NCBI RefSeq assembly: GCF_947259025.1
Contig: NZ_CAMYKO010000005.1
Coordinates: 620,001-684,000 of the forward strand
Direction: 5' to 3'
Source: an uncultured Methylophaga sp.
GTDB taxonomy: Bacteria > Pseudomonadota > Gammaproteobacteria > Nitrosococcales > Methylophagaceae
Length of the DNA stretch: 64,000 bases
Below are positions 1 through 64,000 of the stretch, piece after piece. The notes below the pieces were generated by a model. The model did not search any database. It worked only from the letters and a program-made list of their open reading frames with translations, and was not told where the DNA came from. The position numbers were made by a program, and so were the translations under genes. Position 1 is the first letter of the stretch. Every line of letters starts with the position of its first letter.

Positions 1-1522
1 GATACGCGAGATCAATGCCTTCACAGGCTGGCGCATCCCAGTCGACATAATTTTCCAGACATTCGCTGTCAGACCATTTGAAGTTGTCTTCCTGGTAGCC
101 CATTTTCGCAGCCAGACGACGGAAGATCTCATTATTGGGCAAGGCTTCACCGGGCGACTCAACGCATTTTTCGTTATAGGTCAGATACAAGTGCCCCCAT
201 GACAGGATCATATCTTCCATCTCGGCGCCCATTGAGGCCGGTAATACGATATCGGCATAAGACGCGGTATCGGAGAGGAAGTGTTCAGCAGATACCATAA
301 ACAGGTCTTCGCGCATCAAGCCTTCAACAATCTTGTCGGTTTCGGCCGCCTGGGTCACCGGATTGGCATTCCAGCACATCATCGATTTAATCGGCACATC
401 CAGATCCATCTCGCCGTTTAGGGCCCGACCAATCTGAATGGCGTTAATCACCCGTGTGCCTTCCGGAATCAGATCCGGACGACTGATAACATCAAACTTG
501 TAAGGGTGCTCCCAGACCGGGAATTGTGTGGCGCCGCCACCCACATGACGCCAGGCACCGGTCAGGGCCGGCAGGCAAGTCACGGCGCGGATTGCCTGAC
601 CACCCCCATAGTTACGTTCCAGCGCCACACCCAGGCGAATCGCGGATGGCTGACTGGTCGCATATTCACGGGCAAACTGACGAATCAGATCGGCATCGAG
701 GCCAGTGATCTCGGCGGCCCATTCCGGGGGGCGGGATTTCACTCTTTCTGCCAGATCGGCAAAACCTTCGGTGTAATTATCGACATAATCCTGATCCTGC
801 AGGCCTTCTTCGATAATCACGTGCATCATCGCCATGGCTAATGCGCCATCTGTACCGGGTTTAGGCGCAATATGCCAGTCGGCTTCCTTGGCGGTGCGGG
901 AACGGTAAGGATCAATCACTACCACCTTGGCACCCTTCTTCTGAGCTTCCTTGACGATATGCCAATGGTGCAGATTGGTGCTGACCGAGTTACAGCCCCA
1001 GATAACAATGTACTTTGAATGGATATAGCTCTCTGGGTCGACACCGGCCGTTGGGCCGACGGTGAGCAGCCACGCGGTACAAGAACCTTCGCCGCAGAAA
1101 GTACGTTCACAAACGGTCGCGCCCATCTTATTAAAGAAGGCATCGCCGCCATTCAGACCATGCACCAGTCCCTGATGACCCAGGTAGCTGTAGGGAATAA
1201 TCGCCTGTGGTCCGTATTCGTCAATGATGGCTTTCCAGCGTGTGGTGATTTCATCCAGCGCTTCATCCCAGCTAATCTGCTCGAACTGACCGCTGCCTTT
1301 AGGGCCAGTGCGGCGCATAGGGTGCAATAATCGATCGGGATGATAGTGACGTTTTTCGTAATCTTTGAGCTTGACGCAGAGGCCGCCGCGCGTCATCGGG
1401 TGTTCACGGTTACCGCGAACCGCTGTCAGTTTGCCATTTTCAACTTCAAACACCATTGAGCAGGTGTCGGGACAGTCATGCGGACAGCCCCCGTGATGGC
1501 TGGTTTTCATAACACTGGCCAT
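1..1522 (-). CDS. Molybdopterin-dependent oxidoreductase, catalytic subunit (C-terminus beyond window)
   Basis: About 507 residues are visible; the C-terminus lies beyond base 1. The N-terminus carries an iron-sulfur site of the form CPHDCPDTC with a fourth Cys in GGLCVK near residue 49, typical of the DMSO reductase/formate dehydrogenase superfamily, which uses bis-MGD molybdenum. A CERTFCGEGS stretch near residue 140 sits where the metal ligand region is expected. Later come WGCNSVSTN, a Pro-Gly-Thr-Asp (KPGTDGAL) segment and WNANPV, all characteristic of the molybdopterin-binding fold. There is no Tat signal, so it is probably cytoplasmic. The ATG at 1522 follows a GGAGAG ribosome site. 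Substrate is unknown; formate, a sulfoxide or an N-oxide are all possible. Confidence 0.9.
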   Translation of the reverse strand, partial: MASVMKTSHHGGCPHDCPDTCSMVFEVENGKLTAVRGNREHPMTRGGLCVKLKDYEKRHYHPDRLLHPMRRTGPKGSGQFEQISWDEALDEITTRWKAIIDEYGPQAIIPYSYLGHQGLVHGLNGGDAFFNKMGATVCERTFCGEGSCTAWLLTVGPTAGVDPESYIHSKYIVIWGCNSVSTNLHHWHIVKEAQKKGAKVVVIDPYRSRTAKEADWHIAPKPGTDGALAMAMMHVIIEEGLQDQDYVDNYTEGFADLAERVKSRPPEWAAEITGLDADLIRQFAREYATSQPSAIRLGVALERNYGGGQAIRAVTCLPALTGAWRHVGGGATQFPVWEHPYKFDVISRPDLIPEGTRVINAIQIGRALNGEMDLDVPIKSMMCWNANPVTQAAETDKIVEGLMREDLFMVSAEHFLSDTASYADIVLPASMGAEMEDMILSWGHLYLTYNEKCVESPGEALPNNEIFRRLAAKMGYQEDNFKWSDSECLENYVDWDAPACEGIDLAY

Positions 1523-1645
1523 GATCTCTCTCCTGTTGTTATCTGATTTTATTAGGTTTTTATTATTTTGATGTCAGTACCTAATCAATGACTATACACC
1601 AGATTCAGACAGGAAATTTGCCCGCGATTCAGACACGATTTTTAA

Positions 1646-2827
1646 CTAACGGTGGAGAGCGACGTTGGAGAGCGCCTGCTGCAAATCTTCAATTAAATCA
1701 TCGCTCTGCTCCAGCCCCACAGACAGCCGAATCATTGAAGCCGAAATGCCGGCTTTTTTCAGTAAGGCTTCCGGCAGTCCATGGTGTGAGGTAAAAACCG
1801 GCTGAGTCGCCAGCGACTCGGCGCCACCCAGGCTGGGTGCCCGTTTAATCAACGTCAGCCCGTCAATCATCTGGCGTGCTTTGTGACCGCCACCTTTGAC
1901 AGTAAAGCTGAGCATGCCGCCAAAGCCGCTCATTTGTTTTTTTGCGAGTGGATGACCGGGATCCGTTATCAGGCCGGGATAAAAAACCTGATCGACACTG
2001 GCATGCTGCTGCAGGAACTCCGCCACGGTCAGCGCATTTTGATTATGCTGGGCTACACGAAGTGGCAAGGTAATCAGGCTGCGCTTAAGTTTATGTGCCG
2101 TCTCCGGGGCAATGGTCTGGCCCAGACTGCTTCGCCACGGATTGAGGCTGGTGATTAACGCCCCGTCGCCAGTGACCACACCTGCAGTCAAATCACTGTG
2201 CCCGCCCAGATACTTGGTCGCACTCTGCACTGCCAGATCAGCGCCCAATTGCAGCGGTAACTGGTTAATCGGCGTGGCGAAGGTATTATCCACCGCCACT
2301 AAGGCATCAAATTGGTGAGCCAGCTCAGCAACCTCGGCGATATCTGTCACGCTGAGAGTGGGGTTTGCCGGAGTTTCAAATAAAACCAGTGAGGCGCCTT
2401 CGGACAGCCCCTGTTCCAGCGCTACTTTGTCTTTTGAGGCAATGAAGCGGGTTTCAATGCCAAGCTGCGCAGCCTGGTTTAAAAAACCAGTGGTGCCGCC
2501 ATAAATCTCACCCATGCAAATAATACCGCCACGACCAAAAGCCAGGCACAGGCTCGATATGGCAGCCATACCTGAAGCATAGGCCAGTGCTTTGTCAGCC
2601 TTATCCAGCGCAGCCAGCCGCTGTTCCAGAGATTGAATAGTGGGGTTCATTCCGTAGCGGGTATAGAAAGCCGCCTCTGTTCTGCCCTCCACCACATCCA
2701 GCAGATCGGCGGTGCTATCAAAGCTGAAAGTAGTGCTGTCATAGAGCGGTGCCACCGCCGCCGAACTCGCATCAGGCACCGCTCCGACATGAATCATCTG
2801 CGTAGCCGGGTGAGTAGATTTGCTCAT
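1646..2827 (-). CDS. PLP-dependent trans-sulfuration enzyme (cystathionine gamma-synthase/lyase family)
   Basis: This 393-residue protein belongs to the Cys/Met-metabolism PLP family (cystathionine gamma-synthase, O-acylhomoserine sulfhydrylase, methionine gamma-lyase). Visible signatures are YTRYGMNPT near the N-terminus (phosphate-binding Tyr/Arg), ASGMAAI, VDNTFATP and the PLP lysine in SATKYLGGHSD. The start at 2827 is chosen because AAGGAGC lies just upstream; the frame stays open 25 codons further up without a comparable ribosome site. Length fits the family. Which reaction it catalyses cannot be decided from sequence. It is monocistronic and divergent from the cupin gene. Confidence 0.88.
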   Translation of the reverse strand: MSKSTHPATQMIHVGAVPDASSAAVAPLYDSTTFSFDSTADLLDVVEGRTEAAFYTRYGMNPTIQSLEQRLAALDKADKALAYASGMAAISSLCLAFGRGGIICMGEIYGGTTGFLNQAAQLGIETRFIASKDKVALEQGLSEGASLVLFETPANPTLSVTDIAEVAELAHQFDALVAVDNTFATPINQLPLQLGADLAVQSATKYLGGHSDLTAGVVTGDGALITSLNPWRSSLGQTIAPETAHKLKRSLITLPLRVAQHNQNALTVAEFLQQHASVDQVFYPGLITDPGHPLAKKQMSGFGGMLSFTVKGGGHKARQMIDGLTLIKRAPSLGGAESLATQPVFTSHHGLPEALLKKAGISASMIRLSVGLEQSDDLIEDLQQALSNVALHR

Positions 2828-2995
2828 GAAAAGCTCCTTAATCAGTCCGGCAATAAAAAGCCGGGGCAGCCGCAATGGGTCAAATAGTTCTGATTTCATC
2901 ATAAACAGATCAGCGTTGCTGATGACAGCACGGTTTTTAGCTATCTTATAAGCATCTGTTTTATAAAATAATACTGCCGTTAAAATTCGCTTTTC

Positions 2996-3011
2996 TACCC
3001 CTTTCAGAGTA
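2996..3011. promoter_or_regulatory. NarL-like 7-2-7 inverted repeat upstream of the cupin gene
   Basis: The sequence TACCCCT-TT-CAGAGTA has TAC/GTA ends 10 bases apart. The left half matches the NarL heptamer TACYYMT exactly; the right half matches 5 of 7. It lies 78 bases before the cupin start. Similar dyads occur at 11384, 18435 and 32554. This is the weakest of the four. Confidence 0.4.
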
Positions 3012-3088
3012 AGCCTTCTTGAGAATTGTCGCGCTATTGGCAGCAGGATTTAATGCGGGTGTCATTCACGACAACAATGAGGTAGACA

Positions 3089-3430
3089 ATGAAATACAAA
3101 CAGAACGCAATTTCTGACCCGCAGCCTTCAATGGGTATTGATGGTGTCGACGCCACACTGGGCGATACCTTTGTTTCAGATAGCAAAGATAAAACCCTGT
3201 GTGCCGGTTTTTTCCACCTGAATAAAACGGATAAGCCGCTGGTTTACACCTATGACTACGAAGAAATGAAAGTCATTGTCGATGGCGAATTCGTGATCAG
3301 TGATGAATCAGGCTACAAGGTTCATGCCAAGCCTGGTGATGTTTTTTATTTTGGTGACGGCGAAACCATCGTGTTTGAAACCCCGTCACGCGGCGTCGGT
3401 TTCTTTACCGGACAGCGTCAGCCTATCTAG
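3089..3430 (+). CDS. Small cupin-domain protein (EutQ-like)
   Basis: This 113-residue protein is a single cupin barrel. The pattern VIVDGEFVISDESGYKVHAKPGDVFYF matches the usual G-x5-HxH...PGD arrangement in spacing, but most canonical metal ligands (HxH, E) are absent, so metal binding is doubtful. The best resemblance is to the EutQ-like cupins found near amine-metabolism genes. GAGGT lies upstream of the ATG. It stands alone, with a strong terminator after it and a NarL-like dyad before it, which ties it tentatively to the response regulator next door. The substrate is unknown. Confidence 0.7.
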   Translation: MKYKQNAISDPQPSMGIDGVDATLGDTFVSDSKDKTLCAGFFHLNKTDKPLVYTYDYEEMKVIVDGEFVISDESGYKVHAKPGDVFYFGDGETIVFETPSRGVGFFTGQRQPI

Positions 3431-3436
3431 GCAGCC

Positions 3437-3472
3437 AAACGGGGTAACGTCTTAAGTTCGTTACCCCGTTTT
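3437..3472. terminator. Bidirectional Rho-independent terminator
   Basis: A 13-bp perfect stem (AAACGGGGTAACG with CGTTACCCCGTTT) encloses a 9-base loop and is flanked by A and T runs. It separates the cupin from the convergent response regulator gene and can serve both. Confidence 0.9.
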
Positions 3473-3493
3473 CTCTGTTCCTTTCCGGGCTGA

Positions 3494-4138
3494 TCAGCCC
3501 CGTGACTTCTGCTGATGACGCCAGACCGCGGCTTCCAGCCGGCTGGTGAGATTCAACTTACGCAATAGATTCTTGATATGCACCTTGACCGTGGTGTCGC
3601 TGATCCCCAGCCTGCGGGCAATATTCTTATTGTTCATGCCTTCTGCCAGACATTCCAGGATTTCAGTCTCACGCTCAGTCAGATGAACGTTATCACTGGT
3701 TTTGGATTCCGGCTCGAGCACGGCTTTTTTCAGCACTTCGTTCAGACATTCCTGCAGCACTGTGACACCGCCATAGGCCTTTAACAGATTGGCACGCAGC
3801 TCTTCCGGCTCCATGTCCTTGAGCAGGTAACCGTCAGCGCCGGAGCGCAGCGCTTCCAGCAGATCATCCTCGGCATCGGACACGGTCAAAACCACGATAT
3901 GCGCCTTGCACTCGTTTTGCTTGAAGCGGCGCAGGGTTTCCAGCCCGTCCATCCCCTTCATGTTCAAATCCAGCAGGATAATATCGGGTTGCAGCTCCGG
4001 CTCCAGTTCCAGGCCTTCAAGGCCAGAGGCCGCCTCCCCCACTACCTCGAACGCCGGATCATCGGAAATAATCTGACCCACCCCTTTTCGAAACAGCGGG
4101 TGATCGTCTATCAGCATGACTCTTATGGTTTCGCTCAT
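3494..4138 (-). CDS. NarL/FixJ-family response regulator
   Basis: This 214-residue protein has a receiver domain (acidic pair in IDDHP, phospho-acceptor Asp in LLDLNMKGMDG near residue 58, Lys in LLKDM) followed by a LuxR-type helix-turn-helix (LTERETEIL ... NIARRLGISDTTVKVHI). It closely follows the NarL layout. The start at 4138 leaves a 13-base gap after the sensor kinase gene; an upstream in-frame start at 4198 would overlap the kinase and add a non-conserved leader. It is the obvious partner of the kinase at 4152-6017 and the best candidate to bind the TACYYMT-like dyads in this window. The signal is unknown. Confidence 0.93.
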   Translation of the reverse strand: MSETIRVMLIDDHPLFRKGVGQIISDDPAFEVVGEAASGLEGLELEPELQPDIILLDLNMKGMDGLETLRRFKQNECKAHIVVLTVSDAEDDLLEALRSGADGYLLKDMEPEELRANLLKAYGGVTVLQECLNEVLKKAVLEPESKTSDNVHLTERETEILECLAEGMNNKNIARRLGISDTTVKVHIKNLLRKLNLTSRLEAAVWRHQQKSRG

Positions 4139-4151
4139 GTTTCTCTCTCTT

Positions 4152-6017
4152 TTACTGCGCCAGCTTGGGCATAAACACCAGGCTGACACGGGTCCCACCG
4201 TAACGACGGTTCATGACTTCAACCTCTCCCCCCAGATTATAAGCCCGTTCTTTCATAATCGCCTGACCGTGGTGGTCGTAGGTTGGAGAGGCCGGGGTCA
4301 AACCCACGCCGTCATCATCAATCAATAGTTCTATCGCGCCACTACGCTGCTTGTGCATCAAAATATTCACGTTGCCGGCACCGGAGTGACGCACAATATT
4401 GGATAAAGCCTCACGCACCACGTGCAGCATGTGGAATTCTTCGTTTACTGTCAGCCGGCAGTTCACCAGGCGATTATCGAGGTTGATATTGATATCCGAG
4501 CGCTGGGAAAACTCGTCGATAGCAGCCTGAATCGCATAGCCCAGCCCTCGCAGATCCATATGCACGCGGAAGGTCGTCAACAACTCGCGCAGCTCACGGT
4601 AAGCGTTATCCAGGCCTTCGCGCAGCTCACTGATGACAGCAGCCAGCTTTTCATCATCTTTCTGACTGATATTGCTATCGGCGACTTTAACCCGGTTTAA
4701 TGAGGCGGATTGCAGCCGCGCCACCTGGATCTTCATAAACGATAAAGACTGTGCCAGTGAGTCATGCAGCTCACGGGCAATGGCCGAGCGTTCTTCCAGC
4801 ACCGCCAGCCGCCTTCCTTCTTCATCGTGGCTTTGATACTTGGCGACCATGGCCAGTAAATGGGCGGTGATTTCCAGGATCTTGATCTCGGAATCGTCGA
4901 GCAAGCGGCCACGCTCCATTTCCACCAGCAATATGCCGATGCCATTACTGGCACCGGAAAAAGACACAGCCAGGCAACTGACCAGCTGAAACTCGTTACT
5001 GACCTCATCAAAGTTAAGCACGCCGGAAGACATCAACTCATTAAACTGGGCGTCATTGAGCGTGTTGGGTTTGTGATGCGAAAAAATCACCCGCTTAGTG
5101 GTGATCACGGCGGCATCATCGGTATAGATCAGCGCGGCATTATTAAAGTTGAAGGTGCGTTCCAGCCCGTAAAGCATTTTGAGCAGCATGCGCTCGCTCA
5201 TCACATCTTCACTGGCGCTTTCGATAAAACGCAGCAGGAAATCCTGCGCCCGAACCAGGGTTTTAACGTGTTCGCTGGTACGGTTAGCCCAGTTAACTTC
5301 AGCGTCAGCGCTCTGCAACTGCGCCGTCAGCTCGGCCACGCGGTTCTCTACCAGGGCAAACTCGTCAGCACCATCGCGCTTGTCATCAGTGCGAACCTTC
5401 TGACTGATAAAGCGCAGGGTGTTATCAATGCGGTCAACCAACAGCCGACGGGCGGCTATCGCAATTACCAGCACACAGCTCACCACAAACAGCAGACTGA
5501 TCGATTGTAATAGCCCGATCACCGCCTGTTTGATCTCGGCATCGCGTTTCAGCGCCTTGTTAAGGGTGTCATAGGCTTCGGCAATCCGTTCTGCCATGCG
5601 CAACTGTGCGGTCAGACGCATGTTATAGCCGGCGACCTGGCTGAAACTAGTCTGCAATTTTTCCAGCTGGCGCACCGCGTCATGGATCTCGGCATCATCC
5701 TGTCTGAGCATCCACACTACGTCGGGATCGTCCACCCTCAGGTAGTTTCGCTGCATTTCCGTCAGTGTCTCATCCGCCTCTTCCAGGCTGATGGCGTTGA
5801 TAAAGGATAACTGCCGGTGCCAGTAGACTTTCTGGGTGTTGACTTTGTCTATGGCTGCCTGGCTGGAAGGGATATAATCAAGCAAGAAGAAACTGCTTGC
5901 CTGCATTAACAACACAGTCATCAGCATGCACCCCAACAGCAGCAGTAGTTTGGCGTAAAGGGTGTGCTGGCTGATGTGGTTCAGCCAGGCCGAGATTTTT
6001 TTCATGCGTCCGGTCAT
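4152..6017 (-). CDS. NarX-like sensor histidine kinase
   Basis: This 621-residue membrane kinase has a transmembrane helix at about 20-45, a periplasmic helical region to about 165, a second membrane helix at about 168-190, a HAMP-like segment, a GAF-like region at about 260-390, a HisKA_3 domain with the phospho-acceptor His in IARELHDSLAQSLS, and an ATPase domain with IDDDGVGL. The HPK7/NarX type agrees with the NarL-type partner 13 bases downstream. The nitrate-binding P-box of true NarX was not recognised, so the ligand is probably different. The ATG at 6017 or the one at 6005 could be used; neither has a clear ribosome site. Confidence 0.92.
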   Translation of the reverse strand: MTGRMKKISAWLNHISQHTLYAKLLLLLGCMLMTVLLMQASSFFLLDYIPSSQAAIDKVNTQKVYWHRQLSFINAISLEEADETLTEMQRNYLRVDDPDVVWMLRQDDAEIHDAVRQLEKLQTSFSQVAGYNMRLTAQLRMAERIAEAYDTLNKALKRDAEIKQAVIGLLQSISLLFVVSCVLVIAIAARRLLVDRIDNTLRFISQKVRTDDKRDGADEFALVENRVAELTAQLQSADAEVNWANRTSEHVKTLVRAQDFLLRFIESASEDVMSERMLLKMLYGLERTFNFNNAALIYTDDAAVITTKRVIFSHHKPNTLNDAQFNELMSSGVLNFDEVSNEFQLVSCLAVSFSGASNGIGILLVEMERGRLLDDSEIKILEITAHLLAMVAKYQSHDEEGRRLAVLEERSAIARELHDSLAQSLSFMKIQVARLQSASLNRVKVADSNISQKDDEKLAAVISELREGLDNAYRELRELLTTFRVHMDLRGLGYAIQAAIDEFSQRSDININLDNRLVNCRLTVNEEFHMLHVVREALSNIVRHSGAGNVNILMHKQRSGAIELLIDDDGVGLTPASPTYDHHGQAIMKERAYNLGGEVEVMNRRYGGTRVSLVFMPKLAQ

Positions 6018-6064
6018 TGGCGGCAGTTTACCGAAGCAACAGACAACAAGTCCGAGGCTCGCTG

Positions 6065-7444
6065 ATGAGTTTGATTTTATTTTCCATGGTAATGCTCAGT
6101 ACCATTTTTATCCTGATATTCGGTTTCTGGTGGGACAGTTCTGCCCCGTTCAAAGTCCATCTCTCTGCACTGGTGACGATATTTGCCGCCGCGGTCAGCG
6201 CCTTTATGGTGGTCAGTGTCTATCCCCGCCTCCAGCGCCGCCTGCAATTACAAACACCAAACAAGCTCGACAGCGTCGCCTGGGGCCAGGACATCTCCAG
6301 CAAACTGTCGTCGCCAGCCGCGGTGGTAGATGGCTTTAATATCAAGTTTGCCAACAATGCCTTCCTTAAAGAGCTGGGCCTGTCTGGCATGCAGGAGTTA
6401 ATCAGCGACATGCCGATTACCAACCTGGTGCATCCCAGCAACCATGATGAACTCAACCACTTTCTCAGCAAGCCCGACTCCGACAGCAACCGTACTTTGG
6501 CGCTGCGTATGCTCTACGTTGATGGTACGACAATCCCCGTTCATATGTCATTGTCACCGCTCGACCGCGGCCAGCAACCCGATATGAGCCTGCTGCAGTT
6601 TTCACTGACCGCCCCGCGGCCTGACGCTGACAACGAGGTTGAACCCTCGCAGTATCAACTGGTTTTGGATCGCATCGACCAGTTGGTATTCCAGGTCGAT
6701 GTCGATCTGAATCTGATCTTCGTCAACCAGGCCTGGCAGCGACTGCTTGATTACAGCAGCGACGAGACCCTGAACCACGCCCTGTTTGACTTTATCCACC
6801 CTGAAGACCTGCCGCTGGCCGAAGCACGGTTGCAGCGGCTGAGCCAGGGCAAACGCCAGCAAACCCAGTTTGAAGTCCGCCTGATTGCTAAAAACGGCAT
6901 GTCGCAGTGGTGCGAAATGCGCGCTACAACCACCACCAGCCTCAAGGGCGAACGCAGCAGCGTTATCGGCACCCTCACCGATATCAGCCGTATGAAACAG
7001 GCATCAGCCGGACTCAAGGCCAATGCCCGCACCTACACCGAGATGATCATGTCGCGGATTCCGGCGATGGTGTATCGCTGTAAAAACGATCGCAACTGGT
7101 CACTGGAATATGTCAGTAACGGCTGTCTTGAAGTCACTGAGTACCAGCCCTATGAAATGGTCAGAACACCCAGCACCTCTTATTTAAGCCTGGTGCACCC
7201 CGACGATCAGCTACCCTCCTGGGAATACGTGCAGCGCCAATTGGCTAAGCAGCAATGTTTCCAGATGGTTTACCGCCTGATCACCCGAACCGGTAAGACC
7301 AAGTGGGTGTTTGAGCAGGGCCGCGGCGTGTTCTCCGGCTCCGATGAGCTGTTGTCGCTGGAAGGCGTGATCATCGACTTGCAGTGTGATGATCACAGCC
7401 TGTTACAGCAGGGCTTTAGCGATATGCTGACAACAGGCACATAA
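6065..7444 (+). CDS. Membrane-anchored multi-PAS protein without an output domain
   Basis: This 459-residue protein begins with two membrane helices (about 3-23 and 30-52) and then has three PAS-like segments at roughly 70-175, 195-315 and 325-445, the last two with PAS/PAC signatures (FIHPEDLPLAEARL; LVHPDDQLPSW). No kinase, GGDEF, EAL or HTH domain follows. It is divergent from the sensor kinase and their 5' ends lie about 48 bases apart, suggesting a sensory helper for that system. The ATG at 6065 was preferred over a TTG at 6017, which would overlap the kinase start. Its role is inferred from position only. Confidence 0.75.
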   Translation: MSLILFSMVMLSTIFILIFGFWWDSSAPFKVHLSALVTIFAAAVSAFMVVSVYPRLQRRLQLQTPNKLDSVAWGQDISSKLSSPAAVVDGFNIKFANNAFLKELGLSGMQELISDMPITNLVHPSNHDELNHFLSKPDSDSNRTLALRMLYVDGTTIPVHMSLSPLDRGQQPDMSLLQFSLTAPRPDADNEVEPSQYQLVLDRIDQLVFQVDVDLNLIFVNQAWQRLLDYSSDETLNHALFDFIHPEDLPLAEARLQRLSQGKRQQTQFEVRLIAKNGMSQWCEMRATTTTSLKGERSSVIGTLTDISRMKQASAGLKANARTYTEMIMSRIPAMVYRCKNDRNWSLEYVSNGCLEVTEYQPYEMVRTPSTSYLSLVHPDDQLPSWEYVQRQLAKQQCFQMVYRLITRTGKTKWVFEQGRGVFSGSDELLSLEGVIIDLQCDDHSLLQQGFSDMLTTGT

Positions 7445-7445
7445 A

Positions 7446-7472
7446 AGCCCGGACAGCTAAGCTGACCGGGCT
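7446..7472 (-). terminator. Terminator after the dmm operon
   Basis: AGCCCGG pairs with CCGGGCT, with CAGCT/AGCTG extending inside, and a short T run follows on the minus strand. It lies 17 bases past the dmmC stop and also just past the stop of the convergent PAS gene. Confidence 0.7.
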
Positions 7473-7488
7473 CGTTGCAGAACTGGGC

Positions 7489-8529
7489 TTATTCCGGCTG
7501 AGTGCCTAATGCCAGCTCCTCGCCATCATCCATCGGTGCCAGATGATCAATGACCATCTGCCGGTAATTATCCAGCCCTTTGTACTCGGACAAGTCCGGG
7601 TGCAGGTTAGTCAATACGCGGTGCAGGCGCTTGGCCCAGCGTGGATAGGTGGTCAGATCATTGATACTGGCCAGGTAACCGCGAACACTAAAGGCAATGG
7701 CGTTACTGCGTGGCAGGCGGAACAGGGCCTGCAACTCCACCCGCAGATGCACTTTGTCACCGACATTGTCAGGCGTGACTGACACATTGTCCGGTCCCCA
7801 GAAAGGATAATTCTCCGGTGAGGTATCCAGCCTTGGGTTGATGGTCATGGTCCAGTTCAAACGACGCACCGGGCTGCCATATTGCAAGTGCAGCAGGTAT
7901 TTAAGAGCGCGGTCGAAAATGCCCAACTCATTGGCCTGCGGCACCGGGCCGTGCCATTCCTTAAATGACATGCCGGCATCAAAAGCCATCGACCAGTCGG
8001 CCTGACTGGTGACCATGCCCAAATCAGCGAACAAGTCATCATCGCGCTGGTCCAGAATGATCCAGTCTCCCTGAACCTGACGGGTAATGTATTCGCAGGG
8101 CTGCATGGGCAGCGTGGCTTCGTCGCCGAACACAAACTTCTGGTCGATGCCCAGTGGTTGGTTAATCCAGTGCCAGTTATCACCGTCGCGGGTCAGTTGG
8201 AACAGGTCCGGGTAATCGCGTGACAGCGACTCCATCACCAGTTCGACCATATCCCACTGCGCGTCCATCATATGCGGCAGTGCGATATAGCGATTCGGGT
8301 CATCTTCCAGCACGATGCGCCGGTCTTCACATTCAGCAACATAATGTTCGTCAACATCGATGGCGTGTTCGAACACCGAACCGGGTTCGCCGCCATTGTG
8401 CTGCTCGATATTGACGCTGTACATGTACTCATCTTCAGCAAACGGGAACGGAAAGCGGCGAATCGCTTCCGCTGAGTTGTGGTAAGTGTAATCGTCGCGA
8501 AAGGTTTCTTGTTTAAATGCCATATTCAT
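7489..8529 (-). CDS. dmmC: Haem-dependent oxidative N-demethylase (DUF3445), dimethylamine monooxygenase catalytic subunit
   Basis: This 346-residue DUF3445 protein belongs to the haem-dependent oxidative N-demethylase family, whose members remove methyl groups from secondary amines as formaldehyde. Family-like segments include FPFAEDEYMY near the N-terminus and a conserved LNWTMTINPRLDTSPEN region near residue 225. It is the last gene of a four-gene run in the published dmmD-A-B-C order; the preceding reductase gene stops 11 bases before its start. The ATG at 8529 has GAGGAATG at proper spacing. The expected reaction is dimethylamine + O2 + NAD(P)H to methylamine plus a C1 unit, in the cytoplasm. 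The letter assignment follows gene order and recall of the family. Confidence 0.88.
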   Translation of the reverse strand: MNMAFKQETFRDDYTYHNSAEAIRRFPFPFAEDEYMYSVNIEQHNGGEPGSVFEHAIDVDEHYVAECEDRRIVLEDDPNRYIALPHMMDAQWDMVELVMESLSRDYPDLFQLTRDGDNWHWINQPLGIDQKFVFGDEATLPMQPCEYITRQVQGDWIILDQRDDDLFADLGMVTSQADWSMAFDAGMSFKEWHGPVPQANELGIFDRALKYLLHLQYGSPVRRLNWTMTINPRLDTSPENYPFWGPDNVSVTPDNVGDKVHLRVELQALFRLPRSNAIAFSVRGYLASINDLTTYPRWAKRLHRVLTNLHPDLSEYKGLDNYRQMVIDHLAPMDDGEELALGTQPE

Positions 8530-8540
8530 CGCTTCATTCC

Positions 8541-9494
8541 TCAAAGGTTAACCACCAGTTTCGAGCACTTGGCGCGTGATACACACGGCATAATGCTCCT
8601 GCCCTCAGCCTTTTCATGGTCAGACAGGTAATGGTCGTTGTGCATAATCAGACCGTCACAGGACACCACTTCCAGTTCGCAGCGGCCACAGGCGCCACCA
8701 CGACACAGGAACGGCGGTTCGGCACCGGCCTCTTCCATCGCTTCCAGCATGCTCATATCGCCGGGTACGGTCACTTCGATGCCGCTCTGTGCCAGTTCCA
8801 CGGTAAATTCGTCACCCACAGGTGGTGCGGTGAACTCTTCACTGTGAACATGGTTCTCCGGCCAGCCCAGGTTCTCAGCATGCAGATGCAGCGCCTTCAC
8901 CATCGGCTCCGGCCCGCAGGTGTAGACATGCGTACCCAGTGGCTGTTGTTTCAGCAATGCCGGAATATCCAGCCGCTCGCCTTTACTGTCGATATAAAAA
9001 TGCACGCGCTTGCCGCACATTTCCTCGAGTTGCTCACGGAATGCTCCGTGCTCGGGTGAGCGGTAGGCATAATGCAGTTCATAGTCATAGCCAAGCCGGT
9101 TCAGGTCTGCAATCTGCGACATGAACGGGGTGATACCAATACCACCGGCAATCAGGATATGACGGTGACCCAGCTTGGAAATCGCAAACAGGTTCACCGG
9201 ATAGGTGATCTGCAAACGGGTGCCGGGTTTCACCTGTTCATGCATGAACTTGGAACCGCCACGCGAATTTTCCTGCTTACGCACGGAAATATGGTAGCTG
9301 TCGGTATTGGCGGTCGAGCCCATCAGCGAATAAGGGTTACGGTGAATGCGGCCATTGATGTTCATTGAGACCACAACGTGACTGCCACCGGAAAAATGCG
9401 GCAGAGGCTCACCATTTTCCTGGACCAGGGTAAAATGCTTGACCACCTCAGTCACTTGTTCGACATCGGCGACTTTGACATCCAGAATACTCAT
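8541..9494 (-). CDS. dmmB: Ferredoxin-NAD(P)H reductase subunit of dimethylamine monooxygenase
   Basis: This 317-residue protein has the phthalate dioxygenase reductase layout: an FMN/FAD domain (RNPYSLMGS), an NAD(P)-binding segment (LIAGGIGITPFMSQ; YTCGPEPMV) and a C-terminal plant-type [2Fe-2S] ferredoxin (FLCRGGACGRCELEV, with the fourth Cys in IMPCVSRA). It passes electrons from NAD(P)H to the haem subunit. Its start overlaps the stop of dmmA in an ATGA and has GAGGAG upstream, so the two are translationally coupled. Confidence 0.92.
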   Translation of the reverse strand: MSILDVKVADVEQVTEVVKHFTLVQENGEPLPHFSGGSHVVVSMNINGRIHRNPYSLMGSTANTDSYHISVRKQENSRGGSKFMHEQVKPGTRLQITYPVNLFAISKLGHRHILIAGGIGITPFMSQIADLNRLGYDYELHYAYRSPEHGAFREQLEEMCGKRVHFYIDSKGERLDIPALLKQQPLGTHVYTCGPEPMVKALHLHAENLGWPENHVHSEEFTAPPVGDEFTVELAQSGIEVTVPGDMSMLEAMEEAGAEPPFLCRGGACGRCELEVVSCDGLIMHNDHYLSDHEKAEGRSIMPCVSRAKCSKLVVNL

Positions 9495-10093
9495 GGGTAA
9501 ATCTCCTCTTTAGCCGGGATGTTGCCGGGTTCTTCGGCATCGACCATGACGCCCATATACGCGCCCAGCCGGCGTGAGAAATGATCACGGACGAACAGGT
9601 GGCGACCACAGCCGCTGCACTGGTGAATGCTGTGATGCACATCGCGGTCGGTGGTTTTGCAGTGAACGCAGTAAACCGAGCGGGCCAACGTGCCGCTGAG
9701 TTCTTTCTCAACATTGATGTCCTGAACGCCATAGACTTTCAGTTCAGCGAGTACATCCCATATAAAGGCTTCACTGCCGGCCACGTAGAACTGAGTCCCC
9801 ATCAGGTAATTGGGTAACTGGGCCTGCAGCTTGTCGAGCACAGCCTGTTCCGAGTCGCAAATCTGAACGCCCTCCGGCACCAGGGTGTGAATGATGTCGG
9901 CGTAGTTTTTTGACGTAGAGGCATCATCGGCAAACAACAAGGTGATTGGCTCACGCGGGCACATCTGCTGGAATAACTTGAGCACGGCTATACCGCCCTC
10001 GCCCTGGGCAATGACCACATGACCGGTCGCTTTTTGTTTCCAGACCAGCGAGTCATACAGGGGCTTGCTTCGAATCCAATATCCTCTTTCCAT
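9491..10093 (-). CDS. dmmA: Dimethylamine monooxygenase subunit DmmA family protein
   Basis: This 200-residue protein has an N-terminal part resembling a reductase nucleotide-binding lobe (HVVIAQGEGGIAVLKLF ... LLFADDAS) and a C-terminal region with a Cys/His cluster (VYCVHCK ... HQCSGCGRHLFVRDHF) resembling a rubredoxin- or zinc-ribbon-like site. It matches the DmmA family in size and place. The role is accessory electron transfer or structural within the demethylase complex. The ATG at 10093 is preceded by GAGGAATC; a GTG 10 codons further up lacks such a site. Confidence 0.85.
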   Translation of the reverse strand: MERGYWIRSKPLYDSLVWKQKATGHVVIAQGEGGIAVLKLFQQMCPREPITLLFADDASTSKNYADIIHTLVPEGVQICDSEQAVLDKLQAQLPNYLMGTQFYVAGSEAFIWDVLAELKVYGVQDINVEKELSGTLARSVYCVHCKTTDRDVHHSIHQCSGCGRHLFVRDHFSRRLGAYMGVMVDAEEPGNIPAKEEIYP

Positions 10094-10152
10094 TGTTGAT
10101 TCCTCATCTTGATGCCCGGCCACCTCCCTGTGGCATCGCAGGCTGGGTTAGG

Positions 10153-11301
10153 CTATTGCTCGGGATGAGTACGCAGACGCATCGGATCGTAGAACGGGGT
10201 TTTGACCACGGTGGCTTTGACCGGAGTGTCGCCGGCAACCACTACCTGGGTGCCCAGAGGCGAAAATTCGGCTTTGATGTGGACCATCGCCAGTGACTGC
10301 ATCAGGTAACGGCTGTAACTGGCGCTGGTGACCACACCAATTTCCTTACCGTCTTTGATGATCTTGGCGCCTTCCGGCATTGCTTCACTGCTTTGACACA
10401 CCAGGCCGGCTTGCTTAAAGCGCTCACGGCCCTTGAGTTTGAGCAGCGCATCTTTACCGATGTAATCGCCTTTCTTGTTCTGATCGATACACCAGTGCAT
10501 ATTGACTTCCCACGGGGTGGTATCGCCTTCCGGCATATCAAAGGGATAGAACAGCAGCGCGGCTTCCACACGGGTCAGATCCAGCGAGTCCCAGGAGGCT
10601 GGAATCACGCCGTAAGGGTGACCTTTTTCCAGGATGCTGTCCCAAAGATGAACGGCATCGTCGGCTTTGCAATAGACTTCGTAACCCCGTTCACCGGAAT
10701 AACCGCCACGGGCGATAATCACATCACGACCGAACAGCGTGGTTTCAACATGTTTGAAATACGGCAGACCGGCCAGCGCCACATCCACTTCCGGATCCAG
10801 CACATCGACTGAACGCGGTCCCTGCAGGGACAGAATGTGAACATCATGATCCTGTTCAACCACCACGTCCTGACCTTCGGCCAGTTTTGCCAGCGTCTGC
10901 TGGGTGCAGCCGCCACCGTGGGAAATGCGATACTGATCCTTGGCATCACAAATCAGCATGATGTCATCGACCAGCGCGCCTTCTTCATTGACCTCAGCAG
11001 CAAGGCGTGAGGTGCCGGGTTCCAGTTCGGTGACATCAATCGCCACCAGTTGATCCAGCACTTTCAGCGCTGCCGGTCCGCTCACGTTAACAATGTTCAA
11101 CGCCGAGACATCATAAAGACCGGCACGGGTTCTGACCGCGACCACTTCATCATGGGGATCGGTGTGGTAATGCTGGGGAATGGGCATGCCCCAAATCACA
11201 TCATCCAGCTTGGAACCAAGCTCGCGATGTCGATCATTCAATACCGAGTTACGGGTAACAGCAGGGTCTGTTTCGTTAAGGGTTTGAGTTGAGTTGCTCA
11301 T
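10153..11301 (-). CDS. dmmD: GcvT-like tetrahydrofolate-dependent aminomethyltransferase, dimethylamine operon
   Basis: This 382-residue protein belongs to the GcvT/aminomethyltransferase family (DVSALNIVNVSGPAALKVLDQL; IARGGYSGERGYEVY; MPEGDTTPWE). Such proteins bind tetrahydrofolate, so it most likely captures the formaldehyde-level methyl removed from dimethylamine as methylene-THF. It is the first gene of dmmDABC and lies about 60 bases before dmmA. GGAG precedes the ATG. A perfect NarL-like dyad lies 83 bases upstream and is the likely control point of the operon. A true glycine-cleavage T protein is unlikely because no gcvH or gcvP lies nearby. Confidence 0.87.
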   Translation of the reverse strand: MSNSTQTLNETDPAVTRNSVLNDRHRELGSKLDDVIWGMPIPQHYHTDPHDEVVAVRTRAGLYDVSALNIVNVSGPAALKVLDQLVAIDVTELEPGTSRLAAEVNEEGALVDDIMLICDAKDQYRISHGGGCTQQTLAKLAEGQDVVVEQDHDVHILSLQGPRSVDVLDPEVDVALAGLPYFKHVETTLFGRDVIIARGGYSGERGYEVYCKADDAVHLWDSILEKGHPYGVIPASWDSLDLTRVEAALLFYPFDMPEGDTTPWEVNMHWCIDQNKKGDYIGKDALLKLKGRERFKQAGLVCQSSEAMPEGAKIIKDGKEIGVVTSASYSRYLMQSLAMVHIKAEFSPLGTQVVVAGDTPVKATVVKTPFYDPMRLRTHPEQ

Positions 11302-11383
11302 AACACTGGCTCCGTTTTATTAGCAGGTGTGTTAAGAGCAAAATTAGCGCAATTAGCAGGGTGAAAAAATTCTCTTGATGGCG

Positions 11384-11399
11384 TACTCCCTTGGGAGTA
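11384..11399. promoter_or_regulatory. Perfect NarL-like 7-2-7 dyad upstream of dmmD
   Basis: TACTCCC-TT-GGGAGTA is a perfect 16-base inverted repeat; each half matches TACYYMT at 6 of 7 positions. It lies 83 bases before the dmmD ATG. The preceding ATTCTCTTGA also occurs before the related dyad at 18435. Confidence 0.65.
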
Positions 11400-11432
11400 A
11401 AAATCCGGCTTCAGAGCACGGTTTTATCTGTT

Positions 11433-13145
11433 CTAGACACTGGCCACCAGAACGTTTGCCACATACACCGTGACGGCGCCCAGCAGCACAGCCAGGTAGG
11501 GCAGGATGCCGGCGTTGCCTTTGGATACCCCATCGAGTTTCATATCATCCTGCATCACCGTCGGGAACTGGCCTTTATCAGTGACGTAGTGACGCCATAA
11601 AAATATCGGGATACTCAGCGCTGCCATAAACAAACCACTGAGCAAGGCACCCTCGCCCCAGACATTGGCGCCCATGCCCATAATCGCCAGGTTAACGAAA
11701 GCCAACAGCGTTCCAATCACTAATAAAGGTGTGGGGGCCCGGAACGGTCTTTGCCAGTTGCCCCTATCCATCCGGTGGATCCAGCCGGCATTCAGGTTCA
11801 GAAAGTTGAAGATCATGTAGCCGACATTGGAGGCTGCCAGCACAAACACATAATCCGACATCATCAGCAGCACCAGGTTAAGCACCAGGTTGGCCCACAT
11901 TGCATGGGTCGGCGCCCCGTCCTCGTTAACATGAGCCAGGAACCGAGGCAGCAGGCCATCAACCGCGCCCTGGTACAAGGTGCGGGATGACCCCGACATC
12001 GCCGTCATGATCGCCAGCAGCATCGCCAGCACCAGCATCACCACGATCAGGTTGGCGATAAAGCCGATATTACCGGCCATGGCCGCCAGCACGTCAGCAA
12101 TTCCCACCCCGCTGTAGATATCTTCCGACAACATGCCGCTGTACTGCGCTGGCTCCACAATCCGGCCCAGGTTGTCGATCTGCGCCGGTTGAATCATTTC
12201 CCCCTGCCCCAGGTAGCCCTGGAACGCCGCCGGCACAATCATATACACCGCCAGGCACAACAGGCCGGCATAGAAAATAGCCTTGCCACTATCGCGGCCG
12301 GGATGTTTGAATTCACGGGTATAACAAGCCGCCGTCTCAAAGGCATAGGCCGACCAACCGGCAATAAACAGACCGCCGGCCAGTAATACCCAGCCCTGCA
12401 GATTCCACTCGCCGGCCACGATTTCTCCCATATTGTTATAAGCCAGCGGCTTGAGCGGGTAAAAGTGTGACTGCGGCAGGTCACCGGTCAGCAAAGGCAC
12501 CAGGGCGATTAACAGCAAAGGCAGCAAAGCGGTGAGCGCCAGGATCATCATGGTCCGGGCCGAGCGTAATATGCCGCCGTTTTGAATGGCAAAGACCAGT
12601 AATAAGACCGTGGCGCCAACAATAAAGGTGGCATCGATCCGCAGTGTCAGACCGTCTTTAAGCAAGCCCAGATCCAGCAATGTCAGTTGCCAGTTGTTGA
12701 TCGCCGCCTCGGGGGCAAACAGGGCATTGAGCATATAACCTGCGGCCAGCCCTGAACCTATCGCCAGTACCGGTGACCAGGCCCACCAGTGACACCAGAT
12801 GGAGACTGGCGCTATCAGCTTGCTGTAACGGACCCAGGCCACGGCGCCAAATACCGACACCCCGCCTGCTTTGTGTGGAAACAGGCCGGCAATTTCGGCA
12901 TAGGTAAATGCCTGCAGGAAACCAAAGCCAATAGACACCATCCACACCAGCCAGGCGGCATTACCCACCGTGGATGAAATCGCGCCCATTGAGAACAACA
13001 CCAGCACCGGCACGCCGGTGGCAATCCAGAACGCGCCCCGCCAGTCGATATCCCGATGCAGGGTACGAACCTGGCGCCGCGGCTGGAACGGTATCGTAAT
13101 ATCTTGTTGACTCACTGGCGGCCCATCAAGCAGAGATAAGGCCAA
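11433..13145 (-). CDS. APC-superfamily amino acid/amine permease (long form)
   Basis: This protein of about 570 residues has roughly 12 hydrophobic segments in the APC-permease pattern (FWIATGVPVLVLFSMGAIS; TYAEIAGLFPHKAGG; a Trp-rich WCHWWAWSPVLAIG). It resembles the permease at 16813 in order and motifs. It lies 42 bases downstream of gdx in the same direction, so it may share the guanidine-responsive transcript; no terminator is evident between them. The start is uncertain: a TTG at 13145 follows AGGGAG, and a GTG about 11 codons in is possible. The substrate is unknown; amines, amino acids or guanidine-related compounds fit the surroundings. Confidence 0.85.
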   Translation of the reverse strand: MALSLLDGPPVSQQDITIPFQPRRQVRTLHRDIDWRGAFWIATGVPVLVLFSMGAISSTVGNAAWLVWMVSIGFGFLQAFTYAEIAGLFPHKAGGVSVFGAVAWVRYSKLIAPVSIWCHWWAWSPVLAIGSGLAAGYMLNALFAPEAAINNWQLTLLDLGLLKDGLTLRIDATFIVGATVLLLVFAIQNGGILRSARTMMILALTALLPLLLIALVPLLTGDLPQSHFYPLKPLAYNNMGEIVAGEWNLQGWVLLAGGLFIAGWSAYAFETAACYTREFKHPGRDSGKAIFYAGLLCLAVYMIVPAAFQGYLGQGEMIQPAQIDNLGRIVEPAQYSGMLSEDIYSGVGIADVLAAMAGNIGFIANLIVVMLVLAMLLAIMTAMSGSSRTLYQGAVDGLLPRFLAHVNEDGAPTHAMWANLVLNLVLLMMSDYVFVLAASNVGYMIFNFLNLNAGWIHRMDRGNWQRPFRAPTPLLVIGTLLAFVNLAIMGMGANVWGEGALLSGLFMAALSIPIFLWRHYVTDKGQFPTVMQDDMKLDGVSKGNAGILPYLAVLLGAVTVYVANVLVASV

Positions 13146-13187
13146 GTTACCTGACTCCCTGCCCTGTTCACAAGCATGCTGCCGGGA

Positions 13188-13511
13188 TCAGGCTTCTGCG
13201 GTGCTGAGCTTGAGACCAATAATGCCGATAATAATAAAGCCGATGCTGATAAGCCGGCTTGGATTGGTGGCTTCATCAAACAACATGATCCCCAGAATCA
13301 CGGTACCCACCGCACCGATCCCCACCCAGACACCATAAGCCGTGCCTACCGGCAGATCACGCATGGCAAGCCCCAACAGCCAGAAACTGAGCAGCAGTGT
13401 TACCACGGTCGCTACCGTCGGTATGGGTTTGGATAAACCATCACTGTATTTGAGTCCCACTGCCCAGGCCACTTCCAGCAAGCCGGCAATTAACAGAATC
13501 ATCCAGGCCAT
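13188..13511 (-). CDS. gdx: Guanidinium exporter Gdx (SMR family, SugE type)
   Basis: This 107-residue four-helix small multidrug resistance protein has the SugE/Gdx signature: the membrane Glu in AGLLEVAWAVGLKYSDG, LPVGTAYGVWVGIGAVG, and a C-terminus ending in IGLKLST as in E. coli SugE. Gdx proteins export guanidinium in exchange for protons. The guanidine-II riboswitch directly upstream supports this specificity over general multidrug export. AAAGGAT at 13517-13523 precedes the ATG. Confidence 0.95.
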   Translation of the reverse strand: MAWMILLIAGLLEVAWAVGLKYSDGLSKPIPTVATVVTLLLSFWLLGLAMRDLPVGTAYGVWVGIGAVGTVILGIMLFDEATNPSRLISIGFIIIGIIGLKLSTAEA

Positions 13512-13516
13512 TTTCT

Positions 13517-13565
13517 ATCCTTTCGGGTCGTCCCGTGAGTTTAGCTGTGACCAGGGTCGTCCCTG
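13517..13565 (-). promoter_or_regulatory. Guanidine-II riboswitch (mini-ykkC)
   Basis: On the minus strand two short hairpins follow each other, CAGGG-ACGA-CCCTG (13552-13565) and CGGG-ACGA-CCCG (13524-13535), both with an ACGA loop, which is the hallmark ACGR loop of guanidine-II RNAs. The second is followed at once by the ribosome site AAAGGAT (13517-13523) and the gdx ATG at 13511. Stem length, spacing and the gdx target all fit. Control is expected at translation initiation: guanidine stabilises loop-loop contact and frees the ribosome site. Confidence 0.93.
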
Positions 13566-13583
13566 CAGCTTAAGAAAAGGGTA

Positions 13584-14714
13584 TCAAGCGCTGGCAATCC
13601 CGGCTTGATCGATCTGATCCGGCAATAAGAAACGATTGACCGTCAGACCAAAACCCGTCATCGCCGGCAATTGCCGCGGCCGTGTCAGCAGCGTCATCTC
13701 AGTGACGCCCAAGTCACGCAGGATCTGGGCACCGATGCCGTAATGCTTAAGTTTGACCGTATCGCTATCCATTGACTCGCCAACACCATCATCATGCATC
13801 AGTAGCAATACACCATGGCCCGCAGCGCGTATCGCCTGCATTGCCTCCACCACACTCCAGCTGTGCCCGCGGCGGTCACTGTCCAGCAGGTCGAGGCCAT
13901 TAAACGGTGCATGCACCCGCACAAGCGTATCCTGGCTACTGTCTATCTCGCCAAACACCAGCGCCTGGTGGCTTTCACCACTGTTGATATCAAGGTAATG
14001 ATACAACTCAAACTCACCGAATATCGTTGTCAGACTGCGCTGAGACCGGCGTACAACCACCTGTTCATGCTGATGGCGATAAGCGATCAAGTCCGCAATG
14101 GTACCTACTTTTAATTGGTGCTGCCGGGCAAATGTCAGCAGGTCAGGCAGTCTGGCCATGCTGCCGTCATCATTCATGATTTCGCATATCACTGAGGCCG
14201 GTTCACGGCCGGCCAGGGCCGCCAGATCACAACCGGCTTCGGTATGTCCGGCCCGGCTCAGTACACCGGCATTCTGTGCCATCAGCGGGAACACGTGACC
14301 GGGGCTGACAATATCAGCGGGTTTGGCCTGTTTCGCTACTGCAGCTTGTACGGTACGGGCCCGGTCGGCGGTGGATATACCGGTGGTGACACCATCCGCC
14401 GCCTCGATCGACACGGTAAAGTTGGTACCCAGGCTGGTACCGTTATGACCCACCATTAATGGCAGTTCGAGCTGGCGGCAGCGCGCTTCGGTCAGGGTCA
14501 GACAAATCAGGCCGCGACCATGCATGGCCATAAAGTTAATGGCATCGGCATCCACCGCATCGGCGGCCATGATTAAGTCGCCCTCATTTTCCCGGTCTTC
14601 ATCATCCATCAATACCACCATCTTGCCCTGGCGGATAGCGTCAATAATGTCTTCGATCGGTGAAATCGAAGTTTTTGTGGACCTGGATGCCAATGGAATC
14701 GCTGAATGACTCAT
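13584..14714 (-). CDS. ribBX: RibBX: DHBP synthase fused to a degenerate GTP cyclohydrolase II domain
   Basis: The N-terminal half (about 1-210) is 3,4-dihydroxy-2-butanone 4-phosphate synthase, with DDEDRENEGDLIMAA and RAGHTEAGCDL, which makes the four-carbon unit of riboflavin from ribulose 5-phosphate. The C-terminal half aligns with GTP cyclohydrolase II, but the three zinc-binding cysteines expected in its active region are missing (VRVHAPFNGLDLLDSDRRGHSWS contains none), so it cannot be a normal cyclohydrolase II. This is the RibBX form common in proteobacteria. The start at 14714 has AAGGAGG upstream. It lies 10 bases after folE2. Confidence 0.92.
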   Translation of the reverse strand: MSHSAIPLASRSTKTSISPIEDIIDAIRQGKMVVLMDDEDRENEGDLIMAADAVDADAINFMAMHGRGLICLTLTEARCRQLELPLMVGHNGTSLGTNFTVSIEAADGVTTGISTADRARTVQAAVAKQAKPADIVSPGHVFPLMAQNAGVLSRAGHTEAGCDLAALAGREPASVICEIMNDDGSMARLPDLLTFARQHQLKVGTIADLIAYRHQHEQVVVRRSQRSLTTIFGEFELYHYLDINSGESHQALVFGEIDSSQDTLVRVHAPFNGLDLLDSDRRGHSWSVVEAMQAIRAAGHGVLLLMHDDGVGESMDSDTVKLKHYGIGAQILRDLGVTEMTLLTRPRQLPAMTGFGLTVNRFLLPDQIDQAGIASA

Positions 14715-14724
14715 CACAGCCTCC

Positions 14725-15513
14725 TTACAAGCGGTCGATCAGGGCGTAGGCAGAGTGATTGTGGATCGACTCAAAGTTCTCACACTCCACTCTGAAGCCG
14801 CCGATTGCTTCGGCCTTGTCCAGAGCACCAGCAATATCGCGCACCAGGTCTTCGACAAACTTGGGGTTGTCATAGGCATATTCGGTGACGAACTTTTCAT
14901 CAGGCCGTTTAAGCAAACCGTAAAGCTCGCTTGAAGCCTGCTTTTCCACCAGTTGAATTAACTGATCCAGGGTCAGGCTGTCATCGACTTCGACTTCCAC
15001 CGTGACCAGGGAGCGCTGATTGTGGGCGCCATAATCAGAGATCTTTTTGGAACAGGGACACAGGCTGGTGACCGGGATCTCGACTTTAACGGTGAGGGCA
15101 AACTGCTCGCCCAGTTCTGCCCTGAGGCTGACGTCATAGTCCATCATGCTGCTGACGCCGGACACCGGCGCGGCTTTTTCCAGGAAAAACGGAAAGCGCA
15201 TGGTGACATGGCCGCTTTCGGCCTCCAGCCGTTCCAGCATGGCCTGCATAAAATCTTTCATATCGGCAACGGAAAACACCTGTTCGGGGCGTTCCAGCAG
15301 CTCCACAAAGCGTGACATATGGGTGCCTTTAACATGATGCGGCAGGTGCACGTACATATTAAAATCAGCCACTACGCGGATGGGGCTACTGTCATTGCTT
15401 TGGAAAAATATCGGGTAACGTAAGGATTTGATGCCCACCTGATCGATCGCCAGACGGCGCTGGTCAGGGGTGTTCTGAACATCTTCGAGACTGGCGGTAA
15501 GCGGCAGGTTCAT
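14725..15513 (-). CDS. folE2: GTP cyclohydrolase FolE2 (type IB)
   Basis: This 262-residue protein has family signatures MYVHLPHHVKGTHMSRFVE, MRFPFF and the catalytic Cys in VTSLCPCSKKISDYGAHNQRS. FolE2 converts GTP to dihydroneopterin triphosphate, the first step to tetrahydrofolate, and does not depend strictly on zinc. The product supports THF-linked C1 transfer such as that of DmmD. folE2 and ribBX form an operon of two GTP/C4 cofactor enzymes. Upstream lie two tandem structured RNA units ending in terminators, which may control it. The ATG at 15513 is preceded by AAGGATTAGCGCT. Confidence 0.95.
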   Translation of the reverse strand: MNLPLTASLEDVQNTPDQRRLAIDQVGIKSLRYPIFFQSNDSSPIRVVADFNMYVHLPHHVKGTHMSRFVELLERPEQVFSVADMKDFMQAMLERLEAESGHVTMRFPFFLEKAAPVSGVSSMMDYDVSLRAELGEQFALTVKVEIPVTSLCPCSKKISDYGAHNQRSLVTVEVEVDDSLTLDQLIQLVEKQASSELYGLLKRPDEKFVTEYAYDNPKFVEDLVRDIAGALDKAEAIGGFRVECENFESIHNHSAYALIDRL

Positions 15514-15563
15514 AGCGCTAATCCTTATCTTATGGACTTTGCAGTCAAAATTCGCCGGTTATC

Positions 15564-15776
15564 AAAAAAGGAAGGTGAACTGCACACTGCCTGTGCCACA
15601 TGCCATGCAAAACAAAGGCTACTGTGGCAGTTCACCCTCAACGTTCCAACAAGAGAACGGTTACAGGATAACCATGAAGAAGCTGAACATCTGTTCATCA
15701 AAATCAGCTTCGGATTCATTATCTAAGGGGGCCGGCACGGCAACAATTCCAAAGAAGGCTTACTACCTAGGGGTTA
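15564..15776 (-). ncRNA. Candidate structured RNA, copy B (proximal to folE2), with terminator
   Basis: Read on the minus strand it starts at CCTAGGTAGTAA (about 15776) and contains a hairpin (GGTAGTAA... capped by TTCTTTGGAA ...TTGTTGCC), a GAAGCTG/CAGCTTC stem flanked by AGATAA and TTATCC, a GTTC/GAAC stem and a Rho-independent terminator: 10-bp outer stem GGTGAACTGC/GCAGTTCACC at 15574-15636, then TTCCTTTTTT. Copy A at 15826-16003 has the same order of elements. Similarity between copies includes small indels, so it is not kept as codons. It could be a tandem riboswitch/attenuator for folE2, or one of two sibling small RNAs. Confidence 0.6.
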
Positions 15777-15825
15777 GTTGCCAATAAAATAAAAGGGTGA
15801 GCCTGCCACGATTCATGGTGATGCC

Positions 15826-16003
15826 AAAAAAGAAGGGGGTGCTGTCGCAGACAGTCACCCCCTTAAAGTCCCAACGAGAGAACAGGTTAGAGGATAACCA
15901 TGAAGAAGCTGAATCTGTTAACAATAACCAGCAGCTTCAGTGTCATTATCCGAGACGCTAACCCTGGCAACAATTCCGAAGAAGTATTACTACCTAGGTT
16001 ATA
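15826..16003 (-). ncRNA. Candidate structured RNA, copy A (distal to folE2), with terminator
   Basis: On the minus strand it begins at ACCTAGGTAGTAA and forms GGTAGTAA/TTGTTGCC capped by a TTC-TTCG-GAA tetraloop. A nested stem follows (GGTTAG/CTAACC outside, GGATAA/TTATCC, then GAAGCTG/CAGCTTC), then a GTTC/GGAC stem, and it ends in a strong terminator, GGGGGTG plus CTGTC closed by GACAG plus CACCCCC (15835-15862), followed by TTCTTTTTT. The pairing partners of the outer stem are better preserved here than in copy B. It lies just past the porin stop at 16042, so its terminator may also end porin transcripts. Confidence 0.62.
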
Positions 16004-16041
16004 GTCTGGCTGCTTATCCTCATGCGTCTCAGTGCGGCGCT

Positions 16042-16740
16042 TTACAGAGACTTAGAGATACTGAAAATAAAGCGGCCGTCTGACAGATCATCGCCGAAGA
16101 TATCTTCAGCATCACCGTCGGTATCTGTGTAGGTAATATCAAAACCGAAGCCGGCAAATTCTTTGGAGACGCCAACATAATAATTGTTGTAGCCGTCTTC
16201 AGCGAAGGCATCATCATCCAGGTCGTAATAACCCACACCACCAGCCAACGAGAAGCCCATAGGCAAGTCGTAACCGGCATCGAGTGAATAATAGGTACCG
16301 TCTTCACCGCTACCTAATGCATCGCTGGAATGGGCTACGCCGACAGAGAAGATGCTGTAGCTTAAGGAGCCATAGACTTCATTGAAGTTGTAGTCTTCGC
16401 CGGGGAACATATAACGCAGTACGCCGACGTCATAGCCAATGCCTGAATCACCAAACTCACTGGCAAAACCGGCATAGATATCAATTTCGCTGCTGGCATC
16501 GTCACCGTAATCGACATTAGACGCCCAGGCGCCGGCATAAAAGCCGCTGCTGTGGCCGTAGTCGAAGCTGCCCGAGATAGCCGGATCTTCATCAGATTGT
16601 GAAATACCCCGCCATACATATTCAGAGGACAAAGCCACACTGGCACTGGTGCTATGCTGGCCGTCCTGGCTTTCCCAGGCCATTGCCGAGGCTGACATCA
16701 TCAGACCGCCGGCCATCATTAAAGTTAAGCTTGTTTTCAT
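16042..16740 (-). CDS. TorF-family putative porin (TIGR02001)
   Basis: This 232-residue outer membrane beta-barrel protein has a signal peptide (MKTSLTLMMAGGLMMSASAMA, cleaved about residue 21), alternating aromatic/hydrophobic strands, repeated YxGxW/YAG motifs (GFYAGAWASNVDYGDD; IDIYAGF) and a C-terminal strand ending in FSISKSL. SSEYVWRGISQSDEDPA is diagnostic of the TIGR02001/TorF family. The ATG has GAAGGA upstream. The family is often next to amino acid or amine uptake genes, as here. The exact substrate is unknown. Confidence 0.88.
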   Translation of the reverse strand: MKTSLTLMMAGGLMMSASAMAWESQDGQHSTSASVALSSEYVWRGISQSDEDPAISGSFDYGHSSGFYAGAWASNVDYGDDASSEIDIYAGFASEFGDSGIGYDVGVLRYMFPGEDYNFNEVYGSLSYSIFSVGVAHSSDALGSGEDGTYYSLDAGYDLPMGFSLAGGVGYYDLDDDAFAEDGYNNYYVGVSKEFAGFGFDITYTDTDGDAEDIFGDDLSDGRFIFSISKSL

Positions 16741-16774
16741 GATTTTTCCTTCTTCGTGGTGATAAATATAAACT

Positions 16775-16796
16775 GGGGGCGGAGAATACCGCCCCC
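16775..16796 (-). terminator. GC-rich hairpin after the permease gene
   Basis: GGGGGCGG and CCGCCCCC form a perfect 8-bp stem with a 6-base loop 17 bases past the permease stop; a T-rich tract follows on the minus strand. It lies in the leader of the porin gene, so it may be an intercistronic hairpin rather than a full terminator. Confidence 0.6.
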
Positions 16797-16812
16797 TGGG
16801 GTTATGTCGTTA

Positions 16813-18276
16813 TCATTTACTGGCAACAGCGCTTACAGAAGTCGCTTTCTGCCGGGTTTCAAACTGGGTATAGAGCCAGATTGGCAGGTACATACCCAGC
16901 ACGATGAAGCCCACCCAGGTTGAGAACCAACCCACTTCCAGGCTGTTCAGATAAATCACACCGATCAGGCACAGTGGGATATTGAACAGGCCGAACAGCA
17001 TGGCCACATTCTTCCAGCCCACAGGCGCTTTAAACGGTCTGTCGAGGTTGGCAAAGCGGGCATCTTTCTTGGCTTTTACGTAGGCGAACAGGCTGATGCC
17101 GTTAGCACAGGTGTAGCCAATCGCTGACGCCGCCAGAATCGCCGCCGGGGTGCCCATGGAGATCAGTACCAGGTTGAACAGACCGATCACGACCATGGCC
17201 AGTACCGGTGTGCCCTGGTTGTTCACTTTGCTCAAAACGTGAGGCAGGTTGCCTTCAGTCGCCATCGAGTGCATGGCACGGGCAGAACCCAGATAAGCCG
17301 TCTGGATAATCAGGATCATCGCAGCGATCAGCATGATGATAGTCATCACCGAACCGGCTTCACCAAAGGCGGCCTGCGCCACTGGAATCATTGGAGACAG
17401 GGGTTCAGCGAGAACGCCTTCCACGCCCAGCACACCGATAACTGCAGCCTGAACCAGTACAAAAGTCAGCAGACAGATAGCACCGCAGACAAACAGTGCC
17501 TTAGGCACGTCTTTACCTGGTTTTTTGTACTCGGGACCATAGATCGCTGCGGTTTCCCAGGCACAGGCACTCCACTGCGCTATCGCAAACAGCCCGAACA
17601 GGATCAATATATGATGTAAATCCCATGACCAGTCGCTTGGCAGCCAGTTGGAGGTGATATTGCTCAGATCCACTGAGCCGCTGGCGAATGGGGCTGCGGT
17701 CATCACCACCAGTGGAACTATTGATACCGCCGCCAGGATGTAACCCAGCACCGCACCGTCTTTGAGACCGAAGTAGTTGATCACAATCAGGCCGGTGAAA
17801 ATCACCACACCTGACAGCAATGACAATTGATACTCGGTAAAGATCTCACCCAAGCCGGGGAACAGGCCCTGCAGGTAGCTGCCCACCAGTATGGCAAAGA
17901 TAGCTAAGACCGGATTCCAGGCAAACCAGTAACTCCAGGCACTGAAACCACCAATCAACTTACCTTTGTCATACTTTCCCTGGTAGTTGTCACTTGTAAA
18001 TACATGCTGGGCAAACCCGGGCAAACCCGATGCCTTGGGAAAAGTTGTCGCCATTTCCGCATAGGCCAGGTTTTGCATAAAGCCCTGCAGAACGGATAAA
18101 CCCCAGATGATAATGGCTGCCGCCGCGACCCACATCGGGAAGTAACCCAGCGAGGGCAGAATCAATAATGGCACCCCGGACGCGATCGCCAACCCCTGCT
18201 TCCAGTCAATGGAACGCTCAAGGGATTCATGATCATGCGCTGAGCTGCCCGAACTATTCAGGTTGTTATCACTCAT
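16813..18276 (-). CDS. APC-superfamily permease, candidate amine/amino acid importer
   Basis: This 487-residue protein has about 12 membrane segments and shares the pattern of the permease at 11433 (LAIASGVPLLILPSLGYFP; NLAYAEMATTFPKASG; WSYWFAWNPVLAIFAILVG). The ATG at 18276 has GGTGGAG upstream; a GTG two codons earlier would sit against that site. It lies between the ammonium-channel operon and the porin, and its upstream region holds both a TTCA-N5-TGAA dyad (also at the mgd promoter) and a NarL-like dyad (also at dmmD). That makes it the best candidate here for uptake of methylated amines or a related nitrogen compound. This role is inference. Confidence 0.87.
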   Translation of the reverse strand: MSDNNLNSSGSSAHDHESLERSIDWKQGLAIASGVPLLILPSLGYFPMWVAAAAIIIWGLSVLQGFMQNLAYAEMATTFPKASGLPGFAQHVFTSDNYQGKYDKGKLIGGFSAWSYWFAWNPVLAIFAILVGSYLQGLFPGLGEIFTEYQLSLLSGVVIFTGLIVINYFGLKDGAVLGYILAAVSIVPLVVMTAAPFASGSVDLSNITSNWLPSDWSWDLHHILILFGLFAIAQWSACAWETAAIYGPEYKKPGKDVPKALFVCGAICLLTFVLVQAAVIGVLGVEGVLAEPLSPMIPVAQAAFGEAGSVMTIIMLIAAMILIIQTAYLGSARAMHSMATEGNLPHVLSKVNNQGTPVLAMVVIGLFNLVLISMGTPAAILAASAIGYTCANGISLFAYVKAKKDARFANLDRPFKAPVGWKNVAMLFGLFNIPLCLIGVIYLNSLEVGWFSTWVGFIVLGMYLPIWLYTQFETRQKATSVSAVASK

Positions 18277-18329
18277 TGTCACTCTCCACCTTTAAATCCA
18301 GCAGCAACTGCCGGAACTGATTGCTTGAT

Positions 18330-18342
18330 TTCAAGGTCTGAA
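18330..18342. promoter_or_regulatory. TTCA-N5-TGAA dyad, candidate operator for the XRE-cupin regulator
   Basis: TTCA-AGGTC-TGAA sits within a longer GATTTCA/TGAAAATC near-palindrome, 54 bases upstream of the permease start. The same half-sites and spacing occur twice at the mgdA/regulator divergence (31257-31269 and 31329-31341). Confidence 0.5.
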
Positions 18343-18370
18343 AATCATGTACGATCTCCAGCTCAACGAC

Positions 18371-18387
18371 TTCAGATAAAGTCTGAA
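18371..18387. promoter_or_regulatory. TTCAGA-N5-TCTGAA inverted repeat upstream of the permease
   Basis: A perfect 6-bp inverted repeat with a 5-base centre, 95 bases upstream of the permease start. It shares the outer TTCA/TGAA with the dyad at 18330 but has two more bases between and inside each arm, so it may be a second operator or a site for another regulator. Confidence 0.4.
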
Positions 18388-18434
18388 TTCGAACTTAGTC
18401 CTTTGTGACAGCGTTGGTAATTCTCTTGAGTGAG

Positions 18435-18450
18435 TACTCCAAAGGGGGTA
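18435..18450. promoter_or_regulatory. NarL-like 7-2-7 dyad upstream of the permease
   Basis: TACTCCA-AA-GGGGGTA, both halves 6 of 7 to TACYYMT, with the same ATTCTCTTGA preceding sequence as the dmmD site at 11384. It is 159 bases from the permease start. Confidence 0.55.
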
Positions 18451-18513
18451 AATGCGCTGTTCTGTGTGAGTGGCAAGTATTTCCCTGCCCGAGACAGAAA
18501 AATGCAACAGACA

Positions 18514-18546
18514 TAAAAAAAGCCCGGCCAGTGGCCGGGCTTTTTA
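18514..18546. terminator. Strong terminator after the amtB operon
   Basis: AAAAAGCCCGGCCA/TGGCCGGGCTTTTT forms a near-perfect stem with T runs in both directions. On the minus strand it follows the 80-residue gene by 26 bases and ends in seven T. Confidence 0.93.
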
Positions 18547-18572
18547 GTGCGATCATACCGCGTTGATTGAAA

Positions 18573-18815
18573 TCAGGTCTTATCTGTCACTAACACCGGC
18601 GTTACCCGCTGGCTTTCCATGACTTTCTTGACCCCTGCCGTCTGATGGGCAGCCGCAGCCTCGGCCAGTTCGCGGTTTTCATCCTGGATCTGTTTTATAT
18701 GCCACCAGATCCAGAAAGCGACACCCGCAACGGTCAGTAATACCTCACTGCCGACAAAGGGATAGATCGCGGTAATCGCGTCCGGGTTGGACCATGAACT
18801 AATACCTGTAGACAT
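18573..18815 (-). CDS. Small single-pass membrane protein downstream of the ammonium channel
   Basis: This 80-residue protein has one hydrophobic segment (about 23-39, VGSEVLLTVAGVAFWIWW) followed by a charged, probably helical tail (KQIQDENRELAEAAAAH). No family is recognised. It begins 17 bases after amtB with GAGGAGAG upstream of its ATG and shares the terminator at 18514, so it is clearly co-transcribed. A role as an accessory or modulating subunit of the Amt channel is suggested by position only; no glnK lies here. Confidence 0.72.
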   Translation of the reverse strand: MSTGISSWSNPDAITAIYPFVGSEVLLTVAGVAFWIWWHIKQIQDENRELAEAAAAHQTAGVKKVMESQRVTPVLVTDKT

Positions 18816-18832
18816 AGCATTCTCTCCTCAGA

Positions 18833-20248
18833 TTATTTATCGACATACTGTCTTTCAACAGCTTCAAACTCGGACTCGGCACGCGCGAAATAGGGATACA
18901 TATCGACACCGCGATAAGTGTCCGCGCCCACCAGTTCGACTTCACGTGGCTCACGCAGGATACCGAAAGCCTGGAACAGTTTTGCCAGCAGGTAGGTCGG
19001 CAAAAAGCCCAGCAAACCAAACATGATGAAAGCACCGATCAGGTTGCCCAGCGGGTTAATCGCCGGATAGCCATCTTCGGTCACACCAAACCAGCCCAGG
19101 CTGTCGACCCACCAGCCACTCAGATCGATAGGTGCGGCTGCCGGGTAGCCCCACAACATGAAGCCTGCCACGATCACGCCGAAAGTACCGGCATAACCAT
19201 GTACGGCGACGGCACCGACAGGATCGTCGAGTTTGAAACGGCGTTCGACCCAGAAATGCATTTTGTAGGCAATAACAGCTGCGACGGCACCAATAAACAG
19301 TGCCTGCATCGGGTGATAGAGATCATTACCGGCTGAGGCGGCAATAATACCGGCCAGACCCAGTGAAATAGTCCAGTACGGATCGCCCTTGCTCACCATG
19401 TAACCGGCCATCAGACCACCAGTGAGGGACATGATGAAGTTAAAGGTAATCGCCGACAGCGTGGTTGGCATCAGGTAAATATTGGTGGTCCCCATGCGCA
19501 CGGCACCCTCAGTGCCGATATCGATAATCGGGATATTGCAGGCCGCGTAGAAGCCCCAGAAACCGGCGTAAATGATCAGCAGGCCAAAACAGGACAACCA
19601 GGGACTGTGACCGACGATATCCCGTACTTCGCCATTAGGACCGAATTTACCGATGCGCGGGCCCAGTACCATCGCCAGTGCCAGACAGGCACCACCGGCC
19701 ACACCGTGAATCACGCCCGAGGCATAAGCATCGTGGTAGCCCATTAACTGCACCATCCAGCCCTCGGCATGCCAGCCCCAGGAAGCATCGATCACCCAGG
19801 TCACCGACCCTACCAGCACCGCAATCACCAAAAAGGCACCTGTACGCACCCTTTCAATCGCCACACCGGAGACAATGGCTGCTGCCGTCCAGGAAAACAG
19901 CAAAAACGCCGCCCAGAACACGCCACTGATATTGTCAGCCAGATTCGGCCCCATGGCATCTGCCCAGGGCAGCGCCGCAGCAGCGAAATCGTTACTGATG
20001 ATAGGCCCGAAGATACCGGGACCGGCATTAAAGGCCCAGTACATCCACCATGAGAACAAGTACCAGGTTATGGTGACTACAGCGAGTGTCATCACGTGCC
20101 TCGATATCGTCTGGTTTATATTCTTACGACGGGTCGCACCGACCTCATAAGCGCATAAACCAACATGTATCAGGAACATCATCACCACCGTTACCCAGTA
20201 GTAAAACTCGGTAAAAATCGTGGTCAAACCACCTAATTCTGTACCCAT
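18833..20248 (-). CDS. amtB: Ammonium transporter (Amt family)
   Basis: This 471-residue protein has about 11 membrane helices and both pore histidines, in SGVIHGVAGG and AVAVHGYAGTFG. It moves ammonium, and Amt channels commonly also carry methylammonium, which suits the NMG genes nearby. The start at 20248 has GAGGAG at good spacing; 14 more in-frame codons upstream have no such support. No typical cleavable signal is seen. A usual glnK partner is absent, replaced by the 80-residue membrane protein. Upstream lies the dyad at 20361. Confidence 0.93.
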   Translation of the reverse strand: MGTELGGLTTIFTEFYYWVTVVMMFLIHVGLCAYEVGATRRKNINQTISRHVMTLAVVTITWYLFSWWMYWAFNAGPGIFGPIISNDFAAAALPWADAMGPNLADNISGVFWAAFLLFSWTAAAIVSGVAIERVRTGAFLVIAVLVGSVTWVIDASWGWHAEGWMVQLMGYHDAYASGVIHGVAGGACLALAMVLGPRIGKFGPNGEVRDIVGHSPWLSCFGLLIIYAGFWGFYAACNIPIIDIGTEGAVRMGTTNIYLMPTTLSAITFNFIMSLTGGLMAGYMVSKGDPYWTISLGLAGIIAASAGNDLYHPMQALFIGAVAAVIAYKMHFWVERRFKLDDPVGAVAVHGYAGTFGVIVAGFMLWGYPAAAPIDLSGWWVDSLGWFGVTEDGYPAINPLGNLIGAFIMFGLLGFLPTYLLAKLFQAFGILREPREVELVGADTYRGVDMYPYFARAESEFEAVERQYVDK

Positions 20249-20360
20249 AAAATTTCTCCTCTTGTCCCATCGCCAGTTGTTTTTTTGCACATCGACGATG
20301 GTTATCTTGTTGTTGAATTTAAATCCGCCTTAACCCGCTCAAAGCGAATCAGTGACGGAC

Positions 20361-20380
20361 CGGACACGGCCACGTGTCCG
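20361..20380. promoter_or_regulatory. Perfect inverted repeat upstream of amtB
   Basis: CGGACACG-GCCA-CGTGTCCG forms an 8-bp dyad about 115 bases before amtB. Reading toward amtB the T run precedes rather than follows it, so it is not a normal terminator; an operator or mRNA hairpin is more likely. Confidence 0.4.
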
Positions 20381-20472
20381 TGTTAAAAAAGTATTGATAG
20401 ATTCACTGCTCCTCCTCTTTTCAAGGCGATCTGTTCGGTGGATCAAATCAGGGTTAACTCATTGCTGAGCGC

Positions 20473-20901
20473 TTAACGCACCACTGTCACCGGACAATGG
20501 GCACTTTGGATAATCTGGCTGGCGATCGACCCCAGCATGGTTCTGCTGTCATCGTTGCCAGCCGCCGCCCCTGTCACCAGCAGATCGTGGGCATTACGCC
20601 TTGCATAGCCGAGAATCGCCTGGGAAATGTTGTCTCCGGGTACGGTGGTACAGAACACCGGGTGCAGTTCACGCTGGTGGGCACGCATCATTGCCTCCTG
20701 CAGCTCAAGCTGGAGGGTCTGTTCAGCCTTTTTCAGCACACTGGAATCCCAGAAGTAGGTATGGCAGATCTCATCCGGGCCCGGCCTGACAACGTGAATA
20801 AATGTCAGCTCGGATTGGAGCTGACGAGCCAGGTCAATGGCGTAATCCACTGCTTTTTTTGCCAGGGGTGAGTCATCGATGGCACATAAGATTCGTTTCA
20901 T
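20473..20901 (-). CDS. Universal stress protein UspA family
   Basis: This 142-residue single-domain Usp begins ILCAIDDSPLAKKAVDYA and ends with the ATP-binding pattern VTGAAAGNDDSRTMLGSIASQIIQSAHCPVTVVR (G-2x-G-9x-G-S/T like). Such proteins are cytoplasmic and help survival under stress or starvation. The ATG at 20901 is preceded by GGAGGTGG. It lies upstream of amtB in the same direction, separated by about 225 bases. Confidence 0.92.
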   Translation of the reverse strand: MKRILCAIDDSPLAKKAVDYAIDLARQLQSELTFIHVVRPGPDEICHTYFWDSSVLKKAEQTLQLELQEAMMRAHQRELHPVFCTTVPGDNISQAILGYARRNAHDLLVTGAAAGNDDSRTMLGSIASQIIQSAHCPVTVVR

Positions 20902-21125
20902 CTGCGCCACCTCCGGATTAATAAATCCTGGTATGGCCAGCTCAGGGGCGCAGAAATGACATCAAAAGAATCAGACAGGGCGGCTATCCACAGCACGGAT
21001 AGCCTGTTCAGCCGATGACGCATTGAAGCGATAATGGCAAGCCGGTGCTGAACAGCCTTTACCGGGCATAGCTGGTGACCACTCCAGGCCTTATCACCAG
21101 GGATCTCGGGTGTCGACAGGATCAT
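20898..21125 (-). CDS. Possible small hypothetical protein coupled to the Usp gene
   Basis: This 75-codon frame starts with ATG after GAGGAAG and ends in a TGA that overlaps the Usp ATG (ATGA), both signs of a translated and coupled gene. The product is basic at the end (RRWRR) and has no recognised domain, and its residue composition is not clearly protein-like. It may be only a leader peptide for Usp. Confidence 0.35.
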   Translation of the reverse strand: MILSTPEIPGDKAWSGHQLCPVKAVQHRLAIIASMRHRLNRLSVLWIAALSDSFDVISAPLSWPYQDLLIRRWRR

Positions 21126-21219
21126 GGCACTTCCTCATTAGTTGACTCGTTAACCGCTGTCAGGCGCCAGTTTGTTGTTGGGGATGGATTATTCGGGGCC
21201 GGACAGTAAGACAGGGATC

Positions 21220-21256
21220 GCTATCGCGTCCTCAGGGAGAGGGCGTTTTCGATAGC
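21220..21256 (-). other. Hairpin in the region between the 47-residue gene and the Usp gene
   Basis: GCTATCG and CGATAGC pair across a 23-base interior in which CCTC/GAGG can also pair. It lies in the 165-base stretch 21126-21290 where no gene is seen. There is no T run, so it is not a terminator; it may stabilise or divide the mRNA. Confidence 0.35.
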
Positions 21257-21290
21257 AAGCTCCGCCAGCAGGGGGCGGTGGTCAGGCCAC

Positions 21291-21434
21291 TTAGGGAAAC
21301 GGCTCGTCGGCCAGGTTTGAGATACCAGTGAGGACAACACCACGGTTTTGCCAGATCTGAAACAGCTTCGGGCAAACCGTCGATAAGTCCTTCAGTTTGG
21401 GGGTGTGGGTGATATTTTTATAATTAGATGACAT
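21291..21434 (-). CDS. Small hypothetical protein, 47 residues, downstream of mgsC
   Basis: The frame MSSNYKNITHTPKLKDLSTV and onward to ADEPFP has an ATG at 21434 preceded by a strong GAGAGAGGAAT ribosome site. It has one Cys, no signal peptide and no membrane segment. No family is recognised. It follows the NMG operon in the same direction, past the hairpin at 21502. The ribosome site is the main support. Confidence 0.5.
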   Translation of the reverse strand: MSSNYKNITHTPKLKDLSTVCPKLFQIWQNRGVVLTGISNLADEPFP

Positions 21435-21501
21435 GGTTATTCCTCTCTCTCGGGCTTAATGGGGCTACACGGGTTTCTCCTGAGAAAATAAAATGAAAAA
21501 G

Positions 21502-21588
21502 ATAAGGGCTGATACCACGCTGAATAAGGCACTTGATGACGGGGTAAGAATCTTCAAGTTGCTTAATCGTTGCAGTACCAGCCCTTAT
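21502..21588 (-). terminator. Long hairpin downstream of mgsC, probable terminator
   Basis: ATAAGGGCT at 21502 pairs with AGCCCTTAT ending 21588, enclosing a 69-base interior. On the minus strand it follows the mgsC stop by 22 bases and is followed by CTTTTTCATTTTATTTTC. The loop is long for a simple terminator. Confidence 0.5.
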
Positions 21589-21610
21589 TTCGATCGCTCG
21601 TTAAAGCTGT

Positions 21611-22942
21611 TTAAAAATTATGCTGACCCGGAACCCAGCTGGTACCGGCCAGCGGTACGCGGGCCATGGCAGCAGATTCCACTGTCAGGGCCACCAGATC
21701 TTCCGGTTCCAGGTTGCGCAGGTCGTTCTTGCCACAGGCACGGGCCAGGGTTTGCGCTTCCAGCGTCAGCACCCGCAGATAGTTGGCCAGACGACGGCCC
21801 CCTTCCACCGGATCAAAACGTTTCATCAGCTCCGGATCCTGGGTTGAAATACCGGCAGGGTCACGACCCTCATGCCAGTCATCATAGGAACCGGCGGTAG
21901 AGCCCAGCTTCTGATACTCTTCTTCCCATTTCGGGTCGTTATCACCGAGGGCAATCATCGCCGCGGTACCGATAGCCACAGCATCTGCGCCCAGCGCCAT
22001 GCACTTGGCGACATCGGCACCGTTACGGATACCACCGGAAACAATCAGCTGAACCTTGCGGTGCATGCCCATTTCCTGCAGCGCCTGAACCGCTTGTGGG
22101 ATCGCTGCCATGGTGGGAATACCCACGTGTTCGATAAACACATCCTGGGTGGCCGCGGTACCGCCCTGCATGCCGTCAACAACAATCACGTCGGCACCGG
22201 CTTTGACCGCCAGTTTCACATCGTAGTAAGTGCGGGTCGCGCCGACTTTGATGTAGATAGGCACCTGCCAGTCAGTGATTTCACGCAGTTCACGCAGTTT
22301 CACTTCCAGATCGTCAGGACCGGTCCAGTCCGGATGACGACAGGCAGAGCGTTGGTCAACGCCTTTAGGCAGTGTCCGCATTTTGGCAACACGGTCAGTG
22401 ATTTTCTGACCCAGCAGCATACCGCCGCCGCCCGGTTTGGCGCCCTGCCCCAGTACCACTTCGATGGCATCGGCTTTACGCAAATCATCAGGGTTCATGC
22501 CGTAGCGTGAAGGCAGGTATTGATAGACCAGCTTGGTCGACTGTCCGCGTTCTTCCTCGGTCATACCGCCGTCACCCGTGGTGGTGGAGGTTCCGACTGC
22601 CGAGGCGCCACGGCCCAGGGCTTCTTTGGCATAGGCAGACAAAGCGCCGAAACTCATACCAGCGATAGTGATCGGGATATCCAGCTCGATCGGTTTTTTG
22701 GCAAAACGATCACCCAGGGTGACCGAGGTATTGCATTTTTCACGGTAGCCTTCCAGCGGGTAACGAGACACACTCGCGCCCAGAAACAGCAGGTCGTCAA
22801 AATGCGGCAGTTTGCGTTTGGCACCGGCGCCGCGGATATCGTAAATACCGGTGTCAGCGGCACGACGGATTTCCGACATGGTCGAGCGGTCAAATGTCGC
22901 TGACTCGCGCGGTACAGTCATGTATTTTCTCTTTTCACTCAT
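21611..22942 (-). CDS. mgsC: N-methylglutamate synthase subunit C (glutamate synthase domain 2-like)
   Basis: This 443-residue protein matches the FMN-binding synthase domain of glutamate synthase: ITIAGMSFGALSAYAKEALG, TSTTTGDGGM, GQGAKPGGGGML, IYIKVGATRTYYDVKLAVKAGADVIVVDGMQGGTAA and SGGIRNGADVAKCMALGADAV. With MgsA and MgsB it forms N-methylglutamate from gamma-glutamylmethylamide or methylamine plus glutamate in the NMG pathway. GAGGAAAT precedes the ATG. It is last of eight co-directional genes. Confidence 0.95.
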   Translation of the reverse strand: MSEKRKYMTVPRESATFDRSTMSEIRRAADTGIYDIRGAGAKRKLPHFDDLLFLGASVSRYPLEGYREKCNTSVTLGDRFAKKPIELDIPITIAGMSFGALSAYAKEALGRGASAVGTSTTTGDGGMTEEERGQSTKLVYQYLPSRYGMNPDDLRKADAIEVVLGQGAKPGGGGMLLGQKITDRVAKMRTLPKGVDQRSACRHPDWTGPDDLEVKLRELREITDWQVPIYIKVGATRTYYDVKLAVKAGADVIVVDGMQGGTAATQDVFIEHVGIPTMAAIPQAVQALQEMGMHRKVQLIVSGGIRNGADVAKCMALGADAVAIGTAAMIALGDNDPKWEEEYQKLGSTAGSYDDWHEGRDPAGISTQDPELMKRFDPVEGGRRLANYLRVLTLEAQTLARACGKNDLRNLEPEDLVALTVESAAMARVPLAGTSWVPGQHNF

Positions 22943-22967
22943 TTCTATTTCCTCGGAAAATCAGCGT

Positions 22968-23705
22968 TTAATAAGCACCAGCGTTATCAACTTTGAAGTT
23001 GTAAAGCTGTCTGGCAGAGCCGTAACGTTTGAAGTCTCTCGGATCCTGGTCGTCCATACCGGCGCGTTCAAACAGTTCGGTCAGCTCTTCGATGTGTTCC
23101 GGACGCATTTCTTTTTCGATGCAGTCCGCACCCAGTGATTTCACCGAGCCTTTAACGTAGATATGCACTTCATACAGCGAGTCGCCCAAAGCTTCACCGG
23201 CATCGCCACACACCACCAGGGTGCCGGCCTGTGCCATAAAACAGCTCATATGGCCGACATTGCCTCTGACGACGATGTCAGCGCCCTTCATTGAAATACC
23301 GCAACGTGAGCCAGCATCGCCTTCGATGACCAGCAGGCCACCATGTGCCGTGGCACCGGCCGCTGAAGAGGCACTGCCCTTGATGCGAACGACACCGGAC
23401 ATCATGTTTTCCGCCACGCCCTGACCGGTGTTACCGTGAACGGTGACTTCCGCTTCTTTGTTCATACCGGCACAGTAGTAACCGGCATGACCACGGATAT
23501 CGACCTTGAGCTTGGCATCAAGGCCCACTGCCAGGTTGTGCTGGCCTTTCGGGTTCAGCACTTCCCACTGGGTAATAGCCATCTGGTCGTGTTGATCGTG
23601 CAGGGCCTGGTTGAGGCTGCGCACCGAGCTTTTAGCCAGATCCACTGTTCCCACGCCGGCAACAGTCTCAACGGCTGTGTTTTCTGCTAAGTTGTTCGTA
23701 GTCAT
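22968..23705 (-). CDS. mgsB: N-methylglutamate synthase subunit B (GXGXG beta-helix domain)
   Basis: This 245-residue protein resembles the GXGXG beta-helix domain of glutamate synthase (glutamate synthase domain 3), with repeats such as GHAGYYCAGMNKEAEVTVHG, GNTGQGVAENMMSG and GDAGSRCGISMKGADIVV. In the whole enzyme this domain supports the synthase active site. AGGAGAACACA precedes its ATG and 25 bases separate it from mgsC. Confidence 0.94.
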   Translation of the reverse strand: MTTNNLAENTAVETVAGVGTVDLAKSSVRSLNQALHDQHDQMAITQWEVLNPKGQHNLAVGLDAKLKVDIRGHAGYYCAGMNKEAEVTVHGNTGQGVAENMMSGVVRIKGSASSAAGATAHGGLLVIEGDAGSRCGISMKGADIVVRGNVGHMSCFMAQAGTLVVCGDAGEALGDSLYEVHIYVKGSVKSLGADCIEKEMRPEHIEELTELFERAGMDDQDPRDFKRYGSARQLYNFKVDNAGAY

Positions 23706-23727
23706 TGTGTTCTCCTAATACACCGTT

Positions 23728-24630
23728 TTAGTTACTGTTACGTTCCCAGACGTAGATCTTGGAAGGTTCAGGTTCCCAAACTTTGGCGTCTTCAATACCC
23801 GGCAGGGTGGTCAGAGCCTGATATTCCGAAGCCATGGCGACATAGTCGTCAGTTTCGGCAATCACGGCCGGTTTACAGGCGATCGGATCACGCACTACCG
23901 CGAAGCCGTCTTTGGTACCGATAGTGAAGGTGTAAAAACCGTCCAGCTTCTCCAGCGCATGTTCCAGGGCTTCATTGAGTGAATCGCCCTGCTGCAGGCG
24001 GTAGGTCAGAAAACCGGCTGCCACTTCCGAATCGTTCTGGGTATCGAACTCAATACCTTCATGTTGCAATTCCTGACGCAGACGGTTGTGGTTGGACAGT
24101 GAACCGTTATGGACCAGACACAAATCCAGACCGGTTGAGAACGGATGGCTGCCTGCCATGGTGACAGCAGACTCTGTCGCCATACGGGTATGGCCGATGA
24201 TGTGACTGCCTTTCATTTCACCCAGCTTGAACATCTCGACGATGCGTTCCGGCAGACCGACTTCCTTGAGGATTTCGATCGACTTGCCTGAGCTCATGAT
24301 CAGCACGTCTTCATGGTTCTGTTCCAGAAAGTCTTCAACGGTTTCGGCATCGGTTGCGACTTTGAATACCGCGACTTTGCTGTTCTGGAACCAGTCCACT
24401 TGCGTACCAAGATTAGACTCGATGTCTTTAGCCAGCGCAGCCCAGTCATAGTTTTCATCTTCATGACGCAGGGTCAGCTTGTTGCCGTCCTCAACCGCGT
24501 CACCGTAAACGGCAAAACCGGCACTGTCGGGACCCCGTTCGGTCATTGCGATCAGCATGGGCGAAAACAGTTTGCCCAACTGGTTCTCGTACTTGTCGTT
24601 CTTTAAATAAAGGCCAACGATTCCACACAT
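23728..24630 (-). CDS. mgsA: N-methylglutamate synthase subunit A (class II amidotransferase domain)
   Basis: This 300-residue protein begins MCGIVGLYL with the nucleophile Cys2 of class II glutamine amidotransferases. Other signatures are ERGPDSAGFAVYG, GHTRMATESAVTMAGSHPF and DLCLVHNGSLSNHNRLR. It supplies the amide-cleaving step in N-methylglutamate synthase. AGGAGAAAT precedes the start. It lies between gmaS (36 bases upstream) and mgsB. Confidence 0.95.
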   Translation of the reverse strand: MCGIVGLYLKNDKYENQLGKLFSPMLIAMTERGPDSAGFAVYGDAVEDGNKLTLRHEDENYDWAALAKDIESNLGTQVDWFQNSKVAVFKVATDAETVEDFLEQNHEDVLIMSSGKSIEILKEVGLPERIVEMFKLGEMKGSHIIGHTRMATESAVTMAGSHPFSTGLDLCLVHNGSLSNHNRLRQELQHEGIEFDTQNDSEVAAGFLTYRLQQGDSLNEALEHALEKLDGFYTFTIGTKDGFAVVRDPIACKPAVIAETDDYVAMASEYQALTTLPGIEDAKVWEPEPSKIYVWERNSN

Positions 24631-24666
24631 AAGATTTCTCCTAAAAAACGCCTAACAGGCGGAGTA

Positions 24667-26037
24667 TTAATAAAACTCAACGTAACGGTTGATTTCCCAA
24701 TCGGAGACATGACGCATGTACTCCACCCATTCCATGTGTTTCAATTCCAGAAACTCTTTGGCAAGTCCTTCACCCAGTGCCCCTTTGATCACTTCATCTT
24801 TTTCCAGCTCCAACAGGGCTTCATGCAGGTTCTGCGGCAGAATGCCGATGCCATTTTGTTTCAGCTCTTCATCAGTCATGTCATAGAGGTTTTCATCATG
24901 ACCTTTGCCCGGTTCCAGCTCACGCTCGACACCGTCGAGACCGGCAGCAATCGCAGCAGCGGCAGTCAGATAAGGGTTACACGTGCCATCCGGCAGGCGC
25001 AGTTCAATACGGCCGTAAGGAATTCGCACCATGGTTGAACGGTTGTTATCACCGTAGGAAATATAAGCCGGTGCCCAGGTCGCGCCGGACAGAGAGCGAC
25101 CTACCACCAGACGTTTGTATGAGTTGACGGTCGGTGCCGCGATTGCCGTTAATGCAGGAGCGTGCTCCAGGTTGCCGGCCATGAAGTGTCGTGCCAGCTT
25201 GGACAGACCCAGGCCTGACGGATCACTGTCATCTTGGAACAGGCTCTTTTCACCATCGCCAATCGACATATGCATGTGCATGCCGTTACCCGGACGATTA
25301 CTGAACGGTTTCGACATGAACGAGCAGATCATGCCCATTTCATTGGCGATCTCGCTGGCGCCCATCTTGAACATGATGTAGTCATCGGCGCTCTTGAGGC
25401 AGTCAGCGTAGGTGTAATTGATTTCGAACTGACCGTTGGCGTCTTCGTGGTCGATTTGGTAAATATCGAGACCGACTTCAATCAAGGCCTCGGTCATTTT
25501 TTCCAGGTACTCGCCCTGACGCTTGATACCTTTGTAGTCGTAACAGGGTTTTTGCAGCGTATCGGTCACGTCGCAGGGCGACAGCTGACCGGTGACTTCG
25601 TCTTTTTTCAGCAGCGAGAACTCAGGTTCCAGACCGGTGTAGAGGATCCAGCCTTTTTCTTCCAGGCGCTTGATTTGCTTTTTCAGCACCACGCGGCTGT
25701 CGTGGCCGTAGGGTTCACCATTTACATGGCCATCGCAGATAATGCGGGCGTAACCGGGCTGCCAGGGCAGCAGGCTGAGAGTGCTCAAATCACCCACCGC
25801 CATGTAATCAGGACCGTTAGGCGCAATACCCATACCCCAGATAGCGCCACCGGCAAAACCGGCACCGTTGGAGGTAATGTCTTCCAGGTGAGAAGCCGGT
25901 ACCGACTTCACCTTGGCCACGCCGTGAATATCCACGAACTGGGCCAGGACATATTTTACGTCGTTGTCTTTGAGAAACTTCTTGGCCTGTTCCAGCTGAG
26001 CCGATTCAACGAGCGAGTCATTGTGTTCGTATTTCAT
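24667..26037 (-). CDS. gmaS: Gamma-glutamylmethylamide synthetase
   Basis: This 456-residue glutamine-synthetase fold protein has the catalytic-domain segments [53 protein letters not shown] and [20 protein letters not shown]. The company of mgs and mgd genes marks it as GmaS, which joins methylamine to glutamate with ATP. AGAAGGA lies before the ATG. It sits between mgdD and mgsA. An ordinary GlnA is unlikely given these neighbours and the divergence in the N-terminal domain. Confidence 0.95.
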
Positions 26038-26078
26038 GAGCTTTTCCTTCTGTTTTAAGTGAACAGCACTTGGTAGGG

Positions 26079-26747
26079 TTAATTAATCTCGTAATAGAAG
26101 TTGAAACCCACTGGGCCGCCGCCCTGCTCTTCGATAATGCCGAGCAGGGTTTTCCACAAATACGGTCCGAAGGTCCCGTCACACCAGATGCGGTAAACAG
26201 GTTGATTATTCAGAGATTGTTTCAGCATCGTTGCCGACACACCGGCGATAACGGTCATTACAAGGCGATTATCTTCAAGTGCACCACCCTCAAGGTCGAT
26301 TTCACACACTTCAGAAAATAATGCGGAAGTCAGCTTGCCGCTGACGATAAAAGCCGCGTCATTGCGTATAACTTTATGCACACCAGCCGTTTCCACGGCG
26401 GTGTCATTCAGGGTCTGGCACAGGCTGTTTTCGGGCTGGTCTTCAACCAGAAACTCGCTGTTACCCAGACGCATGACCAGACTGCCGTTATCCTGCGGCG
26501 TCCAGCTATTGGTGCCTTCAGGCAATGTGACACCCGCGGCCTGCAGCCAGGCGGCGGATTGCGGCCCTTTCACACCAAAACGGTTGAGATTGCTGACATC
26601 GCAAATACTCAAAGTCTCATTACGTGTCGCTTCCACATCGGCGGCAGCGAAACTCAACGCGGTTTCCATGCCATTGACTTCACCACTGACCGGTTTGCGT
26701 AATGCATGAGCAAAGGCGACCGGACTCATTAATACAGCGTCTTGCAT
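26079..26747 (-). CDS. mgdD: N-methylglutamate dehydrogenase subunit D (sarcosine oxidase gamma-like)
   Basis: This protein of about 222 residues resembles the SoxG gamma subunit ([47 protein letters not shown]). It is one of four subunits of N-methylglutamate dehydrogenase. Two ATGs lie two codons apart; the one at 26747 is better spaced from AAGGAG, while the one at 26753 overlaps the mgdC stop as ATGA. A structural rather than catalytic role is expected. Confidence 0.92.
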
Positions 26748-26749
26748 GT

Positions 26750-29662
26750 TCATTCTCCTTTACTCTCAAGCAGATGGAAGAACGGAGCTTCACAGGCGGT
26801 GGCGGCAACCATGGCACCGGAATCGGTACGGATCTGGAAACCACTGCCGGCACTGCTCTGCTCCGGCGGCACAAAGGCAAAGCCAATGTGGCGGTTGAGG
26901 TGACGACTGAAGGAAATACTGGTCACCCGACCGGTGATGTTGTTACCGGCATCAATCACCAGGTTGCATTCCTGCGGCAGTTCACCGTTGAAACCAGGCT
27001 CAAGCACAAAGGTAGTGAGCTTTTTGCCCAGTGGTTTTTTCGCCAGGATCTGCAGACTGCGTTTACCGATAAAGAAGGGTTTATCCATTTTCACCAGCGA
27101 GTCGGAATGCGCTTCAAACGGGTTGGTCAGACCGTCAGTGTCATGACTGACCAGGTGATGGCCCATTTCCAGCCGCAGCAGACGCTGAGCGTCAGTACCA
27201 AACGGACGGATACCCGCAGACTGGCCGGCTTCGATTAAGGATTTCCAGACATGCAGACCCGCTTTGTAAGGCACATGGATTTCAAAGGCCAAATCAGCCA
27301 CAAAGCTGACGCGCATCACGCGGGCATCGACACCGGCGACTTGGCCTGAACGGAAAGCGCCATCGGGCATTGCCTCGGCAGAGACATCAATATCGGTCAG
27401 TGTTGCGACTACCGAACGGGATTCCGGACCGGCCACCGTCATCGCCGCCATAGCACCGGTGAGGTTGACCAGGGTCACCTGCATACCCCACAACTGCACA
27501 TTGCGTTGCATTTCGCGGTAAACGGTCGCAGCATTGGAGGAGTTGGTCGAAACATAGAACTGCTCGTCGGCCATTCTCACTGCGACGCCGTCATCGACCA
27601 TGACACCGGCTTCATCCAGCAACATCGCAATACGGCTGCCACCGACTTTCTGATCGACAAACTTGCCGGTGTAGAAACGTTCCAGGAAAGCAGCGGCATC
27701 AGGACCGAATACTTCGATCTTGCCCAGCGTACTACCGTCAATCATGCCCACGGCATTGCGTACAGCCAGCGTTTCCTGCTGTACCGCTTCGCTGGCTGTG
27801 AGACCACTACCCTGCGGCGCATAGAAAGCAGGACGCAGCCAGATACCAGCATCCATCATTTCACCGCCGTTATCGACATGCCACTGGTGCATGGCGGTAT
27901 AACGATGCGGATGGAAGCCACGTCCACCCAGATGACCGATCGGGGTCGGGTGGAAGAAGGGCCGTGCCGTGGTGGTGCCGATTTTTTCAACCGGCAGCTG
28001 ACGAATCCGCGCCAGAATACGAATCGCATTCATATTGGAATGCTTGCCCTGGCTGGGACCCATGCCCACCGTGGTGAAGCGTTTCATCAACTCGATATTG
28101 TCGAAACCTTCTTTGGCAGCATTGATAAAGTCCTTGACCTGGATATCCTCGTCAAAATCAACAAAGTTCTTGCCTTTGGGATGATTAACGATGGGATAAG
28201 GGTGGCTGGGCCGTGCCATCGATACTGGCTTGACGGTGTCAACGCTGACCGCCTTACCCAGGTAATTCATCGCTTCGCCAGCGGCTCGGCGACCGTCCTG
28301 CAGACGGGCTTTCAAATCAAAGACGCCGTTAACTTTACCGGCAGCAAACACGCCTTCAGGCAGTTCACCGGGGACAAACTGTTCCAGATCATTGTCGTAA
28401 CGCATTTTGGTGCCGGCCTGATACAACAAGGCACCAGCCGGTGCCCAGCCTGCGCTCATGGCCACACCATCACAGACAAGTCGCACGCTACGGCTGGTGT
28501 CGGCTTCTGCGGTGGTCTCGTTATAGGGGCAGACCACGACTTCTTTCACACCCAGCTTGCCTTTGGTCGGTACTGCCTCGTATATGCAGCTACCTTTATG
28601 AACAGCAATGCCTTTATCTTTGACTTTCTGGGTCAGCTCCTGACTGGCCCCGTCGGCACGCATATCAATCACGGCGACCACCTCAGTGCCGACCGAGGCC
28701 AGATCCAGGGCTGTGCGATAGCCGTGATCATTGGCAGTCACAACGACGCCTTTATCAAACGGTTTAACTGCGTAACGGTGAACCAGACGCTGGGTCGCAC
28801 TACCAAGCATGACGCCGGGCAGATCGTTATAACGGAAAACCGGGGGTTGTTCGAAGACACCGGCCGCTACGATGACAGTCTGCGCCCGCACCTTGGTGAT
28901 ACCGCTTTTTTCCACGATAGGCACCAGGTGATCGCCGTAGTAGCCACCGGCATAGGCGTCTGTGATCAGGCGAATATTTTTCTCCGCTTCCACCGCCTCA
29001 AGCAGTGTATTCAGGGTATCGGCAGCGGCCTGTTCGCCGGCATGATCATAACTGAGGCTGCCACCGGCCTGACGGTTTTCATCAACCAGAATAACGTTGA
29101 AGCCTTCGGCGGCCGCATTAATCGCCGCTGACAACCCCGCAGCACCGGCACCGATAATCAGCACATCGCAGTGGGCATAGCGCTTGGGCTTGATAATGCG
29201 TGGGTAATTGAAATTAACCTTACCCAGACCCGCGGCTTTACGGATTTTGTCCTCCCAGAACGGAAATAGCCGTTTGGGTTTATAAAAGGTTTTGTAATAG
29301 AAGCCGACCGGCAGGAACGGCGACAAGTGATCGATATACTTGTTCTTGTCCTTGAGCACACCGCCTTCGGTGTTGACCGCAGCCAGCTGCATGCCATTGC
29401 TGACCGGCCAGACGTCAGCGCGGATATTGGTATCCTCGCCATCGGTCATCAGCGCATTCACGTCGTGGTTGGCAAAACTGAGCAGACCCCGGGCACGGTG
29501 ATATTTAAAGCTGCGGCCCAGGACTCTGATACCGTTCGCCCACAGGGCACTGCTGATAGTATCGCCTTCGTAGCCTTGAACCTGCTGACCTTCGTATTCA
29601 AACGTCAGGGGCTTGTCGCGGTTGATCCACTCGCCTCTTTTCTTTGCAATTCGACTGGTCAT
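26750..29662 (-). CDS. mgdC: N-methylglutamate dehydrogenase subunit C (sarcosine oxidase alpha-like)
   Basis: This 970-residue protein follows the SoxA order: an N-terminal Fer2-like domain (about 15-100), a nucleotide-binding oxidoreductase domain (VLIIGAGAAGLSAAINAAAEG at about 165-185), and a C-terminal GcvT-like tetrahydrofolate-binding half (about 590-960; GMIDGSTLGKIEVFGPDAAAFLE). It oxidises N-methylglutamate to glutamate with transfer of the methyl carbon, probably to THF. GAGGAATC precedes the ATG, and its start overlaps the mgdB stop in ATGA. Full length, no disruption seen. Confidence 0.95.
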   Translation of the reverse strand: MTSRIAKKRGEWINRDKPLTFEYEGQQVQGYEGDTISSALWANGIRVLGRSFKYHRARGLLSFANHDVNALMTDGEDTNIRADVWPVSNGMQLAAVNTEGGVLKDKNKYIDHLSPFLPVGFYYKTFYKPKRLFPFWEDKIRKAAGLGKVNFNYPRIIKPKRYAHCDVLIIGAGAAGLSAAINAAAEGFNVILVDENRQAGGSLSYDHAGEQAAADTLNTLLEAVEAEKNIRLITDAYAGGYYGDHLVPIVEKSGITKVRAQTVIVAAGVFEQPPVFRYNDLPGVMLGSATQRLVHRYAVKPFDKGVVVTANDHGYRTALDLASVGTEVVAVIDMRADGASQELTQKVKDKGIAVHKGSCIYEAVPTKGKLGVKEVVVCPYNETTAEADTSRSVRLVCDGVAMSAGWAPAGALLYQAGTKMRYDNDLEQFVPGELPEGVFAAGKVNGVFDLKARLQDGRRAAGEAMNYLGKAVSVDTVKPVSMARPSHPYPIVNHPKGKNFVDFDEDIQVKDFINAAKEGFDNIELMKRFTTVGMGPSQGKHSNMNAIRILARIRQLPVEKIGTTTARPFFHPTPIGHLGGRGFHPHRYTAMHQWHVDNGGEMMDAGIWLRPAFYAPQGSGLTASEAVQQETLAVRNAVGMIDGSTLGKIEVFGPDAAAFLERFYTGKFVDQKVGGSRIAMLLDEAGVMVDDGVAVRMADEQFYVSTNSSNAATVYREMQRNVQLWGMQVTLVNLTGAMAAMTVAGPESRSVVATLTDIDVSAEAMPDGAFRSGQVAGVDARVMRVSFVADLAFEIHVPYKAGLHVWKSLIEAGQSAGIRPFGTDAQRLLRLEMGHHLVSHDTDGLTNPFEAHSDSLVKMDKPFFIGKRSLQILAKKPLGKKLTTFVLEPGFNGELPQECNLVIDAGNNITGRVTSISFSRHLNRHIGFAFVPPEQSSAGSGFQIRTDSGAMVAATACEAPFFHLLESKGE

Positions 29663-29922
29663 TTTGATTCCTCCTGACCGGCAATGTAGGTCCGGCTGAC
29701 TTTATCAGTGAGCGTGTTGCGTTCGGCAATAAACCAGGTGCCGCTAGGGCCGTGGTACCACCATTCTTTTTTCAGTCCGGGCGCGCCGGCACGGTAGTGC
29801 ACATAAGCCGCCCACTCTTTGTCACTGCAGGTATCGGGATCCGGCATGTCGCGGTATTCACCGCCATAGGTGAATTCGCTCAGGGGCCGGACGCCGTTAA
29901 CGGGACATTCAAGTAATTTCAT
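29659..29922 (-). CDS. mgdB: N-methylglutamate dehydrogenase subunit B (sarcosine oxidase delta-like)
   Basis: This 87-residue protein begins MKLLECPVNGVRPLSEFTYGGE and contains YVHYRAGAPGLKKEWWYHGPSGTWF, both typical of the SoxD zinc-binding delta subunit. It is a small structural subunit of the dehydrogenase. It lies 12 bases after mgdA and overlaps mgdC by 4 bases. Confidence 0.95.
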   Translation of the reverse strand: MKLLECPVNGVRPLSEFTYGGEYRDMPDPDTCSDKEWAAYVHYRAGAPGLKKEWWYHGPSGTWFIAERNTLTDKVSRTYIAGQEESK

Positions 29923-29934
29923 AGCCTTACTCTC

Positions 29935-31176
29935 TTAGTGACCGACCGAGGCTGCGCCTTTTTCGCCGGTCAGCTCATAGTCTTCAAAACGGGATAAACG
30001 GAATGGCTGGATCATGTCCGGGGCAACATCTCTGGCAATGGTTTCCGCCATGGTCTTGCCACTGATAGGCGTCGCCTTGAAGCCCCAGGTGCCCCAACCG
30101 GCGTCCAGATAGAAACCGTCGACCGGGGTTTTACCCATAACCGGCGCAAAATCAGGCGTCAGATCGGCCATACCGGCCCACTGCCGCACGACTTTGACGT
30201 TGGACAGGAACGGGAACATATCGACAATGTGCGAGGTGAGGCCTTCGACAAAGTCCAGCGAACTGCGGGTCGAGTGCATTTCATACGGATCCAGCGAGGA
30301 GCCCATCACCAGCTCGCCGCGCGAGGACTGGCTGACATAGACGTGCAGGCTGCCAGACACCAGGATGGTATCGAGCCAGGGTTTCATCGGTTCACTGACA
30401 CAGGCCTGTAACGGGTGGATGACGATCGGTGTTTCGACGTCGACCATCTCGGTAATCCGTGGGGTGAAACCGGCCACGGCTGACAACACGCGGTTGGTCT
30501 CGATATAACCTTTACTGGTGTTAACACCGACCACCTTGCCGCTTTTCACATCGATACCGGTGACTTCGGTCATCTGGAAGATCTCGACGCCCATGCGGTC
30601 GGCTTCCTTGGCATAGCCCCAGGCCACAGCATCGTGACGGGCTACTGAACCCGGTGCGTGATACAGGGCGCCCATGATCGGGGCCTGACCACTGCATTGA
30701 ATATCGAGTTGCGGACAGGCCTGGGAAATTTCATCGGGTGCCACCACACGGCTTTCCACGCCAACATGCTTGTTGACCTCGGCACGCCAGCGCATGGTGC
30801 GCATTGCTGACTCGGTGTGGGCCAGTGTGTAGTGACCGCGGGTGGAATAGAACAGGTTGAGATCCAGCTCTTCCGAGAGGTCTTCGTACATTTTGACGCT
30901 GGCGTCGTAGAAGTTGACCCCTTCCGGCGTCAGGTAGTTGGAGCGAACGATGGTCGTATTACGGCCGGTGTTACCGCCGCCGATATAGCCTTTTTCCAAT
31001 ACCGCGACATTGGTGATGCCGTAATCTTTAGCCAGGTAATAAGCTGCAGCGAGGCCATGACCACCACCGCCGATAATGACGGCATCGTAGCTTTTCTTGG
31101 GCTGCGTACAGTCCCTGAAAAACCGGGGTGCCGGATGTTCTTTGCTCAGACCGTATTTCAAAAGTCCTAATGGCAT
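29935..31176 (-). CDS. mgdA: N-methylglutamate dehydrogenase subunit A (sarcosine oxidase beta-like)
   Basis: This 413-residue FAD enzyme subunit has the dinucleotide site DAVIIGGGGHGLAAAYYLAKDYG and continues with VLEKGYIGGGNTGRNTTIVRSNYL, as in SoxB, and ends with the typical WGTWGFKATPISGKTMAETIA. It carries the amine-oxidising flavin site. It is the first gene of mgdABCD-gmaS-mgsABC; GGAGGTTTAG precedes its ATG. Candidate operators lie in the 243 bases between it and the divergent regulator. Confidence 0.95.
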   Translation of the reverse strand: MPLGLLKYGLSKEHPAPRFFRDCTQPKKSYDAVIIGGGGHGLAAAYYLAKDYGITNVAVLEKGYIGGGNTGRNTTIVRSNYLTPEGVNFYDASVKMYEDLSEELDLNLFYSTRGHYTLAHTESAMRTMRWRAEVNKHVGVESRVVAPDEISQACPQLDIQCSGQAPIMGALYHAPGSVARHDAVAWGYAKEADRMGVEIFQMTEVTGIDVKSGKVVGVNTSKGYIETNRVLSAVAGFTPRITEMVDVETPIVIHPLQACVSEPMKPWLDTILVSGSLHVYVSQSSRGELVMGSSLDPYEMHSTRSSLDFVEGLTSHIVDMFPFLSNVKVVRQWAGMADLTPDFAPVMGKTPVDGFYLDAGWGTWGFKATPISGKTMAETIARDVAPDMIQPFRLSRFEDYELTGEKGAASVGH

Positions 31177-31207
31177 TCTAAACCTCCACTGCCGTGGCGC
31201 TGGCCTG

Positions 31208-31223
31208 TACTACTTAAGTCGTA
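31208..31223. promoter_or_regulatory. TAC-N10-GTA dyad in the mgdA leader
   Basis: TACTACT-TA-AGTCGTA has 6 of 7 paired arm positions and the same outer geometry as the NarL-like dyads, but the half-sites deviate from TACYYMT. It lies 32 bases before mgdA. Confidence 0.3.
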
Positions 31224-31254
31224 GCAGGCGTCTACCACCTTTTTAGTAAACATT

Positions 31255-31271
31255 GTTTCACCTAATGAAAC
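31255..31271. promoter_or_regulatory. Operator candidate 1 (GTTTCA-N5-TGAAAC) upstream of mgdA
   Basis: A perfect 6-bp inverted repeat with a CCTAA centre. Its core TTCA-N5-TGAA is shared with the dyad 74 bases away at 31329 and with the one at 18330. It lies about 80 bases upstream of mgdA, in the region shared with the divergent regulator. Confidence 0.6.
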
Positions 31272-31328
31272 TTGGTTTTCATTTACGCATGACTGCTTTT
31301 CAGTGTCAATACTTTGAAGAAACTTTTT

Positions 31329-31341
31329 TTCATTAAATGAA
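31329..31341. promoter_or_regulatory. Operator candidate 2 (TTCATT-A-AATGAA) upstream of the XRE-cupin gene
   Basis: A perfect 6-bp inverted repeat around a single base, equal to TTCA-N5-TGAA. It lies about 33 bases upstream of the TATAAT at 31374, near where a -35 element would be, so a bound regulator could control its own promoter. Confidence 0.6.
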
Positions 31342-31373
31342 TCATGGTGCCGAACGGCTGGGGAAAACTGATG

Positions 31374-31379
31374 TATAAT
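31374..31379 (+). promoter_or_regulatory. -10 element (TATAAT) for the XRE-cupin regulator
   Basis: A consensus TATAAT lies 41 bases before the regulator GTG. No good -35 sequence is seen at 16-18 bases, which fits a weak or activated promoter. Confidence 0.5.
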
Positions 31380-31419
31380 CAAAGCCCTGAACAATGCAGA
31401 TGACGGAGTAATTGCAGGC

Positions 31420-32049
31420 GTGAATACAAACGAACCACTGACAGCCACTGGCAAATCTGGCCACTCGCTTGATAAGCACCTGGGCAATACGCTGCGCCAC
31501 CTACGGATGGAAAATGGCCTGACCATCGCCGAAGTCAGCAAACGGGCCAACGTCAGTCGTGGTATGTTGAGTAAAATAGAAAACGGCCTCACGTCACCCA
31601 GCCTCGAAAAACTGGAACAGCTGGCCAATGCGCTGGGGGTCACCCTGTCCCGCCTGTTTCATGACTACGACACGCCTAAAGCCGGTGCCCAGTACGTCCC
31701 TCATGGTGAAGGCATGGAAGTGGTCCGTCGTGGCACTAAAAGCGGCCACACCTATCATTTGCTGGCCTACGACACGGGCCCGAAAAAACTGTTTGAGCCG
31801 TTCCTGATATCGCTGGATGAAGACAGCGAGGTGTTTGATCCCTTTGAACATGCCGGAACGGAATTTATCTACATGCTGGAAGGCCGTCTGGAATACACGG
31901 TGGGCGATGAGTTTTATATTCTCGAACCCGGTGATTCGCTGACCTTTGATGCCGAGCAACCTCACCGGCCGCTGGCTAAACTGACAATGCCGATCCGTTA
32001 TCTGGCCATCATCTATTACGACAGTCTGGACGATATTCAAGCCGAGTAA
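31420..32049 (+). CDS. XRE-family regulator with C-terminal cupin, probable NMG-pathway regulator
   Basis: This 209-residue protein has an XRE helix-turn-helix at about 20-75 (LGNTLRHLRMENGLTIAEVSKRANVSRGMLSKIENG) followed by a cupin sensor domain at about 120-195 (EHAGTEFIYMLEGRLEYTVGDEFYILEPGDSLTFDAEQPHRP). Such proteins usually sense a small metabolite. It is divergent from mgdA, with two TTCA-N5-TGAA dyads between, so it most likely controls the NMG operon and itself, and possibly the permease at 16813. The start is a GTG with GGAG about 11 bases before it. Confidence 0.88.
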   Translation: MNTNEPLTATGKSGHSLDKHLGNTLRHLRMENGLTIAEVSKRANVSRGMLSKIENGLTSPSLEKLEQLANALGVTLSRLFHDYDTPKAGAQYVPHGEGMEVVRRGTKSGHTYHLLAYDTGPKKLFEPFLISLDEDSEVFDPFEHAGTEFIYMLEGRLEYTVGDEFYILEPGDSLTFDAEQPHRPLAKLTMPIRYLAIIYYDSLDDIQAE

Positions 32050-32054
32050 CATCC

Positions 32055-32471
32055 TCAACAGGCCTGCGACTGACGCACGAGCACTGACGCCATGTCAGTA
32101 AAGCTCTGCATCAGAATTTGCTTGAGCTGAGCCGGATAAGAGAGTTTCTCCAGCGTCATATCCATGCAACTCAGCCAGGCCTGACTCTCGACCTCACCAA
32201 TTTGCACATGCTCGTGAATCTGGCGCACATTGGAATGCCCCCATTTTTCTGCATAAAGCTTGGGGCCGCCAAACATGCCGGAGAAAAAGTTGAACTGCTC
32301 CATCCGGGCATGGGCCATGCCATGACCGCGAAGATGTAATAGATAAACCGGTTTGCCGGTTTCGGTGGTTTCCAGAATATCGCAGAAGGTATTGACCAGT
32401 TGCTCAACGCCGTCGGCGCCACCGACCTGATCATAAATAGTCTGTCTGTTGGCTGTTGCTGCTTGCTGCAT
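32055..32471 (-). CDS. Truncated haemoglobin (group II-like)
   Basis: This 138-residue protein has the group II truncated haemoglobin pattern: YDQVGGADGVEQLVNTFCD, LLHLRGHGMAHARMEQFNFFSGMFGGPKLYAEKWGH, the proximal-His region VRQIHEHVQIGEVESQAWLSCMD. These bind haem and react with oxygen or nitric oxide. The ATG at 32471 (GGGGGT just upstream) is preferred over an upstream TTG. It is convergent with the regulator (5 bases apart at the ends). A NarL-like dyad lies 83 bases upstream, the same distance as at dmmD. Confidence 0.85.
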   Translation of the reverse strand: MQQAATANRQTIYDQVGGADGVEQLVNTFCDILETTETGKPVYLLHLRGHGMAHARMEQFNFFSGMFGGPKLYAEKWGHSNVRQIHEHVQIGEVESQAWLSCMDMTLEKLSYPAQLKQILMQSFTDMASVLVRQSQAC

Positions 32472-32553
32472 GTCTACCCCCAAACCATTCAGCGAAATGT
32501 AATGGTTTGATTTTAGGCAGGGTCAATACAGCAAATAAATACTGATCAGAAAG

Positions 32554-32569
32554 TACTTCTTAGGGAGTA
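32554..32569. promoter_or_regulatory. NarL-like 7-2-7 dyad upstream of the truncated haemoglobin gene
   Basis: TACTTCT-TA-GGGAGTA; the left half matches TACYYMT in full and the right half at 6 of 7. It begins 83 bases from the haemoglobin ATG. Confidence 0.6.
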
Positions 32570-32634
32570 GAAGAAAGCTTTAAAACACGATAAATTATTG
32601 TTTTATATTTAGTTTTGTTTGGGGTCAGGCTTTA

Positions 32635-34230
32635 TCAATCCAGTCCGGCGGCACGGGTAATGACGTGAAATAACAAGTTCTGCTCATTCACACCTGACAC
32701 CGCTGCCGATCCCGGGCCGATCGCATACACCGCGACATCTTCACCACCGTGGGTTTCCGCAGACAGCGGCACCAGGGCTTCCTGATGATAGCCGGGCTTC
32801 TCGGTATCAATATGGCTCAGGTCTTTGCGGCCACTGTGAATGTCAGAGTGATAACGCTCATCAGCATCCATCTCATTGCCGCGCTGCTGATAACCACGGC
32901 CATTGGCATAGCCCAGCGTGGTGTAGGGCTGCCCATCCTCGGCATGGGCCGGATGATCCTCACCGACATTGACCACTTTACCGAGAATGGGGTTACCGCG
33001 TTTGGGATAGCCGGCCATGGTAAAAACATGACTGTGATCGGCAGTAACCATAATCAGTGTTTCATCGGTATTCACCTTATTCAGCGCCGTTTCCACAGCG
33101 CGTGACAATTCAATGGTATCGTTCAAAGCATTAAAGGCATTGCCAGCATGGTGGGCATGGTCAATGCGCCCGCCTTCCACCAGCAGAAAATAGCCTTCAG
33201 CGTTGTTGTCCAGCATTTCAATCGCCTTCGCCGTCATCTCGCTAAGCGAGGGCTCGCCCTGCTTGCCATTGACGCGGTCAGCTTCATACTGCATATGGGA
33301 TGGGTTAAACAAAGCCAGTACCTGTGAGGTTCTGGCGGGATCAAGCGCATCAAATCCCGTCTGATCTTCAATATAGCGACCCTCAGGATATTGCTGCTGC
33401 CAGGCTTGGATCAGGTTGCGCTTGTCTGTGCGGTCACCGCCTTCAGACTCCGGCAGAAAATGACGCCGGCCGCCGCCCATCATCACCTCCATGCCATTGA
33501 TACGATCTGATTCGGGGAAGCGCTGTTGCAGGCGTTTTTCAAAACTCAGCAGTTGTGACGCGATATCCTCACAGCCCGCCGCTACCGCCGCTTCAGGCAT
33601 ATCTGAAATATCTTCCCAGTTACGCTCCGGTGACTTGGCATAGGTCGCTGCCGGGGTGGCGTGGGTGACGCGGGTTGTGGTGACAAAGCCGGTTGAGCGT
33701 CCGGCAAGTTCGGCCAGTTCCAGCGCGCTCATCAATTCATTGCCAGCTACCGTCTTGCAATCTCCACGCTTAACCTTTTCATCAACAGCAATAATGCCGG
33801 CGTCGGTCTTTACGCCAGTGATGATCGCAGTCATGGTCCCGGCCGAGTCGGGTGTTTGGGCATCGACGTTGTAGGTTTTGGCCAGGCCGGTAAAAGGGAA
33901 ATGCTCAAAACTCAGCAGATTCTCCTCCCCTGCCAGGCCCTTGTTCTGACCGTCCAGAATCCGCGCCGCAGTGATGGTTGATACGCCCATCCCATCCCCC
34001 ACAAACAGGATGACATTTTTGGCCTTTTGTTGCGGCTGAAAAACAGGCTTTGCCTGCAATGCTGTCTGCGCCTGAGAGTACCAGGGATTGTCAAGCTGAT
34101 GGTCAGGCAGCAAAGCGGAATCAGCCCAGACAAAGGCTGTGATCATGGTCAGCATCATCCCGGTCAGGACTTGTATCGTCAGTATAGGCAAAACCCGTTC
34201 CCCGCGAAGTAAAAATCCAGAGTGTAACAA
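32635..34230 (-). CDS. Alkaline phosphatase (PhoA family)
   Basis: This protein of about 530 residues shows the PhoA metal and catalytic motifs: FVGDGMGVSTITAARI, the nucleophile Ser in TPDSAGTMTAIITG, GGRIDHAHHAGNA, VTADHSHVFT and a late His in SAETHGGEDVAVYA. It releases phosphate from monoesters in the periplasm; the N-terminus has an export signal ending near FVWADSA. The exact start is unclear: TTG at 34230, or another TTG at 34191 that would give a shorter signal peptide. Monocistronic on this strand. Confidence 0.9.
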   Translation of the reverse strand: MLHSGFLLRGERVLPILTIQVLTGMMLTMITAFVWADSALLPDHQLDNPWYSQAQTALQAKPVFQPQQKAKNVILFVGDGMGVSTITAARILDGQNKGLAGEENLLSFEHFPFTGLAKTYNVDAQTPDSAGTMTAIITGVKTDAGIIAVDEKVKRGDCKTVAGNELMSALELAELAGRSTGFVTTTRVTHATPAATYAKSPERNWEDISDMPEAAVAAGCEDIASQLLSFEKRLQQRFPESDRINGMEVMMGGGRRHFLPESEGGDRTDKRNLIQAWQQQYPEGRYIEDQTGFDALDPARTSQVLALFNPSHMQYEADRVNGKQGEPSLSEMTAKAIEMLDNNAEGYFLLVEGGRIDHAHHAGNAFNALNDTIELSRAVETALNKVNTDETLIMVTADHSHVFTMAGYPKRGNPILGKVVNVGEDHPAHAEDGQPYTTLGYANGRGYQQRGNEMDADERYHSDIHSGRKDLSHIDTEKPGYHQEALVPLSAETHGGEDVAVYAIGPGSAAVSGVNEQNLLFHVITRAAGLD

Positions 34231-34254
34231 GCGATGATGACGCTTTGCTTTCAG

Positions 34255-34782
34255 TCAGGCCAGCGGCACATCGACTTCGGCATAAACATCGCCATACACA
34301 ATTTCGATACGCAGACGTTCGGCGCCCTCGGCTGTCTGCTCCGGTCTGCTCACCTCATCAATCCATTTGTGCGCCTTTTCGGGTTTGATCAGGTTACACA
34401 CATCCCCCAATGGCCAGTGAAAATAGGCTTCATGCTGTTTTTTCTGTGCCAGTACATTCGCATCGGTGGTTTCGGGGATGGGAATATATGAACTGAACAA
34501 CTCCAATCCACCCTGCTGCTCCGGGTCATCGGCAAAGTATTCCAGTGACACGTCCCAGCCCCGAACCAGCCCGGCTGATTCACTTCCCTTTTCGATACTG
34601 AACCCATACATGGCCAGCGTGCCGTCATTGATCTTGGGTAGTTTTTGCAGCGCTTTCTGCACCGCGCGCACTGCCTGGCGGTCGCTGTCTGAGAGTTGTT
34701 CCAGCGATAACAGCCAGTCGCCGAGGCCAGTAGCCGCTTTGATCAGGGCTTTGTGTGATTTATCAATCTGAATATGTGCCAC
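34255..34782 (-). CDS. Conserved-looking hypothetical protein, cytoplasmic
   Basis: This 175-residue acidic protein has no signal peptide or membrane segment and no recognised domain. It starts with GTG after GAGAG, 12 bases past the end of the antiporter gene, and therefore is probably in the same operon. Features seen are an N-terminal helical part (IDKSHKALIKAATGLGDWLL) and a mixed alpha/beta remainder. Function unknown. Confidence 0.65.
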   Translation of the reverse strand: MAHIQIDKSHKALIKAATGLGDWLLSLEQLSDSDRQAVRAVQKALQKLPKINDGTLAMYGFSIEKGSESAGLVRGWDVSLEYFADDPEQQGGLELFSSYIPIPETTDANVLAQKKQHEAYFHWPLGDVCNLIKPEKAHKWIDEVSRPEQTAEGAERLRIEIVYGDVYAEVDVPLA

Positions 34783-34794
34783 AAATGTCTCTCT

Positions 34795-35766
34795 TTAAGC
34801 AATAAAAACCGTGCTGATCAGATAGGTGGTGTAGGCTAGGTAAGCCATCAGCAGCAAAGCCCCTTCCAGACGGTTGATACGACCAGGCTTTTTGAAGCCG
34901 TAGCCAATGACAAACAGCGATACCGTCAGAGCCAGCATTACCAGCACATCACGCGACAGCACTTCCGGGCCCACTGCCATGGGATGAATCACACCGGCAA
35001 TACCCACCACAGCCAGGGTGTTGAACAGATTAGACCCGATGATATTACCCAGCGCGATATCATGCTCGCCCTTGCGAGCGGCAATCACCGATGAAGCCAG
35101 CTCCGGAAGGGAAGTGCCCACCGCCACAATAGTGAGGCCAATGATCAGATCACTGACGCCCAGTGACTGTGCAATAGTCACAGCTCCCCATACCAGCATG
35201 CGTGAGCTGATAATCAACAGGATTAGTCCGGCCACCAGCCACAGCACGGCCGGCTTTAATGGCATAGGCTGCTGTGCCAGCTCAGCATCCATCTCCACAG
35301 CAAACTGATCGCTGTTTTTCTGCATGCCCTGCCAGACAGTCCAGCTCATCAATAAGACAAACACCACCAGCAAGGCCACGGCATCGAGTCGTGATAATTG
35401 TCCATCCCACAGTTGCCAGGCGGCCACAAAACTGACAATCGTCAGCAAAGGCAACTCGCGCCTGAGCACCTGAGACTGCACCAGAATTGGACTGATTAGG
35501 GCAGTCACCCCAAGAATCAGTGCAATATTGGTGATATTGGAACCATAGGCATTACCCAGCGCAATGCCGGGATTACCCTGCGTGGCCGCCAACGCCGACA
35601 CCACCATTTCCGGCGCCGAGGTACCAAAACCGACAATCACCATTCCAATCAACAGCGCAGGCATACCAAAATGCCGGGCAGTCGCGGCAGCGCCTTCAAC
35701 AAAACGGTCGGCACTCCAGACCAGTAGTAAAAGACCCGAAACAACGGCGGCTATAGCTAAGCTCAT
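34795..35766 (-). CDS. Calcium/sodium antiporter-like cation exchanger (CaCA family)
   Basis: This 323-residue protein has about 10 membrane helices in two inverted halves, each with the CaCA alpha-repeat: VGFGTSAPEMVVSALAA with GNAYGSNITNIALILG, and VAVGTSLPELASSVIAA with GNIIGSNLFNTLAVVG. It is closest in layout to YrbG. Exchange of Ca2+ or K+ against Na+ or H+ is expected in the inner membrane. It precedes the hypothetical gene at 34255. Confidence 0.92.
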   Translation of the reverse strand: MSLAIAAVVSGLLLLVWSADRFVEGAAATARHFGMPALLIGMVIVGFGTSAPEMVVSALAATQGNPGIALGNAYGSNITNIALILGVTALISPILVQSQVLRRELPLLTIVSFVAAWQLWDGQLSRLDAVALLVVFVLLMSWTVWQGMQKNSDQFAVEMDAELAQQPMPLKPAVLWLVAGLILLIISSRMLVWGAVTIAQSLGVSDLIIGLTIVAVGTSLPELASSVIAARKGEHDIALGNIIGSNLFNTLAVVGIAGVIHPMAVGPEVLSRDVLVMLALTVSLFVIGYGFKKPGRINRLEGALLLMAYLAYTTYLISTVFIA

Positions 35767-35875
35767 TTCAACTCATTTCCCTAAAGCATGGTCAGATCAT
35801 CAGGGCTTGCCCCGATGGGTAGCGGCAAATCATAGCAGTCATCGCCAGCGATGAGTGAGAGGATCAGGCAATGAT

Positions 35876-38800
35876 TCAGCGTTTATTGTGGTGGCGAAAA
35901 CCGCTCAGTTCGTCAACATCGAAACGCGCTATCCAGGCAGGTACCTCGGCAGCAGGCATTGGCCGGGCTACAAAGTAACCCTGAACGGTGTCACAGCCAA
36001 GGCTCATCAGACGCTCACAGTCCTGCCAGGTCTCCACGCCCTCTGCGATGATATCTCGCTTGAAGACTTCTGCCAGTTCAATAATGCCCCTGACAATCGC
36101 CATGTCCGCGTCACTTTCCAGCATGGTGCTGATGAAGGAGCGATCAATCTTGAGCGTCTTCACCGGGAGCTGTCTCAGATAAGACAGAGAAGAATAGCCC
36201 GTCCCGAAATCATCGAGTGCGAATGAGACGCCGAGTCTGCTGGCGATCGTTTCCACAATTTGTGCGGTCTGATGGGTTTCAAGTGCCGAGGTTTCCAGTA
36301 TTTCAAGCTCAAGCAGGCGGGCGGGCACAGTTGGGTAGCGTGCCATAACGGCTTCCAGTTTTTGTATGAAATCGACATGCTGGATTTGTCTCGCAGAGAC
36401 ATTGACACTAACCTGAGTCTCCAGCCCTTGTTGCATCCAGGCCTGAATCTGCTGCATAGCCTGCTCCAGCACCCAGTCGCCAAGACTGATGATCAACTGG
36501 TGTGATTCAATCAGCGGTAAAAACTCGCCGGCACCGAGTAAGCCCTGCTCCGGATGTTGCCAGCGGATGAGTGCTTCCATGCCAACGACTTCATGACTCT
36601 GCATATTGACCTTGGGTTGGTAAAACAGGCAAAACTCTTCATTTTGCAGTGCCGTGGCTATTCGTTCCGTGCGCGCATGATGCTCATGTACCTGCCGATC
36701 CAGGTTGACGTCAAAGATGTGATAGCCATTCCTGCCTGCCTGTTTGGCCTCATACATTGACAAGTCAGCATGACGAAGCAGCGTATCGGCATCGACATTA
36801 TCCAGAGGATAAAGCGCCACGCCGATACTGGCTGTCACACTGATAACACGCTCACCCAAATGTATTTTTTCTGCAATTTTCTGGTTCACCCGACTCAGAA
36901 TCGGATCTAACTCCTCCACCTCATGAATATTCGCGATCAACAGAACGAACTCATCCCCGCCCATTCTGGCGACGGTATCCCCACTGCGAACGGTGTGATC
37001 AAGACGCCGGGCGACTTCAATCAACAGCTTGTCACCGATTTCGTGACCATACATATCATTGACCGGCTTGAATCCATCCAGATCAAGAAAACACACAGCC
37101 AGCATGGAGCGATTGCGTCGAGCATGAGCCAGAGATTGCTCTAGCCGGTCCGACAGTAAGGTTCGGTTCGCCAGGTGCGTCAGCGCGTCATAATGTGCAA
37201 GGTCTTCTAGTTTCCTCTCGGTGTTCTTGATCTCGGTGATATCGGCAAATAACCCCAGATAGTGGGTGACCCTGCCCTGCTCGTCCTTGATCGCGCTGAC
37301 AGTCAGGATTTCAGCATAAAACTCACCATTTTTCTTACGGTTCCAGACTTCACCTCGCCAGCGGCCACTTTGCTGAATGGTTTGCCACATATCGTCATAA
37401 AAGTGCACGTCCTGGCGCCCGGAAGACAAAAAGTTGGGGTTTTGGCCGATAACTTCGCTCTGATCATAACCGGTGATTTCGGTAAAGGCATGATTCACAG
37501 AGATTATTAGATTATCTTGGTCAGTAATCATGATGCCTTCCCAGGCATTATCAAAAACGCTTGCATGCAAGCGCAGCGCTCGCTGTGCTTCGTACCATTG
37601 TGTGACATCATAAAACCACCCCAAGACACAGCGTTCATCATCGTACTCAAGTGGCATAAAGGTGGCCAGAACCGACTTTTGCCCGCCCCCCGGGATATCA
37701 AGTCCAATCAGTTGATCAGAGACGCTATCACCATGGGCAACGGTATCAATATGGTTCTGATAGAGGGCAGTGTCGGAGAAGAACGCAGTGGGATCGACCC
37801 CCATTACTTTGTCAGACTCGCAATTAATCAAGTCGGCATAACGGTGATTAGCGAAAATCACCTGTCGACCATCCATGGAGGCAATGACAATGGCCACCGG
37901 ACTGTATTGCAATAATGACTTCAGTTGAGCTGAACTGTTTTGCAGTTTGCTCTGAATGGATTTCAGATAGGAAATATCAGTGTGCGTACCAATCATTCGA
38001 CGCGATGCGGACTGGCCCTGATGAACGACAATCGCCCGTGATAATATCCATTTCCAGCTGCCATCCTTGCAACGCATTCGAAACTCTACAGAGAACACGT
38101 CCGTCTGCCCGCCCAAATAGGCATTTAACTGTTGTCTGACCTCAGGCATATCCTCAGTGTTGACCAGCTCCTCCCAGGCTGAAAGAAGATTGGGAATTTC
38201 ATCATCACGGTAACCCAGCATTTTTTTCCATTGAGGTGAATACAGCACTTCATTGGTCTCGAGATCCCAGTCCCAGACACCATCGCCCGCTCCCTCGAGT
38301 GCAAAGCTCCAGCGTTCTTCACTCTCAGCCAGTGCCTGACGGGCATCTGCTATCCGCCCCGCCATCACATCAAACTCGCTGGCAGCCAGCATAATCTCGT
38401 CGTTGCCCTGTACCACCCCTGCAACTGATTTCAGCTCACCTACCTCATAGTCACTGATAGCGTGTGTCAGGCGTCGAATTCGAGAGACCACAATTCTGTC
38501 TATGGCAACGATAATCAGGCCACCACCAACAGAGATGATCAAAAATGCTGTGATGAAGAGTATCAACAGGAAACGCTGCACTTGGCTAATCACCGTGTCG
38601 ACCGGCACCAGCTTGAAGTATCGCCAGGCGAGCGGATCGAGCTGCATACCCAGAGCAATATAATCCTCGCCGCCAAGCTGTAGTCTTTTTGAAAGCAAGG
38701 CAGGCTGTTGTGTGAGGGAAGCCTGCTGTAACAATTCGCTCAACGGCTGTTCAGAATCAAGGCTGAAATTATCCTGCTCTGGAGCAGATTCCAGTTCTTC

Positions 38801-39616
38801 CTGCCACTGACCGGCCAGTATGAAACGGCCGCTCTCATCCAAGAGAAAGTGCTGCGTGCCCGAATAAAGTTGCTTCTCCTCAAACATAAAGCCCAATACG
38901 TTGGTGAGTTGCATATCCTCGCCCAGGCTACCTACCCATTCACCGTTCACATACAGTGGATAGAGGGCACTCACCATCCAGACTCTGGGCACCGGATCAA
39001 AAAGTGGCGGAGTGAAAGTGTATTGTTGTTCTGGGTTCGACTCGGGACTTGTCGACCTCACCCAGGGCGTCTGTGTGTAGTCATTACTGGCATCCTGATC
39101 AAAGACAAAATCAGGAAAAGTCTTGTCATAAATGACCTCACTGCCATAGGTTGACAGGTACCAGACATTTTCATGTCGGCGGTTAGCGGCGGCACCAAAC
39201 GTATCCATCACTTGCTTGATCCGCCAGTGAATGACTTTCTTTTTATCGCTTAGTCCGGGCGAGTCTGGCAGGAAAATGCCGGATTCTTCCGTGCCATTGT
39301 AGTTTTCTCGCTGGTTACGCCAAATCCCGTCCGCATCAAGTGTCATTGCCTGATGAAAGGCGTCTATTTCTGTTTGCTGAATGGGGGCTGACAGGCGTTC
39401 CTGTATTAACCTGGCTATGGACTTGAGTTTGGATTCACCCGCCCAGAGTCGCTCAGTAGCGATATCGACCTGATTCTCAGTCACAACCTGCAGGTTTTGC
39501 ACCACCCTGCTGACAATTTTTTCTCTGGCATAGTCTGTGATCCATAGCGCCGCAGGTAAGGCAGTTAACAAACTACTCACCATGAAAATCAGACTAAGTT
39601 TCTCTCGAATCCGCAT
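35876..39616 (-). CDS. Cache-PAS-GGDEF-EAL cyclic-di-GMP signalling protein
   Basis: This 1246-residue inner-membrane protein has a membrane helix at about 10-30, a periplasmic Cache-like sensor to about 335, a second helix at 340-365, HAMP, three PAS/PAC segments (about 425-800), a GGDEF domain with intact RMGGDEFVLL, and an EAL domain with GMEALIRWQHP, DDFGTGYSSLSYL and KIDRSFI. Both catalytic motifs look intact, so it may make and break cyclic-di-GMP. It is monocistronic and ends just outside the island boundary at 39760. Confidence 0.95.
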   Translation of the reverse strand: MRIREKLSLIFMVSSLLTALPAALWITDYAREKIVSRVVQNLQVVTENQVDIATERLWAGESKLKSIARLIQERLSAPIQQTEIDAFHQAMTLDADGIWRNQRENYNGTEESGIFLPDSPGLSDKKKVIHWRIKQVMDTFGAAANRRHENVWYLSTYGSEVIYDKTFPDFVFDQDASNDYTQTPWVRSTSPESNPEQQYTFTPPLFDPVPRVWMVSALYPLYVNGEWVGSLGEDMQLTNVLGFMFEEKQLYSGTQHFLLDESGRFILAGQWQEELESAPEQDNFSLDSEQPLSELLQQASLTQQPALLSKRLQLGGEDYIALGMQLDPLAWRYFKLVPVDTVISQVQRFLLILFITAFLIISVGGGLIIVAIDRIVVSRIRRLTHAISDYEVGELKSVAGVVQGNDEIMLAASEFDVMAGRIADARQALAESEERWSFALEGAGDGVWDWDLETNEVLYSPQWKKMLGYRDDEIPNLLSAWEELVNTEDMPEVRQQLNAYLGGQTDVFSVEFRMRCKDGSWKWILSRAIVVHQGQSASRRMIGTHTDISYLKSIQSKLQNSSAQLKSLLQYSPVAIVIASMDGRQVIFANHRYADLINCESDKVMGVDPTAFFSDTALYQNHIDTVAHGDSVSDQLIGLDIPGGGQKSVLATFMPLEYDDERCVLGWFYDVTQWYEAQRALRLHASVFDNAWEGIMITDQDNLIISVNHAFTEITGYDQSEVIGQNPNFLSSGRQDVHFYDDMWQTIQQSGRWRGEVWNRKKNGEFYAEILTVSAIKDEQGRVTHYLGLFADITEIKNTERKLEDLAHYDALTHLANRTLLSDRLEQSLAHARRNRSMLAVCFLDLDGFKPVNDMYGHEIGDKLLIEVARRLDHTVRSGDTVARMGGDEFVLLIANIHEVEELDPILSRVNQKIAEKIHLGERVISVTASIGVALYPLDNVDADTLLRHADLSMYEAKQAGRNGYHIFDVNLDRQVHEHHARTERIATALQNEEFCLFYQPKVNMQSHEVVGMEALIRWQHPEQGLLGAGEFLPLIESHQLIISLGDWVLEQAMQQIQAWMQQGLETQVSVNVSARQIQHVDFIQKLEAVMARYPTVPARLLELEILETSALETHQTAQIVETIASRLGVSFALDDFGTGYSSLSYLRQLPVKTLKIDRSFISTMLESDADMAIVRGIIELAEVFKRDIIAEGVETWQDCERLMSLGCDTVQGYFVARPMPAAEVPAWIARFDVDELSGFRHHNKR

Positions 39617-39940
39617 GCTATCCCGCTTTGCGTGACTGAATAGGCACCATCATTCTTCATTTCCCACACATACGTCAAACAGCACTAATAGGAAAATAAG
39701 AAGGCACTTGATAGTGAGGTTAACGTCCGCATGCGCTGAAATGTGAATATAACAGACACAAAAAAACCACCCGAAGGTGGTTTTCTATTCGATTGGTGGA
39801 TGCGGCGTCAACCGAATAACTCCTCAAGCAAATGTTTTAGAACAAAAAAAACCAAATTTGAAATGATTGTTGGCACAAATGTTGGCCCCATCTGTTAAAG
39901 TCAACTTCATTAGTAAACAATTCAACTGATAAAGAAAAAA
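39617..39940. other. Intergenic boundary region between the GGDEF-EAL gene and the island
   Basis: This 324-base stretch has no supported gene. It holds the outer 48-bp copy of the ssrA 3' end (39760-39807) and AT-rich sequence after it. No integrase remnant could be recognised. Confidence 0.6.
39760..39807. repeat. Outer attachment-site copy (attL-like)
   Basis: The sequence contains a complete CCACC-CGAA-GGTGG terminator hairpin, TTCGATTGGTGGA and GCGGCG, the ssrA terminator and 3' end. It differs from the copy at 51022 at only two positions. Confidence 0.85.
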
Positions 39941-40213
39941 TCAGGTCTTAATTTTTCCTAGCTTCCACAGTTTTATAATCTCAGGTCTCAGTAGTTCCAT
40001 TACCTTGTCCACTTCATCGTCACAGTCAGCGTGCAATCAGTCTTCGATAGTATCCCTGTTTAGGTATAGTAGTCTAAATTTACTATCATCTATCAATGCC
40101 CATTCTGCATCCCGTGACAACTGTGTACCTTCCAAGTTTAGCTCGGATTCAGCATAGAATGACTCGTGCTCGTAGAGTGAACAACCATCTTCTCTTTCTG
40201 CAATTTTTTTCAT
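39941..40213 (-). pseudogene. Small gene after hsdR interrupted by an in-frame TGA
   Basis: The ATG at 40213 overlaps the hsdR stop in ATGA. The frame runs 58 codons (MKKIAEREDGCSLYEHESFY onward), meets a TGA at 40037-40039, and then continues in the same frame for 31 protein-like codons (LHADCDDEVDKVMELLRPE to LGKIKT) to a TGA at 39941. A TGG to TGA change of one base would explain it, giving an original protein of 90 residues. The first 58 residues may still be made. No domain is recognised; the place suggests an accessory of the restriction system. Confidence 0.65.
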
Positions 40214-43200
40214 GTTCGCTCACCCTCATAGGCAGCAGTTGACCAAGTATCAGACAAAACCTCTGCTTGCTCTAATATCAGGTCAATCGCCTCTGCTGAT
40301 TTATCAGGCGGATATTTATAACGTCTCAGCAAGATTCGCACTATATTCCTGAGTTTGGCTCTGACACTATCTCTAACTTGCCAGTCCACAGTAGTACTTT
40401 TACGGAGTTTCTCTGCTAACTCATGAGCAATCGCCTTGAGTACCTCATCACCTAAGTCACGCACAGCACTCTCGTTATTGGCTAAAGCATCATAAAAGGC
40501 TACTTCATCCTCGTTCAGACCGAGCTGTTCGTGACGTTTCATTGCATTTTGAAACTCTTTGGCCATCTGGATAAGTTCTTCGATGACTTGAGCCGTCTCA
40601 ATAGCTCGATTGCGATATTTTCTCAAAGTCTCCAACAACCGGTCGCTGTAATTCTTTTCCTGCACCACGTTGTTGCGTGCGTTGCTACGTATTTCATCAC
40701 GTAGCAGTTTTTCTAAGAGTTCAACAGCAAAGTTGCGATCTTTCATGTTGCGCACATCATCCATGAATTGATCATCTAACAAGCCGATATTTGGTTTATC
40801 TAATCCAGCAAGCTTAAAAATATCATCAACACCTTCCGATATAATTGCCTGGTCAAGAATTTGCCGTAGAGCTGAATTACGTTGTTCCTCTGTTCGTTTA
40901 CTATCTACCGTAGTTGCTTTAGTGATGATCGCTTTGACCGCTGAAAAAAAAGCGATTTCTTTTTTGTACTGTTGGGCCTCATCCAGAGTCCCACAAAGGG
41001 CAAAAGCCTTGGTAATTGCCAATACGCTATCAAGGAAGCGCTTTTTACCCTCTTCCAGGCTAAGAAGATGATTAGCTGCGGGGATTAATAGAGAAGTCGC
41101 ATCGGTTTCATAGTCACCATAATCAAAGCCCTGAAACATGCCTCGAACAACATCAACCTTCTCGACTAATACAGAAAATGCTTCTGCAGCAAGATGCGTT
41201 GGATTACCTTTGCCCTGAGAATCAGTGTAAGTCTTCAGTGCGCTTTTCAACTCATTAGCAATACCAATGTAATCCACCACAAGGCCACCAGGTTTGTCTT
41301 TAAATACCCGATTGACGCGTGCAATGGCTTGCATGAGATTGTGGCTACGCATGGGTTTGTCGATATACATGGTATGGGCACAGGGGGCATCAAAGCCGGT
41401 GAGCCACATATCACGAACAATCACCAACTTAAGTGGGTCGTTAGGATCTTTAAAGCGTTTTTCCAGGCGTTTCTTTTGCACTTTGCTGTAGGTGTGCGCC
41501 TGTAGCAAAGGTTTGTCTGAAGCTGAGGCGGTCATAATGACCTTAATGGCGCCCTTATCAATCTTCTGACTATGCCAATCCGGGCGTATTGCGATAATGT
41601 CATTGTATAAATGGGCACATATCTCACGGCTCATGGCCACGATCATGCCCTTGCCTTCTATGGTGGCATTACGTTCTTCGAAGTGTTGAACTAAGTCTGT
41701 AGCGATTTCTTTCAGGCGTGGCTCAGCCCCAACCAGTTTCTCCAGAGTGGCCCATTTGCTCTTGGCCTTTTCTCGTGCATTGACATCTTCTTCGTCCTCC
41801 ATGACCTCGTCGACTTCATCATTGAGTTTTTGAATTTCGGCCTGATTGATGTCGAGTTTGGCCAGACGGCTTTCGTAGTAAATGGGTACAGTGGCGCCAT
41901 CATCCACTGCATCCTGAATATCATAGATACTGACATAATCACCAAACACCGCACGGGTATCCTTGTCTTCTGTGGCGATAGGCGTGCCAGTAAAACCAAT
42001 AAACGAGGCCATAGGCAAGGCATCACGCAGATGCTTGGCGTAACCGAATTTGTATTTACCGGTCTTTTGATCCAACACAGCTTTGAGTCCGTATTGGCTT
42101 CGATGTGCTTCATCAGATATGACGACGATATTACTGCGTTGGCTAAGCGGCGGGTGATATTCTTCACCATTGAGCAACGAAAACTTTTGTATGGTGGTAA
42201 AAATAATCCCACCCGACTGACGCGACTCCAACAACTCACGTAAATCATCACGACTGTCGGCCTGAACTGGTGTTTGCCTCAATAACATCTTTGCGGCAAC
42301 AAAGTTATCGAAAAGCTGATTGTCCAAATCATTACGATCCGTAACCACCACCAGAGTAGGATTATGCATTTCGGGTTGTTGTAACAACATACCGGCGTAG
42401 CACACCATAGAAATACTCTTACCTGAACCTTGCGTGTGCCAGACTACGCCTGCCTTACGCGATCCGGGTACTACTTCCTTACCATAAGTGGCACGTTCTG
42501 TTTCCTGTAAATTCTTATCTGAATTATGAGAAGCAATCATTGTGACTCGAACCGCTTCACGCACGGCATGGAACTGATGATAACCGGCGATTTTCTTAAT
42601 CAACGTATCACCATCTTGCTCAAACAGAACAAAGTAGCGTATGTATTCGAGTAATAATTCCCGGTCAAAAAAGCCCCGCACGACTTTTTCCAGTTCATAT
42701 TCCAACAGAGGCTTGTCGTTTTCATTCTTAATGGTGCGCCAAGGAAGAAAGCGTTCCTTGTTCGCTGTTAGTGAACCAATACGGGCATTGATGCCATCGG
42801 AAATCACCAACGCTTCGTTAAACACAAACAGATCAGAGATTTCATCTTTATAGGTCTGTAATTGATTGTAGGCTTCCCAAATACCGGCATTTTCGTCACT
42901 AAGGTTTTTCAGCTCAATCACCGCAATGGGCAAACCATTAATAAACACCACCAGGTCCGGGCGACGGTTCATCTTGGTGCCTTTCACGGTGAATTGATTC
43001 ACCACAAGAAACTTGTTGTTATCCGGATTATGAAAGTCAATAATCTGGACGTGGTCACTCTGCTTTTTACCATCCTTATCGGTGTAACCTACTGGCATCC
43101 CTTCTAACAGGTATTGTTGGAAGATACGGTTGTTTTGGATCAGTGCTGGATGTTCGGGTTTGCTGAGAACGTGGACGACTTGTTCTTCTAATGTGGAAAC

Positions 43201-43383
43201 AGGGATTCGCGGATTGATGCGTTGCAATGTATCCAGTAAACGACCCGTGAGCAGTATCTGCTTGTAATCTTCTCGCTCTGGTGCTTCGCCATCATGGGCA
43301 ATATCATAGCCATTGGCATATTCATAGCCACCTTCACGGAACCAGCTGAGGCAGAGTTGTTCGAGTTGGTCTTCGTTAACCAC
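40210..43383 (-). CDS. hsdR: Type I restriction enzyme R subunit
   Basis: This 1057-residue protein has an N-terminal PD-(D/E)xK nuclease (RPDLVVFINGLPIAVIELKN), Walker A in WHTQGSGKSISMV, the DEAH box DEAHRSQYG, FTGTPI and a late helicase motif (QAIARVNRVFKDKPG). It translocates and cuts DNA lacking the host methyl mark, in complex with HsdM and HsdS. It starts with GTG behind AAGGAAG and overlaps the FRG gene by 8 bases. Full length. Confidence 0.96.
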   Translation of the reverse strand: MVNEDQLEQLCLSWFREGGYEYANGYDIAHDGEAPEREDYKQILLTGRLLDTLQRINPRIPVSTLEEQVVHVLSKPEHPALIQNNRIFQQYLLEGMPVGYTDKDGKKQSDHVQIIDFHNPDNNKFLVVNQFTVKGTKMNRRPDLVVFINGLPIAVIELKNLSDENAGIWEAYNQLQTYKDEISDLFVFNEALVISDGINARIGSLTANKERFLPWRTIKNENDKPLLEYELEKVVRGFFDRELLLEYIRYFVLFEQDGDTLIKKIAGYHQFHAVREAVRVTMIASHNSDKNLQETERATYGKEVVPGSRKAGVVWHTQGSGKSISMVCYAGMLLQQPEMHNPTLVVVTDRNDLDNQLFDNFVAAKMLLRQTPVQADSRDDLRELLESRQSGGIIFTTIQKFSLLNGEEYHPPLSQRSNIVVISDEAHRSQYGLKAVLDQKTGKYKFGYAKHLRDALPMASFIGFTGTPIATEDKDTRAVFGDYVSIYDIQDAVDDGATVPIYYESRLAKLDINQAEIQKLNDEVDEVMEDEEDVNAREKAKSKWATLEKLVGAEPRLKEIATDLVQHFEERNATIEGKGMIVAMSREICAHLYNDIIAIRPDWHSQKIDKGAIKVIMTASASDKPLLQAHTYSKVQKKRLEKRFKDPNDPLKLVIVRDMWLTGFDAPCAHTMYIDKPMRSHNLMQAIARVNRVFKDKPGGLVVDYIGIANELKSALKTYTDSQGKGNPTHLAAEAFSVLVEKVDVVRGMFQGFDYGDYETDATSLLIPAANHLLSLEEGKKRFLDSVLAITKAFALCGTLDEAQQYKKEIAFFSAVKAIITKATTVDSKRTEEQRNSALRQILDQAIISEGVDDIFKLAGLDKPNIGLLDDQFMDDVRNMKDRNFAVELLEKLLRDEIRSNARNNVVQEKNYSDRLLETLRKYRNRAIETAQVIEELIQMAKEFQNAMKRHEQLGLNEDEVAFYDALANNESAVRDLGDEVLKAIAHELAEKLRKSTTVDWQVRDSVRAKLRNIVRILLRRYKYPPDKSAEAIDLILEQAEVLSDTWSTAAYEGERT

Positions 43384-44680
43384 TCGAACTTCCTTTCTTT
43401 TCTTGCTCTTCGCTCATAGCCGCTGCTTTTTCAACAAGAGCCATAGCTGCTTCAGTAATATAGTTTTCATCAAATCCTATATTTCGAAGATTTCGCCGTG
43501 TGATATTTACTAATCGTGCTTTCTGTGAATCTCGGCTATACCAATCAACACCTGCTTTGTTATTAACAAAATCAACTGCTGATTGCGCGACTTTCTTCAA
43601 TTTATCGATATTTGCCTTTTGTTTTAACTCATCATTGATCAACATGGCTTCAATGAGCGGTTTTAAGTGCAATTCAGAGGTACCCAACTCGTGGTGTTTC
43701 CATATCTCTGATGTAGCTTCTTCTTTTGCAGGCTTTTCTTCCTCCACTTCTGTCTTTGATGGTGCTTTATTTTTCGAATTTATATATTCTCTGATCAAAT
43801 CGTTACAGTAACCTGAAGCCCCGATAAGATCGGGAAACAAACTTCCATGATGGATATTCATTTTACGAAGCTGTCGCAGACAATCTAGACGAATTTCTTT
43901 TGTATTCGGAATATGAATTTTGCAAATATACTTAGATACTTCTGAATGATCATTTATATTAATCTCTGATTCTTCTAATGCACGCAATAAAGCTGATTCC
44001 AATGTTTCGCCATATGGAGCAATCGTAAATAAACCCGCCTGATTAACCAATCTACCGTGATCGTCTTTTGAAGGCTCGACAAGTTTCGGATACCTTCTTT
44101 CCAGCGGACTAACTTCTGGATCATTATCGAGATCTTCAAGAAATGATTTATTTAGGATAAATATTGCACGACTGAAGTTAGTAGGTTTATCATCTTCATC
44201 CTTCCATGCATCAGGGTCTTCTTGTACAAACGCAAAAAAGAGGGCTACATAAGGCGCAAGTGTCCAATCAAGGAGAGGAGTAGCGAGACCATGATGCTGA
44301 CCTATGGCCCACAACTCTTCTTCTTCCTCATTTAACACACTATTGTCCGGCAACCTACCCCGAATAGACAATTTAAAATTCCGAAGCTGTTTTCTTGCTA
44401 TTTCTTCTTTAATAGCTCCTTTGTCCATCCTGTCGAGAGTCGGTTGTAGAGGCCATCTATAATGGTGCTGTCCACGAAACACATATTCATCACTATCATC
44501 ATCTGATCGATACTGCTTAACGACTTTATTAAAGTCTTCCCACGATTCAATCCTAGCTGAAGGTATTAAGAAATCTATGGTTTTATCGTAAATATCAAAT
44601 TCAGGCCAAACAGGAAGGTTTTCAAAATGTTTTTCCTCTCTTTTGATATTAAATTCTTCTTCCATTTGACTAAGCAACAT
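43376..44680 (-). CDS. FRG-domain protein embedded in the type I restriction operon
   Basis: This 434-residue protein has an FRG domain around residues 55-270 (EYVFRGQHHYRWPLQPTLDRM; WAIGQHHGLATPLLDWTLAPYVALFFAF). The C-terminal part is charged and probably helical, with a Lys/Glu-rich linker at about 305-325. FRG proteins are frequent in phage-defence loci but their biochemistry is poorly known. It overlaps hsdS by 11 bases and hsdR by 8, so all three are made together. The start at 44680 or an ATG five codons later is possible. Confidence 0.85.
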   Translation of the reverse strand: MLLSQMEEEFNIKREEKHFENLPVWPEFDIYDKTIDFLIPSARIESWEDFNKVVKQYRSDDDSDEYVFRGQHHYRWPLQPTLDRMDKGAIKEEIARKQLRNFKLSIRGRLPDNSVLNEEEEELWAIGQHHGLATPLLDWTLAPYVALFFAFVQEDPDAWKDEDDKPTNFSRAIFILNKSFLEDLDNDPEVSPLERRYPKLVEPSKDDHGRLVNQAGLFTIAPYGETLESALLRALEESEININDHSEVSKYICKIHIPNTKEIRLDCLRQLRKMNIHHGSLFPDLIGASGYCNDLIREYINSKNKAPSKTEVEEEKPAKEEATSEIWKHHELGTSELHLKPLIEAMLINDELKQKANIDKLKKVAQSAVDFVNNKAGVDWYSRDSQKARLVNITRRNLRNIGFDENYITEAAMALVEKAAAMSEEQEKKGSSSG

Positions 44681-45989
44681 CTTTAACTTCTAACTCACCA
44701 GAAATTAGTTTTGGAAGCACCGTATCCCTCAAGCTTTCTAAATTATTGTTTTCTTCGACACGCTCATTTATCAAATCAAACATTGATTTCACAATGCAAC
44801 TATACGTTTCTAATAAATCCTCAGAGGGTTTTGCGAACTTATATTCAGGAACAGCGGACTTCCCTAGATGCAAAACTGTCGTGCCTGTCGTGTATGATCT
44901 CGTATGTTGTTGAAATACCGCTGTTTTAGCCACTCCATATAAAAAATATTTGTGGGCATCCACTTCCGGTCTGACTACAGCGACATCAAGTGAAATAACT
45001 AGGTGCTCATAGTGCGAATCACTTATGACCATTGCCGGTTTTCCTATAACATCCGCAGCTTGTGTAACATCTGTATATGCGATTATTAGATCACCCGCGA
45101 AAACTTCCTGTTCAGGCTTGTATTTACCTGTATATTCCTTAAGTCCATCTAACCGGTACCCTCCCCCTCTATTAAATGATTTCAAAGTCACAAGTGCGGT
45201 ATTCGATTCAACAAGTTCTGAACTCTTATACGATTTTCCTTTTATTGTTTTTGCAAGATCTTGTACCTCTTTAATATTCCACCCCTTCGGTATTTCACCA
45301 AGTTCTGATCCTTCGAGTTCATCAGTAAAGAGTGCAGCAGTGGCGGTGAGTTGTTGGCGTTGAACCAGGCTTAGTGCGTCGAGTTGTTCGTCAGTTTTAC
45401 CGCTGATAGCGCGCATAGCGGCACGCTCTGGATCTTGGCCGTTTTGTTTGGCTTCTATTTTGGCTTTGACGGGTTCGAAGTCGACGAACCAGGATTTGAA
45501 GACGGCCTGGGCGATTTGTTCCAAGGTTTGGTTGATTTGGCGGTTGAGTTCGATTTTGTTATCGAACATCATTAATCGCTTACCAATTGAAGCCCTATCC
45601 TCAGATAATTCTGGTATCCGGATAGAAATTGAATTTAATGTTGCTTGATTCAATAGTGGCTGACCAGAGCCTGAGCGATAGTTGTTTAAATCCAATTTCA
45701 GTAATAAGAAATACCAAAACTCTGACTCCCCTTCATGCTTAGGCAGACCTAATATCGCATTATCAGTTACCCAACATTGACTGTAAGAGTGATAAACACT
45801 GCCGCAATAAGACCCGACACGTCCAATAATCAAGCAATTATCAGGAGCATTTGATTCTTCAGAGTAACCAATAATCCCATTTGAACCATAAACAGGTATA
45901 GAGGCATCATCGCTTCTTTCGGGTGAAGACCTACCATTCTTGAAATCGATGAACTTTCCCAAAGAAGTTTCGATCCAATCAGAACTCAT
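44670..45989 (-). CDS. hsdS: Type I restriction-modification specificity subunit S
   Basis: This 439-residue protein has two target recognition domains (about 1-150 and 220-400), each followed by a conserved helical spacer (FDNKIELNRQINQTLEQIAQAVFKSWFVDFEPV; MFDLINERVEENNNLESLRDTVLPKLISGEL). Each recognises half of a split DNA target. The start at 45989 overlaps the hsdM end by 11 bases; further in-frame codons upstream lie inside hsdM. Confidence 0.94.
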   Translation of the reverse strand: MSSDWIETSLGKFIDFKNGRSSPERSDDASIPVYGSNGIIGYSEESNAPDNCLIIGRVGSYCGSVYHSYSQCWVTDNAILGLPKHEGESEFWYFLLLKLDLNNYRSGSGQPLLNQATLNSISIRIPELSEDRASIGKRLMMFDNKIELNRQINQTLEQIAQAVFKSWFVDFEPVKAKIEAKQNGQDPERAAMRAISGKTDEQLDALSLVQRQQLTATAALFTDELEGSELGEIPKGWNIKEVQDLAKTIKGKSYKSSELVESNTALVTLKSFNRGGGYRLDGLKEYTGKYKPEQEVFAGDLIIAYTDVTQAADVIGKPAMVISDSHYEHLVISLDVAVVRPEVDAHKYFLYGVAKTAVFQQHTRSYTTGTTVLHLGKSAVPEYKFAKPSEDLLETYSCIVKSMFDLINERVEENNNLESLRDTVLPKLISGELEVKDVA

Positions 45990-47619
45990 AACCCAACCCC
46001 AACAAGTTCTTTTTAATCTCGGCTTCCAGTTTGTCGCTTTGTTCAAACTGTTCTTTTAGCTGTGCGGTGAGACGCGTCATTTTTTCTGCGAAGGGTTCGC
46101 CATCGCCTTCCTCTTCGGCGGCACCGACGTAGCGGCCGGGGGTGAGGACGTAGTCATGTTTTTTAATCTCTTCTAGTGTTGCTGAACTGCAATAGCCTGG
46201 TACGTCTTCGTAACTCTCACCTGTTTTCCAGTTATGGAAAGTGTCTGAGATCGTTTTTATATCATCTGGCGTGAAGTCGCGCAGGACGCGGTCTTTCATG
46301 TAACCCAAGTTGCGGGCGTCGATGAAGAGGACTTTGTTGGTTCTATCTGCCAATCCGTTGTGTGCCTTTTTGTTTTTAGTAAGGAACCAGATGCAGGCGG
46401 GGATTTGGGTGTTGGTAAACAATTGGCCAGGAAGCGCAACCATACATTCGACGCGGTCTTCTTCTAACAGGCGTTTGCGTATTTCGCCTTCGTTGTTGGT
46501 GTTGGAACTCATGGAGCCGTTAGCGAGTAGCAGGCCCATGCTGCCATTGGGCGCTAGATGGTAGAGCATGTGTTGCATCCAGGCGAAGTTGGCATTGCCT
46601 GTGGGTGGGGTGCCGTATTGCCAGCGGGGGTCGTCGTCTTTGACGCCGGTGTTCCACTCTTTCATGTTGAAGGGTGGATTGGCCATGACGAAATCGGCAC
46701 GCAAGTCGGGGTGTTTGTCATTGCTGAAGGTGTTGGCCGGTTCGCCGCCAAAGTTGAAGTCGATACCGCGGATGGCCATGTTCATAGCTGCCAGACGCCA
46801 AGTGGTGGGGTTGGATTCCTGGCCGTAAACAGAGATGTTGCCCAGTTTGCCTTCGTGTTCCTCTATGAATTTTTCACTGGAGACGAAGAATCCGCCGGAA
46901 CCCATGGCGGGGTCGTAGACGCGCCCTTTGTAGGGTTGCAGCATTTCGACGATGAGGGTGACGATGGCCTTGGGGGTGTAATACTGGCCACCCTTTTTAC
47001 CTTCACTCAGTGCGAACTGGCCGAGGAAGTATTCGTACACATGTCCGAGTATGTCTTTGGCGTGCAGTGTTTTGTGGTGGAACGGGATCTCGGCGATTTT
47101 ATCAATGAGCTGGCCGAGTATGCTGGGGTCAATCTGACGACGTGCGTAGTTTTTATCGAGCACATTTTTGAGTTTAGGGTTTTCCTTTTCGATTTCTTCT
47201 AGAGCATCATCAATGAGTTTGCCAATGCTGCTGAATTTGTAGGTAACCTTTTTCCCATTCTTAACTTCAATTTCAGTGCCTGGCGCAACCTTGGCATTGT
47301 TTTGCAGATTTTCCCATCGAGCTAATGCAGGCACCCAGAAGACGTTTTTCTCAGTGTAGTAATCACGAATTTCCAGTTCTGCTTCGGCCATGTCCTGAAC
47401 ATCATCACCCAGGTAGTAATCATTATCTGGGTCTTTGAAATCTGCTCGCAGCTGTTCGCGGCGCTCTTTGAAAGCATCAGAAACGTATTTAAGGAAAATA
47501 AGACCAAGTACTACGTGCTTATATTCAGCGGCGTCGATGTTTGATCGAAGCCGGTCAGCAGCATTCCAGAGTTTTTTATCGAGTTCGTTTAGGAATTGTT
47601 GTTCTTCTGAATTAACCAT
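45979..47619 (-). CDS. hsdM: Type I restriction-modification methyltransferase subunit M
   Basis: This 546-residue N6-adenine methyltransferase has the HsdM N-terminal helical domain, the S-adenosylmethionine motif DPAMGSGGFFVSSEK and the catalytic ANPPFNMKEW. It modifies host DNA with HsdS. It is the first gene of hsdM-hsdS-FRG-hsdR. The ATG at 47619 has a weak AGAAAAAG before it, and 18 bases separate it from the NucS-like gene upstream. Confidence 0.96.
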   Translation of the reverse strand: MVNSEEQQFLNELDKKLWNAADRLRSNIDAAEYKHVVLGLIFLKYVSDAFKERREQLRADFKDPDNDYYLGDDVQDMAEAELEIRDYYTEKNVFWVPALARWENLQNNAKVAPGTEIEVKNGKKVTYKFSSIGKLIDDALEEIEKENPKLKNVLDKNYARRQIDPSILGQLIDKIAEIPFHHKTLHAKDILGHVYEYFLGQFALSEGKKGGQYYTPKAIVTLIVEMLQPYKGRVYDPAMGSGGFFVSSEKFIEEHEGKLGNISVYGQESNPTTWRLAAMNMAIRGIDFNFGGEPANTFSNDKHPDLRADFVMANPPFNMKEWNTGVKDDDPRWQYGTPPTGNANFAWMQHMLYHLAPNGSMGLLLANGSMSSNTNNEGEIRKRLLEEDRVECMVALPGQLFTNTQIPACIWFLTKNKKAHNGLADRTNKVLFIDARNLGYMKDRVLRDFTPDDIKTISDTFHNWKTGESYEDVPGYCSSATLEEIKKHDYVLTPGRYVGAAEEEGDGEPFAEKMTRLTAQLKEQFEQSDKLEAEIKKNLLGLGYEF

Positions 47620-47637
47620 ATCTTTTTCTGTAATTGT

Positions 47638-48573
47638 TTATGTTTGGTGCAAGCAAAAACTAACTTGGTATCGATAAAAATCAATATTCGGTGCAACGCT
47701 CAATGCTCGCTTGAGTCTGAGATCGTCTTCGAGGGCAATAATAACCCCTTTTACTGTTTGATGAGTTTCGGCTAGCTCATCTTGCACGTATCCCATATAC
47801 CGTTGTACCTGGCCAACGACAACATCACTCGCCCTGCCCTTTTTCAGTTCAACCACCAGCAGGGTATTTTGGTCTTTGCTAATAGCCAGAATATCTATAG
47901 GCCCGGTATCAGAGGGATATTGCTGACCCACTATTTCACCATCTTCTGTGAAAATATCGTAGTACTTACCCAGCTCTGTGTATTTCCAATTGACGACGAG
48001 GAAGTCTTCTAGATGCTTTTCTAATGCAAAGACAGATGGGTCTTCGACATCTTCGTTCGTATGAATTAAAGCTGGAGGTTGTTTACCCTCGATAAGTAGA
48101 TCGATCTCTTCAGCATATTTAGTAATGTTGCTGACGGTGCCAATGGAACCTGCAGAGTTTTTGAGATGCTGGCTCATGTCGTCCTTCAATAAGCGACCTT
48201 CGTACCAGTTTATTTTTCGCCGATGTTGGAGAGGACCATCGGCATGATAGTAGTAATCAGAAGCCACTTCACCGACATAGTAGCCACCAGCACCATCAGG
48301 ACATAATATTATGTCGCCTTTAAGCATACCCTTACATACCGTGTGCAACATGCCGCAAGCTAAACCTGCTGCTACCCTGCTCTTACCGGGGTTGGCTTCT
48401 AAGTAAATAGGTATGAATTGATGATTAAATGTCTTCCACTCGTCTGGAAGATGGTTGGTCAGGTCTTGATGGATGCCCCAATCGGCCCCGATGAAACCCT
48501 GCTCTCGACATTCCTGAGTGTGTACTGATTTCGCACCAGCAAAGATTCGATAATAGTTCCTTATTGTTTTCAT
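47638..48573 (-). CDS. NucS/DUF91-like endonuclease-domain protein
   Basis: This 311-residue protein has a C-terminal PD-(D/E)xK fold of the NucS type (PIDILAISKDQNTLLVVELKKGRASDVVVGQVQRYMGYV; D, ExK seen). The N-terminal half (about 1-150) contains GDIILCPDGAGGYYVGEVASDYYYH, a beta-rich part that may be a PUA/EVE-like reader of modified bases. It lies 18 bases upstream of hsdM in the same direction, so it likely belongs to the restriction operon. AGGA precedes the ATG. Confidence 0.75.
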   Translation of the reverse strand: MKTIRNYYRIFAGAKSVHTQECREQGFIGADWGIHQDLTNHLPDEWKTFNHQFIPIYLEANPGKSRVAAGLACGMLHTVCKGMLKGDIILCPDGAGGYYVGEVASDYYYHADGPLQHRRKINWYEGRLLKDDMSQHLKNSAGSIGTVSNITKYAEEIDLLIEGKQPPALIHTNEDVEDPSVFALEKHLEDFLVVNWKYTELGKYYDIFTEDGEIVGQQYPSDTGPIDILAISKDQNTLLVVELKKGRASDVVVGQVQRYMGYVQDELAETHQTVKGVIIALEDDLRLKRALSVAPNIDFYRYQVSFCLHQT

Positions 48574-48802
48574 TTGCGTCCTGCGTTTATTCCTATCTTT
48601 TCTGATGCAGTTTAGAACAATACAACTTGGATTCTGACTATGTAATTTTGCATTGTCTAAGTTGTGCCTAATATGATTTTTTATCTCTCAAGAATATTCT
48701 AACAATACCCATGATGGTGAAAAAATGGTTTTATTCATACAATTCGTACAGTGCTGAATTGATCGTTAAAGCCACTCAAAGCTGTTCATAATTACAAGGG
48801 AA

Positions 48803-48808
48803 TTGTTG
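48803..48808 (+). other. Alternative TTG codons ahead of the HNH gene start
   Basis: Two in-frame TTG codons precede the ATG at 48809. AAGGGA lies at the right distance for the ATG, so that start is annotated. Confidence 0.4.
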
Positions 48809-49600
48809 ATGTCCAAGAACTGGGAATACGCAGCTAGTCTATTATGGCCTATCTTAACTACAGCAGCTAAAGACAGAAGAAAGCCAATTTATAAAGAGCT
48901 CGCGCCATTAATAAATACAAATCCACTCAGTGTAGGTAATGCCCTAGAACCCATCCAAGCTTATTGTATGGAGTACAAATTACCTCCTCTATCAGCCATA
49001 GTTGTTGGTAAAAACACTGGTTTACCTGGTGGAGGATTTATAGCCTGGGATATTGAGGACATCGATTCAGCTTTCGAGAAGGTTTTTAATCACCCTTGGG
49101 AAACGGTTCAAAATCCATTTTTTGGTTTTACAGAACATGACTCTATAGAAACATTGTCCAACGAGATTATAAACAATCCAAATAAAGCTAAAGAAATCTA
49201 TACAAAAGTAAAAGTTAGAGGAACAGCGCAACATATTTTTCGCGAAACACTGCTAAAAGCGTACGAGAGTAGATGTGCAATTTGTGGCTTTAGCTTCAAG
49301 CAGGCACTAGAAGCAGCGCATATTGTTCCTTGGTCAAAGGCGAAGCCTGAAGAACGAATCTCACCAAGTAATGGTGTTTTACTCTGTTCAAATCATCACA
49401 AGCTTTTTGATGAAGGAATAATCCAAATAACGAATCAGCTGCAGGTGCATCATCCTAAGAAACAGAGCCACTACAGCAAAGCTGATATAGCTGCTACTGT
49501 TGTTCTTGATACTAAGTCCTTGCAACTTCCAAAGAACATAAATTTATGGCCTTCTCTTCATTTAATAAATAGAAGAAATCAGACATATCAGAAACAATAG
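48809..49600 (+). CDS. HNH endonuclease-domain protein
   Basis: This 263-residue protein has an HNH nuclease near residues 155-215: CAICG, then EAAHIVPWSKA, SNGVLLCSNHHKLFDEG. The N-terminal 130 residues have no recognised domain but resemble partners in HNH restriction proteins (LLWPILTTAAKDRRKPIYKEL). It is divergent from the restriction operon. It likely cuts DNA, perhaps invading or modified DNA. The region is markedly AT-rich. Confidence 0.85.
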   Translation: MSKNWEYAASLLWPILTTAAKDRRKPIYKELAPLINTNPLSVGNALEPIQAYCMEYKLPPLSAIVVGKNTGLPGGGFIAWDIEDIDSAFEKVFNHPWETVQNPFFGFTEHDSIETLSNEIINNPNKAKEIYTKVKVRGTAQHIFRETLLKAYESRCAICGFSFKQALEAAHIVPWSKAKPEERISPSNGVLLCSNHHKLFDEGIIQITNQLQVHHPKKQSHYSKADIAATVVLDTKSLQLPKNINLWPSLHLINRRNQTYQKQ

Positions 49601-49669
49601 ATGGGTTAATTTAATCCAGACTCAATTAGGCCAATCACTAAAATTTAAGCGTACTTGTAAGAGAAAAAC

Positions 49670-50212
49670 ATGGAAGAATTTAAAAGCTTAGACAAGCTAA
49701 CAGAGATGGATGAGAAACACAGATTAGTAGGTGCTATATCTGGGTCAATCCCCATGTTAGAAGAAATGCATAATTATCTAGGAAATGAGCTCCTCAATTG
49801 TCAGGTTCCAGATGACATAAAAGGCCAATTCAATGTGGCAAAGAATATGGCGATCTACTCATATTTTTTCTATGCACTAGCTCCTGAGGTTCACCTCAAA
49901 ACATATACGATTATCGAACAGGCCCTAAGGATTAAGGTAAACCCTAAAAGACCAATGATGCTGAGAGTTCTCATAAATCATGCTCTCTCACAGCGTTGGA
50001 TAACTGACGCTGGATTTCGCCACTTGAGTAACCCAAGCTCCAGTAATACCTGGTGCAAGTCCATGTCTGATGTCATAGCAGACCTCAGAAACTCAATGGC
50101 TCATGGTTCTTCACTGTTGGTTGGCGACTGTTTGCATCATGTTTCGGTTTGCGCTGATTTTATAAATCAGTTATTTCCACCCATTAAAACGCGCAACAAT
50201 GCGAGTAATTAA
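49670..50212 (+). CDS. HEPN-like protein
   Basis: This 180-residue, mostly helical protein has LRNSMAHGSSLL near residue 145, which matches the R-x4-H motif of HEPN ribonucleases. Such domains often serve as toxins or effectors in abortive infection. No nucleotidyltransferase partner lies beside it. It starts 69 bases after the HNH gene in the same direction. Function is inferred from the motif and place. Confidence 0.6.
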   Translation: MEEFKSLDKLTEMDEKHRLVGAISGSIPMLEEMHNYLGNELLNCQVPDDIKGQFNVAKNMAIYSYFFYALAPEVHLKTYTIIEQALRIKVNPKRPMMLRVLINHALSQRWITDAGFRHLSNPSSSNTWCKSMSDVIADLRNSMAHGSSLLVGDCLHHVSVCADFINQLFPPIKTRNNASN

Positions 50213-50252
50213 ACGAAAAGCTAACTACCACCTCTTCGACAACAGGTAACGA

Positions 50253-50714
50253 ATGAAAAACATCGACGTGCTTAGAGAAGATTTTGCTCAAACCCTCGAG
50301 TTTATTGATAAGTGTGATGAACACATTTTCAAAATTAAGAACTGGGCCCTCCTGACTTCATCAGCGGTGATTGCTTTCTCAATAACTCAAGACCATGATG
50401 CTATTGCCTTGGCTAACTTGGCGCTGCTTTTAGCGTTTGTATATTTAGAACTTATCTATAAATCATTTCAGGACAGCGCTATCAGTCATAGTACCGATAT
50501 TTCGGTTCGGATCGACAAGTATTTATTAGAGCCCCACGCAGAAGATTTGCTTGTTGGTTATGAGCATAGCTTCGGTAGAAAACTGGTATATCCTTCAGTC
50601 CACAGAGTATTCGGGATCATCAAAAATCGTAACCGATGGCACATACTTAATTTTTATAGTTTGCTAGCTATATTCTCTGTAGGTGCATTTTTTATCGGGA
50701 TTCTTGTCTCTTAA
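50253..50714 (+). CDS. Small membrane protein with three hydrophobic segments
   Basis: This 153-residue protein has an N-terminal helix, two adjacent membrane segments (about 32-48 and 50-69), a soluble stretch and a C-terminal membrane helix (about 132-152). No family is recognised; the layout is like small membrane effectors of defence loci (SLATT-type). It follows the HEPN gene by 40 bases, so they likely form a pair. Confidence 0.6.
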   Translation: MKNIDVLREDFAQTLEFIDKCDEHIFKIKNWALLTSSAVIAFSITQDHDAIALANLALLLAFVYLELIYKSFQDSAISHSTDISVRIDKYLLEPHAEDLLVGYEHSFGRKLVYPSVHRVFGIIKNRNRWHILNFYSLLAIFSVGAFFIGILVS

Positions 50715-51021
50715 CAGCAAATTAAATTTATGCATACAGCTAAAGGTGGCACATAAGGTCCTGAAAGAGTAAGTAGCTCAGAATTCGTTACTGGAAAACG
50801 CCGAACTCATGTCGCTCTAGTCTTTCCACAAGAAGATACAGGCGAAATAAAAACCTCCTGAAGGTGGTTTGCTGTTCAATTTGGTGGAGTCGGCGAGAGA
50901 TATTGTGGCTTTGCCACACACCCTTCGGGCCAACGGCATAAATGCCGATATTCAATACAATCCTCGATTGTGTTGTCGAAACCCGCTACACGGCTTCGTT
51001 ATTCCCACAATCTTCAAACAT
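50715..51021. other. Scar region between the island cargo and the ssrA site
   Basis: No gene is supported here. It contains a decayed third copy of the ssrA 3' end at 50846-50895 and, after it, about 125 bases with short ssrA-like fragments such as a GGTTTCGA stretch on the minus strand. It looks like what is left of an earlier insertion. Confidence 0.5.
50846..50895. repeat. Degenerate middle copy of the ssrA 3' end
   Basis: It keeps AAAAACC, GAAGGTGGTTT, CTGTTC, TTGGTGGAG and CGGCG in the same order and spacing as the full copies at 39760 and 51022, with scattered mismatches and one inserted base. Confidence 0.65.
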
Positions 51022-51069
51022 AAAAAAACCACCCGAAGGTGGTTTTCTGTTCGATTGGTGGAGGCGGCG
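51022..51069. repeat. Attachment-site copy at ssrA (attR-like), including the ssrA terminator
   Basis: It holds the minus-strand ssrA terminator (AAACCACC-TTCG-GGTGGTTT with a T run) and the last 14 bases of ssrA. This copy is joined to the intact tmRNA gene. Confidence 0.85.
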
Positions 51070-51420
51070 GGAATCGAACCCGCGTCCGCAGATCCTCCGC
51101 CCTTGGATCTACATGCTTATTCCATCTTTTGATTTAACTGGCTGCAACCCGATGGACAGGGCAAACAGACAGCGAGCTAGTCAAAGTTTTAGTCTCTTCG
51201 CACCTAGCTTACGTCGAGACGATCTTGTGTGAGTCGACGCCCGATACCAGTCGCACAAGCACGGGTCTGGTCGGACGGCATTTGCTGGTTATTAAGCAGC
51301 TAGTGCGTAGTTGTTATCGTTAGCAACTATTTTAATTTTCCAGTCTGTTTTACGAGAAGAACTGAAATACTCGGCATGCACCTCAGGTTTCGCGACCCCC
51401 GTCGAAGCCAAGTCGCCCCC
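51056..51420 (-). ncRNA. ssrA: Transfer-messenger RNA
   Basis: The 5' end GGGGGCGACTTGGCTTCGAC and the 3' end TTCGATTCCCGCCGCCTCCACCA (split here by its known tRNA-like pairing) form the alanyl tRNA-like domain. The tag frame starts at about 51324 and encodes ANDNNYALAA followed by two TAA stops (51289-51294), close to the E. coli tag. It rescues stalled ribosomes with SmpB, whose gene lies 370 bases away on the same strand. Length is about 365 bases and CCA is encoded. Confidence 0.97.
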
Positions 51421-51791
51421 AAAGCTGTTTAACGATAGACATTATAAAGAAAGACGAGTTTCTCAGCTAGGGGATGTTGGTGTTGAATTTATTGATTTTG
51501 ACTCTAGGTTCTGTGGAGTAGCTTGGTGTGGGTAACTTAGTGTGTCATTTTTTGAGCTGGGGTCTGGATTGCCGCGGCCTTCGGCCTCGCAATGACATGA
51601 TTGGGTTAACAAGCTAGGGCCTGGATTGCTTCGGCCTGTGGCCTCGCAATGACGTGTTTCCCTGTTGAGTTGCTGCGGAAATCAAAATCGTCCCAGATGA
51701 TTATGTGCTTTGGCCTGCTGTCTTATTGCCACGGATGGATTTTTTATCGCCAATGCACAGGCAATTGGCGGTCACAATTTCGTGTTGCCAG
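51421..51791. other. Intergenic region between ssrA and smpB with REP-like repeats
   Basis: No gene is supported. It probably holds the ssrA promoter near 51430-51470 and two REP-like copies at 51563-51653. Confidence 0.55.
51563..51653. repeat. Two REP-like palindromic elements
   Basis: Two units (51563-51596 and 51621-51653) share CTGGATTGC, a central CGGCCT...GGCCT palindrome, and CGCAATGAC. A related unit with a different centre is at 54560. Confidence 0.75.
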
Positions 51792-52271
51792 CTATTTCAT
51801 TTTCATGATGCGGGCTTTGTCGCGGTTCCAGTCACGTTCTTTTTCAGTGGCGCGTTTGTCGTGCAGTTGTTTACCCTTGGCCAGTGCGATCTGGATTTTG
51901 GCCATGCCTTTTTTCCAGTACATATTGAGTGGCACCAGGGTGTAGCCTTTGCGCTCGACTGCGCCGATCAGTTTGTCGAGTTCGCGGCGGTGCAGCAACA
52001 GCTTACGATCGCGCTGCGGTTCGGGCACGATATGGGTCGAGGCAGTTTTAAGCGGTGAAATCAGGGCATTGGCCAGAAAGGCTTCGCCATTGCGCACGTG
52101 CACATAACTCTCGTTGAGCTGCACCTTGCCATCACGCAGGCTTTTCACTTCCCAGCCTTCCAGCGCCAGACCAGCCTCAAACTTGTCTTCGATAAAAAAG
52201 TCGTGACGGACTTTGCGGTTGACCGCAATGGTGTTGTCACTGAAAGTTTTCTTTTTGCTCTTTTTAGCCAT
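51792..52271 (-). CDS. smpB: SsrA-binding protein SmpB
   Basis: This 159-residue protein has the SmpB fold: [81 protein letters not shown] and the basic tail ending in ARIMKMK. It binds tmRNA and enters the decoding site. Its closeness to ssrA is typical. Confidence 0.98.
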
Positions 52272-52402
52272 CCGGCCATTATAGAGTTTTTGTCACTGAT
52301 ATTCATTAGTTGTGGATGTTTAACGACAAACAGCCAGATTGTTGAATTCGTTCAATTCTGGTTACAATCGGGTCAATTTGTGCGCTAAATCAGGACAAGA
52401 TT

Positions 52403-53782
52403 ATGGCAAGACCCGTCAAGTCGATACACGGTGAGTGGACTTCACGCTGGGCCTTTATTCTGGCAGCGACCGGGTCTGCTGTGGGGCTCGGTAATATCTG
52501 GAAGTTTCCCTATGTAACCGGTGAGAACGGCGGCGGGGCTTTTGTTCTGGTTTATTTGCTGTGTATTGCGGCCATCGGCATTCCAGTGATGATGGCGGAG
52601 GTCTTGATAGGCCGACGCGGCCGTCAGAACCCGATTAACAGCCTGAAATCTCTGGCCGAGGAAGAAGGCCGTTCCCGACTCTGGCGCTGGCTGGGCGGCA
52701 TGGGCGTGCTGGCCGGTTTTTTCATCCTCTCCTATTACAGCGTGATTGCCGGTCAATCCATGGCGTATATACCGCGGACATTGTTCGGCGTCTTTGAGGG
52801 CGTCACGCCGGATGGTGCCAGCAGTATTCATACGGCTTTGGTCAGTGACCCCGAACGCTTACTGGCGTGGCATACCTTATTTATGTTGATCACCGCGGCC
52901 GTCGTCACACGTGGCGTGCAGCGTGGTCTGGAGAAGTCGGTGCGTGTTCTGATGCCAGCACTGTTTATCCTGCTGGTAATGCTGGTTGGCTACGCGGCCA
53001 ATACCGGTGAAGCCTTTACCCGTGGCGTGCATTTTCTGTTTGATGCTGACTTTTCCAAGCTCACTGCCAATTCCGTATTGATTGCCATGGGCCATGCTTT
53101 CTTTACCCTCAGTCTGGGCATGGGCGCGATTATGGTCTACGGCTCTTATCTGCCCAGAAAGACCTCTATTTTTAAAGTCTCGGTCACTATTTCGATCATG
53201 GATACCGGTGTTGCCCTGCTTGCCGGTCTGGCGATATTTCCGCTGGTGTTTGCCAATGGCATGGAGCCCGGCGCCGGGCCCAGCCTGATTTTCGAAACCC
53301 TGCCTATCGCCTTCGGCCATATGCCTGGCGGTGAATTCTTTGGTGCCCTGTTCTTCCTGTTGCTGGTGTTTGCTGCCTGGAGCTCGGGCATCTCGCTGGT
53401 TGAGCCTATCGTTGCCTGGATGGTGGAAAACCACAACCTCAGCCGCCGTAATGCCACCATGCTGGCGACCAGTGTTATCTGGCTGCTGGGGCTACTGACT
53501 GTGTTCTCATTTAATATCGGTCAGGACTGGACACTGTTCGGCAAGACGGCGTTTGGCTTGCTTGACTACCTGACAGCGAATATCATGTTGCCTTTGGGCG
53601 GATTACTGATAGCTCTGTTTGCAGGCTGGATGATGAAGAAATCCAGCACTGCTGAGGAGTTGGCCATCGGCAATGGAGTGCTGTATTACTTCTGGCTCAT
53701 TCTGATTCGATTTGTATCGCCGGTAGCAATCCTGATTGTGTTTGCCAATCTGACCGGCCTGCTTGACATACTGAATAAATAA
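52403..53782 (+). CDS. Sodium-dependent symporter (NSS/SNF family)
   Basis: This 459-residue protein has about 11-12 membrane segments and the family signature WTSRWAFILAATGSAVGLGNIWKFPYVTGENGGGAF at its N-terminus. NSS proteins co-transport amino acids or amines with Na+, fitting a marine organism. The substrate cannot be told from sequence. It is followed 9 bases later by ratA. Confidence 0.93.
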   Translation: MARPVKSIHGEWTSRWAFILAATGSAVGLGNIWKFPYVTGENGGGAFVLVYLLCIAAIGIPVMMAEVLIGRRGRQNPINSLKSLAEEEGRSRLWRWLGGMGVLAGFFILSYYSVIAGQSMAYIPRTLFGVFEGVTPDGASSIHTALVSDPERLLAWHTLFMLITAAVVTRGVQRGLEKSVRVLMPALFILLVMLVGYAANTGEAFTRGVHFLFDADFSKLTANSVLIAMGHAFFTLSLGMGAIMVYGSYLPRKTSIFKVSVTISIMDTGVALLAGLAIFPLVFANGMEPGAGPSLIFETLPIAFGHMPGGEFFGALFFLLLVFAAWSSGISLVEPIVAWMVENHNLSRRNATMLATSVIWLLGLLTVFSFNIGQDWTLFGKTAFGLLDYLTANIMLPLGGLLIALFAGWMMKKSSTAEELAIGNGVLYYFWLILIRFVSPVAILIVFANLTGLLDILNK

Positions 53783-53791
53783 ACCGATTCA

Positions 53792-54232
53792 ATGACAACC
53801 ATTACACGCAGTGCTCTGGTGATGTACACCCCTGATCAGATGTTTGATCTGGTCAATGATGTCGAGGCTTATCCGCGCTTTCTGCCGTGGTGTCGCGACA
53901 GCCACATCATCAGCAAAAATGAAGATGTCATCTGTGCCACCCTGGACATTGCCAAGGGCGGCATACATCATGAGTTTTCCACCCGAAACCTGCTCGATCA
54001 CGGCAATGCTATCCGCATTGAGCTGATTGACGGCCCGTTCCGTCACCTGGAAGGTCACTGGCAATTCAAACCGATTGGCGATAGCAAAGGCTGCCGCGTT
54101 CAGCTGGATATGGACTTTGAGTTCTCCACCCGCCTGCTGGATTTGGCGCTGGGACCGGTGTTCACCCAGATATCCGGCTCTCTGGTTGATGCTTTCTGTC
54201 AACGTGCTCAGGAAATTTATGGAAAACGCTGA
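53792..54232 (+). CDS. ratA: RatA family START-domain protein (coenzyme Q-binding type)
   Basis: This 146-residue protein has the polyketide cyclase/START pattern of RatA/Coq10 (YTPDQMFDLVNDVEAYPRFLPWCRDSHII; LIDGPFRHLEGHWQFKP). In E. coli, RatA has been reported to block ribosome association; related proteins bind ubiquinone. It overlaps rnfH by 14 bases, the usual pair beside smpB. Confidence 0.94.
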   Translation: MTTITRSALVMYTPDQMFDLVNDVEAYPRFLPWCRDSHIISKNEDVICATLDIAKGGIHHEFSTRNLLDHGNAIRIELIDGPFRHLEGHWQFKPIGDSKGCRVQLDMDFEFSTRLLDLALGPVFTQISGSLVDAFCQRAQEIYGKR

Positions 54233-54548
54233 TCTGATTCTGGTCGAAGTGGCCTACGCCCTGCCCGACGAACAAGTCATTCTGGAAATTGAGGTGCCGG
54301 CTGACACCCAGGTTGAAGAAGTCATCAAGCGCTCCGGTATCCTGGAACGCTACCCGCAGATCGATCTCGACAAAGACAAGGTCGGCATTTTTGGCAAAAT
54401 GTGCAAGCTCAACGCGACGCTCAGGGATAAAGACCGGATTGAAATCTATCGGCCTCTGATTGCTGATCCCAAAGAGTCGCGTCGTCAGAAAGCCGAGATG
54501 GCGAAAAAGAAAAAAGCGCGTGAGGAGCAGGCTGAGAAAGAGGGTTAA
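54219..54548 (+). CDS. rnfH: RnfH family ubiquitin-like protein
   Basis: This 109-residue protein has a beta-grasp fold (ILVEVAYALPDEQVILEIEVPADTQVEEVIKRSG; KVGIFGKMCKLNATLRDKDRIEIYRPL) and a Lys/Glu-rich tail. AGGAA precedes the ATG. It is partner to ratA; function unclear. Confidence 0.93.
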   Translation: MENADLILVEVAYALPDEQVILEIEVPADTQVEEVIKRSGILERYPQIDLDKDKVGIFGKMCKLNATLRDKDRIEIYRPLIADPKESRRQKAEMAKKKKAREEQAEKEG

Positions 54549-54559
54549 GACTCCACTCA

Positions 54560-54604
54560 CTGGGACTGGACTGCCGCGTCGCTATCGCTCCTCGCAGTGA
54601 CTTC
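54560..54604. repeat. REP-like element after rnfH
   Basis: TGGACTGCCGCG, a GCTATCGC centre and CTCGCAGTGAC match the ends of the elements at 51563 with a different middle. Confidence 0.6.
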
Positions 54605-54636
54605 GTGTATTGCTCTCAACCTTGAAGTTCAAACCC

Positions 54637-55458
54637 TCAGGCACGCTTTTTATAGACTGCCTGTGATTCCAGTAACTGCATTTCCGCTTCACTGAAACCG
54701 GCTTCCAGCCGCGCCTCGGTATGAAAGGGTCCGCGGATTTCACCGTTAAAATAGGTTTCCAGCAGTTCCTTAAAAGTCAGATATGGGTCTAAACCCCGCT
54801 GCTCGCAGAGGTAGTTAAACCAGCGAGTGCCGACTTTTACATGGCCCACTTCTTCACGCAGGATGGTCTCCAGAATCTCCACCGCCCGGTGGTCGCCCGA
54901 TGAAGTCAGTTTATTCATCATTGATGGCGTGACATCCAGCCCCCGCGCTTCCAGCACTCTGGGCACCAACGCCATCCGATGCAAAGGATCGTGATGGGTT
55001 TTCTGTGCCATTTCCCACATGCCGTCATGAGCCGGGAAATCACCGTAACGGAAACCCATTGTGGTCAAATGCGCATCCAGCATCTCAAAGTGGGTGGATT
55101 CCTCGTAGGCGACCTGCAGCCAATCCGTGTAATAAGCCTCCGGCATGCCAGCAAAACGGGCAATCGCATCCAGCGCCAGGTTGATCGCATTGAACTCGAT
55201 ATGACAAATCGCATGGATTAGCGTGGCATGGCCGGTTTCGCGGTTATTGCGTCTTCTGGGCAAATCGCGAGGGGCCACCAGTTCGGGCTTTTCAGGCCGG
55301 CCCGGGTAAGCGGGCGGATTGAAAGCCGCAGCAGATAAGTAATAGCCCTGCTGCTCAACTGACTGATGCAAAGCCTGGGTTGCTGCGGCTTTCTCCCAGG
55401 GATCGGCCATCAGTAAAATATCTAACGCATGCTGACGTATATCGAGCTGCTCAGGCAT
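54637..55458 (-). CDS. DUF455 ferritin-like protein
   Basis: This 273-residue protein has the di-iron type pattern ICHIEFNAINLALDAIARF, YEESTHFEMLDAHL and ILREEVGHVKVGTRWF, with Glu/His ligands spaced as in ferritin-like four-helix proteins. The relatives include MiaE-like oxidases; the substrate of this family is unknown. It overlaps the ABC permease gene by 8 bases, so they share a transcript. Confidence 0.88.
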   Translation of the reverse strand: MPEQLDIRQHALDILLMADPWEKAAATQALHQSVEQQGYYLSAAAFNPPAYPGRPEKPELVAPRDLPRRRNNRETGHATLIHAICHIEFNAINLALDAIARFAGMPEAYYTDWLQVAYEESTHFEMLDAHLTTMGFRYGDFPAHDGMWEMAQKTHHDPLHRMALVPRVLEARGLDVTPSMMNKLTSSGDHRAVEILETILREEVGHVKVGTRWFNYLCEQRGLDPYLTFKELLETYFNGEIRGPFHTEARLEAGFSEAEMQLLESQAVYKKRA

Positions 55459-56431
55459 CGAGTCGCACCCGCGGGTCGACCAGGGTGTAGGAAATATCGG
55501 TCAGCATCAGCCCCACGATATACAGCACTGAGCCCAGGAACACCATGGCGCGGACGATGGCAAAGTCCTGGGCGTGAATGGCATCAATGGTGTAACTGCC
55601 CAGCCCCGGAATGCCGAAGAAGGACTCCAGGATCAAACTGCCCATAAACAAGGTCGGCAACACTACCACCACGCCGGTCAGAATCGGGATCATGGCGTTT
55701 TTCAAAACATGCGAGAACAATACCCGGACTTCGGACAAGCCTTTGGCGCGGGCTGTGCGCACATAATCCTTGGAGACTTCTTCCAGAAACAGGGTGCGGT
55801 ACCAGCGTGAGCCGCTGCCAATACCGGAGATAATGCCAATCGCTACCGGCAAAATCAGGAATTTAGCAGCATCAAAGCCCTCAGCATAGCCTGAGACCGG
55901 CACCAACTGCATGGTTTTACCCACCAGGAACTGGCCACCGATAATATAAAACAGACCTGATATCGACATCAGCATTACGCACAAGACCACGCCGCTCAAA
56001 TCCACATAAGTGGCTCGGAAAAACACCATCAGCATGGCAAAGGTAATATTGACCATCAGCCCGATGATCAGAATAGGTATGGCTATCGCCAGGCTGGGCC
56101 AGGCACGTTTTTGAATATCCTGGCCGATATCGCGGCCGTCGTCAGCCTGACCAAATTCAAACACAAACAGGCTCAAAGATTTGGCAAAGAAAATAGTATC
56201 GGTTGCTTTGGCCGTGCCCGCCGCCTCGCTATTCCAGATCAGCGGTTTGTTGTAACCCCGCTCTTCTTTCCAGGTTTCGATAGCCTGTTCTGTCACATGT
56301 TTGTTACCCAGATGCATGCGCGCCATATCGTCCGGCGTATTGACCATGAAGAACAAAACGAAGGTGAGTGCATTCACCCCCAGCAGAATGGGAAAGGCAT
56401 AAAGGATTCGACGGACGATGTAAGCGAGCAT
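55451..56431 (-). CDS. Orphan ABC transporter permease (DppB/YejB-like)
   Basis: This 326-residue protein has the N-terminal RRILYAFPILLGVNALTFVLFF and the permease loop KDYVRTARAKGLSEVRVLFSHVLKNAMIPI with an EAA-like motif, and ends in LVDPRVRLDA. It belongs to the oligopeptide/dipeptide class. No binding protein, second permease or ATPase gene is adjacent on this strand, so its partners lie elsewhere or are lost. A long polar insertion at about 40-95 is present, as in YejB. Confidence 0.88.
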   Translation of the reverse strand: MLAYIVRRILYAFPILLGVNALTFVLFFMVNTPDDMARMHLGNKHVTEQAIETWKEERGYNKPLIWNSEAAGTAKATDTIFFAKSLSLFVFEFGQADDGRDIGQDIQKRAWPSLAIAIPILIIGLMVNITFAMLMVFFRATYVDLSGVVLCVMLMSISGLFYIIGGQFLVGKTMQLVPVSGYAEGFDAAKFLILPVAIGIISGIGSGSRWYRTLFLEEVSKDYVRTARAKGLSEVRVLFSHVLKNAMIPILTGVVVVLPTLFMGSLILESFFGIPGLGSYTIDAIHAQDFAIVRAMVFLGSVLYIVGLMLTDISYTLVDPRVRLDA

Positions 56432-56623
56432 GAACAGCGATACCAGTTTAAAAGGGTCTGATTAATGACCGAATGCCGGTGCATCAAGTTTCAATAGGCT
56501 GACATTGTAGCAGTTGCTGTCTTTCACAGCCGAACAGGGGTGACTATGGATGCATCGAGAACATAGCTCAGCCATAATGGTCTCAGTGTTTGTGTTGATA
56601 ATCCCAATTTCACGAGGCCTGAT

Positions 56624-57379
56624 ATGAAAAAAAGCATAATTGCACTGTTCCTGCCGCTAATGCTGGCATTAAGCCTGCCCGCCCATGCCGAAACCACGCA
56701 AATCATGATTCGTGCGAAGGCGGTCGATGCTAAATTTATCGGCACCAGCGTTGGTGGCGTTCGTGTGGTGGTGGAAGATGCCGAGACCGGAGAAATGCTG
56801 GATGAAGGCTGGATTAACGGTGATACCGGCAACACCGACACGCTGATTAAAAACCCGATCAAACGCGGACAGACTTTGACCGATGACAACACCGCCGGCT
56901 TTGTGGCCGAGGTGGATATTGAGGCGCCGCGTTTACTGCGCTTCAAACTGATTGGCCCTTATGGCTACCGCCAGTCCCTGCAGGAAGCCACCGTGACTTC
57001 CTGGGTCGTGCCCGGTAAAGACTTACTGGGCGATGGGATTACCCTGTCCATGCCCGGCTTTATCGTTGATGCCTGGACTCAGGTGCTGGAAGGCGGCAAG
57101 GTCGAGTTTTACACCAAAGCTTCATTGCTCTGCGGCTGCCCTATCACCAAGGACGGTCTCTGGAAACCGGATAACTACGAGGCCAAAGCCATCCTGATGC
57201 AGGACGAGGAAAAAGTTGGCGAAATTCCACTGGCTTTTACCGGGCCGATGGGCATGTTCTCCGGTAAAACCAAGATTGATAAGTCTGGCCATTACAAAGC
57301 CATCATTTACTTAGTTGATCAGACCACCGGCAATGTCGGCGTCGATCGCACCATGTTTGAAGTCAATCTGGAGCCTTGA
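56624..57379 (+). CDS. Exported protein upstream of DUF692 cassette, with a CGC motif
   Basis: This 251-residue protein has a clear signal peptide (LFLPLMLALSLPAHAE, cleaved about residue 22). The rest is beta-rich, perhaps two immunoglobulin-like parts (RVVVEDAETGEML; KFIGTSVGGV). Its only two cysteines lie close together in KASLLCGCPITKDG near residue 170. GAGG precedes the ATG. It is 70 bases upstream of the DUF692 gene with no terminator between, so the two are probably co-transcribed. No family is recognised. The Cys pair makes it a candidate substrate for the DUF692 enzyme, or a metal-binding partner. Confidence 0.75.
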   Translation: MKKSIIALFLPLMLALSLPAHAETTQIMIRAKAVDAKFIGTSVGGVRVVVEDAETGEMLDEGWINGDTGNTDTLIKNPIKRGQTLTDDNTAGFVAEVDIEAPRLLRFKLIGPYGYRQSLQEATVTSWVVPGKDLLGDGITLSMPGFIVDAWTQVLEGGKVEFYTKASLLCGCPITKDGLWKPDNYEAKAILMQDEEKVGEIPLAFTGPMGMFSGKTKIDKSGHYKAIIYLVDQTTGNVGVDRTMFEVNLEP

Positions 57380-57449
57380 CTGGCCTGTGGCTGTAACAAA
57401 CACGCCACTTCTGAGTCATAAAGGTAATGACACAATTCAGGAGCGATTT

Positions 57450-58298
57450 ATGAGCAGCACAACATGTCCGGTCACGGGTGCAGGGCTGGGTCTGCGTCGC
57501 AGTTTTCTCGACGAGCTGGCTCAAACCGACAACACCGACGTTGATTTTCTGGAAGTTGCCCCGGAAAACTGGATGGAAATGGGCGGCGCTTTCGGTCGTA
57601 AATTCACCGCCATGGCAGAACGCTACCCGATGCTTTGTCATGGTCTGTCTTTATCGATCGGCAGCCCGGCCCCGCTGGATGAGCATTTCCTGCAAAGGCT
57701 GAAAAAGTTCTTTGATAAACATAATATTCGCTGCTACAGCGAGCATCTGAGTTATTGCAGTGACGACGGCCACCTTTATGACCTGATGCCAATTCCGTTT
57801 ACCGAAGAAGCGGTGCATTACGTCGCTGATCGCATCAAACGCATTCAGTCCATTCTTGAGCGCCGGCTGGTGATTGAGAACGTCTCCTATTATGCGGCGC
57901 CAGGCCAAGAGATGGACGAAGTCGAGTTTGTGAAAGCGATTCTGGAAGAGGCCGACTGTGATCTGCTGCTTGACGTCAATAATGTCTACGTCAACAGCGT
58001 TAATCACCGTTATCAGCCGTTGGAGTATATCAAGGCGATGCCTACCGAGCGCATTGCCTATATGCACATCGCCGGCCATTACAATGAGGCTGAAGACCTG
58101 ATCGTGGATACTCACGGCGCGGATGTGATTGATCCGGTGTGGGAGCTACTGGATCAGACCTATGCCCACCATGGCCTGATCCCGACCCTGCTGGAACGCG
58201 ATTTCAATATTCCTTCTCTGTCTCACCTGCTGGATGAGGTCAGTGTCATTCACCGTCACCAGCAGCAATACCAGGTCGAACATGTCTCGCATGGCTGA
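57450..58298 (+). CDS. DUF692 multinuclear iron oxygenase (MbnB/BufB-like)
   Basis: This 282-residue TIM-barrel protein has the DUF692 metal ligand set: LCHGLSLSIGSPAPLDEHFL, CYSEHLSYC, VIENVSYYA, LLLDVNNVYVNSVNH, AYMHIAGHY, DTHGADV and LLERDFN. Relatives (MbnB, bufferin maturases) oxidise cysteines of small peptides into copper-binding groups, with a DUF2063-type partner. The ATG at 57450 has AGGAG upstream; 45 additional in-frame codons upstream run through the end of the preceding gene. It overlaps the DUF2063 gene by 17 bases. Confidence 0.93.
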   Translation: MSSTTCPVTGAGLGLRRSFLDELAQTDNTDVDFLEVAPENWMEMGGAFGRKFTAMAERYPMLCHGLSLSIGSPAPLDEHFLQRLKKFFDKHNIRCYSEHLSYCSDDGHLYDLMPIPFTEEAVHYVADRIKRIQSILERRLVIENVSYYAAPGQEMDEVEFVKAILEEADCDLLLDVNNVYVNSVNHRYQPLEYIKAMPTERIAYMHIAGHYNEAEDLIVDTHGADVIDPVWELLDQTYAHHGLIPTLLERDFNIPSLSHLLDEVSVIHRHQQQYQVEHVSHG

Positions 58299-59037
58299 TT
58301 CATTTCAGGACACGCAATACCAGTTTGCTGCGCATATTCGTGATCCGGCCCATCAGGCTGCGCCTGATCATATCGAAGACCGGCGCATGGCGATTTACCG
58401 GGATTTATTTTTCAACAATATCAACGGCACGCTGGAAAACGCTTTCCCGGTGATCCGCAGCCTGTTCACCGAGGATAACTGGCTGGCGATGGTGCGTGAC
58501 TTTATGATCCGACACCAAAGCAAAAGTCCGCTGTTTATCGAGATTGCCCGTGAGTTTATGTCTTACCTGGACAATGAACGTGACAGTGTCGATGACCCGC
58601 CCTTTTTATCCGAGCTCGCCCATTATGAATGGGTGGAGCTGGCCTTGAGCATTGCCGAGCCCGAGTTCACGCTGACCCAACTGGAGGCAGAACAGGACTG
58701 TCTGGCCTTGAAATACACGCAGTCGCCGCTGGCCTGGCTTTTGGTCTATCAATACCCGGTTCATAAAATCAGCCCGGATAACCGTCCTCAGCAGCCCTCT
58801 GAGACGCCGAACTGCCTGCTTGTACAGCGTAATGAGGATGAACAGATCAAGTTTATTGAGCTTAATCCAGTCAGTGCCCGCCTTCTCGAGCTGCTGTCAC
58901 AGGGCCAGACCGGCTATGAGGCAGTGGAAGAGATTGCGACTGCCATGCAGCATCCGGATCCGCGGGTCGTAGAGAACGGCGCCCGGCAGATGATAGTTGA
59001 CTGGCTGGCAAGGGGCATTCTGCTTAAAGCCGATTAA
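58282..59037 (+). CDS. DUF2063 partner protein (MbnC/BufC-like)
   Basis: This 251-residue protein has the N-terminal DUF2063 region (DRRMAIYRDLFFNNINGTLENAFPVIRSLF; ARLLELLSQGQTGYEAVEEI later). In methanobactin and bufferin systems this protein binds the precursor and pairs with the DUF692 enzyme. The start at 58282 has AGGTCG before it; another ATG lies three codons on. It is last in the cassette. Confidence 0.88.
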   Translation: MSRMADSFQDTQYQFAAHIRDPAHQAAPDHIEDRRMAIYRDLFFNNINGTLENAFPVIRSLFTEDNWLAMVRDFMIRHQSKSPLFIEIAREFMSYLDNERDSVDDPPFLSELAHYEWVELALSIAEPEFTLTQLEAEQDCLALKYTQSPLAWLLVYQYPVHKISPDNRPQQPSETPNCLLVQRNEDEQIKFIELNPVSARLLELLSQGQTGYEAVEEIATAMQHPDPRVVENGARQMIVDWLARGILLKAD

Positions 59038-59392
59038 TTCGGGCTGCGTTTAGGATGACAGCAGCCTGACTAGGGTTATTTAGCAAACCGGTTGAAGCAG
59101 CAAGCACTGGGCCAGAGATGCCTCGACTACGCTCGGCATGACAGCTCTCTAACGTGGCTTGCTGATCATCGCGCGGCAGGACTCCGCCCTGTCATCCTGA
59201 GCCTCCCGCCTGTCATCCTGAGCCTGCCGAAGGATCTTTCGGAACACAAAGATGCCTCGACTCCGCTCGGCATGACAGATCAGACTGATGCTGTACTGAC
59301 CAATACTCTTAACTCCCCCACACCGTCATCCTGAGCCTGTCGAAGGATCTTTCGGAACACAAAGATGCCTCGACTCTGCTCGGCATGACAAC
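59038..59392. other. Intergenic region filled with REP-type repeats
   Basis: Between the DUF2063 gene and eda there is no supported gene; most of the sequence is made of the repeats at 59118-59390. Confidence 0.65.
59118..59390. repeat. REP-like family: two full 67-base units plus fragments
   Basis: Full units at 59211-59277 and 59324-59390 share GTCATCCTGAGCCT, CGAAGGATCTTTCGGAACAC and GATGCCTCGACTC with GCTCGGCATGACA; partial units lie at 59118-59143 and 59190-59210. The ends of each unit are inverted (GTCATCCTGAGC against GCTCGGCATGAC), so each may fold. Confidence 0.8.
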
Positions 59393-59420
59393 AAAAAAAG
59401 GCGCCAAAAGGCGCCTTTTT
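59393..59420. terminator. Bidirectional terminator between the DUF2063 gene and eda
   Basis: GGCGCC-AAAA-GGCGCC with A and T runs on either side. On the minus strand it lies 22 bases after the eda stop. Confidence 0.92.
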
Positions 59421-59441
59421 CTCAGACAGTGGCTGAAACAA

Positions 59442-60074
59442 TCAGGCCGTCGCCAGTTCAATCGCTTCCGCTGCCAGACGGGTAATTTCATCCCAGTTCT
59501 CGGCATCGACCAGGCTGGCGGCGCACATCCAGCTACCACCGACACAGCCGACATTCGGCAGTTTGTAGTAGTCATTGACGTTTTTCTGACTGACACCACC
59601 GGTTGGGCAGAAGGTAATCTGCGGAATCGGCGCGCCAATGGATTTCAGCATCGGTACACCACCGGCGGCTTCGGCCGGGAAGAACTTCATCGCGGTAATG
59701 CCTTTTTCCAGCAGACGCATGGCTTCACTGGGGTTGGCAATACCCGGCAGCAATGGCACGCCGGTTTCCAGTGCGGCATCAATGAGGCTGTCAGTGGTAC
59801 CGGGGCTGACGATAAACTCAGCACCGGCATCAATGGCTTTGTTGAGGGTATCAATATTGATGATAGTACCGGCACCGACGATAGCGTCAGGCACTTCAGC
59901 CTTAATACGACGGATGGATTCCAGCGCCGCATCAGTACGCAGCGTGATTTCCAGCACTTTCAGGCCACCTTTGACCAGCGCTTTGGCCAAGGGTACCGCA
60001 TGATCGGCATCGTTAATCACCATCACCGGTACAATCGGTGACACCTTCATAATTTCATGAATTGTTTTAGCCAT
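59442..60074 (-). CDS. eda: 2-keto-3-deoxy-6-phosphogluconate aldolase
   Basis: This 210-residue class I aldolase has VLEITLRTDAALESI, GAGTIINID, FIVSPGTT and the Schiff-base lysine in AMKFFPAEAAGG. It splits KDPG into pyruvate and glyceraldehyde 3-phosphate, the last Entner-Doudoroff step. In methylotrophs that fix formaldehyde by the ribulose monophosphate cycle this can be the cleavage arm. It follows edd by 28 bases on the same strand. Confidence 0.97.
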   Translation of the reverse strand: MAKTIHEIMKVSPIVPVMVINDADHAVPLAKALVKGGLKVLEITLRTDAALESIRRIKAEVPDAIVGAGTIINIDTLNKAIDAGAEFIVSPGTTDSLIDAALETGVPLLPGIANPSEAMRLLEKGITAMKFFPAEAAGGVPMLKSIGAPIPQITFCPTGGVSQKNVNDYYKLPNVGCVGGSWMCAASLVDAENWDEITRLAAEAIELATA

Positions 60075-60102
60075 GGAGATTGCTATTCCAGATTGTTAAA
60101 AG

Positions 60103-61926
60103 TTATTCGACGTTGAACATGTTGATGGCACCGGTCTCAGAAGTCGAGACGCCCTGACGGAAGCTGTCAAACAGCTCACGGCCCATACCATAATGGTGTT
60201 CCGTATTGGCCATCACACAGGCCATGCGCGAGTTCAGCTCTGCTTCGTCTACCATTACGTTCAGTTCACCCTTCTGGGTATCCAGGCGAATCATGTCACC
60301 GTCACGTATTTTGGTCATCAGGCTGCCATCAGCACATTCAGGCCACAAGTGAATCGCTGACGGTACCTTACCTGATGCACCGGACATACGGCCATCAGTG
60401 ACCAGCGCCACTTTATAACCTTTGTCCTGCAATACGCCCAGTGGCGGTGTCAGTTTATGCAACTCCGGCATACCGTTGGATTTTGGTCCCTGGAAGCGCA
60501 ACACAACGATGACGTCTTTATTCATTTCACCGCGTTTGAAGGCTTCAACCACATGATCCTGGTTATCAAACACCATCGCTGGTGCTTCCACCACCTGATG
60601 CTCGGGGTCAACAGCCGAGATTTTCGACATGCCGCGGCCCAGATTGCCCTTGATAAGATGCAGGCCGCCACCGGTTGCGAAAGGTTTCTCTACAGTACCC
60701 ACTACGTCGGTATCCAGTGAGGCTTCCGGTCCTTCTTCCCAGCTCAGGTCACCACCTTTCAGGGTTGGCTCTTTGGTGTACTGCTCCATCCCTTTGTCAT
60801 CACCAACAGTCAGAATATCGGTGTGCATCAGACCGTGTTTGGACAGCTCTCGGATCAGTACGCCCATGCCACCAGCGGCCTGGAAGTGGTTGATATCAGC
60901 AGTGCCGTTGGGATAGATGCGGGTAATCAGCGGAATAATCGCAGACAGACGGTCAAAGTCATCCCAGTTGATAATGATGCCGGCTGCACGGGCTATGGCG
61001 ACTAGGTGCATGGTGTGGTTGGTAGAGCCACCAGTGGCCAGCAAACCGACCAGCGCATTGAGGATGGCTTTTTCATTAACCATATGGCCGATCGGACGGA
61101 AATCGTCACCCAGTGAGGTGAATTTCAGTGCCTGCTCGGTGGCTTTCTTGGTCAGCGCATCACGCAGTGGCGTGTTAGGGTTGATGAAAGAACTGCCCGG
61201 CAGGTGCAGCCCCATCATTTCCACCATCATCTGGTTACTGTTGGCGGTACCGTAGAAAGTACAGGTACCCGGGCTGTGGTAAGACTCGGACTCAGCACGC
61301 AGCAGTTCATCACGACCCACTTTGCCTTCCGCGTAAAGCTGACGGATACGCACTTTTTCTTTATTGGGCATACCACTCGGCATCGGACCGGCTGGTACAA
61401 ACACGGCTGGCAAATGACCGAAACTCAGGGCGCCAATCAGCAGGCCCGGAACGATTTTGTCGCATACGCCCAGATACATGGCAGCATCGAACATGTTGTG
61501 GCTGAGGCCAACAGCGGTCGCCATGGCAATCACGTCACGGCTGAACAGTGACAGTTCCATACCCGGCTGACCCTGGGTAATACCGTCACACATGGCGGGC
61601 ACACCACCGGCAAACTGGGCAACACCTCCGGCTTCGTGGGCCGCTTCTTTAATGATGGCCGGGAAGTCCTTGAATGGCTCGTGCGCCGACAACATATCGT
61701 TGTAAGAGGAAATGATGGCGATATTCGCAACCTGATCACCAGCCAGATTATCTTTATCGGTCATGGAGCAGGCGGCGAAACCATGTGCCAGGTTGCCGCA
61801 TCCCAATACAGCACGATGAGGACCTTTACCCACCGCTTCATCGATCCGCGCCAGGTAAGTGGACCGCGTTTTTTTGCTTCTTTCGATTACGTCATTAGTG
61901 ACGGCTTCTAATACTGGATGAACCAT
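60103..61926 (-). CDS. edd: 6-phosphogluconate dehydratase
   Basis: This 607-residue protein belongs to the IlvD/Edd iron-sulfur dehydratases, with [36 protein letters not shown]-like [15 protein letters not shown], and [21 protein letters not shown]. It makes KDPG from 6-phosphogluconate. AGAAGGAAACT precedes the ATG. With eda it forms the two-gene pathway operon. Confidence 0.97.
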
Positions 61927-62341
61927 AGTTTCCTTCTCTCTTTAATGCTTTGCCTGAAAATGCAAAGGATTGTCGGGCTCGGAATTGCCCTGAAGATTTT
62001 CGTTTAAAGACCCACCATTATACCCCGAAAGCGAGGCTTTGGGATACGGAGAATTCAGTCAGGATTACGCTAACTGGCCTGCAAAGTCAGTAAAAACGGG
62101 CTGTTGCGGCTAATTAGGCCATATCAGGCCAAGCCTCAGACAGGCATAATAAGGCGTCTCATTGTGCCGGTTTGCCTCGTCTCCGACCAACTCCGAATGC
62201 TTGCATGGTTTTGATCTTTTTATAATTGCATCCTAACCGCGCCAGAAAAGTCTGACAAGCAGTCGGTAAATATGCCTCTGCACCAGCATTCCGGTATGAT
62301 CGGGCGCTTTCATCAGCTTTAAGTTCAGGATATTGCATATC
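61927..62341. other. Divergent intergenic region between edd and trmB
   Basis: No gene is supported. A TATGAT at 62295-62300 is a possible -10 for trmB. No HexR-type palindrome upstream of edd could be recognised. Confidence 0.45.
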
Positions 62342-63028
62342 ATGACTGACTCCATGGCTAAACGCCCAATCCGCAGTTTTGTGCGCCGCGAAGGCAGGCT
62401 TACCCCCGGCCAGCAGAAAGCCCTTGATCAACTCTGGCCGCAATTTGGTATTGATGACAATCACGATCCGCTTCAACTCGAGCAATTATTCGGACGCGAT
62501 GCGCCCAGGGTGTTGGAAATCGGCTTTGGTAACGGCGCCTCATTGGCAGAAATGGCGAAAAATCAGCCCCAGCAGGATTTTATCGGTATTGAAGTGCACC
62601 GCCCCGGTGTCGGCCAGTTGCTCAAGGCCATTCAAACCGAAGAACTGAGCAATGTCCGCGTGGCCTGTACTGATGCCGTAGAACTGCTCAAACATCGCAT
62701 TGCCGATCAGAGCCTGGATCGTATTCAGATTTATTTCCCTGATCCCTGGCATAAAAAGCGCCATCACAAACGCCGCATTATTCAACCGCATTTCGTTAAT
62801 GTGCTGGCTGACAAACTCAAGCATGGTGGTCACCTTCACCTTGCGACCGACTGGCAGGATTATGCCGAGCAAATGCTCAGTGATGTCAGTGGTAACCCGC
62901 GTTTCCAGAACTGCAGCAAGGATTCCGGCTATATCGACCGCCCGGATTACCGGCCGGTCACTAAATTCGAACAACGTGGTCACCGGCTGGGTCACGGGGT
63001 TTGGGATCTGTTGTTCAAACGACTGTAA
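62342..63028 (+). CDS. trmB: tRNA (guanine-N7)-methyltransferase
   Basis: This 228-residue protein has the S-adenosylmethionine site LEIGFGNGASLAEMA, GIEVHRPGVGQLL and the family motif IQIYFPDPWHKKRHHKRR, then ATDWQDYAEQM. It makes m7G46 in tRNA. The ATG at 62342 is used; ATG at 62354 is a possible alternative and neither has a strong ribosome site. Confidence 0.96.
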   Translation: MTDSMAKRPIRSFVRREGRLTPGQQKALDQLWPQFGIDDNHDPLQLEQLFGRDAPRVLEIGFGNGASLAEMAKNQPQQDFIGIEVHRPGVGQLLKAIQTEELSNVRVACTDAVELLKHRIADQSLDRIQIYFPDPWHKKRHHKRRIIQPHFVNVLADKLKHGGHLHLATDWQDYAEQMLSDVSGNPRFQNCSKDSGYIDRPDYRPVTKFEQRGHRLGHGVWDLLFKRL

Positions 63029-63114
63029 TAAATTTGTAGTCACAAAACTTGCGTCTTCAGATCGCTTAGGATACTTTAGACCCTGACTTAAGAATACGGC
63101 GCAAGTGATTGACT

Positions 63115-64000
63115 ATGAACTCTAAACTCAAAAACATTTCTGTTCTCACCCTGCTCGCTTCGGCCAGCTCAACCGCCTCAGCGGCAGGCTTTGCGATTCA
63201 GGAACAAAGCGTGACCAACCTGGGCCGAGCCTTCGCCGGCAGTGCCGCCGTAGCAGAGGATGCCAGTACCATCTTCTTTAACCCCGCGGGACTCACCTAT
63301 CTGGATCGCACAGAAATTGATATGGGTTTGAATTACATCAAACCGCAATCTGAGTTCAATAATGATGGTTCAAGTGTCGCCAACCTGGGAGGCGGCGGGT
63401 TTGTCGGCCAACCACTGACAGGTGGGGATGGCGGTGATGCGGGTACCGAAGCCTTTGTGCCCAACTTCTTTATCAGTCATCCGGTCAATGACAAAGTCAG
63501 CCTGGGATTTGGCATCACCGCCCCCTTCGGCCTGAAAACCGAATATAAAGATGACTGGGTTGGCCGCTACTTTGCCGTGAAATCGGAAATGCTGACCGTC
63601 AACTTCAACCCGACGATTGCCATTCAGGCTACCGACAAGCTGTCGCTGGGCTTTGGCGTCAGCGCCCAGTACATTGATGTCAAACTCACTCAAATGGCCG
63701 ATCTGGGTGCCAGACAAATGGCTCCACAAGCGGCCGATGGCAAAGTCAAACTCGGCGCCGATGACTGGGGCTATGGTTATAACCTGGGCCTGATCTACCA
63801 GGCCACTGAAGACACCCGCATCGGTCTGGCATTCCGCTCCAAAATATCCCACACCCTGGAGGGTGATGGCACGCTCAAGGACGCTGATGGCAATACGGTG
63901 GTAGATGACAATGTCGAAGCCGATGTCGATTTGCCGGAAACCCTGTCACTGGCATTTCATCACCAACTCAACAGTCAATGGGCTGTGTCTGCCGATGCCA
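63115..64000 (+). CDS. FadL/OmpP1-family outer membrane transporter (C-terminus beyond window)
   Basis: About 295 residues are visible. The protein has a signal peptide (LLASASSTASAAG), then the FadL N-terminal hatch pattern GFAIQEQSVTNLGRAFAGSAAVAEDASTIFFNPAGLTYL, then beta-barrel strands (SLGFGITAPFGLKTEYKDDWVGRYFAVKSE). FadL proteins let long-chain fatty acids or other hydrophobic molecules cross the outer membrane. The end of the gene lies past 64000. Confidence 0.94.
   Translation, partial: MNSKLKNISVLTLLASASSTASAAGFAIQEQSVTNLGRAFAGSAAVAEDASTIFFNPAGLTYLDRTEIDMGLNYIKPQSEFNNDGSSVANLGGGGFVGQPLTGGDGGDAGTEAFVPNFFISHPVNDKVSLGFGITAPFGLKTEYKDDWVGRYFAVKSEMLTVNFNPTIAIQATDKLSLGFGVSAQYIDVKLTQMADLGARQMAPQAADGKVKLGADDWGYGYNLGLIYQATEDTRIGLAFRSKISHTLEGDGTLKDADGNTVVDDNVEADVDLPETLSLAFHHQLNSQWAVSADA

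Follow-up and report, generated by a model that had tools for sequence, protein, structure and literature searches.

A predicted tandem promoter-and-terminator cassette before a second folE2 gene of Methylophaga, with a candidate link to NarL-type control

In the stretch of 64,000 nucleotides analysed here (the window), which is part of the 2.7-Mb genome G000 of an uncultured Methylophaga sp., a second folE2 paralogue and the ribBA-type gene that follows it are preceded by two tandem units, each with its own predicted promoter and terminator. A reading that we believe about as much as we doubt is that the units combine a regulon promoter under NarL-type control with a terminated leader that meters folE2-ribBA. 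Each unit would then be a complete promoter-plus-terminator cassette, in which a NarL-type response regulator would bind a 7-2-7 palindrome and activate a sigma-70-type promoter common to several genes of a putative methylamine cluster. RNA polymerase would start at GAAGCTG, transcribe a 5' hairpin, a conserved segment designated C2 and a short variable hairpin, presumably halt for the most part at the intrinsic terminator, and transcribe folE2-ribBA by read-through. Since only read-through would reach folE2-ribBA, these tetrahydrofolate and flavin cofactor genes would be switched on with the regulon, at a reduced level. The RNA lies outside any Rfam family, and the promoter, the terminator and the small-RNA or leader logic are all of known kinds. 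An orphan RNA motif is in this way turned into a predicted regulon of one two-component system, one promoter motif, several methylamine-cluster genes and an operon of cofactor genes accompanied by an additional terminated RNA, which makes testable the matching of cofactor supply to methylamine flux in methylotrophs. Among the top-ranking titles on Methylophaga regulation and small RNAs, on folE2 in methylotrophs and in attenuation, and on NarL with methylamines, from a literature collection in which subscription papers are poorly covered, none reports these units.

The tandem units and their linkage to the second folE2

The number of units before folE2 is two, both on the minus strand, 227 nt apart and each with its own terminator, and folE2 of the window is thus preceded by two predicted promoters and two terminators in series. 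The window contains the motif CCTAGGTAGTAA exactly twice, at 15998 and 15771 of the minus strand, and for TTCTTCATGGTTATCCT with up to two mismatches it contains two matches as compared to 0.01 expected. The copies share a 40-nt repeat (85% identity) at a distance of 227 nt and a 29-nt repeat (97%) at 226 nt, with a mean column identity of 76% when copy A is aligned to copy B. Downstream lie the folE2 paralogue encoding GTP cyclohydrolase FolE2 (14725-15513, minus strand; NCBIfam NF010200, 297.9 bits, cut-off 215) and the ribBA-type gene (13584-14717, minus strand; NF010626, 531.9 bits, cut-off 513). The tandem units with their own terminators had been described as noncoding in an earlier note on this DNA, whose coordinates proved correct and whose sequence elements are all present, namely the GGTAGTAA/TTGTTGCC hairpin, GAAGCTG/CAGCTTC, GATAA/TTATCC, a GTTC stem and two unlike terminator stems. 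Their noncoding nature was likewise borne out, as no frame is conserved across the copies on either strand and hence no leader peptide was found. A plus-strand small protein (IPKKDYYLG frame) was considered and rejected, since this frame is open in a few copies only, many contain stops and frame shifts, and changes within the block alter amino acids. Clades I and II of the copies have a short MVIL frame within C2, a frame that is lost in clade III. Two known RNA elements occur elsewhere in the window, a Guanidine-II riboswitch (13524-13568, minus strand; 32.7 bits, cut-off 32) directly behind the ribBA-type gene and before a SugE-type SMR gene (13188-13511), and a tmRNA gene (51056-51420, minus strand).

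Linkage of the cassette to this particular folE2 is brought out by comparison within the genus. While folE2 is present in 24 of 24 genus genomes searched, 15 of them carry a second folE2 at least 69% identical to that of the window (in two of the 15, a contig end truncates the gene), and the cassette, intact or damaged, precedes this paralogue, and only this one, in 15 of 15 genomes. A sequence-only model revealed 15 complete copies with 74-104 bits in 13 of the 24 genomes, besides damaged copies in G002 (47.9 and 20.9 bits) and G022 (45.8 bits), with every other listed match at 22 bits or less. The tandem pair was observed in G000, G013 and G002, and a single unit in the other genomes. In G022 (L052, 1276-1395), C2 and the terminator (the 3' half) are missing with the promoter before folE2 retained, which provides a natural comparison strain, and in G002 (L015, around 6450-7000) the first copy begins in an N run and the 5' half of the second is replaced by sequence with TTGACA. 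In G013 (L013), the distance between the starts of the copies is 461 nt and the interval contains a short ORF (MSIAINKSFKF...), which is absent between the window copies.

Searches of wider scope point to the same genus. Using blastn, the unit was found in 9 of 38 genomes, G000 included, all nine belonging to the genus, and in a class sample with stricter filters 2 of 274 genomes matched at E <=1e-4, again both of this genus. An exact scan of named genomes for a 20-nt motif gave 14 contigs, nine of Methylophaga and one of Gammaproteobacteria; the four others (Rhodobacteraceae, Lachnospiraceae, Pelagibacteraceae and Parabacteroides) look like chance, three of them fitting the model over 24-29 nt with 13.5-15.1 bits and one not at all. 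Plasmid and phage collections yielded no match to the unit. The 20-nt motif is also present in two viral contigs, with 21.9 bits over model positions 15-76 and 15.6 bits over positions 15-46.

The promoter type and its candidate regulator

Judged from its sequence, the 66-nt stretch that opens each unit has the appearance of promoter DNA rather than RNA, in that a NarL-type 7-2-7 palindrome is followed at fixed spacing by a -35 (TTGTTG) and a -10 (GATAAT). In copy A, the putative operator TATAACC-TA-GGTAGTA (15988-16003, minus strand, as all elements of both units), which has a poor left half, was recognized by pattern and matrix matches, and the -35 (15968-15973) is followed after a 17-nt spacer by the -10 (15945-15950), which corresponds to the GATAA of the earlier description. 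In copy B, the operator TAACCCC-TA-GGTAGTA (15761-15776) was recognized in the same manner, the -35 (15741-15746) by its position relative to the -10, and the -10 (15718-15723) by sharing the offset of other collected sites. The first half of the sequence model has gap-free matches before other genes as well, in the window at 2995 (plus strand) and 11400 (minus strand), and in relatives. Within the window, the same promoter type precedes a EutQ-like cupin gene without the terminator part (site 2995-3054, gene 3089-3430, plus strand; model match, collected sites and matrix), a gcvT-like gene (site 11341-11400, gene 11301-10153, minus strand; pattern, collected sites and matrix) and a permease gene (site 18392-18451, gene 18282-16813, minus strand; matrix). 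In relatives, another gene behind such a site encodes a protein starting MARDPKHDILFEPIQ, which we take to be trimethylamine-dehydrogenase-like. Non-folE2 genes have their ATG at 79-101 nt from the beginning of the site, a distance too short to accommodate the terminator part. The folE2 start in terminator-bearing copies is located at 223-268 nt, a range for correctly picked folE2 starts only, with three clade-II copies, G000_A, G013_A and G021 left out, and clade II leaders measure 148-158 nt from +1.

A blind test was provided by a matrix trained on 18 distinct non-folE2 sites, taken from other genes of other genomes. The five highest positions in the window were 11400 (minus strand, 57.7), 2995 (plus strand, 39.6), 18451 (minus strand, 33.4), then copy B as fourth (15777, minus strand, 33.0) and copy A as fifth (16004, minus strand, 32.0), followed by 32570 (6.9) and 31425 (3.5), both on the minus strand, with maxima of at most 2.0 in five shuffled windows. 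The weaker site at 32570 precedes an ORF (32483-32055) starting MGVDMQQAATANRQ, whose resemblance to globins was noted by eye only. A 34-nt promoter pattern with up to three mismatches occurs at 28 sites in 16 of the 24 genus genomes (reversed control, 0), a count that is a tally and no blind test as the pattern was built from sites already known. Across 37 collected sites (16 of folE2 and 21 others, 19 of the latter from the 34-nt pattern, which does not contain the -10, and two from the sequence model, which does), a -10-like hexamer is found at one offset, with a spacer 1 nt longer in G012. Its last position is T in all 21 non-folE2 and 15 of 16 folE2 sites (36 of 37), and A at position 2 is absent from three cupin sites; since the collected sites fall in about four gene families, these cases are not independent. 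The -35 is weak and only TTG-like, and a plain sigma-70 scan of 15400-16200 had neither unit promoter among its matches. The earlier note had treated the whole from CCTAGG to the terminator as a single structured RNA, which is not supported: the block from CCTAGG to TTGTTGCC and GATAA resembles operator, -35 and -10, recurring terminator-free before other genes. Its pair of alternatives, attenuator or sibling small RNAs, proved apt. Fixed-spacing promoter blocks can pass for RNA structure.

Genes near these sites suggest the physiological setting. The neighbourhood looks like a methylamine cluster and the host like a methylamine user, since the genes of the window include one for a type III glutamate-ammonia ligase (631.7 bits against a cut-off of 469.6), whose group includes gamma-glutamylmethylamide synthetase, together with genes for sarcosine-oxidase-like and glutamate-synthase-like proteins, both below their cut-offs, as in the N-methylglutamate pathway. 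The inverted heptamers of the palindrome read TACTCCC-AA-GGGAGTA before gcvT and TAACCCC-TA-GGTAGTA before folE2; the folE2 sites carry TAA or TAT where the heptamer has TAC, and the palindrome would be centred near -57, assuming the predicted start. For E. coli NarL and NarP, passages of PMC4549865 describe inverted heptamers with a 2-bp spacer and an engineered 7-2-7 site TACCCCTAAAGGGGTA, and the NarL heptamer is given as TACYYMT in passages of PMC4886647. The operator form is alike here and a NarL-family regulator is encoded in the window, but unlike the E. coli promoters, these sites precede methylamine-cluster genes and a folE2 paralogue and have a conserved second half CCTTCTTTGGAA before the -35.

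The regulator of these promoters is probably the NarL-family response regulator encoded at 3494-4198 (minus strand; NCBIfam NarL, 275 bits, cut-off 250). A NarX/NarQ-like sensor kinase is encoded at 4152-6017 (minus strand) and scores below either cut-off (204.5 of 578 and 204.4 of 553 bits). Twelve of the 24 genomes, each of them one of the 16 with sites, encode an orthologue of the regulator that is at least 71% identical; none was found in the eight genomes free of sites, of which four have a completeness below 90%. The orthologue was also not found in four genomes with sites, G001 and G003 (incomplete) and G022 and G038 (nearly complete), and hence another regulator may serve in the latter two. 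The regulator matches in G014, G012, G015, G007 and G002 contain one TAA, which may be just the end of a shorter gene.

Hairpins and terminators of the predicted RNA

GAAGCTG or an equivalent (GTTGCTG, GTAGCTG, GTGGCTG, GAAGTTG; CGAGGCT in G015) is located six nt past the -10, and hence the hairpin P2 (GAAGCTG/CAGCTTC) would form the 5' end of the RNA. With +1 placed from the -10 at the G of GAAGCTG, copy A is predicted to yield a transcript of 113 nt ending with the T-run (15826-15938, minus strand throughout) and copy B one of 148 nt (15564-15711). P2, identified by fold and swap test, spans 15905-15938 in copy A and 15679-15711 in copy B. The intrinsic terminator of copy A (15826-15864; fold and swap test) consists of a stem at 15864-15833 and a T-rich tail, and that of copy B (15564-15639; fold) of a stem at 15639-15571 and a T-run. 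Each of the 13 genomes with a complete core has a long-stemmed T-run terminator 41-58 nt before the folE2 ATG. A simple scan for terminators gave no match in 15400-16200, as compared to 0.8 expected from shuffles, probably because the stem of copy A is bulged and the loop of copy B is long.

Partner specificity was assessed by swapping arms among 15 copies, with damaged G022 and G002 excluded from swaps and alignments; the arms were hand-cut around conserved blocks, and the kinship of the sequences makes the shuffles optimistic. Native P2 pairing was matched by 6 of 5000 shuffles and within clades by 63 of 5000 (n=15), and native terminator pairing by 0 of 5000 (n=12, three clade-III terminators being left out of the 15). 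The hairpin GGTAGTAA/TTGTTGCC, which lies in the promoter part, has no partner specificity, with 1947 of 5000 swaps as good. This specificity of P2 and the terminator together with its lack in the first hairpin fits a transcription start at P2. The GTTC stem (P4) is unproven, since its region gave 0 of 5000 with one cut and 828 of 5000 with another. RNAalifold, applied to the MAFFT alignment of the 15 copies with the promoter part included, returned 0 consensus pairs, and as, of the stems tested, only the GAAGCTG stem and the terminators pass the swaps, the earlier claim of pairing conserved beyond sequence could not be upheld. Two further helices were considered and dropped: a closing helix between the 5' segment and the terminator arm, as in an antiterminator, was not partner-specific (2837 of 5000 swaps as good), so that this pairing revealed no conserved antiterminator, and GGTAGT/GTTATC, obtained from a column search, has few events in its favour and would require promoter DNA to pair with RNA.

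Attenuators and riboswitches are known leaders in which an intrinsic terminator precedes a biosynthesis operon, and here, too, a terminator sits between a regulated promoter and the genes; unlike in such leaders, a conserved leader peptide, a conserved antiterminator and an Rfam class were all not found. A tandem metabolite-sensing riboswitch for folate, flavin or an amine could be imagined from the location before a biosynthesis gene, from the tandem copies and from a terminator that could serve as expression platform. It is nevertheless quite improbable, as RNAalifold gives no consensus fold, the upstream block resembles promoter DNA, so that about 70 nt, containing one supported hairpin, are left ahead of the terminator, the pairing of 5' segment and terminator arm gave no conserved antiterminator and no sign of ligand sensing was found. 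Nor is there a plausible Rfam match: at gathering cut-offs nothing was reported at the units, and at E <=10 only mir-3126, mir-2763, sR45 and mir-3064 (E 1.4-7.4), chance-level microRNA and snoRNA matches far below their cut-offs, in agreement with the earlier view that no known riboswitch class applies.

The conserved segment C2 and the function of the RNA

C2 follows P2 (in copy A TTCATGGTTATCCTC, 15890-15904, and in copy B TTCATGGTTATCCTG, 15664-15678, both minus strand) and is, by shuffle comparison with start regions, complementary to ribosome-binding sites in general. Ten of 15 copies (six of clade I and four of clade II) have an identical TTCTTCATGGTTATCCT, which is changed in clade III, and CAGCTTCTTCATGGTTATCCT is found in 6 of 6 clade-I copies, where C2 is invariant over 21 nt, copy A included. 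C2 is the same in A and B copies while the loops and terminators diverge, and despite its invariance, full-length identity between the RNAs of G000_A and G013_A is only 67%. Simple metering does not account for the invariance of C2 in copy A as well, a copy that in the window is followed by copy B and not directly by a gene. The invariance, above all in copy A, suggests an RNA function besides, and hence gives rise to a close rival of terminated-leader metering, which we entertain tentatively: the units would encode two sibling trans-acting small RNAs of 113-148 nt, with C2 pairing with mRNA ribosome-binding sites and folE2 a mere neighbour reached by read-through. C2 invariance and the support for P2, both within the transcribed part, also speak against terminators that merely insulate upstream operons with a functionless RNA body, for which it can be said that upstream genes need a terminator and that they vary between genomes, and which is scarcely credible.

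By sequence, each sibling would have its own promoter and its own terminator. PrrF1 and PrrF2 are tandem sibling RNAs of this kind, each with its own promoter and terminator and with a common core; the two adjacent units resemble them in these respects and differ in regulator and core. C2 (UUCAUGGUUAUCCUC) is the reverse complement of the start region GAGGAUAACC-AUG-AAGAAG, and its preference for start regions over the interiors of the 52 window genes was reached by 0 of 200 shuffles for copy A and 11 of 200 for copy B. UCCU(C/G) is predicted to be unpaired in clade I, with a probability of at least 0.94 in five of six copies and 0.65 in window copy B; less favourably for small RNAs, this probability for UCCUC ranges from 0.34 to 0.67 in clade II, and three of the five clade-III copies have values of 0.22-0.25. 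Across the genus, complements of C2 with up to three mismatches occur at 36 places in 19 of 24 genomes (reversed control, 3). Eleven of these are the cassettes, and of the 25 near-complements outside them none is found in identical form in more than two genomes (twice in G007/G022 and once in G010/G011), which weakens the case for a conserved target.

A candidate for trans pairing is a gene of the same cluster for a small membrane protein (MNNNLKKRIQ..., L185-L195), whose start region pairs with C2 at a mean of -20 kcal/mol in 10 genomes, with a complementarity of 9-11 nt at the start codon in clades I and II. Against it, swapped partners were as good in 2588 of 10000 shuffles, clade III reaches only -12.7 to -15.8, G005, which does not have the RNA, has a similar start region in this gene (AACCATGAA; -19.6 with the G003 RNA), and the gene could not be located in G000, G011, G016 and G038, all of which have the RNA. 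No co-varying C2 target was found among those tried (near-complements, folE2 and the membrane-protein gene). Anti-Shine-Dalgarno small RNAs of the alpha-r14/NfeR1 type in rhizobia, the cuckoo RNAs, have according to passages of PMC10746234 a pyrimidine-rich segment complementary to ribosome-binding sites in nitrogen-linked control, and three hairpins each with CCUCCUCCC. The RNA studied here is likewise short with such a complementary segment, but unlike these it has at most one UCCUC, clearly unpaired mainly in clade I, and belongs to another lineage; membership in this family was rejected because a single UCCUC at most replaces the three hairpins.

Pairing of C2 in cis was evaluated as well. 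Closure of the folE2 ribosome-binding site by C2 in the read-through mRNA finds some support in swaps between C2 and the folE2 start region, where the native score was reached by 8 of 10000 shuffles (n=13), and in clade III, where the folE2 start region ranks high, with 0 of 8 (G001) and 1 of 12 (G017) other genes as good. Within clades, however, 1059 of 10000 shuffles equal the native score, and in clades I and II folE2 is ordinary or poor, genes as good or better numbering 19 of 52 in the window for each copy, 10 of 10 in G003 and 13 of 14 in G014, which renders such translational control very improbable. Unlikely, though not to the same degree, is a genus-specific dual-purpose RNA, in which a methylamine-responsive NarL-type regulator would drive duplicated units with a terminated RNA acting in trans on the ribosome-binding sites of transport or methylamine genes, and read-through would set the folate and flavin supply. 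Against the sequence just past the terminator, C2 was matched by 227 of 10000 shuffles overall and 3541 within clades (n=15). In G014 and G012, 274 of 500 shuffles were as good, and in some copies (for example L012 and L014) C2 is complementary to the first bases past the T-run, with 0 of 500 shuffles as good in G003 and 2 of 500 in G015 and G021.
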